Virus record (IMG/VR): IMGVR_UViG_3300021472_000007
Span: 1 to 30,613 of that record
From: a virus
DNA: 30,613 nt
Reading direction: 5' to 3' (one strand)
Part shown: positions 1 to 30,613 of the stretch, piece after piece
Position numbering within the stretch: position 1 is the first letter of the stretch
Layout of the letters: every line of letters begins with the position of its first letter
The notes under the pieces: generated by a model
Database searches by the model: none
The model's input: only the letters and a program-made list of their open reading frames with translations
What the model was told of the DNA's origin: nothing
Position numbers and translations under genes: made by a program

Positions 1-58
1 GAAAATAAAATCCTTAACAATGAATGCCTATAAAGGCTATGCCGCAATAGAGCTTTAG

Positions 59-232
59 CTCCAAGAGAATTTAAGAACCTCTGGGGCAAATGTTGATGGT
101 GTATTCCTTAGGGCATACGAAAGCGCGCATGCACGTAGCCATATGCTACGCCTACATACTCGCAGTAGCAATAGCAACCTACAAATGGGAAGATCGGAAC
201 CAGCCAACAGCATAGCGGCGTTCACCTGCTAA
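59..232 (+). pseudogene. Decayed transposase C-terminus (IS remnant)
   Basis: No intact gene is present in the first 330 bases. Two overlapping frames look like pieces of one protein. Frame 2 (59-232) ends with SIAAFTC, and frame 1 (130-210) encodes MHVAICYAYILAVAIATYK. The pattern of a short basic stretch, a hydrophobic helix HV.IC....LAVAI.TYK and a final SI.AFT is typical of the C-terminus of DDE transposases of the IS4/IS5 broad group. The match is split between frames and upstream frames carry stops, so this reads as a frameshifted relic. No terminal inverted repeat was found. The assignment is from motif pattern only and is tentative. Confidence 0.3.
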
Positions 233-329
233 AAACGCAAAAGCAACCCCAAACAAAAAAGCCTAAAAAGAATCATTCAACACTCATGCGCTAGGATGTT
301 GCTAAATTCTGGGTTTTGACATTTTTATG

Positions 330-482
330 TTATGATGAATTATGGAGGTTTGGCGCCCTAAAGTCCATGTCAAAAAGGGCGACTTTATGTTTATTCATAG
401 CGTAAATGGCTGCGAGATTTGTTGACATCCGAGTTTTTCCGGTTCCGCCTTTATATGAGTGAACAGCAATTATCTTCTTCAT
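330..482 (-). pseudogene. Truncated ParA/MinD-type ATPase
   Basis: The frame begins with MKKIIAVHSYKGGTGKT, a deviant Walker A motif (KGGTGKT, residues 11-17) diagnostic of ParA/MinD/Soj partition ATPases. It continues through the DMDFRAP segment near residue 38-44 (switch I-like D). It stops after only 50 codons, where family members run to about 250 residues. Walker B and the rest are absent from all frames to the left, where the transposase-like relic lies. An insertion or deletion near position 345 may have removed the body of the gene. Its ATG overlaps the stop of the upstream HTH gene (ATGA), so the two were once a translationally coupled pair. Almost certainly non-functional as an ATPase. 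Confidence 0.8.
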
Positions 483-859
483 GGTTTTTCACCTTCTCTT
501 TCAACGTAGAAATACGCTTTTCGACCGACTCTCTCCTTCTTCAAGTAGCCCATCAAAACCAGCTAGTTCAGATATGCGCTTTCGACTGCTCTCGCTCGTT
601 TTGTTTGCTCTGCCACTTCATCGGCCGTCGCGCGTCCTAGCTTACGTATTGTAATGGCTGTTTTTCTTAGATGATTGGGTAATGAGAGTAATGTCATAAC
701 ATCTAATGCGTCAGGTAATTGTTCTGGAAGGTTTTTTGGTTCTTGTTTCTGTAATTCTATTATTACTTCCATTTTTTCGTTTAGTCTGTCTAGGCTTTCT
801 TTAATTTTTTCTAGGAGTTGTATTTCGCTTCTTCTAAGGGTTTTCTCTTTTGATTTCAA
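479..859 (-). pseudogene. Winged-helix regulator with in-frame TAG
   Basis: A TTG start at 859, preceded by GGAGAG, opens a 126-codon frame with a single amber codon at 563-565 (codon 99). Residues 1-40 are charged and predicted coiled coil. Residues about 55-125 form a winged helix: LRKTAITIRKLGRATADEV, then a recognition helix RARAVESAYLN, the TAG, and then a wing LVLMGYLKKERVGRKAYFY. The text after the TAG completes the fold exactly, and the frame ends in a TGA that overlaps the parA ATG, so the TAG replaced a sense codon (CAG is one step away). Without readthrough a 98-residue protein lacking the wing is made. Together with the truncated parA this points to decay of a former partition or regulator operon. 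TAG is used as an ordinary stop elsewhere in the window. Confidence 0.7.
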
Positions 860-928
860 GTTTTTCTCTCCGGTTTTCTGTTTAACGTATCTACGATAAT
901 GTTAAGAATACTGTTTATTAAGTCTTAC

Positions 929-940
929 GATATAATTTTA
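929..940 (+). promoter_or_regulatory. TATA-like element before integrase
   Basis: GATATAATTTTA lies 43 bases before the ATG at 983. It would place a transcript start around 960-970, which argues for the 983 start over the ATG at 899. Inferred from composition and spacing only. Confidence 0.35.
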
Positions 941-982
941 CATAGTTTAAACAATAATTGGAGATTCCATATCTGCAGTAAC

Positions 983-1855
983 ATGCGAATACTTTCACTG
1001 ACCTCTCTCCGCTACATTGACAACCTACAGAAAAATAAAATTTTTAGAAGCCGATTTGAACTTGAATTTTTCGCCTTGGACGGCGCCGGCGCTCCAATAC
1101 GGCTTCGCTACGTGGAAAAACCCATTATAATCCATCGAGGAGATGTATTGAAGCTTCACAATTATCTTTGGCGTAACGGTCCTCTCCGCGACTTCCTAAT
1201 TGTGCGGCTGCCAATGAAGATTGGCCTCAGACCATTAGAGGTTGCAACGCTACAGATTGAACATATAAACTTTAGGCAGCGAACCTTCTATGTTCGCGAC
1301 AGCAAAAAATGGATCGTTTACCCTCTTCCTTTAGATCCCATAACGCTTGATTTGATCCGGGAATACGTTGAGGAAGCCGCCATAGAAAAGGGCTACCTGT
1401 TTCCGGGGCGAAAGGGAAACGCGCCTTTACAGACGCAGTCGCTTTCAAGCATGGTTAAACGGCGCGCTGAACAGGCCGGCTGTATAAATTGGCGAGGCAT
1501 GACTATGTATTTGTTGAGGCATTATTTTGCGGCGGAATGGCATTATATTCGGCATGGAAGCATAGAGGTTTTAAGGCGTATTTTAAGGCATAAAAGCCTA
1601 GCTACAACCCAGAGATATCTTGAACGCTTATTCTTTTATGAGGATATCCAAGCCGAATATGACAGGATTCAAGGCGGACCGCTTACCCATAAGCCTGTTC
1701 TTAGCCCGCTTTACCTTAAACAGTGCCAGTTCTGCATTCACGAGCCTACATGCCGGTTTCTGGAGCAGGCATGCAGCAATCCTTGGGCCGACTCATGCCG
1801 CTTTTTTGAGCCTAAACCAGAAAAGGAGAAAGCTAAAAATGGAAGTAGAAGTTGA
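983..1855 (+). CDS. int: Tyrosine recombinase / integrase
   Basis: Site-specific recombinase of the phage-integrase family, expected to insert or excise the element at an attachment site. Counting from the ATG at 983 (290 residues), the catalytic set is R83 in GLRPLEVATL, a beta-hairpin lysine near K108-K109, R179 in LLRHYFA, H203 in LRHKSLATTQ and the nucleophile Y212 in QRYLE. The first His of the usual HxxR box is replaced by Tyr (Y176). The C-terminus adds a five-cysteine tail (C248, C251, C257, C264, C272) that may bind zinc, seen in some archaeal integrases. The N-terminal DNA-binding region is short. An in-frame ATG at 899 would add 28 residues but lies upstream of the likely TATA box. 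The gene is the leftmost intact gene of the element. Confidence 0.88.
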   Translation: MRILSLTSLRYIDNLQKNKIFRSRFELEFFALDGAGAPIRLRYVEKPIIIHRGDVLKLHNYLWRNGPLRDFLIVRLPMKIGLRPLEVATLQIEHINFRQRTFYVRDSKKWIVYPLPLDPITLDLIREYVEEAAIEKGYLFPGRKGNAPLQTQSLSSMVKRRAEQAGCINWRGMTMYLLRHYFAAEWHYIRHGSIEVLRRILRHKSLATTQRYLERLFFYEDIQAEYDRIQGGPLTHKPVLSPLYLKQCQFCIHEPTCRFLEQACSNPWADSCRFFEPKPEKEKAKNGSRS

Positions 1856-2012
1856 TTTGCCGGAAGAAGTATGGAAAATAATGGAAGAAAATAAAATCAG
1901 TGTGGAATGGGCTATTCTAAAAGGTATTTGTCTATCAAGTCGGGGCGCCGTTCAAGCCAAGGCTTCAAGGCTACTAAAATCAGTTTCCGCACCAGCTCGG
2001 CGTCGTCGGTGA
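1839..2012 (+). CDS. Small DNA-binding-like protein, possibly truncated
   Basis: A 57-residue frame starts at an ATG seven bases after AAAGGAG and overlaps the integrase stop, so it is positioned to be co-translated with it. The first 30 residues (MEVEVDLPEEVWKIMEEN...) resemble the start of small archaeal ribbon-helix-helix-like proteins. The last 25 residues are Arg/Ala/Ser-rich, and they overlap on the opposite strand with the convergent gene at 1912-2106. The good ribosome site supports translation. The odd C-terminus suggests the original gene was cut by recombination. Function unknown. Confidence 0.45.
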   Translation: MEVEVDLPEEVWKIMEENKISVEWAILKGICLSSRGAVQAKASRLLKSVSAPARRRR

Positions 2013-2106
2013 TGCCCTGCTCTATCAATTCCATCTTATGCTCTCTTTTATATTCTTCGAGGAGCTTCACGAACTTTTCGGGTAAATGTATCTTTTTAGC
2101 CGGCAA
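1912..2106 (-). CDS. Small ribbon-helix-helix-like protein
   Basis: A 64-residue leftward gene with a TTG start at 2106 preceded by GGGAAAGG. The protein (MPAKKIHLPEKFVKLLEEYK... ELVRKLILVALKPWLERRP) has an N-terminal beta-like strand followed by two amphipathic helices, the layout of small RHH or antitoxin-like DNA-binding proteins. Its start lies about 55 bases from the dyad at 2161-2189, so it is divergent from the rightward early operon, and it could be that operon's regulator. The RHH call is by shape, with no specific family recognised. It overlaps the 3' end of the convergent 1839-2012 gene by 101 bases. Confidence 0.55.
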   Translation of the reverse strand: MPAKKIHLPEKFVKLLEEYKREHKMELIEQGITDDAELVRKLILVALKPWLERRPDLIDKYLLE

Positions 2107-2149
2107 TTCGCCTTTCCCAAGTTAATGATGGAATTGGACATTTTTAAAC

Positions 2150-2189
2150 TTTTAGGCAATAAAGTTCTAAAAGTAACTTATAGAACTTT
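2150..2189. promoter_or_regulatory. Operator-like dyad of the early operon
   Basis: A perfect 9-base inverted repeat, AAAGTTCTA (2161-2169) and TAGAACTTT (2181-2189), has centres 20 bases apart, as expected for a dimeric regulator binding one DNA face. It sits between the divergent genes 1912-2106 and 2208-2597 and just upstream of a TATA box. The left half overlaps a 21-base stretch (2150-2170) that recurs with 18 of 21 matches at 30570-30590, upstream of the right-end regulator. Confidence 0.55.
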
Positions 2190-2196
2190 AAACCAT

Positions 2197-2207
2197 AAAA
2201 TATTTAT
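2197..2207 (+). promoter_or_regulatory. TATA box of the early operon
   Basis: AAATATTTATA directly precedes the first ATG (2208). With archaeal spacing the transcript would begin about 25 bases downstream, so translation of the first gene may really begin at a later ATG (2262 or 2304). Preceded by the dyad at 2161-2189. Confidence 0.5.
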
Positions 2208-2597
2208 ATGAGAACCTTAGTTACTTATGTAACAGAGGTAACAGAATTGGCAACTCAAATTATGATTAGGAGAGCTCGCACAAAAATTCTGGATAAAGAA
2301 AAGATGGTTCATTGGCTTCTCGAATATAGTTTTGGCGATGGTGTCTGGTATAAAATAAACGATAAGAAAGTGCAGCCTCACCCGTTTTTGCGCCGAAACT
2401 TGGCTGAGATGAAGAAATACCGTGAAGCCATGAATCGGATAGGCCAGGGCGAAACATGGCTTTTCGACGCGGTAAAAGTTGATGATGTAATTTATATTAC
2501 CCGTGTTCATGGTTCTTCTCCCTTCTCCTCTCCCTTCGAGAAAATGGAGGAGAATTTGCGGCGTTTAAAGAATCAGCCCGTGGAGGTTTTCGCATGA
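2208..2597 (+). CDS. Hypothetical early protein
   Basis: First gene of the long rightward early operon, at most 129 residues. No family is recognised. The protein is soluble, mixed alpha/beta, with a conserved-looking core MVHWLLEYSFGDGVWYKIND and a C-terminal charged helix (EKMEENLRRLKN). The ATG at 2208 overlaps the TATA box, so starts at 2262 or 2304 are more likely for a promoter-proximal transcript. The stop overlaps the next ATG (ATGA), showing translational coupling. Confidence 0.6.
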   Translation: MRTLVTYVTEVTELATQIMIRRARTKILDKEKMVHWLLEYSFGDGVWYKINDKKVQPHPFLRRNLAEMKKYREAMNRIGQGETWLFDAVKVDDVIYITRVHGSSPFSSPFEKMEENLRRLKNQPVEVFA

Positions 2598-2803
2598 ATG
2601 AAAAAGAGAAAGAGGTATGCAATACAATAAAGAAAACTCTGTTTCCAGTAAGAGCAACTTTAATTGAAACTAAAAAAGGGAAAATAATCCTGCATCTATC
2701 AATACACAGCAGAGATATTCAAAGATTTTGTTTAGAGCCTGGAAAGCAACCAAGTGAACTATTTGAAATTATAGTTCATGAGAGAGGAGAAATTGTTGTT
2801 TAG
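2594..2803 (+). CDS. Hypothetical small protein
   Basis: 69 residues, soluble, with a charged N-terminus (MNEKEKEVCNTIKK) and alternating beta-like segments (RATLIETKKGKIILHLSIHSRDI). Its ATG overlaps the previous stop. It ends in TAG, showing that TAG is a normal terminator in this genome. No recognised family. Confidence 0.65.
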   Translation: MNEKEKEVCNTIKKTLFPVRATLIETKKGKIILHLSIHSRDIQRFCLEPGKQPSELFEIIVHERGEIVV

Positions 2804-2821
2804 TTATTTGGAGGTTTTTAT

Positions 2822-3070
2822 ATGAGTGAGAAGGAAAAGGTTGAAGCTTTTAAGCGGATGACAAAGCGTGGATGGGCCCGCGAATTACTATGCAATAAGG
2901 AATGCAATGAAAGTTTTACGCAGATTATTCGGATTTTCTTTCTGGCTCAGCCAGACTGCTACGAAAGCGTGGAAAACGCTAGGCAAGCCTTGAAACGGGC
3001 CCTCGATGAAGCCGTCGATTTTCTCTGGGAAGTCGTTGAAGAAAACCAAATAGAGGAGCCAGAGCAATGA
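2822..3070 (+). CDS. Hypothetical small helical protein
   Basis: 82 residues behind TTTGGAGG, which sets the start. Mostly alpha-helical with three cysteines (LLCNKECNES, QPDCYES) and an acidic end. The first 25 coding bases match the start of the major capsid gene at 17744 in 24 positions (both begin MSEKEKVE), although the rest of the proteins are unrelated. The stop overlaps the next ATG. Function unknown. Confidence 0.65.
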   Translation: MSEKEKVEAFKRMTKRGWARELLCNKECNESFTQIIRIFFLAQPDCYESVENARQALKRALDEAVDFLWEVVEENQIEEPEQ

Positions 3071-3246
3071 AGACACTTCCAAAATGCCATGAATGCACCT
3101 TTTGCCTTGAGCTTAACCCGAAGAAGGGGCATTTACCAAGCAGAAATAAGCCAAGCTGGTTCTGCACCAAAAACAATCCGGTAATCAAGATAGACCCGAA
3201 TCAAACTGCCTGTAGGAGTTTCTATAATGGTAAATTTGAAGCGTAA
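3067..3246 (+). CDS. Small Cys-rich zinc-binding-like protein
   Basis: A 59-residue gene whose ATG overlaps the preceding TGA. Cysteines occur as KCHECTFC near the start, WFC in the middle and TACRSF near the end, a pattern compatible with one or two zinc sites. Such mini zinc proteins are frequent in early operons of archaeal viruses. It overlaps the following regulator gene by 20 bases. No specific family recognised. Confidence 0.6.
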   Translation: MKTLPKCHECTFCLELNPKKGHLPSRNKPSWFCTKNNPVIKIDPNQTACRSFYNGKFEA

Positions 3247-3592
3247 ACGTGCCTGGCATATAATTTCGCAGATGAATGGTGAATGGATGGATATTAAAGA
3301 GTTAGCGGCGCAGGCCGGCATGTCGCCTTACGAAATGAGCCGTTATCTTCGTGAAGCCAAAGCTTTGGGATTGCTTGAATCTAGGAAACGGCGAATCAAC
3401 GGGTTATATCGTAGTCTTTGGCGTTTCCGCTTGAACTCTAAGCCTCAATGTCCAAAATGCGGTCATGTCTTGGCTCCTCTCGGAAATGATGTTTTTGAAT
3501 GTGTTGTTTGCGGCGTAGGTTGGAAACCCGTTTCTCGCCCTTTCCAGGGCGAGGACGGGCCAAACCAATCAGCCTCCAAGCGAGGCGAATAA
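3227..3592 (+). CDS. Winged-helix plus zinc-ribbon regulator
   Basis: 121 residues. Residues 1-67 form a winged helix (AWHIISQMNGEWMDIKEL, then AGMSPYEMSRYLREAKALG as recognition helix, and a basic wing ESRKRRINGLYRSLWRF). Residues about 75-100 form a zinc ribbon with CPKCG and CVVCG. The combination suggests a sequence-specific DNA-binding transcription regulator of the early operon. The C-terminal 20 residues are polar and disordered. The start lies inside the previous gene with TAGGAG nearby. Confidence 0.75.
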   Translation: MVNLKRKRAWHIISQMNGEWMDIKELAAQAGMSPYEMSRYLREAKALGLLESRKRRINGLYRSLWRFRLNSKPQCPKCGHVLAPLGNDVFECVVCGVGWKPVSRPFQGEDGPNQSASKRGE

Positions 3593-3607
3593 AGGAGAAA
3601 ATAGGAA

Positions 3608-3964
3608 ATGAGTCAGCAGAAAGAGTTGCCGACAACAATTGCAGCATTTTTCATTATTGTCCTAGTGTTTGCGCCGATACTGATTGACCAGACCGTTGAC
3701 ATTCAAAACTTCGATTTAGCTACAATAGGCTACAGCACTTTCATAGGCGTAGTAATCGCCTTTTTCGGCTACGCCAAATCCGGAGAACCATTCAGCCCTG
3801 AAAAATTTGTGATTACGCCGATAACAGGCTGTATTACCGGCGTTGTCATGGGACTCTACGGCTTCGATTATTCCCAAGCGCAGATTTGGCTTCAAAATGC
3901 TGGCGTGTTAAGTCTGGTTGAAATTGTAGGAAAAGCCATCGTAAGAAGGTTATGGAAGGGATAA
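3608..3964 (+). CDS. Three-TM membrane protein (holin-like)
   Basis: 118 residues preceded by AAAGGAGA. Three hydrophobic segments at about 7-27, 38-56 and 70-90 and a basic C-terminus (KAIVRRLWKG) give a small integral membrane protein. Size and topology resemble holins, which would open the membrane at lysis, but no holin family motif is identified. Its place in an early operon is atypical for lysis. It is followed by the structured gap at 4009-4135. Confidence 0.6.
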   Translation: MSQQKELPTTIAAFFIIVLVFAPILIDQTVDIQNFDLATIGYSTFIGVVIAFFGYAKSGEPFSPEKFVITPITGCITGVVMGLYGFDYSQAQIWLQNAGVLSLVEIVGKAIVRRLWKG

Positions 3965-4008
3965 TCTATGGATTGCTCTTCTAATTTCCCCTTTTCTTTC
4001 CTTGTTTA

Positions 4009-4135
4009 GGGCCCGAAACAGCCTCGGCATACTAAAACTAGGCCCGGGCCATGTGAGAACGGCCGAAGCTCCCCGCCGACCCAGACCAGGGCGGAGATGG
4101 GAGATAAGGTCTATGCCGAGGCTGCGGGAACCCCC
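4009..4135 (+). ncRNA. Structured RNA element 1 (long hairpin)
   Basis: A perfect 13-base inverted repeat, CAGCCTCGGCATA (4019-4031) and TATGCCGAGGCTG (4112-4124), is extended on its outer side by CCCG (4012-4015) pairing with CGGG (4125-4128) across a three-base AAA bulge. The 80-base interior is GC-rich with further possible stems (CCGCC with GGCGG, and the self-complementary GGCCCGGGCC). No ORF fits. The element ends about 25 bases before the next gene, so it is either a 5' leader structure or a separate small RNA. Confidence 0.55.
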
Positions 4136-4160
4136 AAAAACGGGAAGGAGATGATGAAAA

Positions 4161-4397
4161 ATGACGGAGTTAAAAGTAATTGAATGTGACCGTTGCGGAA
4201 AAGAATTCAAAATTCCAGTAGGGCAAGAACCATACAAGATTGGAAAATGGGAATATGGAAAATACGGCAAAGAAGAACCGGAGATTTATGACCTTTGCGA
4301 AGATTGCTGGGCCTCTTTGTTTTATTGGTTAAATCATTGGAAGCGATTCGACAAGTTAGCGGATAAGATTGCCAGGGAGGAAACGGGTGATGAGTGA
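4161..4397 (+). CDS. Small zinc-finger-like protein
   Basis: 78 residues, behind GGAAGGAGATG. Two CxxC pairs, CDRCGKEF (residues 9-12) and CEDCW (near residues 46-49), form a likely treble-clef or zinc-ribbon site resembling the YlcI/YnfO-type small zinc proteins found in prophages. First gene after structured element 1. The stop region overlaps the next ATG. Exact role unknown. Confidence 0.7.
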   Translation: MTELKVIECDRCGKEFKIPVGQEPYKIGKWEYGKYGKEEPEIYDLCEDCWASLFYWLNHWKRFDKLADKIAREETGDE

Positions 4398-4545
4398 GCA
4401 AAAAGAGCCTAAAATCGAAGTTAAAGTTTCAGCAAAATTCACGATAGACTCCTGGGACGATTTTAAACTGTTCGTTGACCATCTGGAAAAGAATCCGTTA
4501 GCAGTAGTTTTCCGTATTAAAGTTAAAGGAGAGTATGTTGTTTGA
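4390..4545 (+). CDS. Hypothetical small protein
   Basis: 51 residues, below common length cut-offs, but with a GGGAGG site upstream and tight overlaps at both ends (ATG inside the previous gene, TGA overlapping the next TTG). Begins MSEQKEPK, similar to the next gene's MSEQEKSK. The rest alternates strands and a helix (SWDDFKLFVDHLEKNP). No family recognised. Confidence 0.6.
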   Translation: MSEQKEPKIEVKVSAKFTIDSWDDFKLFVDHLEKNPLAVVFRIKVKGEYVV

Positions 4546-4916
4546 GTGAACAGGAAAAGTCTAAGTCTGAGCGTGGATGCCTCGCTTGGATAGCCGAAAA
4601 ACTCGACAGCCTAATTGCCGGTCAAGACGCTATCATGCAGCAAATCGAGGAGATTAAACAGTTCATTAAGGGATTTGCGGCGCAGCAAAACCGCGAATTA
4701 ACCGTTGATGAAGTCAAGCAAGCGTTGCAGGCCTATGAGAAGGATTTGGTTTTCAGCGAGACTGATATGAGCATTATTGTTAAGCCGTCGGCCTTTCTTG
4801 GACGCGACAAATTCAAAAGTATAAGCAGTGTTCTGCGAAGTCTTCAGCCTGCCACGGAATATGTTAGCGCTGGGAAGGAGTCGCATTTTAGGGTTCCAAA
4901 GGTGAAAAAGCCATGA
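4542..4916 (+). CDS. Hypothetical protein with N-terminal coiled coil
   Basis: 124 residues from a TTG start that overlaps the previous stop (TTGA), with AAAGGAG upstream. Residues 14-50 are a heptad-like helix (WIAEKLDSLIAGQDAIMQQIEEIKQ...). The remainder is a small folded domain with VDEVKQALQAYEKDL and a basic end, perhaps helix-turn-helix-like. Possibly an oligomeric DNA-associated protein. No defined family. Confidence 0.65.
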   Translation: MSEQEKSKSERGCLAWIAEKLDSLIAGQDAIMQQIEEIKQFIKGFAAQQNRELTVDEVKQALQAYEKDLVFSETDMSIIVKPSAFLGRDKFKSISSVLRSLQPATEYVSAGKESHFRVPKVKKP

Positions 4917-5077
4917 AAATAAACATTGATGATTTCATTCAAATCTATGATAAGCGAGACGATGACCTTCTAATTGAAGGAAATGTTGTGAAGATAGAGA
5001 AGGATGAGGAACAGCCAATTACTAAAGTTTTGCTTGATACCGGCTATGAAATCACAATTTTAAGTGATGACTCATGA
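4913..5077 (+). CDS. Hypothetical small acidic protein
   Basis: 54 residues, ATG overlapping the previous TGA and TGA overlapping the next ATG. Rich in Asp, Glu and Ile with predicted strands (IEGNVVKIEK, TKVLLDTGYEITIL). No family recognised. Supported mainly by perfect packing between neighbours. Confidence 0.55.
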   Translation: MKINIDDFIQIYDKRDDDLLIEGNVVKIEKDEEQPITKVLLDTGYEITILSDDS

Positions 5078-5217
5078 ATTTGAAGGTTTACTGTAACCAA
5101 TGCGGTAAAGAAATGACTTGTGTTGGCGTGGAAGTGGATGAAGGCTTCGTGGATATAGCCTATTATTGCGAGAAATGTCATTCCTTGGTTAGCCTGCGAT
5201 TTGAAAGCTTGAAGTGA
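5074..5217 (+). CDS. Mini zinc-ribbon protein
   Basis: 47 residues. Two CxxC knuckles, CNQCGKEM (C7, C10) and CEKCHSL, separated by a 20-residue strand region, form a textbook zinc ribbon with almost nothing else. It may bind nucleic acid or a protein partner. The ATG overlaps the preceding stop (ATGA). Confidence 0.65.
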   Translation: MNLKVYCNQCGKEMTCVGVEVDEGFVDIAYYCEKCHSLVSLRFESLK

Positions 5218-5223
5218 TTAGCC

Positions 5224-5412
5224 ATGAAAGTTTGGGAAATTACATGGGGATACAAAAATTATCCTGGATATTTCTGCGACATCCATGTTTTAGCTGAAAG
5301 TTTTGATGAAGCAATAAAGAAAGCGAAGGAATGGAAGACTAAGATTTGGCCAAATTATGAAGAGTTGGAAATTACTGATGTAAGGCGAGTTTGCAACGTT
5401 GATGTGGAATGA
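5224..5412 (+). CDS. Hypothetical small protein
   Basis: 62 residues. Pattern MKVWEITWGYKNYPGYFCDIHVL followed by SFDEAIKKAKEW resembles small beta-beta-alpha proteins in which a strand pair is followed by an amphipathic helix. No named family assigned. The stop overlaps the next ATG. Confidence 0.6.
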   Translation: MKVWEITWGYKNYPGYFCDIHVLAESFDEAIKKAKEWKTKIWPNYEELEITDVRRVCNVDVE

Positions 5413-5573
5413 GGCGGACTTGCCGAAACTGCGCCAACCGCAAAAAAGCGGATAAACCTGGCTATTTCCAGTGCGACTGGCATCCTGGCAAGCCGTTTTT
5501 CCATAACAGTTTATTGGATGATGACGTTAGATGGTGTGAAGGATGGAAGCCGAGAAAAGGCAAGAAAAAATAG
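5409..5573 (+). CDS. Small Cys/His protein, zinc-binding-like
   Basis: 54 residues. CRNCANRKK at the start, CDWHPGKPFFH in the middle and WCEGW near the end supply Cys and His ligands for a zinc site, a pattern common in phage-encoded mini zinc proteins. Starts in ATGA overlap with the previous gene and overlaps the next gene by 31 bases. Very basic C-terminus (KPRKGKKK). Confidence 0.6.
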   Translation: MRRTCRNCANRKKADKPGYFQCDWHPGKPFFHNSLLDDDVRWCEGWKPRKGKKK

Positions 5574-5806
5574 TCAAAATTAAAAAGCCTAATCTAACAA
5601 TTTTAACGGTAAAAAATGCTTTAGACAAAGCAATAAACGAATCTGACCTCTTCAGCGACTTCTGCTATCGCCACTGTCCATTATATAAGGCATTCCAAAA
5701 ATTTGGTTTGATTCCTAAAATTCCATGCCGAGACCTCTGCAGCCTCATGCGTTTCCGAGACTACATAAACGGAATAGTTTACGCAAGTGATGAAGATGAA
5801 GTTTAA
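5543..5806 (+). CDS. Hypothetical protein with paired CxxxC motifs
   Basis: 87 residues. Basic N-terminus, then a helical region with CYRHCPLYKAF and PCRDLCSLMRF. Two C-x3-C pairs about 20 residues apart suggest a metal site or a disulphide-linked helical hairpin. The start at 5543 lies in the end of the previous gene. The C-terminus overlaps the next start. No family recognised. Confidence 0.6.
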   Translation: MEAEKRQEKIVKIKKPNLTILTVKNALDKAINESDLFSDFCYRHCPLYKAFQKFGLIPKIPCRDLCSLMRFRDYINGIVYASDEDEV

Positions 5807-6095
5807 CCTAAGTGTAATTAAAAAGAGGATAAAAACGAAATTAGACCGTTTAGAAAGAGGAACTTTAACAAAAATTCAGAAAATAATTATCAGAAATGAA
5901 CTTGAGCATGACCTTGAATTAATTGAAGAATTAGAAAAGAACCTTCGAGAAAAACTGATAGAACTTGGTGTTAAATTCAAAGATTTCGATTATACAGACT
6001 TTCTTTCTTATGAAGATGACCGAGAGGAAATTTTTCGGAAAGGATACGAACAAGGGCAACTTGACCTAATCGAGGAAATTTTAGGAGAGGGGTAA
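5787..6095 (+). CDS. Hypothetical coiled-coil protein
   Basis: 102 residues, highly charged and almost entirely helical, with a long heptad-like segment about residues 15-62 (KIQKIIIRNELEHDLELIEELEKNLREK). It ends with an acidic helix (GQLDLIEEILGEG). Last small gene before the helicase-like gene, so it may be an accessory of replication, but that is inferred from position only. Confidence 0.6.
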   Translation: MMKMKFNLSVIKKRIKTKLDRLERGTLTKIQKIIIRNELEHDLELIEELEKNLREKLIELGVKFKDFDYTDFLSYEDDREEIFRKGYEQGQLDLIEEILGEG

Positions 6096-6127
6096 GGGAA
6101 CTGTGGCAGGATCCATTCGGAACTTTT

Positions 6128-7798
6128 ATGATTTACAGAATAGAGGAGGAAAAACCTATAAACGAGGAAAGTGAGCTTTTAGAATTCGCCAAAGACGATA
6201 AAATACTGATTCATGTCCTTAACTATTTAGATTGGCAAATAAAACGTGACTATCCAACCAAGCTAAGCTGCTTCTTCACCGGCGTCTCCGCCTTTCTTAA
6301 GGAGCCGCTTAACCTTTTCCTTAAGGGGCCTTCAAGCATAGGGAAAAGCTATAATGCAACTCGAAGCCTAAGGCCGTTTCCTTCCCACGCGATATGGAAG
6401 CTCGGCGGATTATCGCCTACGGCCCTTGTGCATCTTCACGGCGTCTTAATGAGCAAGGACGGTGAAGAAATCGATTTGGATGAGAAGCCTACACGCCGAA
6501 AAATCAAACTGCAACTGAAAGAGGAGTTGGGCCGGGATCCCAGCAAAGAAGAAATCGAGCGGAAATATCATGAAGAGTTGAAGTTGTGGCGTGAAAAATT
6601 AAGGGAAAGCTATTATCTTGTCGATTTAACCGGCAAAATACTGCTTTTCCTGGAGCCGCCTCATCCAGACACGTTTCATCGGTTGTATCCCATTCTTAGC
6701 CATGACGCTTACCGTATAAGTTACCGTTTCACCGAGAAGACCAAGCGGGGCGGATTTAAAACTACACATGTGGTTATTCAAGGATGGCCCGCAACCATCT
6801 TTCTTTCAACCGACAAAAAATATACCGAGGAGCTTTCTACAAGGAGTTTTACGGCTACGCCGGAAGAAAGCGCCGAAAAATATAGGGCCGCCAACCGGCT
6901 GACAACGAGAAAGGCGGCGCTTCCATGGCAATATGCGAAAAACGAGTTTGAAGAAAAGCTTAGGCTTTATTTGGCGAGAATGGAAATTGTCATGGCTAAC
7001 AAGGATGTTCTTGTTCCATTTTTGGGTTTGGAGGAGGCTTTTCCCGCCGAGCTTCCACGCGACATGCGAGACTATCAACATTTCATTCAGTTCGTGAAGG
7101 CCATAACGGCGCTTCATTATCTTAACCGGCCCTATTTGGAGATGGATGGGAAAGGCTACATTATAGCTTCGGCGCAGGACGTCATCGTCGCCATGAAGCT
7201 TTACTATCACATTTTTGAGACTACACGGACGGGGCTTGACAAGCAGCTTCTCGACTTTTACCATAAAATTATAAAAACGAAGGAGTTATGGTATGCGAAG
7301 GAGCTTACCGCCGAATATAACCGGCGTTTTCGGCCTCCGCGAAGCGAGAAAACCATCAAGCGTTACCTTCAAGTTCTAAGTGATGTCGGATATGTGAATG
7401 TCCGGAAGGATGATGATGACCGACGATTAAATATTTATGAGCCTCTCGTAAAAGAGGAAGAAAAAGGCTCAATTCTGCCCATTTCGGAAATGTCCACATT
7501 TTTAACGGAAATTTTGGAAAAGGGGCTTGAGGAATGGAGAAAAGAAATGGACACCCAGACCGGAAATATACCTATATTTCCGAATTACCGTGAAAGGGAA
7601 AATCCGCTTTCTTGGGAACAACTGAAACAAAAAATTTTAAGTGTAAATTGGGATGTCGTGTCCATTTTTGATTTCGAAGAAGAAAGCGTAAAAGCGGAAA
7701 ATAAACTTGAAAAAATGGACAATTCGGAAATGGGCAAAATTGAGCCTAATTCTAATTCTAAAGTTATTGGTTTATGGAAGTGGGCAAGCCATGAGTGA
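6128..7798 (+). CDS. Replicative helicase-like P-loop ATPase
   Basis: 556 residues. Walker A GPSSIGKS at 67-74, Walker B ILLFLE at 171-176, a sensor-1-like polar residue in IFLSTD (about 224-229) and a probable arginine finger in ELSTRSF (R239) give an AAA+/helicase core of the kind found in viral and plasmid replication proteins. A charged insertion of about 50 residues (110-160) separates the Walker motifs. Residues 371-440 form a winged helix (ELTAEYNRRFRPPRSEKTIKRYLQVLSDVGYV) for DNA binding. The last 115 residues are low in predicted structure, and their DNA contains clustered short motifs (see site at 7485-7731). No polymerase or primase is seen, so the virus probably recruits host replication enzymes. 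Confidence 0.75.
   Translation: MIYRIEEEKPINEESELLEFAKDDKILIHVLNYLDWQIKRDYPTKLSCFFTGVSAFLKEPLNLFLKGPSSIGKSYNATRSLRPFPSHAIWKLGGLSPTALVHLHGVLMSKDGEEIDLDEKPTRRKIKLQLKEELGRDPSKEEIERKYHEELKLWREKLRESYYLVDLTGKILLFLEPPHPDTFHRLYPILSHDAYRISYRFTEKTKRGGFKTTHVVIQGWPATIFLSTDKKYTEELSTRSFTATPEESAEKYRAANRLTTRKAALPWQYAKNEFEEKLRLYLARMEIVMANKDVLVPFLGLEEAFPAELPRDMRDYQHFIQFVKAITALHYLNRPYLEMDGKGYIIASAQDVIVAMKLYYHIFETTRTGLDKQLLDFYHKIIKTKELWYAKELTAEYNRRFRPPRSEKTIKRYLQVLSDVGYVNVRKDDDDRRLNIYEPLVKEEEKGSILPISEMSTFLTEILEKGLEEWRKEMDTQTGNIPIFPNYRERENPLSWEQLKQKILSVNWDVVSIFDFEEESVKAENKLEKMDNSEMGKIEPNSNSKVIGLWKWASHE
7485..7731. promoter_or_regulatory. Clustered TGTCCA / CGGAAAT sites and dyad
   Basis: Inside the helicase 3' end, TGTCCA or its complement occurs four times (7491, 7548, 7659, 7716) and CGGAAAT four times on the plus strand (7485, 7506, 7561, 7725). 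A perfect 10-base dyad, CGGAAATATA CC TATATTTCCG, spans 7561-7582. One segment (7545-7580) matches 25743-25778 with the same spacing. This suggests a protein-binding region ahead of the 7791-11688 gene block. What binds it is unknown. Confidence 0.45.
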
Positions 7799-8525
7799 TG
7801 TTTTAAGAATTTTGAATCAGCATAAATTTACGGTTCTGTTTAGTGGTGGGAAAGATAGCACTGCTGCTTTGCTTTGGGTTTACAATAATGTTTCGCATAA
7901 TAACTGGAACGTATTATATGTTGAAGTTACAGAGAATACTCATCCACTCTGTAGTCAATATGTCAATGAGGTATGTGATTCTTTAGGCTTGCATGAAAGG
8001 CTGTTAACTGTTAAAACTGCTGATTTTTTCGAGTTGATGGATAGGTGGGGTCCTCCATTACTTTTTGCTTATCGATGGTGCCTTTACCAATTAAAAATTA
8101 AAGCATTTAACAAACATGCCTATTACTATACGGTTGATGGGATCCGACGGGAAAACTCCAAGATAAGGAAAGGATTAAAGGCTATAAATGTTCTTAAAAT
8201 TGCGAAAAGAATAGCAATTTCGCCATTAACTACCTGGACCACACAGCAAGTAATTGATTATATTAAAGATAATGGTTTCAAGCTTAATCCATGCTATGCC
8301 AGGTTTGGGCATAGCGGAAACTGTATGTTTTGTCCCTACGCCAACAAACGCCATATTACACTTACACTTGCGGATCCCTACTGGAGAGAGAAAATAGTTT
8401 CGGCGTTAAAGAAACATGAAAATAAAATGAAAAAGGGAAGTATCGGAAGGTCTGTCTTTAATAGATGGATGAAAAATACCCCTCAACTTTCTCTTGCTAA
8501 ATTCGTGGAGGAAATTCCAAATTGA
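7791..8525 (+). CDS. PAPS-reductase-like PP-loop protein
   Basis: 244 residues. PP-loop SGGKDS at 18-23, the GIRRENS substrate-loop motif near 117-123 and ISPLTTWTTQQVIDYI (about 143-158) place it in the adenine-nucleotide alpha-hydrolase family with phosphoadenylylsulfate reductase (CysH) and the DNA phosphorothioation enzyme DndC. C97, C168, C178 and C181 match the four-cysteine arrangement for an iron-sulfur cluster. Phage copies are widespread. Proposed roles include sulfur assimilation or nucleic-acid thio-modification. An ATG at 7791, overlapping the helicase stop, fits the family start. A longer frame from 7707 lies wholly within the helicase gene and is less likely. Confidence 0.8.
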   Translation: MSDVLRILNQHKFTVLFSGGKDSTAALLWVYNNVSHNNWNVLYVEVTENTHPLCSQYVNEVCDSLGLHERLLTVKTADFFELMDRWGPPLLFAYRWCLYQLKIKAFNKHAYYYTVDGIRRENSKIRKGLKAINVLKIAKRIAISPLTTWTTQQVIDYIKDNGFKLNPCYARFGHSGNCMFCPYANKRHITLTLADPYWREKIVSALKKHENKMKKGSIGRSVFNRWMKNTPQLSLAKFVEEIPN

Positions 8526-8863
8526 GTGATATATGGAGTGAGTTGGAGGAGAGGCTCAAACAAAAAGCCAAAACAACTAATTGGATATATGAAACTTACT
8601 TTAGAACTGAAGACCTTCATGCTTTGACTGAATGGGTTAGGCTTGAGGATGTAAAGGAAGCCATACAACAACTAAAACAAAACTATGTTTTGGTTAAAAT
8701 TGGAGATTTAGAAGCAATAGTTTGCACTTCGACTGATTATGATAGTTTAAGAGATATTGTGGATGATTTTTGCGGCAATTATGATGACGTGGCACGAGAA
8801 GCGTATGCTCTTGGAATGAAAGACTTAGCAAAGAGGTTGTTGAAAAATGTTAAAATGTATTGA
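8522..8863 (+). CDS. Hypothetical protein
   Basis: 113 residues from a TTG overlapping the previous stop, with GGAGGAAA upstream. Mixed helix/strand with a central strand segment YVLVKIGDLEAIVCTS and helices on both sides. No family recognised. It sits between a PP-loop enzyme and a nuclease-like gene and overlaps the latter by 17 bases. Confidence 0.65.
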   Translation: MSDIWSELEERLKQKAKTTNWIYETYFRTEDLHALTEWVRLEDVKEAIQQLKQNYVLVKIGDLEAIVCTSTDYDSLRDIVDDFCGNYDDVAREAYALGMKDLAKRLLKNVKMY

Positions 8864-9293
8864 AGATAAGCTTCTCGATGAAGCAGTATTAAAAACTATT
8901 GAAAGGTTGCATCAAGGCGAAATTGTTGATGTTAAAAGGCATGTTAGGCTTGAAGGATTAGAATGTGATGCAGTTGTTGCTCTTAAATTGCAAAGAGTCA
9001 AAAGAACGATTGGTTTTGAGCTTAAAATTGGTGATTTAGCAAAGGTAGTAGAGCAAGCGTTTGCCAGAAAACATCTTTTCGACTATATGTATGCAGTATG
9101 TGATATTCGCTTACCATTATATGACGTTTTAAGTTGGCTAAACAACGTTGGATTGTTAAAAATGATTTTTGATGATGGAATAGGCTTGATTCTAACTGGA
9201 AATTCACTCTTAGTTGTGTCAAAAGCAAAATGGAATCAGAATCGTCCTTTAAAAACTTTAGAGGAGTTGTTGCGGAAAAATGCAAGTTCTTAA
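8847..9293 (+). CDS. PD-(D/E)XK nuclease-like protein
   Basis: 148 residues. The pattern ECDAVVALK (D41), GFELKIGD (E58-x-K60) and VVEQAFARK (Q70) followed by a FDYMYAVCD strand matches the PD-(D/E)XK nuclease fold, including the conserved Q/A-rich helix after the catalytic lysine. It would cleave or process DNA in recombination or replication. The family was assigned from this motif order and spacing. Overlaps the next gene by 14 bases. Confidence 0.65.
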   Translation: MLKCIEDKLLDEAVLKTIERLHQGEIVDVKRHVRLEGLECDAVVALKLQRVKRTIGFELKIGDLAKVVEQAFARKHLFDYMYAVCDIRLPLYDVLSWLNNVGLLKMIFDDGIGLILTGNSLLVVSKAKWNQNRPLKTLEELLRKNASS

Positions 9294-10071
9294 ACATATA
9301 ATTCCCTACCAGAAACAATCGGATAGTTTTTATATTGCATTTATTGGAGACACTCATATTGGCCATCGAACCGTGGATTGGCCAACCCTAAAGCGAGTTT
9401 TAAACTGGATAAAGGAAAACAACGCCTATTGGATTTTTATGGGAGACGCCGCGCATGCGATAGCTCCGCACCCGAATGAAAGAAGATTCGACCTTGACGA
9501 GCTTGACCCACAGTTTCTAACGCCTGAACAGCAATACAAGAAGGTTTATGAGCTTTTGGAGCCGATACGCCGGCAAGGCCTAATGATTCTAACCGGCAAC
9601 CATGACGATGTTTTGCGGCGCCGACACTACCACGACTTCGTGGATGCCTTAGCCTACAAGCTTGGAGTAGCCTATGCGGGATACGACGGCTTCTTACGGC
9701 TCGTCTTTAAACGCGGCCGACACCAGCAACGCTTGGATATTTATGCTCATCACGGCTACTATGGCGGAAGAACCAAAGCCGGAAAAATCAATCGGCTGAC
9801 CGACATGGCTAACCTTTTCGAAGCCGACGTTTACGCGATGGGCCACGTCCACGAAATCGACTACACAACAAATGTCCGCCTATACGTGGATAGTCGGTTG
9901 CATGTGCAGGAGAAGGTTCAGCATTTCCTTGTTACCGGCGGCTTCATCCGTGGGTATGTTCCGAATTGTCATACTTATATTGAAAGGCGTATGCTCAGGC
10001 CTACAAGGCTTGGAAGCATCGCGTTAAGATTCTGGCCAGAAACACGAAAAATAGAAGTGATAGAAATATGA
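9280..10071 (+). CDS. Calcineurin-like metallophosphoesterase
   Basis: 263 residues with the complete metallophosphoesterase signature: GDTHIGH (23-29), GD at 55-56, GNHD (106-109), paired His at 157-158 and GHVH (188-191). Two metal ions would be bound. The family includes the Mre11/SbcD nucleases and various phosphodiesterases. Next to a PD-(D/E)XK protein and a methyltransferase, a role in DNA end processing is plausible, but no capping domain typical of Mre11 is present, so the substrate is uncertain. Confidence 0.88.
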   Translation: MQVLKHIIPYQKQSDSFYIAFIGDTHIGHRTVDWPTLKRVLNWIKENNAYWIFMGDAAHAIAPHPNERRFDLDELDPQFLTPEQQYKKVYELLEPIRRQGLMILTGNHDDVLRRRHYHDFVDALAYKLGVAYAGYDGFLRLVFKRGRHQQRLDIYAHHGYYGGRTKAGKINRLTDMANLFEADVYAMGHVHEIDYTTNVRLYVDSRLHVQEKVQHFLVTGGFIRGYVPNCHTYIERRMLRPTRLGSIALRFWPETRKIEVIEI

Positions 10072-10748
10072 GTAGCCTCATAACTTGCAGTTATAAGCCT
10101 AACAAATATGGTAACATCCCAAGTCTATTACAAGGTTACATACATAAAGTATTCCAAAGGATATTAACTTTTTTCGTGAAGGCCCCAGCAAAAATCCTTG
10201 ATTGCACATGTGGACCTAAATTTTTTTGGCGTAACTGGCAAAACAATAAACTTGACGGTAAATATGAAGTTGTTTTTAGTGATGTTAGGAAGTTAGGGCA
10301 TGTCCAAGCTGACTTTTTCAATCTTCCATTTAAAGATGAATGTTTTGACTGTGTTGTTTTCGATCCACCCTATCAAGATAGATGGAGATTTAATCTTGAA
10401 AAGGTTAAGCGTCCGGGGAGACTTTATCTTGAAAATCCCTATTCCTTAAGTGAAGGTTGTGAATGCTTTACTCCTAATCAATTAGATGAGGTTAAGGCTG
10501 AGTTTTGGAGAGTGCTCAGACCTCAAGGAATACTGATTATGAAGTTGGCCGACCATCGCACCAGAAATATTTGGTGGCAGCCAGAAGTTTTTAAACGAAT
10601 GACTGACCTTTTCAAAATTTTAGATGTAATCATTTATGTTAGACCTAAAGGAAGTCTCTTCCCTCCAGTTTATTTTATTAAACGTAACAATATTAGCACA
10701 TTAATTCATGCCTATTTTTTCATTTTGAAAAAGGTGATTGAAATTTGA
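10068..10748 (+). CDS. DNA methyltransferase (DPPY class)
   Basis: 226 residues. AdoMet-binding motif I-like LDCTCGP at 44-50, the acidic residue in SDVRK (about 72) and catalytic DPPY at 99-102 identify an amino-methyltransferase acting on adenine N6 or cytosine N4. A C-terminal segment (LIHAYFFILKK) matches the final strand of the fold. Target-recognition content is minimal, so specificity cannot be read. No cognate endonuclease is obvious, so it is probably an orphan enzyme protecting viral DNA or marking it for regulation. Overlaps the next TTG start (TTGA). Confidence 0.82.
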   Translation: MSSLITCSYKPNKYGNIPSLLQGYIHKVFQRILTFFVKAPAKILDCTCGPKFFWRNWQNNKLDGKYEVVFSDVRKLGHVQADFFNLPFKDECFDCVVFDPPYQDRWRFNLEKVKRPGRLYLENPYSLSEGCECFTPNQLDEVKAEFWRVLRPQGILIMKLADHRTRNIWWQPEVFKRMTDLFKILDVIIYVRPKGSLFPPVYFIKRNNISTLIHAYFFILKKVIEI

Positions 10749-11104
10749 GGTTAAGGATTTATATTGCTGGACCCTTAACTCCGCGAAACTGCAGTTTACA
10801 TGATGCTCCACGAATCGCACAACGCAACGTTGATAAGGCAATAGAAATTGCAAACGCCCTCATAGAAAAGGGCCATTACGTCTTTGTTCCTCATTTAAGC
10901 TATTACATTCACATTCATCGTAGTTGTAAGCGAGATTACGGTGAATGGTGGTATGAACAAGATTTCACGTTTTTGAAGTATTGGGCAAACGCCCTATTCT
11001 ATATTGGCCCAAGTAAAGGGGCGGACATGGAGCTTGAACTTGCCAGAAAATTAGGGTTAAAGATTTTTTACAGTTTAGAGGAGGTTCCAGATGCAAATAA
11101 ATGA
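10745..11104 (+). CDS. Nucleoside deoxyribosyltransferase-like (DUF4406)
   Basis: 119 residues, TTG start overlapping the methyltransferase stop. IYIAGPLTPRN near the N-terminus, a central DFTFLKYWANALFYIGPSKGADMELELARKLG segment broken by strand turns, and the late E in MELELA are the marks of the nucleoside 2-deoxyribosyltransferase / DUF4406 fold. Likely acts on nucleotides, as suggested by the adjacent Nmad1-like and methyltransferase genes. Confidence 0.75.
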   Translation: MRLRIYIAGPLTPRNCSLHDAPRIAQRNVDKAIEIANALIEKGHYVFVPHLSYYIHIHRSCKRDYGEWWYEQDFTFLKYWANALFYIGPSKGADMELELARKLGLKIFYSLEEVPDANK

Positions 11105-11441
11105 AGCTTTAGAATTGGAAAGGCGAGACTTCGAAAAAAGAATGCAATTAAGACAGAAAAAAGCTCATGATTACGCTACGGACTATGATGTTCTTTCAAA
11201 CTTCAAATTGATGGCCAGCCTAATTAAAACGTTAAATCTTGACATGACCAAACCGCATGGAGTCGCCATGTTCTTTGTTCTGCATAAAATTGCGAGAATC
11301 ACGAATTTATGGAATAAGGGCGTAAAACCGGAAAACGAATCGTTGATTGACAGCTTTCTTGATTTAAGCAATTATGTAGACCTTGCAAAAGAGTGCTATA
11401 TCGATTATATGAGGAAGGAAAATGGCGAAAAGAAAGAATAG
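11091..11441 (+). CDS. DUF1599-like nucleotide-modification associated protein
   Basis: 116 residues with a strong AGAGGAGG site. The layout KKAHDYATDYDVLSNF, a lysine/His helix VLHKIARITNL and ESLIDSFLDLSNYVDLAKE matches DUF1599 (nucleotide modification associated domain 1), an all-alpha fold related to MazG-type nucleotide enzymes. Such genes accompany phage DNA-base modification systems. Stop overlaps the next gene. Confidence 0.72.
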   Translation: MQINEALELERRDFEKRMQLRQKKAHDYATDYDVLSNFKLMASLIKTLNLDMTKPHGVAMFFVLHKIARITNLWNKGVKPENESLIDSFLDLSNYVDLAKECYIDYMRKENGEKKE

Positions 11442-11688
11442 GCGAATGTTCACCAATGAAGAACTCAAATATGCAGCTAAAATCCTAAATTTTCACGCTC
11501 CATTACCAAAATGTATCTGCGGGTCCAGAAACTTTAAATTTGGAATAGCTAAAGACGGACGGTTATATGCTCACTGTTTGAAATGTGGAGAACAATACAC
11601 TTATGAAGTCCGGCAAAGAAGATGGCTTCGCGGTTTTATAGTTAAACCGTTAGCTAACATTAAGGAGGCCGTGTTACCGAATTTCTGA
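11422..11688 (+). CDS. Zinc-ribbon protein
   Basis: 88 residues. CICGSRNFKF and CLKCGEQY, about 20 residues apart, make a zinc ribbon, with basic N- and C-termini suited to nucleic-acid contact. Last gene of the nucleotide-metabolism block, followed by structured element 2. Confidence 0.7.
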   Translation: MAKRKNRRMFTNEELKYAAKILNFHAPLPKCICGSRNFKFGIAKDGRLYAHCLKCGEQYTYEVRQRRWLRGFIVKPLANIKEAVLPNF

Positions 11689-11698
11689 TTATATATGA

Positions 11699-11823
11699 GG
11701 AGGGGTCCACGTCTCTGCGTGGCGCGTGGCCCAGCATCAACCCTCGCCGAGGGTATCGGCTTCTTGTTGGCGTGTGATGCTTTGGGTCCGCATGTAGATT
11801 CAACATGTTCTGTGGGCCCCTTC
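11699..11823 (+). ncRNA. Structured RNA element 2 (multi-branch)
   Basis: A closing helix pairs 11699-11710 with 11812-11823 (core GGGGTCCAC with GTGGGCCCC, with a U-G pair). Inside are a stem GGCCC-AGCATCA (11728-11739) with TGATGCT-tt-GGGTC (11775-11788), capped in part by hairpin CCCTC-gcc-GAGGG (11741-11753), and a separate hairpin CATGT/ACATG (11791-11807). This gives a three-way junction. An alternative hairpin, CCAC (11707-11710) with GTGG (11719-11722), would compete with the closing helix. No ORF fits this 180-base gap. Confidence 0.65.
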
Positions 11824-11867
11824 CCTACCAAATAGTGATGGGTGCTCCAGATGAGAGGAGATAAAGA

Positions 11868-12104
11868 ATGGATAAAACAAGACTATTGATTCTGGTTTTT
11901 TTCTTATTTTCAGTTTTTCTATGGTGCATTTATGTAGAGTTTATGGTTAAGGTTTTATGGAATATTTCAATTTTAACTATAGGCGGAATTATAAGCTTTT
12001 TTGCTGTTTTCTTGGTAGCGTTTCTTTTACTTGTTTTTTCTGGTGCCCTTTTTATCTTACTTATTTTATGGAAGGAATTTCAAGCTTATGAAATCACTGT
12101 TTAA
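11868..12104 (+). CDS. Two-TM membrane protein
   Basis: 78 residues behind GAGAGGAGAT. Two long hydrophobic segments (about residues 5-27 and 36-66) make it an integral membrane protein with a short acidic end. Not similar in motif to any family I can name. It begins 44 bases after structured element 2 and overlaps the following small membrane gene. Confidence 0.65.
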   Translation: MDKTRLLILVFFLFSVFLWCIYVEFMVKVLWNISILTIGGIISFFAVFLVAFLLLVFSGALFILLILWKEFQAYEITV

Positions 12105-12354
12105 ACGCTTACAAATTTTCTATTTCCGCCACAAACCCTATTTTAAGGTTTACCTGTCCAAATCCACCAAAAAAGCGTTATTATCGGCTATTATTGCGTT
12201 TTGCAGCGCTTTACTGTCCGGTTTGCAGTCCGCCCAGCTTATAACGGCTATAACAGTTACAACGGCCATTCTTTCGGCTGTCATTCATTTCTGCGGAGAA
12301 CTGCTTAAAAATGAGCAAGATAGAAGTCAGAGAAAAAGCGGTAATCGAGCTTAG
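12088..12354 (+). CDS. Small membrane protein (holin-like)
   Basis: 88 residues from the ATG at 12088, which has GGAAGGAAT upstream. An in-frame ATG at 12031 would sit within the previous gene. Basic amphipathic N-terminus, then two hydrophobic helices (about 33-50 and 53-72), then a charged tail. Paired with the preceding TM gene and adjacent to a transglutaminase-like protease, it could be the membrane part of a lysis cassette, which is an inference from arrangement only. Confidence 0.6.
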   Translation: MKSLFKRLQIFYFRHKPYFKVYLSKSTKKALLSAIIAFCSALLSGLQSAQLITAITVTTAILSAVIHFCGELLKNEQDRSQRKSGNRA

Positions 12355-12472
12355 CAAGGACTTAAGCCGGAAAATAAATGAGGTTCTGGAGCATTACGAG
12401 GTTAATACGCCGGAGCTTGTTCTGGCTTGGGTTACGGCCTTGATGGCCTTTCTTGATGCACAGAAACGTTAG
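12311..12472 (+). CDS. Hypothetical small helical protein
   Basis: 53 residues, ATG inside the end of the previous gene, ending in TAG. Two helices (EKAVIELSKDLSRKINEVLEH and PELVLAWVTALMAFLDAQ). The second is hydrophobic enough to touch a membrane or a partner. No family recognised. Confidence 0.55.
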   Translation: MSKIEVREKAVIELSKDLSRKINEVLEHYEVNTPELVLAWVTALMAFLDAQKR

Positions 12473-12484
12473 GGTGCATGCTTC

Positions 12485-13132
12485 TTGAAGGTTCCCACCG
12501 TCAACTTCAGCCTTTTCGGCGAAGAATGGCTAATCACAGACTACATTCAAGTTTCTAATCCTCAACTGCGCCGGATCGCAAAGAAAATCAAGGCTAAAAA
12601 CCGCGATGAAGTAATATTGAAGATTGTCGAGTGGGTAGCCGAAAACATTGAGTATCCCCTCGACTATCGTGGAAGACCCAACGCTGCGCAATACGCGAAG
12701 AAATTTAAATGGTTTGACGGCGTATATTTGGCTGAGACGCCGGATGAATTGCGCCGATACGGCTGGCTGTTTCCAAATCAGACCGCAACCATCCGGAAAG
12801 GCATCTGTTTTGATTCGGCTTGTCTCTGCACTACGCTTCTCCGCATAAAGCGGATTCCAGCATGGACAGTTTTAGGCGCGGTTCTTAGAACCAAATCGAA
12901 AAGGTTTTTGGGCTTGCATGCTTGGACCGAAGCCAAAATGGAAAATGGCACTCGAGTTGTGATTGAGACGACTGTGCATCCGCATCCGCCCGAGCTAATC
13001 AAAACCAGCCAAATCTACAATGGACGCTTACCCATCACCTATGATCCCTTCGCTTGGTTTAACGAGTCGGAATGGAAAGAGGACAAGGAGAAAGTGGCGT
13101 TGTATGAGGGGATGATTCTTGGAAAACAGTGA
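12485..13132 (+). CDS. Transglutaminase-like cysteine protease A
   Basis: 215 residues from a TTG start. Nucleophile region RKGICFDSACLCTTLLR (C108) followed by a helix, IPAWTVLGAVL strand, H145 in LHAWTEA and an acidic residue E161 in VVIETTVHP complete a papain-like transglutaminase triad, although Glu replaces the usual Asp. Members hydrolyse or exchange amide bonds. Archaeal-virus relatives include pseudomurein endoisopeptidases that break host wall crosslinks. Located immediately before the terminase genes, so it may be an endolysin or a virion-maturation protease. A second copy of the fold lies at 20052-20600. Confidence 0.75.
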   Translation: MKVPTVNFSLFGEEWLITDYIQVSNPQLRRIAKKIKAKNRDEVILKIVEWVAENIEYPLDYRGRPNAAQYAKKFKWFDGVYLAETPDELRRYGWLFPNQTATIRKGICFDSACLCTTLLRIKRIPAWTVLGAVLRTKSKRFLGLHAWTEAKMENGTRVVIETTVHPHPPELIKTSQIYNGRLPITYDPFAWFNESEWKEDKEKVALYEGMILGKQ

Positions 13133-13685
13133 AGAATACAGTTTCACCATTAACCTTTTCGGAAAAGTCTTTTATGAAGGAAATTTCAGCGAGCTTCGCA
13201 AGCAAAAGGCAATATGGAAGGTTTTCGGCGTAGATTATGAAGCGGAAAAACAGAAGCAGCAGGAAATATGGGATACATTTAAGATTAAGGCCCCCCGGTC
13301 CGCATTTAAACATAGACTTATGTTAAAACAATACCTAAAAGTATTGATTCCACCCTCAAAACGAAGGGAATATGAGGAGTTTCGGCGCGCCGTCTATTGG
13401 CATTTAAGGCATAGGCCCGACTTCGCCAGGAGAGTTGACGTCAAACTTATTGATCGGCTTGCCAGGATTTGGGCTCTCTGGCTGTTGATTGAGGAAAAGT
13501 TGAGTTTGGGGCCTGATGATCAGATAAGCAAGCTTACAGATGCCTTTTATAAGATTGATGCTATGCTTTCTAAAGCATTAGAAGAGCTTGAAATTACGCC
13601 GAAAATGCGGAAGAAAATAGCTGAAGACTTGAAGGAAGATGACAAGATTACGGAACAGTTGAAAAGGCTTATTGGAGCAAAATGA
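13119..13685 (+). CDS. terS: Probable terminase small subunit
   Basis: 188 residues from a TTG start behind GAGGGGATGA. Basic helical N-terminal half (KRREYEEFRRAVYWHLRHRP) and a C-terminal half with conserved-looking helices (LIDRLARIWALWLLIEEKL, DDQISKLTDAFYKIDAML, ITPKMRKKI). The position directly before TerL with a 4-base overlap is the standard place of the DNA-recognition subunit that starts packaging. The call rests on synteny and helical layout. Confidence 0.6.
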   Translation: MENSEEYSFTINLFGKVFYEGNFSELRKQKAIWKVFGVDYEAEKQKQQEIWDTFKIKAPRSAFKHRLMLKQYLKVLIPPSKRREYEEFRRAVYWHLRHRPDFARRVDVKLIDRLARIWALWLLIEEKLSLGPDDQISKLTDAFYKIDAMLSKALEELEITPKMRKKIAEDLKEDDKITEQLKRLIGAK

Positions 13686-15004
13686 AAAAACTTGAAGAAA
13701 TCATTCGGGATCCCGTCAAGTTTGTTCAAGTCTTCTTTGGCTTCTATCCTACTGAATATCAAGCTAAATTGTTGCGGGATCCCAGCAAACGCATCGTAGT
13801 CAAATGGTCGCGGCAAGCCGGAAAAACTACAACTATCGCTTTGAGGGCTATCTGGTATGCGATTACACATCCGAAAACCTTGACGCTTATTGTTGCGCCG
13901 TCACTTCGCCAATCTATGATTATGAGTGACCGCATCCAAGACTTTCTGATGAGTCTTCCAAAGAAGTGGCGCAGTCTTTTTGTGGAGAAGCTTCAAAGGA
14001 CGGTTGTCCGCTTCCGTAACGGCTCCCGCATCGTAGCCTTGCCTAACAGTCCACAGTTACTGCGCGGCTATACGGCGCATCAAGTAATAGCTGACGAAGC
14101 CGCATTCTTCAAAGATGATGAACTTGTCTTTTATAACGTGCTTTACCCAATGCTTCAAACCACGGATGGAATCCTAATTGTAAGCTCGACGCCATGGAAC
14201 AAAGATTCAGTATTTTATCGAATGTGCAATGATGAGAACTTCAGCAAGCATTTCATTACTTGGCGTGAAGTGGTTAAGGCGGGCTTGGCTAAGGAAAGCT
14301 TCATAGAAGAAATGCGCGAGTCCATTCCACATGAACAGTTCTTAAGGGAATTTGAGGCGCAATTCGTTGAGGACGTGGACGCCTGGCTTCCGCAAAGCCT
14401 AATTGCACAATCAATCGACAGCCTCTTGGAGCCCTACAGTTTTGATGACTCGCCGAAAGGAAGCTTCTATGTCGGCGTCGACCTCGGAAAACACCAGGAC
14501 TATTCAGTTGTAGCCATAGTAGAAAAGCAAAGCCAAATCCTAAAACTTGTCCATGTTTACCGATTCCCATTGAAAACTGAGTATGCAAGCGTTATAGGCT
14601 ACGTGAAAAGTCTATGCGACCGATGGCAAAGTATTCACGCCGTGTATGTGGACCAGACCGGAGTCGGCGACTATATCGTTGAAGACATGAAGAAAAGCGG
14701 GATCCCAAACGTAACCGGCGTAACATTCACTGTAGCAACCAAAGAGGAAATGGCAACCATTCTGAAGGAGAAGATGCGGCGCGGAGAATTCAAAATCCCC
14801 TATTTTCCAAAGAAGGGCCCCCGCGACGCCGACATCACAGCAGAATTGAACATTGAAAGGTTTGAGTTAAGCAAGACGGGTCATGTCAAATTTAGCCATC
14901 CGGAAGGAACTCATGACGATGTGTTTTGGGCCGTTTGCTTGGCTGTTTATGCGGCTGTCAAGCAGCCCGGCTTTTTCGTGATTAAAGGTAGGCGCATAAC
15001 ATGA
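13682..15004 (+). CDS. terL: Terminase large subunit
   Basis: 440 residues. ATPase domain: Walker A-like SRQAGKTT (43-50), Walker B VIADEA (135-140) and coupling motif SSTPW (168-172). Nuclease domain of RNase H fold: D267 in YVGVDLGKHQDYS, D324/D330 in VDQTGVGD and D412-D413 in THDDVFWA. This motor cuts concatemers and pumps DNA into the prohead through the portal. Full family length and all motifs present, so it is probably active. Overlaps both neighbours by 4 bases. Confidence 0.95.
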   Translation: MKKLEEIIRDPVKFVQVFFGFYPTEYQAKLLRDPSKRIVVKWSRQAGKTTTIALRAIWYAITHPKTLTLIVAPSLRQSMIMSDRIQDFLMSLPKKWRSLFVEKLQRTVVRFRNGSRIVALPNSPQLLRGYTAHQVIADEAAFFKDDELVFYNVLYPMLQTTDGILIVSSTPWNKDSVFYRMCNDENFSKHFITWREVVKAGLAKESFIEEMRESIPHEQFLREFEAQFVEDVDAWLPQSLIAQSIDSLLEPYSFDDSPKGSFYVGVDLGKHQDYSVVAIVEKQSQILKLVHVYRFPLKTEYASVIGYVKSLCDRWQSIHAVYVDQTGVGDYIVEDMKKSGIPNVTGVTFTVATKEEMATILKEKMRRGEFKIPYFPKKGPRDADITAELNIERFELSKTGHVKFSHPEGTHDDVFWAVCLAVYAAVKQPGFFVIKGRRIT

Positions 15005-16143
15005 GCTACTGGAAAAAATTCCGTGAAAACCTTAAAAAGTTTCAAAATGCAATTTTAGGCCGTCAAGAACAGAAGGCCCTTGTAAGCGCTACTGCCAGTC
15101 TTTTCCGGTTGAGTGGAGAACCTCATAAAAGGGACCTTTCAAAATTTGAAGCTTTCTATCGTGAAGACCCGGTTGTCAGGGCCGCCGTCGATTTCTTGAC
15201 GGAGATGATTGCTGGCGTAGGCTACTATACTACATGCGACGATGAAAGGGCCAAGGAAATAGTGGATGGATTCGCGGAAAAAGTGAATTTGGACGGTATA
15301 TTAATTAATGCGGTTCGAAGCATGCTTATTTACGGCGACGCCTACATCGAAAAAGTGTTTGACGGAAAAAGAATTGAAAATTTGGTTTTGATTCCGAGCA
15401 AAACTATGAAGGTTCAACGTGATGAACATGGCAGAGTCACTGGCTATATTCAATCCGTCTCCGGGCGGAAAGTAAAGTTTTCGGCGGAAGAAATTACGCA
15501 TTTAAGCTATTGCCGGCTCCCAGGAGAAGCCTATGGCGTAAGCCTTCTTGAGCCTTGCCTTTCTATGCTTGAACAGAAAAAAAGCTGTATAACCGACATG
15601 GGCAAAATCTTGGACCGTTATGCTGCGCCGAAAATCATTTGGGCAGTTTCAAACGAAAATGTCGCTGAGAGACTTAAAGAAGTTTTGGATAATTTGGAGC
15701 CGGATGAAGACCCCATTATTCCGGCTGAAGGCATCGCATGGAAGGTTTTAACCATTGACCCACGTGCAAGATTCGAGTTTTTCTATGACTATTTGGACCG
15801 GCAGATTTTTGAGGGTTTAAAGGCTCCATTGCTCAGTTGGCTTCGAAACGCTACTGAAGCCTCGGCAAAGGTGATGTTGGAAGCGATAGAAAGGCATGTC
15901 GCCGGCGTCCAACGCTATGTTAAGCGGAAGGTTGAGGCTGAAATTTTCCGTCCGTTAATAGAGGCTGAAGGTTTAAGTGAAGTTCCAAGGCTGAATTGGG
16001 GAATGCCACGCACCAAACTTGATGATTTAACGCTTAAAGACATTGGTGACTTGGTTAAGAATATGGTTATTAGTTCGAGCCAAGCGCAGGTCTGGCTTAA
16101 AAAGCTTGGTTTTCCACTTGAAGAAGCCGAGGAGGAAAGCTGA
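15001..16143 (+). CDS. Portal protein
   Basis: 380 residues, ATG overlapping the terL stop. The sequence RDLSKFEAFYREDPVVRAAVDFLTEMIAG, a clip/stem region with SMLIYGDAYIEKVF, LVLIPSKTMKV and EITHLSYCRLPGEAYGVSLLEPCL are recurrent in HK97/SPP1-type portals, which form the dodecameric DNA channel at one capsid vertex. Position between TerL and the prohead protease confirms it. Confidence 0.9.
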   Translation: MSYWKKFRENLKKFQNAILGRQEQKALVSATASLFRLSGEPHKRDLSKFEAFYREDPVVRAAVDFLTEMIAGVGYYTTCDDERAKEIVDGFAEKVNLDGILINAVRSMLIYGDAYIEKVFDGKRIENLVLIPSKTMKVQRDEHGRVTGYIQSVSGRKVKFSAEEITHLSYCRLPGEAYGVSLLEPCLSMLEQKKSCITDMGKILDRYAAPKIIWAVSNENVAERLKEVLDNLEPDEDPIIPAEGIAWKVLTIDPRARFEFFYDYLDRQIFEGLKAPLLSWLRNATEASAKVMLEAIERHVAGVQRYVKRKVEAEIFRPLIEAEGLSEVPRLNWGMPRTKLDDLTLKDIGDLVKNMVISSSQAQVWLKKLGFPLEEAEEES

Positions 16144-17558
16144 TGCCTCGCCATCCCGACTTTGAAAAGATATATAGGGCCTTCATGAAGCGTTACTGCG
16201 GAAGCCCAGACAATGAATGTGAAAAGGGAAAACAAGTCTATTATGCCTGGCTTAACAAGCTTGGCTTAGATGACACTAAGCCCTATCGGATTCCGCAAGA
16301 AAAGTTTCAATGGGCCAAACCCATCTTCAATTTAATCAAACAAGATGAAAAGGCGAAATACTACAAGGTTGAAGCTCTCTTTCCAATTGTTTCAATGAAC
16401 CGAAACGTCTATACTGAGGAAGAGTTGATTCGCGCCGCAAGAACCCTAATAGGCAAACCCGTAAATTTGAATCATGAATCTCCGCTTGAAGGAGTCGAAA
16501 TTTTTGACGCTGAATATGAGGATGGAGCCGTTGAAGTTCTTCTCCGCGTGGAAAATCCAGAAATTCAGCGGATGATAGAAAACGGCGAAATTCTTCATGT
16601 AAGCATTGAAGCTTCATGCAGAACAACTCCAATTCAAGTTTTGGATGGAGAAGTAGGATTTGGCTGTGAAGGCCTCGTTTTTACCGGTTTAGCCCTTCTC
16701 ACCAAGAATGTTTTGCCCAGTGTTCCCCTCACACGTATAGAACCGGTTGAAAAAATAGTTGAAAGTTATGAGGTGAAAGTTTTGGAAAATGAAAGAAAAG
16801 AGCAAGCAAGGCAGACATGCTATCTTTGCGGTCGGCCGTTAAGCGACTATGTGAATCTCGGCCGATACAGAGTGCATCCAAACTGTCTCAAAAAGTTCTG
16901 GGATATAGCCATGGACATTTTCCATTTCGAAGAAAAACTGGAATATGAAGTTGGAGATGATAAAACCGTGGAAATAAAAGTTCAGCAAGAAATGAAAGGT
17001 TCAGAGAATAATGAACAAATAGTTGAAGGCGCCATCCCACCACATCAAACTCCCAAGGCTCCGGAAGACTATGAATGGGATGCGGACGCAGCCGTTCAAC
17101 GAATCCGTAAATGGGCAAGCAGCGACGGAAGCGGAGACAAAGACAAGATAGATTGGAAAAAATATCGCCAAGCATTCGTATGGTATAATGCTGGGGATCC
17201 AGAAAACTTTGGCAGTTATAAGCTTCCGCATCACGATGTAATTAACGGCAGACTTGTGGTTGTTTGGCGTGGAGTAGCCGCGGCCATGGCGGCGCTTAGA
17301 GGCGCCCGTGGCGGAGTAGACATTCCAAGAAGCGATTATGACGCGGTTTATCGGCATTTAGCAAGGCATTACCGTCAATTCGACAAGGAACTACCGGAAG
17401 AATGCTATGTTGAGGGCCTTGAAACGCTTCTCCGCATGAAGGACCAGCAAATAGAGCAGCTTCAAACAAAAATCAAAGACCTTCTCGAAGAAAAAAAGGT
17501 TGTCGAAGAAAAGTTAAGGAAGGCTCGGCGAATCGGCCGTATAATCGTAAAACTCTAA
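16143..17558 (+). CDS. Prohead protease with zinc knuckle and scaffold-like tail
   Basis: 471 residues. Residues about 73-200 fit the U35 (HK97-type) prohead protease: VNLNHESPLEG (H111) and HVSIEASC (S154) supply the His and Ser of the catalytic set. A treble-clef-like insert CYLCG...VHPNC follows at 226-248. Residues 341-415 (AFVWYNAGDPENFGSYKLPHHD, RGVAAAMAALRGARGG) form a domain often fused to phage head-maturation proteins. Residues 424-465 are a coiled coil resembling scaffold. The enzyme would trim the capsid N-terminal delta domain. Overlaps the portal stop. Confidence 0.82.
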   Translation: MPRHPDFEKIYRAFMKRYCGSPDNECEKGKQVYYAWLNKLGLDDTKPYRIPQEKFQWAKPIFNLIKQDEKAKYYKVEALFPIVSMNRNVYTEEELIRAARTLIGKPVNLNHESPLEGVEIFDAEYEDGAVEVLLRVENPEIQRMIENGEILHVSIEASCRTTPIQVLDGEVGFGCEGLVFTGLALLTKNVLPSVPLTRIEPVEKIVESYEVKVLENERKEQARQTCYLCGRPLSDYVNLGRYRVHPNCLKKFWDIAMDIFHFEEKLEYEVGDDKTVEIKVQQEMKGSENNEQIVEGAIPPHQTPKAPEDYEWDADAAVQRIRKWASSDGSGDKDKIDWKKYRQAFVWYNAGDPENFGSYKLPHHDVINGRLVVVWRGVAAAMAALRGARGGVDIPRSDYDAVYRHLARHYRQFDKELPEECYVEGLETLLRMKDQQIEQLQTKIKDLLEEKKVVEEKLRKARRIGRIIVKL

Positions 17559-17594
17559 ACTTGTCAATTTCATTACAAGCTTAACCGTCAATCT

Positions 17595-17711
17595 TGTCAG
17601 TTAATTGACATTATCAAGGTCACCATGTAACGGTGACATTCTCCCTTTTTGACATGACGGTTAGATGAAGCCGTCCGGGAGAAGGAAAACTCCCGTGAGG
17701 GCCCAGCGCCC
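17595..17711 (+). ncRNA. Structured leader of the major capsid gene (element 3)
   Basis: Successive stems are TGTCA/TGACA (17595-17599 with 17606-17610), GTCACC/GGTGAC (17619-17624 with 17632-17637), and a long compound stem TTCTCCC (17639-17645) with GGGAGAA (17677-17683) enclosing GACGG/CCGTC (17656-17660 with 17671-17675), then GGGC/GCCC (17699-17702 with 17708-17711). The gap of 170 bases has no ORF and precedes the most highly expressed structural gene, so it may stabilise or control that mRNA. Confidence 0.55.
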
Positions 17712-17716
17712 AAAAA

Positions 17717-17732
17717 CCATAAAATTTTATGG
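17717..17732. promoter_or_regulatory. Perfect palindrome before the capsid gene
   Basis: CCATAAAATTTTATGG is a 16-base perfect palindrome lying 11 bases before the ATG at 17744. Its AT core resembles a TATA box on either strand, and it also contains an alternative ATG (17729). It could be an operator or promoter core for late transcription. Confidence 0.45.
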
Positions 17733-17743
17733 TGATTCTCGAA

Positions 17744-18817
17744 ATGAGTGAGAAAGAAAAGGTTGAAGAGAAAACTGAAGAGCAGAAAGCTGAGGAGCCT
17801 AAAGAGTCTGAAGAGCAAACTGTTGAAGTAAAAGTTGACCTTTCCTCAGTGATGGAAGCCGTCGAAAACATCAAGAAGGAAATTGAAGAGTTGAAGGCGA
17901 AGCCGGAGCCAAAGGCTATCATCGAAAACAAAATGGATGAAGAGGTTGAGAGGCGCCGAAAAGTTCTTGAAGCCTTGAAGAGTGGAAGCCTAAAGGAGCA
18001 GTGGGAAGCCCCAATCGCCCTTCCATCCAAGCCTACAGCCGGCATAGTTTCATTCATTCAGCGCAGCGATGAAATTGAAGGCAGAATGGGCGACACTGTA
18101 ACCATTCCATACGTGAAAGATTTTGACATGGATATCCTTGCAAGCGTCGGCGCATCACTAACTGAAAAATCCGGGCTTTACGGCACTGTTCAAACCACAT
18201 TGAAGGAGGCGGCTGCAACAACCAGCATTCCATACGCCGACATTGACAAGCTAAGCGACCGTCTACTCGCCGAGCTTGAGGCAAGATTTAGCAAGGCTGC
18301 CTTAAGAGCCATAGACAAGCATATTCTCGACACATTAATAGCCGACACAAACATTCCAGAACTTGACAAGTCCGGTGAAACCGTAAAGTTTGACGCGGAT
18401 TGGATTGCTGAGGCCCTCGGCAAAGTAGCCGAGAAAGGAAAGGACCTTTCACCTTCAGACTTCGTCCTTGTCATTTCGCCGCAAATGTATGTTGACCTCT
18501 ACAAGGACATTGCCAGTTCGCAGGCGCTTGTATATGCAAGGCCGGATGTTGTCCGCGACGGTCTTGTCGCCGAGTTCATGGGCGTCAAAATCGTAGTTTC
18601 AAGCTATCTACCCGAACATGACGATACGAACCATTACTTAAGCGCCTATCTGATTCACCGCAACGCCATAGTGTTCGCGCCGAAACGCACACTCCTAGTC
18701 GAAACTGAAAGAGACACGCAAGCCAGAAAAGTAAAGCTTACCGGCAGCTACACCTTCGGCATCGCAGTAGTCGACAAGGAAGCAATCTGCGAAATAAAGA
18801 CAATAGCAACCGCTTAA
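17744..18817 (+). CDS. Major capsid protein (HK97 fold)
   Basis: 357 residues from the ATG at 17744. The ATG at 17729 lies inside the palindrome. Residues 1-65 are acidic and coiled coil (EEKTEEQKAEEPKESEEQ, then NIKKEIEELKAK), the usual scaffolding delta domain removed by the prohead protease. The body contains the N-arm/E-loop stretch VSFIQRSDEIEGRMGDTVTIP, a spine helix with RFSKAALRAIDKHI, and A-domain elements DFVLVISPQMYVDLYKD and GVKIVVSSYLP, typical of HK97-like capsids. Downstream of the protease as expected. Followed by an AT-rich, T-run gap that may terminate the transcript. Confidence 0.88.
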   Translation: MSEKEKVEEKTEEQKAEEPKESEEQTVEVKVDLSSVMEAVENIKKEIEELKAKPEPKAIIENKMDEEVERRRKVLEALKSGSLKEQWEAPIALPSKPTAGIVSFIQRSDEIEGRMGDTVTIPYVKDFDMDILASVGASLTEKSGLYGTVQTTLKEAAATTSIPYADIDKLSDRLLAELEARFSKAALRAIDKHILDTLIADTNIPELDKSGETVKFDADWIAEALGKVAEKGKDLSPSDFVLVISPQMYVDLYKDIASSQALVYARPDVVRDGLVAEFMGVKIVVSSYLPEHDDTNHYLSAYLIHRNAIVFAPKRTLLVETERDTQARKVKLTGSYTFGIAVVDKEAICEIKTIATA

Positions 18818-18825
18818 ACCAGCTA

Positions 18826-18862
18826 ATTTTTATCAATAATTAATAATTTCCCCTTTTTTCGG
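18826..18862 (+). terminator. T-rich terminator region after capsid gene
   Basis: An AT-rich stretch followed by CCCCTTTTTT lies just after the capsid stop. Archaeal RNA polymerase terminates at such oligo-T runs without a hairpin. It may also hold a TATA-like element for the next gene (AATAATTAATAA). Confidence 0.4.
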
Positions 18863-18890
18863 CTTTATCAAATTGTTTTGAGGCTTCAAG

Positions 18891-19499
18891 ATGACCTATA
18901 TAACGGTTGAAGAAGTAAAGGGCTACGCGAAAATCGACTATAAAGATTTAGGCTACGAGACAGAATCGGAATTTAACAACTTCCTATCCGGCTTAATCAG
19001 CCAAGTAGAAGGCATAATTGAAAGCCACTGCAACGTTCCATCCGAATTCTTCAAGGACGGCGGAATAGAAATAACAGAAACCCTTGATTACCGAAACCCA
19101 TTAATGCTCAGATACTATCCAGTTTTGACAATTTCTCAAATTCAATTTAATATGGCCGATTATGGAGAAGAAGCGGACTGGCAAACCGTGAACAGTAAAT
19201 ATTATCGTTGGAGCAAGCATGGAATCATCCATTTCAGCAGCGATTTGTCGGCGCCACCAGTTTCAAAGCAAAGTGTAAAGGTAACCTATACGGCTGGCTA
19301 CTCTTCTACGCCGCAAGCCATAAAAAACGTTTGTTTAATGCTTGCAGGCAATATTCTTCACGCTATTCTTCAAAGAAAAATCAGCCCTGTTGTTCGAATT
19401 GATGAGTTCACAGTTAAATTTGTTATTCCGGACGTTTTTACGGATGAGATGCGGCGTATTCTCGCGCCGTTTATTTGCCGTTCCTTTTCTGTAGGTTAA
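18891..19499 (+). CDS. Head-tail connector (gp6-like)
   Basis: 202 residues. Begins MTYITVEEVKGYAKI, continues with a helical bundle (FNNFLSGLISQVEGIIESHC) and a strand region ending VKVTYTAGYSSTPQAIKNVCLMLAGNIL. This order is characteristic of phage head-completion proteins of the HK97 gp6/SPP1 gp15 type, which attach below the portal. Location directly after the capsid gene agrees. Confidence 0.78.
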   Translation: MTYITVEEVKGYAKIDYKDLGYETESEFNNFLSGLISQVEGIIESHCNVPSEFFKDGGIEITETLDYRNPLMLRYYPVLTISQIQFNMADYGEEADWQTVNSKYYRWSKHGIIHFSSDLSAPPVSKQSVKVTYTAGYSSTPQAIKNVCLMLAGNILHAILQRKISPVVRIDEFTVKFVIPDVFTDEMRRILAPFICRSFSVG

Positions 19500-19527
19500 A
19501 AGTTTGAAAGGAGGTTGAAAAGGGAAA

Positions 19528-20037
19528 ATGGATGAAAAGGCAGTTGGGAAATGTCGAATTGTAATAGAGAAGTATAAAGCGCCGAACATGGAAGCCGTGA
19601 AGCGGTTAGGTCTTAAGCCCTATGAGGTTGTCGAGGAAACGTTGCCGTTCGAGCTTGAAGACGTCTTTTTGAATCAAGGTATAGATGCGATTTGGACATT
19701 GGTTTGCGGCGGTTCAGAAACAGCCTTTAACAATGCTAATGCGCATATCTGTGTAGGCGATGGAACCACAGCTGAAGATGCTTCACAGACGGGTCCGCAA
19801 GGCTCGAATTATACGTATTTATCGATGGATGACGGCTATCCACAGTATGGAAGCGGACAGAAAGCCGTTTTCAAGGCTACAGCCGATGGAGACACAGCCA
19901 ATCATGGCTGGCAAGAGTTCCTGGTGGCAAATGGCGGCAACACTTCAGCCAAGCATATTAACCGCAAAGTAGTCAATAAGGGAACAAAGCCGTCCGGTGA
20001 AACATGGACTATTCAAATTGAGCTTAGCCTAAGCTAA
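19528..20037 (+). CDS. Phage structural protein of unknown role
   Basis: 169 residues behind AAAGGAGG. After a charged N-terminus, the segment NQGIDAIWTLVCGGSETAFNNANA, VGDGTTAEDASQTG, MDDGYPQYGSGQKAVFKATADG and VVNKGTKPSGETWTIQIELSLS resembles a beta-rich domain that recurs in metagenomic phage structural modules. It may decorate the head or be a tail accessory. Specific function unknown. Confidence 0.65.
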   Translation: MDEKAVGKCRIVIEKYKAPNMEAVKRLGLKPYEVVEETLPFELEDVFLNQGIDAIWTLVCGGSETAFNNANAHICVGDGTTAEDASQTGPQGSNYTYLSMDDGYPQYGSGQKAVFKATADGDTANHGWQEFLVANGGNTSAKHINRKVVNKGTKPSGETWTIQIELSLS

Positions 20038-20051
20038 AAGGCGAATTTTAA

Positions 20052-20600
20052 ATGCTTCGGAAAATTCTTCTTTTTTTAGCTAAATGTTTCCATAAAAAAT
20101 GGTATTGTCAAAACCAAATGCCTAAAGCCGTCATCTTAGAAGATGCACGTGGAAAACAACGGATAGACATCCGAAACTTTTTTGTTAATCCTCATGTTTT
20201 TGAGCTTCAGCAGGTTGCGGCGCAATATAAAGCCTTGCCTGAACGGAAGCGAGTTTTCAAACTTCGAGATTGGATTCTTGCCAATATTAGGGCTAAACCT
20301 GAAAAAGGCGAGTTTTGGAAGTTTCCCTTTGAGACTCTCCGCGACAAGAAAGGCGACTGCGAAGATTTAGCCATTCTGTTGGCTAACCTGCTTGTTGCAA
20401 GCGGGATTCCAAGCTGGCGTGTCCGTCTATGCGCGGGCATGACGAATGCAGGCGCGCATGTTTGGGTTGAATGGTTTAACGGGCATGAATGGGTAAGCCT
20501 CGACCTGTTCGGTTTTCGCATTAAAGAGGTTTGGTATTGCTGGGATAGTGAATATGCATATACAAGAAAGGAGAACATAGAAAAATGGCGGAAAAAATAA
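20052..20600 (+). CDS. Transglutaminase-like cysteine protease B
   Basis: 182 residues with a short hydrophobic N-terminus (MLRKILLFLAKCF) that may act as a membrane anchor. The triad is canonical: C103 in KKGDCEDLAILLANLLVASG, H136 in AHVWVEW and D151 in WVSLDLF. The fold matches bacterial-type transglutaminase-like peptidases. Its gene overlaps the surface glycoprotein-like gene by 16 bases, so the two may act together at the cell envelope. It differs from protease A (12485-13132), which has Glu in place of the Asp. Confidence 0.78.
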   Translation: MLRKILLFLAKCFHKKWYCQNQMPKAVILEDARGKQRIDIRNFFVNPHVFELQQVAAQYKALPERKRVFKLRDWILANIRAKPEKGEFWKFPFETLRDKKGDCEDLAILLANLLVASGIPSWRVRLCAGMTNAGAHVWVEWFNGHEWVSLDLFGFRIKEVWYCWDSEYAYTRKENIEKWRKK

Positions 20601-23293
20601 AATCTTTCTGGAGAAGGCTTCCCTTGTGGGCTAAAGCATTCATGTTCGTAGTCCTATTAGCCTGCGGATTGCTTATAGGCGGGCATGAATGGATTTTTCC
20701 GCCCGTCATCGAGCAGCCTGAAACTCCGCCGACGGGTGCAACAACTGAAACCATAACGCTTCTTCCAAATGGTCAAGGCGACCTGACAGAATGGTATGGA
20801 GTTTATGGCGCGCCCACGCATTGGCAAGCATGCAAAACAAATGATGGAGACTCAAGTTATATCAAAACGGAAAGTAGAACAGGTGCTTCGACTATGCCTC
20901 CCGAACAAACTGATTTGTTTGAAGTGGAGAACCCTCCAGCAGAATATCAAGATTGGGTTATAAAAAGTGTGACGGTTGTGATATGTGGTAGAAGTATGAG
21001 TGCAAGTTATAAAGGGTATGTTACGCCTTTGCTAAAAACTTATGGAACAGTATATGCGGGCACTCCAGGCAATCCTTCAACCAGCTATGTGGTTTTCAGC
21101 GTTAAATATGAGAAGAATCCTTACACAGGAGAAAGCTGGAATTGGACGGAAATAGAACAATTACAAATAGGGGTTAAAGGAAAAAGCGGATATTTAAGGT
21201 CTGGGTTTCCCCCCAACATTTCTTATGATTGGTATGAGGTAAGATGCACATCCGTTTGTCTAAAGGTTGAAGTTGAAAGGGTTTTATATGATAATCTTGG
21301 ACATACAAATAACGTTGTAGGTGAAGGATGCACGTTTCACTGCAGATGGAATATGACAGCGTCTAATGTAGGTCTGAGCGGATGGATTTTCAGCTGGAAC
21401 GGAACCGGTAAATGGCTAAATACTTCATGGATACCGTGGAGTGGAGCGCCCACCACTGCATGGAGCAATATAACGAAAAGACTTCTTCATAATGCAACAA
21501 TACAGTATAAATTCTATGTAAACGACACTGATGGTTATTGGTATCAGACGGACATTGTAACATTTCAAACAGTTACTCAGGAACTTCCCGAACCTAAATA
21601 TTTAATCGACTACCTCTATCAATACTCGATTGGACTAAACTATTCAGAATCAATGAAGGCAGCTTATTTTGGTTTGATTTTGAATTCTACATCTGAAGAA
21701 GAAATTTTAGACATATTCAATAGTTTTACAAATTATAAGGATATTTTGCGTTGGGCACGTGTTCTTGAAAGGATGAATATTACAATTTCCAAAATAAAAT
21801 CAAAGATAATTTGGGCGTTAGACCATACAACATTTGCGGGAGAACTTCCAGCAAGCGGCACGGACTCAGAAACTGGAAAAAAACGCTTCAGTATCAATAA
21901 TGCGTATCTGCTTGACGGTTATTATTGGGCACAGAAATTTAACCATAATTTAACCGCATGGAACATTACAGAAGCTTATAATTGGTTTAAGAATATTATA
22001 GGTGCTAATGTCACTGCGGACCATCCACCCTTATGGATATTGGAAGACGGCTCAACTAAGTTAGGAGTAGGTTATGGTCCAAGACTTTATGATGAAGTTT
22101 GTGGTGCTATAAACTGTTATTTGAGCTTTTATGAATATGGCAATTTTACTGAAGCCTTGCAATTGGCAAGCAGAATGTGGGAACAATCTTATGACAACTT
22201 TTGGAGCACGTATTGGATTGCAGAAGGTTACTATAAATATGCTTGGGGCTGGGATGCTGTTGAATGGCAATCTGGAGGAGTATTTCTCCGCATTGCCAAA
22301 CTAAAATATTATAACGATAGTATTAGATTTGACCGCATGTATCCTAACTTTGAGCATAGAGCATTAATAGATGCATGGATGTCTAAAACTTGGTGTTATA
22401 ACCGAACTGAAACCTATTATGCTATAGTTCATAGTTACATGTACAACGACCAAAGATTTTTGCATGGCACCATGCGGTTATGGGCAGCTCTCCAGCAGAT
22501 ATACTTGAAATTTAATACATCATCACAGAAAAATATGACATGTATGCTTGAGGGAAGTTCAGCGATAAGCCCTCCATCTGTCCCTCAACCTGCATGGAAA
22601 CTACTTATGAACTTAAAAACTTCTCTATTCGATTATTTATTAGACCAATTTAAGTGGAGTAGTGACGGATCTCCGAGTTCCGCGGCTACCGCCGCTGGAT
22701 TGGCACTAATGTTAACTCTTGGCATAACGCCTAACACAACGGTAATTGCATTACCCCTTGTTGAATCCACAAACATCGATTTAACATACTATAATCCTTT
22801 ACTGTTTCAATTGGACTTAATTAGACATCAACTTAAATTACCTGTCTTAAAATCTGGCAAATTATACATCAAACTTAATACCGCAAAAATAGAGTTGAAT
22901 TTCCAGAGTGGAAAAGGGATTTACCTAATAAAATTCAGTAATGATTGGAACAGCATTTTAAGCATCACTTACCTATCCAACTTGCCAGATAACATTCCAT
23001 TCCTATATACTGTAGTTTACGAGTCTACAGAATTAAGCATTGGATGGAACAATTTTACTGCGTGGAGCGTTGATGTCGGACACACACTGGCGGAAGTCAA
23101 TGCATCGCTTCACATTGATAATATTAACTGGACGGTTATAAGCCTTGAATACTCGAATGGTTCAAGAGCCGTTCTGGTCTGGGAGCAGGACACCAACGAG
23201 TATATTGGACAGGAAAGCGCCGTTGTCGAGTCGGGCTGCACGTTCTATATTTACTGTAAAGAGGCGGGCGAATGGTATCATAACTATCCGTGA
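20585..23293 (+). CDS. Large membrane-anchored sequon-rich surface protein
   Basis: 902 residues, the largest gene here. A basic N-terminus precedes a single TM helix (about 16-33), then a Pro/Thr linker and beta-rich domains (about 60-345) containing Ig-like segments. Residues about 345-700 are helical with repeated aromatic motifs (NAYLLDGYYWAQKF, YDEVCGAINCYLSFYEYG) reminiscent of alpha/alpha-toroid sugar-active enzymes. A beta-rich end follows. More than 20 N-x-S/T sequons are spread over the exterior part. The topology is of a host-membrane type II protein facing outside, not a normal cytoplasmically assembled tail protein. Candidate roles are envelope remodelling, superinfection exclusion or a receptor-binding protein. 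No family is certain. Confidence 0.6.
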   Translation: MAEKIKSFWRRLPLWAKAFMFVVLLACGLLIGGHEWIFPPVIEQPETPPTGATTETITLLPNGQGDLTEWYGVYGAPTHWQACKTNDGDSSYIKTESRTGASTMPPEQTDLFEVENPPAEYQDWVIKSVTVVICGRSMSASYKGYVTPLLKTYGTVYAGTPGNPSTSYVVFSVKYEKNPYTGESWNWTEIEQLQIGVKGKSGYLRSGFPPNISYDWYEVRCTSVCLKVEVERVLYDNLGHTNNVVGEGCTFHCRWNMTASNVGLSGWIFSWNGTGKWLNTSWIPWSGAPTTAWSNITKRLLHNATIQYKFYVNDTDGYWYQTDIVTFQTVTQELPEPKYLIDYLYQYSIGLNYSESMKAAYFGLILNSTSEEEILDIFNSFTNYKDILRWARVLERMNITISKIKSKIIWALDHTTFAGELPASGTDSETGKKRFSINNAYLLDGYYWAQKFNHNLTAWNITEAYNWFKNIIGANVTADHPPLWILEDGSTKLGVGYGPRLYDEVCGAINCYLSFYEYGNFTEALQLASRMWEQSYDNFWSTYWIAEGYYKYAWGWDAVEWQSGGVFLRIAKLKYYNDSIRFDRMYPNFEHRALIDAWMSKTWCYNRTETYYAIVHSYMYNDQRFLHGTMRLWAALQQIYLKFNTSSQKNMTCMLEGSSAISPPSVPQPAWKLLMNLKTSLFDYLLDQFKWSSDGSPSSAATAAGLALMLTLGITPNTTVIALPLVESTNIDLTYYNPLLFQLDLIRHQLKLPVLKSGKLYIKLNTAKIELNFQSGKGIYLIKFSNDWNSILSITYLSNLPDNIPFLYTVVYESTELSIGWNNFTAWSVDVGHTLAEVNASLHIDNINWTVISLEYSNGSRAVLVWEQDTNEYIGQESAVVESGCTFYIYCKEAGEWYHNYP

Positions 23294-23302
23294 GGCTGAA
23301 AA

Positions 23303-24478
23303 ATGTCGCAGAACCCCTATGTCATCTATGGCGTTGTCAAAAAGGATGGACAGATTCAAGCCAATATAGACGTGACCATAAAAAACGTTTCAACAAATGA
23401 GCAATGCACGGTTCAGACGGACAGCGAAGGCGAATATGCAGTTGACTTGGCGGATACAACCAAGTTTCCAAGTGGATATTCAAACGGAGACCAAATAGAA
23501 GTTACAAGCCTAGAGACAACGCGAACCGCAACGGTGGACATTTCTAAGCCAGGTGAAAGAGTTGACATTTACCTTTTCATGGTTTTAGATTCTGCTGTGG
23601 GCGCCGAAACGCTTAATCGGCCCTATAGAAGTTTCGGCGTAAGCGACCAGGCAAGCGGAATAGAATCTTTCATTAGGGATAGAAGTTTCGGCGTAGGCGA
23701 TAGCGGAGTAGGCGGTGAGGTTCTGTCAAGGCCTTATAGAGGTTTAAGTTTGGCGGATGTGGCTGTTGGCGTTGAAGTTTTAAGTCGGCCTGAAAGGCAG
23801 ATTCCGCTTGTAGATTTGGCTTGTGGTCTTGAATTCATCCTTAAAACTCGAAGCTTCATAATTGTTGATTCGGGAGCCGGATTAGAACAGGTTATTCGTT
23901 CGCTTTTAATTTATATTCAGGATTCCGCCCTGGGGGCTGAAACCGTTTCAAGGCCCTTTAAAGGCTTAATTGTTTCTGACGTTGCAGTCGGCCAGGAAGC
24001 CTTAACTCGTCCTTCACGGTTCATGACGGTTATGGATTTGGCTGAGGGCCTTGAAGCTTTAATTCGAAACAAGCAAATATTAATTATTGATAGCGGCTCC
24101 GGAATTGACCTTGTCAATGTTATAACGCAGCTTTTAATCACAGTTTTTGACTCGGCCGTTGGAAACGAAATAATCCGGACCTTAAAGCAGATTCAAGTTT
24201 ATGATTCGGCTGTCGGCCTTGAAGCTGTTTCGAGGCCTTCAAGACTGATAATATTAACGGATGCAGCGCAGGGAGCTGCCCTTGTAAATCGGCTGCTCCG
24301 CCAATTCAGCTTGGCCGATAAGGCTGTAGGCCTAGAAATTATTGTCGGCGGAGGAGCAGCCATAATAATCATCAAGTCCATAACGCTTCAAGGCGAGAAG
24401 GGAGAAGTCACGCTTATAGGAGAAAAGGGAATGGTTGAGTTGGAAGGTGAAAAGGGAGAAGTGACAATTTATGGCTGA
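23303..24478 (+). CDS. Fibre-like protein with 14 tandem repeats
   Basis: 391 residues. Residues 1-92 form a carboxypeptidase-regulatory-like beta sandwich (YVIYGVVKKDGQIQANIDVT). Residues about 93-350 are about 14 repeats of 18-19 residues with core D-S-A-V-G-x-E-x-h-x-R-P-x-R, which should build a regular beta-solenoid or trimeric shaft. The last 30 residues carry three GEKGxV units, collagen-like. This architecture suits a tail or head fibre. Overlaps the next gene by 8 bases. Confidence 0.7.
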   Translation: MSQNPYVIYGVVKKDGQIQANIDVTIKNVSTNEQCTVQTDSEGEYAVDLADTTKFPSGYSNGDQIEVTSLETTRTATVDISKPGERVDIYLFMVLDSAVGAETLNRPYRSFGVSDQASGIESFIRDRSFGVGDSGVGGEVLSRPYRGLSLADVAVGVEVLSRPERQIPLVDLACGLEFILKTRSFIIVDSGAGLEQVIRSLLIYIQDSALGAETVSRPFKGLIVSDVAVGQEALTRPSRFMTVMDLAEGLEALIRNKQILIIDSGSGIDLVNVITQLLITVFDSAVGNEIIRTLKQIQVYDSAVGLEAVSRPSRLIILTDAAQGAALVNRLLRQFSLADKAVGLEIIVGGGAAIIIIKSITLQGEKGEVTLIGEKGMVELEGEKGEVTIYG

Positions 24479-24806
24479 AATCTATCTTGTGCAGGGCGAC
24501 TTGAAACCAAGCATTCAGGCCACTTTAAAATATGATGATGGTTCAGTTGTAGATTTGTCGGATGCTCAAGCCGTCCGGTTTCACATGCGAAAATCGGATG
24601 GAACCATAAAGATTCAGAATAGAGCATGCACCATCATAAATGCAAGCGAAGGAAAAGTAAGGATGGACTGGCAAAGCGGCGACACGGATACGCCTGGCAC
24701 ATATATCGGCGAGTTCGAGGTTGTCTGGAATGATGGATCCACGCAGACTTTTCCAAGCAAGGAGCAGGAACCATTAAAGATTATTATTCGAGGCCAAATT
24801 GCATGA
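24471..24806 (+). CDS. BppU-like baseplate N-domain protein
   Basis: 111 residues. The pattern IYLVQGDLKPSIQATLKYDDGS, VRFHMRK, GKVRMDWQSGDTDTPGTYIGEFEVVWNDGSTQTFP matches the DUF2479/BppU N-terminal domain of phage baseplate-upper and fibre-anchor proteins. Directly after the repeat fibre, so it could link the fibre to the virion. Overlaps the next start by 4 bases. Confidence 0.72.
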   Translation: MAEIYLVQGDLKPSIQATLKYDDGSVVDLSDAQAVRFHMRKSDGTIKIQNRACTIINASEGKVRMDWQSGDTDTPGTYIGEFEVVWNDGSTQTFPSKEQEPLKIIIRGQIA

Positions 24807-25237
24807 TTGAAGTTACAATTCAACGTTTAGGCCTTAAAATTGAGGCTTTGCCGGATGGGCTACGCCGAAAATTGCGTAGGCTTGTAAGCGATAAATTGGC
24901 GGATTACGCCTATAAAACCATGAAGGAGAAAGCGCCGAAACGCACCGGAAAATTAAGAAAGAGCATTCGGAAAGTGCGCCGAGGATTTGAGGCCTATGTT
25001 TTTCCTACGGTTCCCTACGCCATATATGTCGAGTATGGGACCAGACCGCATCTGATACGGCCGGTTAGAGCGCAGGCCTTACGATTTGAAACGCGAACCG
25101 GAAAAATTGTCTTTACACGGTTGGTGAGGCATCCTGGAACTAAGCCTCGGCCCTTCATCCGTGAAACAGCCGAGGAGGTCCGGCGGAGACTTCCCGTTTT
25201 CTGGCGTGAAGTATGGAGTGAACCGTTGGAGGCGTAA
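24803..25237 (+). CDS. Neck protein, HK97 gp10-like
   Basis: 144 residues, basic. Helix KLADYAYKTMKEKAPKRTGKLRKSI followed by PYAIYVEYGTRPH and a C-terminal helix with PRPFIRETAEEVRR are the diagnostic sections of the HK97 gp10 / minor tail family, which joins neck to tail. Position before the tail terminator and tube supports the call. Confidence 0.85.
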   Translation: MIEVTIQRLGLKIEALPDGLRRKLRRLVSDKLADYAYKTMKEKAPKRTGKLRKSIRKVRRGFEAYVFPTVPYAIYVEYGTRPHLIRPVRAQALRFETRTGKIVFTRLVRHPGTKPRPFIRETAEEVRRRLPVFWREVWSEPLEA

Positions 25238-25240
25238 AAT

Positions 25241-25660
25241 TTGGGTTTTTATGAAATATATAAGGCTGTTTTTGACCAGGTGAAATCTGTTCTGGAAAAA
25301 ATGGAGGATTTAAAACAGGTTGTGCTGGGTGAAACCCTTAAACTTACAGATTTGCCGGTTGCCATCATAAACCCTACAGAAACCATGATTAGCCAGGCGG
25401 AAATTGGAGATTTACTGGAAAACGAGATAACCTTTGACGTTGTGGTTGTGATTCGCGAAACGGAACCTGAAGACGTGTTTGCTGAGCTTGTGGAGCCTCT
25501 TGGAAAAATATGTGATGTAATACTGGCTGATAGAACCTTGAGTGGGAAAGTGAAGGATGTGAGGCCTACATTTTTTAGTCCGGGCGAAATCCGATTTAAA
25601 AATAAACTTTATTATGGCGGAGTAGTCAGGTTCACGGCTAAACTTTTCTATTCTCCCTAA
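25241..25660 (+). CDS. Tail terminator / completion protein
   Basis: 139 residues from a TTG at 25241. A helix-strand arrangement (IYKAVFDQVKSVLEKM, TDLPVAIINPTETM, NEITFDVVVVIRETEP, LVEPLGKICDVIL) ending with a strand RFTAKLFYSP resembles gpU/SPP1 gp17-type proteins that cap the tail tube. Call is from fold pattern and synteny between gp10-like and tube genes. Confidence 0.65.
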   Translation: MGFYEIYKAVFDQVKSVLEKMEDLKQVVLGETLKLTDLPVAIINPTETMISQAEIGDLLENEITFDVVVVIRETEPEDVFAELVEPLGKICDVILADRTLSGKVKDVRPTFFSPGEIRFKNKLYYGGVVRFTAKLFYSP

Positions 25661-25780
25661 ATAAAATAGGTATAAATTTGACTTGTGTCCGATATATTTT
25701 TCCTTTCCAAATTAAGCGTTTTAGCCAAAAATAAGCGTGAAAAAATGGACACTTTAACCCAAAATATACCTATTTTTCGG
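25661..25780. repeat. Imperfect inverted repeat with direct repeats
   Basis: Left arm AAAATAGGTATA (25663-25674) and GTGTCC (25685-25690) are mirrored by GGACAC (25747-25752) and TATACCTATTTT (25765-25776). Between them TAAGCGT occurs twice in the same direction (25713 and 25732). The right arm also matches 7545-7580 in the helicase gene. The whole lies in the gap before the tail tube gene. Candidate operator, origin or integrase arm-site cluster. Confidence 0.6.
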
Positions 25781-25787
25781 CGCGGAA

Positions 25788-25823
25788 GGACCAAGTGGGA
25801 TTTGAACCCACGGGTCCCGCAGT
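25788..25823 (-). tRNA. Isolated tRNA 3' end (partial, att-like)
   Basis: On the minus strand GTGGG TTCAAAT CCCAC is a perfect T arm with TTCAAAT loop, followed by TTGGTCC as the 3' acceptor strand and a T at the discriminator position. No matching 5' acceptor (GGACCAA), D arm or recognisable anticodon arm lies upstream, so this is only the 3' part of a tRNA gene. Virus genomes carry such pieces as attP where integration restores the host tRNA gene. It could alternatively be a stray relic. It stops shortly before the ribosome site of the tail tube gene. Confidence 0.5.
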
Positions 25824-25855
25824 CGTTTTGTAAACAAGCGAGGTGAACGTGAAAA

Positions 25856-26248
25856 ATGAGTTCTCCAGTTTTAGGGAAAGACGCCGTAATCCAGATAGAT
25901 TCGCAAGATGTCGGATACGCCAAAAACGTCAGGTTAGGCACGGAATCCAGCATCATCAAAGACTATGTCATCGGCGACTCGGACCCAGCGGTTCTGGAGC
26001 CCGGTAACTACACCTACACGGTTCGTATCGAAAAAATGTGGATTGATAAAACCTACATGGAAAAAGTCATAAACGGCACAAAAGTATCCATTGTGGTTAG
26101 ACCAGAAGGAACCGGTAGTGGAAAAACAGAGATAACCCTAAACAATGTTGTCTTGAACCGTTTCGAATTGAGTATTGCTCAGGACGGCGTTGTCATGGAG
26201 TCTATTGAAGGTGAAGGTAAAGGAATAACTATTGGAACACAGAGCTAA
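25856..26248 (+). CDS. Major tail tube protein
   Basis: 130 residues behind GAGGTGA. A beta-rich protein: SPVLGKDAVIQIDSQDVGYAKNV, then GNYTYTVRIEKMWID, SIVVRPEGTGSGKTEITLNNVVLNRFEL and GVVMESIEGEGKGI. The order is that of tail tube proteins that form stacked hexameric rings. Located just before the chaperone and tape measure genes. Confidence 0.8.
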   Translation: MSSPVLGKDAVIQIDSQDVGYAKNVRLGTESSIIKDYVIGDSDPAVLEPGNYTYTVRIEKMWIDKTYMEKVINGTKVSIVVRPEGTGSGKTEITLNNVVLNRFELSIAQDGVVMESIEGEGKGITIGTQS

Positions 26249-26259
26249 GGCGATTAGCA

Positions 26260-26622
26260 ATGTCTAAAATTGAAGAGTATAAACGGAAGCTTGAAGAATG
26301 GGAAAGGCAGCAAGCCATAAAGGCGAAGGAGTTTAACCCCGACGAGTTTCTTGTGGACCCCAAGCAATTTCAAGAGGTTTTTGTTCCGGAAATCAATCGG
26401 ATAGTCAAGTTTAGGCTTTTAACCATTGAGGAAATGGTTGAGGCTGTTTCAAAGGCTAAAGACAATATGGATGTTACACAGCGGATTATCGCTAAAATGC
26501 TCGGTATCCCCTATAATAAAGCCAAGAAATTGCGTGGAGATGTTTTAACGGCGATAATGCAGCGGATAGATGAGAAAACACGTTTTTTAACCATCATGTC
26601 AACGCTACAACCGAACAGATAA
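26260..26622 (+). CDS. Tail assembly chaperone, short form (gpG-like)
   Basis: 120 residues, helical, starting MSKIEEYKRKLEEWERQQ and with a folded part DPKQFQEVFVPEINRIVKFRLL. Located between tube and tape measure genes, the fixed place of gpG-like chaperones that bind the tape measure during tail assembly. Near its end is the slippery sequence TTTTTTA (26583-26589). Most ribosomes would end at the TAA at 26620-26622. Confidence 0.75.
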   Translation: MSKIEEYKRKLEEWERQQAIKAKEFNPDEFLVDPKQFQEVFVPEINRIVKFRLLTIEEMVEAVSKAKDNMDVTQRIIAKMLGIPYNKAKKLRGDVLTAIMQRIDEKTRFLTIMSTLQPNR

Positions 26623-26777
26623 AAGCATGGATAAAAGCGAATCCGACGGCGCAGGCCTACGGCTGCATCGCCTACTTCTACGGTTACACGCCGCGGCAAA
26701 TCGGAGAGTTTACGCCCTTTCAATTCCGATTTTTATTGGCTTGGCTTGAATGGTTTATGGAAAGGGTTAAACGTTGA
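26260..26777 (+). CDS. Tail assembly chaperone, frameshifted long form (gpGT-like)
   Basis: The same gene read through a -1 slip at T TTT TTA (26583-26589), after codon 110, continues in the -1 frame from 26589 to a TGA at 26775-26777, adding 62 residues. The extension includes EQIKAWIKANPTAQAYGCIA and ends FLLAWLEWFMERVKR, typical of chaperone T-domains. No ATG-led start of its own is needed, and the extension fills the otherwise unexplained 150-base gap exactly up to the tape measure start (TTGA overlap). This is the classical lambda G/GT arrangement. The join is 26260-26589 plus 26589-26777. Confidence 0.8.
26583..26589 (+). promoter_or_regulatory. -1 frameshift slippery heptamer
   Basis: TTTTTTA in the register T TTT TTA relative to the chaperone frame fits the X XXY YYZ rule for -1 ribosomal slippage. 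It lies 30 bases before the zero-frame stop. Confidence 0.75.
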
Positions 26778-28066
26778 GTATGGATAGCCGAATCACCGTT
26801 TTTGTTCGCGCTGTAGACCAGGCAAGTGGCACACTTCAAACTATAGGTCAAAACGTTAAAGGCTTAGCGAAAAGCTTTGATTTTCTGAAGGACGCTGCGA
26901 AGGTTGCTGCAGGCATGTTGATGAGGGACGCGGTGAAGGGCGCTGTGGACTTCGTGGCCAGCGGCGTGGAGCTTTCCGGTAAGCTTGAAAGTTTAAGGCA
27001 GAGCTTTGAAAGGCTTGTAGAGGCCAGCGGCGCAACAAATCTTAGTCTTGAAAGCCTACGGAAAGCAACGAAAAATACGGTTAGCGATGTTGAGCTATTA
27101 CAGGCAGCCAATCAAGCGCTTATGCTTGGCTTACCGGCCGACGAGCTGAATGAACTGTTTGAGGCCGCCATGAAGCTTGGTCATGCCATGGGAATTGACA
27201 CTGCAAAGGCCGTGGAAAGCCTCACTACTGGTATAGGCCGTCAATCTAAGCTTATCCTTGACAACTTGGGCATAACCTTCCAAGCTTCTGATGCCTATGA
27301 ATGGTATGCCGAGCAAATCGGTAAGACGTCAGCAGAATTAACCGAGAATGAAAAGAAATTGGCATGGCAGAAATATGCAATGATGATGGTAACTGAAAAA
27401 GCTAAGGAGTTAGGCGACACTATAAGTGAACAGCAGCTTAAACTTGAACAGTATCGTGCAAGCGTGGAAAACAATAAAGCGGCAACTGGAAGTTGGATGC
27501 AAAGCATAATTGATTTAGGTATGGCTGTTAGAGAAACTATTCCGCCTCTTGGGGCATTAATTGACATTATAGGGCCTTCAGGTTTGCAGACTATAATTGC
27601 CGTGACGGCTGGAAATTTGATTCCGGCACTTATTGCCAAGCTTTGGGCCTGGAAAGGCGCAAGCATCGCCTTGGCAATAGCCGAAAAAGCCCGTGCAATC
27701 GCCACTTTCATCGCCAATACGGTTGCAACTATGGGTGTAGGCGCCGCCGTAATGCTTGCGGCTGTGGCTGCCGGAGTAGCGGCGCTTGCCCTACACTTCG
27801 CCGGCGTATTCCAGGAAGGAGGCGTTGTGCCACGAACCGGATGGGCCTATGTGCATCAAGGCGAAGTTATTATTCCACCGCACAAGCTCGGCTTTTTCGC
27901 TCAGCCTGTAACTTTTAATGTTTCTTCGCCTCTGGTTGTAATTGAAGGTTCAGCCGATAAGAAGACGGCTGAATACGCCGCAAAAATTGTTTTGGACAAG
28001 TTAAAACGGGTTGTTATTGAAAATACAAGCAGCGGCGCGCCGACAAAACGTATAAGAAGGTGGTGA
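26774..28066 (+). CDS. Tape measure protein
   Basis: 430 residues from a TTG overlapping the frameshift-product stop. Long helical N-terminal half (FVRAVDQASGTLQTIGQNVKG, then KLESLRQSFERLVEASGA and VSDVELLQAANQALMLG), hydrophobic helices at about 270-345, and a small C-terminal domain with GGVVPRTGWAYVHQGEVIIPP that is frequent at the end of tape measures. The protein sets tail length. By the usual 1.5 angstrom per residue this implies a short tail of roughly 60-65 nm. The call is firm by family pattern and place. Confidence 0.88.
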   Translation: MSMDSRITVFVRAVDQASGTLQTIGQNVKGLAKSFDFLKDAAKVAAGMLMRDAVKGAVDFVASGVELSGKLESLRQSFERLVEASGATNLSLESLRKATKNTVSDVELLQAANQALMLGLPADELNELFEAAMKLGHAMGIDTAKAVESLTTGIGRQSKLILDNLGITFQASDAYEWYAEQIGKTSAELTENEKKLAWQKYAMMMVTEKAKELGDTISEQQLKLEQYRASVENNKAATGSWMQSIIDLGMAVRETIPPLGALIDIIGPSGLQTIIAVTAGNLIPALIAKLWAWKGASIALAIAEKARAIATFIANTVATMGVGAAVMLAAVAAGVAALALHFAGVFQEGGVVPRTGWAYVHQGEVIIPPHKLGFFAQPVTFNVSSPLVVIEGSADKKTAEYAAKIVLDKLKRVVIENTSSGAPTKRIRRW

Positions 28067-28069
28067 AAT

Positions 28070-29203
28070 ATGCTTCTGGTTGAAAGATTTAGAAATTTGG
28101 ATAAAGAAGAACATTTATTGCATGATTATAATGAATATGCAAAGGGAACAGTTGGCGATTGGACTTCAGTTACCACTAAAAGCGTTAGTCTAAGTTATGA
28201 AGCAATTGTATATGTAAGAGCGGATGTTATCAGCAGCAACGCAGATACGGAGGGAGGCCTAAGAATACTTGTCGGTGATAAACCAATCGCCTGCGCTTTA
28301 CCAGTCAGTAATACTCAGAAAAAATGTGAAGTAATGGTGAAATTGTCGGCGGGGTCATATAATTTTTATTTTCAGCTTGCATTATGGAAGAAATCAACGG
28401 ATGGATTAATTAAAATAACATATATCACAATTACAAAGTTTGATTTTACAGATATGAGTTATGATAATGTTCAGGGTTCGCTTGTAAGTTGCCCCGCAAA
28501 CGATGAAACCGAAATATATAATCAAAATTTCAATTTGCCGCTTAGCCGCAAAACGATAATTGGAAAAACGAAAAAGGCTCATTTCGTTTGTTTCATCTAT
28601 GTATGGGCGGAGCAAAGAAAGCAAAAACTTGTAGGTTTAGGTGAATCTTCGGGTTCTGACAGAATAAACTATAAGGTTTACATAAACGATGAGCAGGTGA
28701 ACTGGGTAGAGAAAGCTGGAGAAGATTATGGAAGCGGAGACAATTTAAGTTACGGCGCAGGAGTTTACGGATTAATTTATGGCACAGCCGATATTTCTGA
28801 AACTCAAGAAACGGTTAATATTAAAATTGTAGCAGACAACAAGGCGGATTTAATGGATGTTAGAGCAAACGTGGTTTTTATGGCGTGTCCCTGGTGGATT
28901 CCGCCTACACCTGCAGCGGAAGCGAACTTTGATTTATCCCGGCTTCCTTTAGGCTGCACGATATATATTATAGCGGAACCGATAAAATGTGATAGCACAG
29001 TGGCATTTTACATCGGCAAATTTAAATTTTTCTACACTAACAACGATTGGTATTATAAGGGAGAAAGTTCCACCGGAATTTACGAATTCGAATATACTTT
29101 TGAAAAAATAAACCCCAACGATGTCGGACTTCATTGGCAAAATATAGACGTTACTGACCATCCAAGCCGTGGAATAAGCTTCATAATGGTTGACGTAAGG
29201 TGA
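28070..29203 (+). CDS. Tail-tip or distal tail protein, uncharacterised
   Basis: 377 residues, strand-rich throughout, opening MLLVERFRNLDKEEHLLHDYNEYAKGTV and containing jelly-roll-like segments (VRADVISSNADTEGGLRILVGDK, VKLSAGSYNFYFQLALWK) suggesting two carbohydrate-binding-like beta sandwiches. It directly follows the tape measure, where distal tail proteins lie. No named family seen. Confidence 0.6.
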   Translation: MLLVERFRNLDKEEHLLHDYNEYAKGTVGDWTSVTTKSVSLSYEAIVYVRADVISSNADTEGGLRILVGDKPIACALPVSNTQKKCEVMVKLSAGSYNFYFQLALWKKSTDGLIKITYITITKFDFTDMSYDNVQGSLVSCPANDETEIYNQNFNLPLSRKTIIGKTKKAHFVCFIYVWAEQRKQKLVGLGESSGSDRINYKVYINDEQVNWVEKAGEDYGSGDNLSYGAGVYGLIYGTADISETQETVNIKIVADNKADLMDVRANVVFMACPWWIPPTPAAEANFDLSRLPLGCTIYIIAEPIKCDSTVAFYIGKFKFFYTNNDWYYKGESSTGIYEFEYTFEKINPNDVGLHWQNIDVTDHPSRGISFIMVDVR

Positions 29204-29210
29204 AAATAGA

Positions 29211-29564
29211 ATGGCGATTACAGTTGACAATAAACAATTAAACGTTATAAGTCTAAAGGAAAATTTTGAGGTTATCCATACAAGCTATGAGGAAATTAGA
29301 GAAGCTGAATTAAAACGTTACGTCAAGGTTTACGGCGTAAAAAGACAATGGGAAATCTCGGCTGTAGAACAGAACGTTTCATGGATGGAAAGCATTCTAA
29401 AATATTTACAGGATAAAGCCGCGGCAGGCAGCCTTGTAACCCTTAAAGTGGAAGAGACAGACTATAACGTTGAAGCAAGCGTATATGTTGTTGAAGCCTC
29501 GCTTAACGAGTTCGACCCCAAAAATAAAATTAAATATTTCACAGTTACATTCGTGGAATATTGA
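29211..29564 (+). CDS. Small tail-module protein (distal tail-like)
   Basis: 117 residues: MAITVDNKQLNVISLKENFEVIHTSYEEIREAEL, KRQWEISAVE, a helix MESILKYLQDKA and strands VTLKVEETDYNVEASVYVVEASL ending KIKYFTVTFVEY. The plan of a strand, a helix and a closing beta sheet resembles the N-domain of distal tail proteins. Assigned by shape and position as the last gene of the tail module. Confidence 0.55.
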   Translation: MAITVDNKQLNVISLKENFEVIHTSYEEIREAELKRYVKVYGVKRQWEISAVEQNVSWMESILKYLQDKAAAGSLVTLKVEETDYNVEASVYVVEASLNEFDPKNKIKYFTVTFVEY

Positions 29565-29600
29565 TATAAACAGTTTCTCTGAACCTGAAAAATAGAATGA

Positions 29601-29612
29601 TAAAATTTAAAT
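29601..29612 (+). promoter_or_regulatory. TATA-like element
   Basis: TAAAATTTAAAT lies 32 bases before the ATG at 29644. Archaeal spacing would give a leaderless or nearly leaderless transcript of the membrane gene, separating it from the tail operon. Confidence 0.45.
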
Positions 29613-29643
29613 CTTGTTTTTCCCCTTCTTTTCTTGATTAAAA

Positions 29644-29997
29644 ATGAAAATTGGAACAAAAACCGGAATAATAGGCGCAATAATAATTATTGCAATTGTA
29701 ATCATCATCATATATGCAACACCAAACAAGCCAAGCCCTCTACAACAAAAAATCGACGAATTAGAATCTTTAGGCTATAACGTTCAAGAATGCTCAATGT
29801 CATGGCAAGAAATCAAAACAGAAAGAGAGCAAGAAGGTGGAACATGGGAACAAACATTAGACTGGAACATTTTTCTTCAACAAATCCAAACAATAAAGGA
29901 AAACCTTGGGTCTGTAACGGTTTGGGTTTGCAGAGACGCCAACATCTTGTGGATCCACGCCACAGAAACAACCTATTACTACTACGTTGCTTCATAA
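29644..29997 (+). CDS. Single-TM small protein
   Basis: 117 residues. Short basic start (MKIGTKTG) then a very hydrophobic Ile-rich helix at 9-24, then a soluble exterior domain with a helical start (PLQQKIDELESLGYNVQECSM) and two cysteines. Probably anchored with the C-terminal part outside the cell. No ribosome site is seen, in line with a leaderless transcript. Function unknown. Confidence 0.6.
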   Translation: MKIGTKTGIIGAIIIIAIVIIIIYATPNKPSPLQQKIDELESLGYNVQECSMSWQEIKTEREQEGGTWEQTLDWNIFLQQIQTIKENLGSVTVWVCRDANILWIHATETTYYYYVAS

Positions 29998-30212
29998 CAT
30001 TTTTACTTTAACTTTTCTCTCCGAATACTTTCACTTTCTCTTTTTCATAAATTTTATATATGTTTAGCGTAGAGTATCTTTCGGCGGCATGTGATGGCTC
30101 AAGTCTTACAATATAAGTTCACCAGTTATAAATACAATTCAAGTTCTATTCAAAACTAGGTCCCTACTAAAATATTGACGCCAGTAAGGAATTACTCAAT
30201 AAAAGTTAAGGG
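29998..30212. other. Intergenic region between convergent genes
   Basis: The first 45 bases are pyrimidine-rich with several T runs, suitable as an archaeal terminator. A TATA-like TTTTATATAT at 30052-30061 is followed by a 21-codon frame from 30094 (MAQVLQYKFTSYKYNSSSIQ...) ending in TAG, which could be a relic or a tiny peptide. Nothing else was seen. Confidence 0.35.
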
Positions 30213-30503
30213 TTAATAGGGAACAGGTGTTCTTGATTCCTCTTCTATGACTGGAAGCATTGTTTTTAGTTCTCTGAAATACTTTAGAACTGTTATTCCA
30301 CGCTGGGTAATCGCATAGACAACTCTCTTCTTGCCGACTGTTCTTTCCTCAACAAGATTCTGTTTTATCAAGAAGTCAAGATATTCCTTCAAAACGCTAC
30401 AGTTAACATTAGCCTTATACATAATATGCGTTAGCTTTAACGGTCCCCTTTGGGCAAGGACTCTAAGTATGTCAATGTACATTTCAAGTTTTGACCTTCG
30501 CAT
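30213..30503 (-). CDS. Archaeal winged-helix transcription regulator
   Basis: 96 residues behind GGGAGG. A classic short archaeal winged helix (PF14947-like): SKLEMYIDILRVLAQRGPLKLTHIMYKANVNCSVLKEYLDFL, recognition helix, then a wing VEERTVGKKRVVYAITQRG and a final helix LKYFREL. Likely binds DNA as a dimer. Its promoter region (30505-30595) shares an 18-of-21 base segment with the early-operon operator at 2150-2170, so it may control itself and the early operon. Opposite in direction to all structural genes. Confidence 0.82.
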   Translation of the reverse strand: MRRSKLEMYIDILRVLAQRGPLKLTHIMYKANVNCSVLKEYLDFLIKQNLVEERTVGKKRVVYAITQRGITVLKYFRELKTMLPVIEEESRTPVPY

Positions 30504-30539
30504 CTTATCTACCTCTTTCCTCCCTTTTTCACGTTTTAA

Positions 30540-30590
30540 ATATAAATCTTTTACGTATCCAAACTAAGTTTTTAGGCATTAAAGCCCTAA
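30540..30590 (-). promoter_or_regulatory. Promoter and operator of right-end regulator
   Basis: Read leftward, TTTATATTTA (about 30537-30548) is a TATA box about 40 bases before the ATG at 30503. Behind it, 30570-30590 contains the segment TTTTAGGCA-T-TAAAG-CC-CTAA (plus strand), near-palindromic and repeated at 2150-2170. Confidence 0.5.
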
Positions 30591-30613
30591 TCCTTCTTTT
30601 CGGTTAACTTCTC

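Follow-up and report, generated by a model that had tools for sequence, protein, structure and literature searches.

A long inverted repeat at the 3′ end of a viral helicase gene, a candidate replication origin, and a related element ahead of the tail tube gene

Related elements in the helicase gene and before the tail tube gene

The window, that is, the whole stretch of DNA analysed, is an isolated virus record of 30.6 kb. Relatives of its terminase are found mainly in genomes labelled Bathyarchaeota, so this group is the probable host. Two places 18 kb apart are considered here, the 3′ end of a helicase gene and the spacer ahead of the tail tube gene. They carry the following features:

6128-7798, plus strand: replication helicase and putative origin-binding initiator, with Walker A GPSSIGKS and a C-terminal winged helix at about 380-440 of the protein
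7459-7580, minus strand: left arm of a long inverted repeat, with outer block 7459-7505 and inner site 7545-7580 (the motif of the initial annotation); from self-alignment
7581-7631, no strand assigned: spacer of about 51 nt between the arms
7632-7753, plus strand: right arm of the long inverted repeat, with inner site 7632-7667 and outer block 7707-7753; from self-alignment and folding
25661-25780, plus strand: displaced arm copy, non-coding, with two inner-type sites GGACAC-N11/13-ATACCTAT, inverted and facing outward; from arm alignment
25785-25822, minus strand: GC-rich hairpin similar to the T-arm of a tRNA, between the 25.7-kb element and the tail tube gene

Elsewhere in the window, a 50-aa ORF at 330-482 (minus strand) seems to be a shortened ParA, its Walker A motif (KGGTGKT) being a deviant form of the ParA type, a near-perfect 31-bp palindrome was seen by self-alignment at 2160-2190 just 3′ of the integrase region, and the protein encoded at 23303-24478 carries about 10 imperfect tandem repeats (DSAVG.E.LSRP...).

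The initial annotation had reported a motif of fixed spacing, AAATGGACAC-N9-AAATATACCTAT-N-TTTC (36 nt), at both places. Both copies, one at 7545-7580 inside the helicase gene and one at 25743-25778 in non-coding DNA, were confirmed on the plus strand with 0 mismatches, and these are the only two occurrences in the window. Allowing up to 3 mismatches gave no third match in the window, and the exact motif had 0 matches in viral contigs. In 100 dinucleotide shuffles no match was obtained. A PWM derived solely from the pair of inner sites in the helicase gene (7545-7580 and 7632-7667), with the 25.7-kb site left out, ranked the site at 25743 third in the window with 33 bits, compared to 13 bits for the best background site; no further copy in the window was found by this PWM. 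Because no shuffle matched and the PWM places the 25743 site this far above background, a chance origin of the pair is ruled out, and the arm-alignment score given below leads to the same result. The motif pair is the visible part of a larger structure at the 3′ end of the helicase gene.

The long inverted repeat described at 25.7 kb was found at 25663-25776. Its outermost arms (25663-25674 and 25765-25776) are complementary at 12 of 12 positions, and the stretch folds better than shuffled sequences (z -3.2, DNA parameters). Mirroring of the motif within it holds in part: GGACAC is present on the minus strand at 25685-25690, but its spacing to ATACCTAT is 11 nt and not 13. The two TAAGCGT direct repeats are likewise present, at 25713 and 25732, but they are not special, since the window contains 11 copies of this 7-mer.

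Self-alignment connects this element to the helicase gene in two segments. Positions 25740-25778 correspond to 7542-7580, and a second segment that had been missed, 25696-25754, corresponds to 7664-7724 (75% over 61 nt). Over about 117 nt, 25661-25780 can be aligned with the right arm (7632-7753) and also with the left arm (7459-7580) once this is reverse-complemented, with an arm-alignment score of 46 compared to a mean of 19 (sd 3.4) for other windows of sequence. The two places are thus homologous, and on these alignments the 25.7-kb element is a displaced copy of a single arm of the helicase-gene repeat. A shared coding peptide (MDTLTQNIPIF in a 25.7-kb ORF, MDTQTGNIPIF in the helicase) was considered as the source of the likeness and rejected; it is a by-product, because matches in inverted orientation are shared as well and synonymous shuffles destroy the helicase-gene repeat.

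The spacer ahead of the tube gene varies among relatives. In L003, whose tail tube protein is 85% identical, the same spacer has a different sequence with an inverted repeat of its own, ATAGGGTGTT/AACACCCTAT, at 1193-1210/1334-1351 (TTCGGT...ACACCCTAT). This repeat is the best of its 4.8-kb locus and barely above background (26 vs 25). L004 has no such spacer before the tube gene. In a 61%-identical relative, the spacer 5′ of the tube gene (L006:3745-3840) contains G-rich degenerate TATGGTG/GTGGTG repeats. Around other helicase homologues, in stretches mostly shorter than 20 kb, no convincing second remote copy was found.

The strong hairpin at 25785-25822 contains, on its minus strand, a T-arm that matches the tRNA form perfectly (GTGGGTTCAAATCCCAC). 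Matches of about 28 nt to it occur in 33 of the 257 genomes of the class searched, and a search of viral contigs with the tRNA-like 31-mer gave nothing. In L003 both its position and the hairpin are kept, with an eroded T-loop. It is probably separate from the 25.7-kb element and might be a tRNA-end remnant or a leader hairpin.

The inverted repeat of the helicase gene and its position in relatives

Judged by its sequence, the helicase of the window is AAA+/primase-helicase-like, carries a winged helix in its C-terminal part and resembles the pRN1 replication protein. In an alignment of 19 sequences, S69, G72 and K73 are among the invariant residues. The C-terminal part matched MarR-type winged-helix structures (E 2e-5), and this winged helix is the sole confidently recognised DNA-binding part. 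Prim-Pol matches were obtained for 2 of 19 relatives and none for the window protein; the long homologues L139 (1008 aa) and L144 (926 aa) are the likely bearers of these N-terminal matches. Single relatives gave weak matches to MCM P-loop, MCM4_WHD and DUF927. An AlphaFold model from two sequences was poor (pLDDT 39), and only one helical stretch and the winged helix (about 60-78 there) exceeded 60. Scans with single helicase sequences and a scan of genome contigs with the helicase alignment returned nothing useful. The family was detected in 31 of the 257 genomes of the Bathyarchaeota class searched. Several homologues carry Cys-rich (zinc-ribbon-like) C-terminal tails after the repeat-coded linker.

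In the window, the inverted repeat encodes the variable C-terminal tail of the helicase, its last ~100 codons. It is imperfect and measures about 285-295 bp overall (7459-7753). In the window self-alignment, the outer arms (7459-7505/7707-7753) are 47 nt long and 83% complementary. Since this outer pair and the inner pair AAATGGACAC/GTGTCCATTT have a common centre at about 7606, 7459-7753 is one imperfect two-fold symmetric element. With a score of 54 it is the strongest inverted repeat in the 30.6 kb scanned, where the next reaches 27, and the strand 7455-7757 folds with a z of -6.7 against shuffles (DNA parameters). The A+T content of the spacer between the arms is not notably high.

The position of the repeat was assessed in 22 homologues, mostly from Bathyarchaeia genomes and including the window. 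For each, the strongest inverted repeat in the gene ±600 bp was located blind to position, and the DKR of the winged helix served as anchor. In 19 of the 22, this repeat lies 20-450 bp 3′ of the anchor, often 118-184 bp. The zone averages 17% of the scanned range, which corresponds to a binomial p of ~2e-12, an optimistic value that overstates independence because the homologues are related. In the viral contig L018, whose helicase is 53% identical, an inverted repeat with 119-nt arms is located as in the window. A laxer alignment gave arms of 112-142 nt and spacers of ~2 to ~85 nt for L018, L137, L139-L142 and L144; on the window repeat it covered only the 57-nt outer part. Between distant members the arm sequences do not match, and the symmetry is retained. 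In the window and in most homologues the repeat is part of the coding sequence. Some or all of it is non-coding in L151 and L153, whose proteins stop close to the winged helix, and in L157, whose stop codon is at the edge of the repeat. In L019, a contig starting inside the helicase C-terminus, the best repeat is found there too and is weak (score 27). Repeats were marginal in L138, L145 and L146 and weak or absent in L143, L159 and L160. At the helicase 3′ end of L162 (11268-11651), about 5 repeats of 20-24 nt in alternating orientation have an iteron-like appearance.

When synonymous codons were shuffled with the protein unchanged, the repeat score of the real gene was never attained for 8 of 9 genes; for the ninth, 1 of 200 shuffles attained it (z 4-17 over the nine genes). 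Of 106 terminase genes used as a control, 7 had their strongest repeat in the 3′ zone, compared to 22 expected, and no 3′ zone scored at least 30 (0/106, vs 12/22 helicase loci). The repeat is under DNA-level rather than protein-level constraint.

A putative origin and its displaced arm copy

The helicase-gene repeat is most simply read as the viral origin because of the analogy to pRN1, in which a stem-loop lies 3′ of the replication gene. We favour, with a probability of roughly 0.6, a replication origin embedded in coding sequence at 7.45-7.75 kb, with an arm copy at 25.7 kb that is most likely bound by its initiator as well. Origin function of the repeat, binding of the helicase to the arm sites and any activity of the 25.7-kb copy are what we infer here. 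The origin, or initiator-assembly site, would sit in the last ~100 codons of the virus's own AAA+ helicase/initiator gene. The winged helix, encoded just upstream, would bind the paired sites of both arms, and two helicase rings might assemble symmetrically on the arms and melt the central spacer. The stretch at 25.66-25.78 kb, as a duplicated single arm with two sites, would bind the same initiator and could serve as a second initiation site or as an enhancer/titration site. GC skew over the window is uninformative for an origin, since nearly all genes point one way.

The initial annotation had suggested one viral protein acting at two places, perhaps to coordinate replication with the tail operon, or else an origin. 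One protein at two places and an origin remain the best fit, with the helicase-gene copy as the primary one, but the binders proposed for it do not hold. Coordination with the tail operon would be speculative, as no clear second copy turned up in the stretches covered around other homologues. Instead of the small HTH proteins (3227-3592, 30213-30503), the helicase is the likelier binder, its winged helix being encoded directly upstream of the repeat. The proposed integrase is taken up below. The lead of the shared-initiator reading over a relic or an operator at 25.7 kb is modest, because the L003 spacer repeat differs, L004 lacks the spacer and no convincing second copy was seen elsewhere.

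It is rather unlikely that the helicase-gene repeat alone is an origin, with the 25.7-kb element a piece of it that recombination copied and that is decaying without a function. The partial and diverged state of the copy (75-79%) would agree with this, as would the differing spacer of L003, its lack in L004 and the failure to find a second copy around other homologues. On the other hand, two inner-type sites are kept and the outer match is 12/12, and the spacer of L003 holds another inverted repeat, as if the structure had been kept and the sequence not.

Less probable still is that both places are operators through which the helicase or an HTH protein controls downstream genes. Inverted repeats are typical operators, and both places lie directly 5′ of genes, a PAPS-reductase-like gene at 7.8 kb and the tail tube gene; AAATATA 5′ of the latter appears to resemble an archaeal TATA box. 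However, the repeat follows the winged-helix codons in 19/22 homologues despite differing tails and downstream sequence, and symmetric arrays of ~285 bp are large for an operator.

A long hairpin acting at the RNA level, in the helicase mRNA and the tail-tube leader, seems very improbable. Strands from both places can fold, with the z values given above. However, G.U pairs are not enriched at mismatched arm positions (25 vs 31.5 expected), a result that does not favour an RNA stem. The unpaired stretches fall between conserved blocks, as in protein sites, and at 25.4-26.1 kb no Rfam family was above its cut-off.

We give hardly any credence to integrase arm or attachment sites, which had also been suggested. 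A tyrosine recombinase is encoded in the window (899-1855) and the T-arm-like hairpin adjoins the 25.7-kb element, but both sites are far from the integrase gene (6-24 kb), the repeat recurs with the helicase and not with the integrase, and the tRNA likeness covers only ~25-28 nt, the length of a T-arm, and is eroded in L003. The repeats around a core near int and the host tRNA end that mark attP of tyrosine integrases are not found here. Two insertions of a miniature transposon-like palindrome would account for a pair of related palindromes in the same genome, but a MITE is ruled out by the conserved position after the winged helix in homologues with unrelated repeat sequences, and the window holds no further copy.

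The accounts of Bathyarchaeia viruses and of archaeal tailed proviruses consulted here mention no origin or inverted repeat. Origins of the pRN1 type are already known. Within the limited open-access literature searched, no description was found of long two-fold arrays that lie in coding sequence of tailed archaeal viruses, or of an arm copied to a distant place. Tentatively, and with some doubt, the repeats might represent a widespread origin class of archaeal viruses and proviruses, a ~285-bp symmetric array of diverging sequence at the end of the initiator gene; in this virus, a second array made of a single arm and displaced into the tail operon would then act as a second initiation or enhancer site and tie replication to the late genes. 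A position-fixed DNA element tied to an initiator gene would provide a directly testable origin for this family of 31/257 genomes, would carry the principle of the pRN1 plasmid over into coding sequence and into tailed viruses, and could be a starting point for vectors that replicate in uncultured Bathyarchaeota.

Comparison with known replication origins

In the Sulfolobus plasmid pRN1, a stem-loop of ~100 bp located 3′ of the orf904 primase-helicase-winged-helix gene is the required origin (PMC4234260; PMC3869888). Across the pRN1 family, the structure of the origin is kept and its sequence is not, and the pRN1 origin still works at another location (PMC4234260; PMC3869888). Attempts to detect specific binding of ORF904 to this stem-loop gave no sign of it (PMC4234260). 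As in pRN1, the inverted repeat described here comes straight after the winged-helix codons of a gene of the AAA+/SF3-like, primase-helicase-like type, in 19/22 homologues, with structure and position conserved and sequence not. In contrast to the 21-nt stem and 58-nt loop of pRN1, the arms here are mostly 112-142 nt long, imperfect and composed of blocks resembling protein sites. The pRN1 origin is non-coding and follows the stop codon, whereas the repeat here is mostly inside coding sequence. It is also carried by a different kind of element, a tailed virus of Bathyarchaeota with a displaced arm copy, and most members of the helicase family have no recognisable Prim-Pol domain.

Archaeal chromosomal ORB origins have inverted initiator sites flanking a central region, and the putative initiator sites here are likewise inverted around a centre. 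An Orc1/Cdc6-ORB origin as such is not supported by ORB/mini-ORB repeats: even when 2 mismatches were allowed, a mini-ORB consensus had 0 matches in the window. The proteins scanned included no recognisable Orc1/Cdc6.

In phage P4, two distant cis regions, ori1 and crr, carry the same sites; these are short iterons, and the P4 primase is of the bacterial type. Sites of the same sequence at two distant regions are seen here as well, in this genome only, and their binding by the initiator is putative. The P4 alpha protein is, as proposed for the helicase described here, a winged-helix helicase initiator (PMC4234260).

In repABC plasmids, oriV lies inside repC, and silent changes there abolish replication (PMC3155836). 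This origin is A+T-rich, with no iterons and no long inverted repeat reported (PMC3155836). As in repC, the putative origin described here lies within the reading frame of its own initiator. The same arrangement is known from phage lambda, whose ori lies inside gene O, and the proteins of these systems are unrelated.
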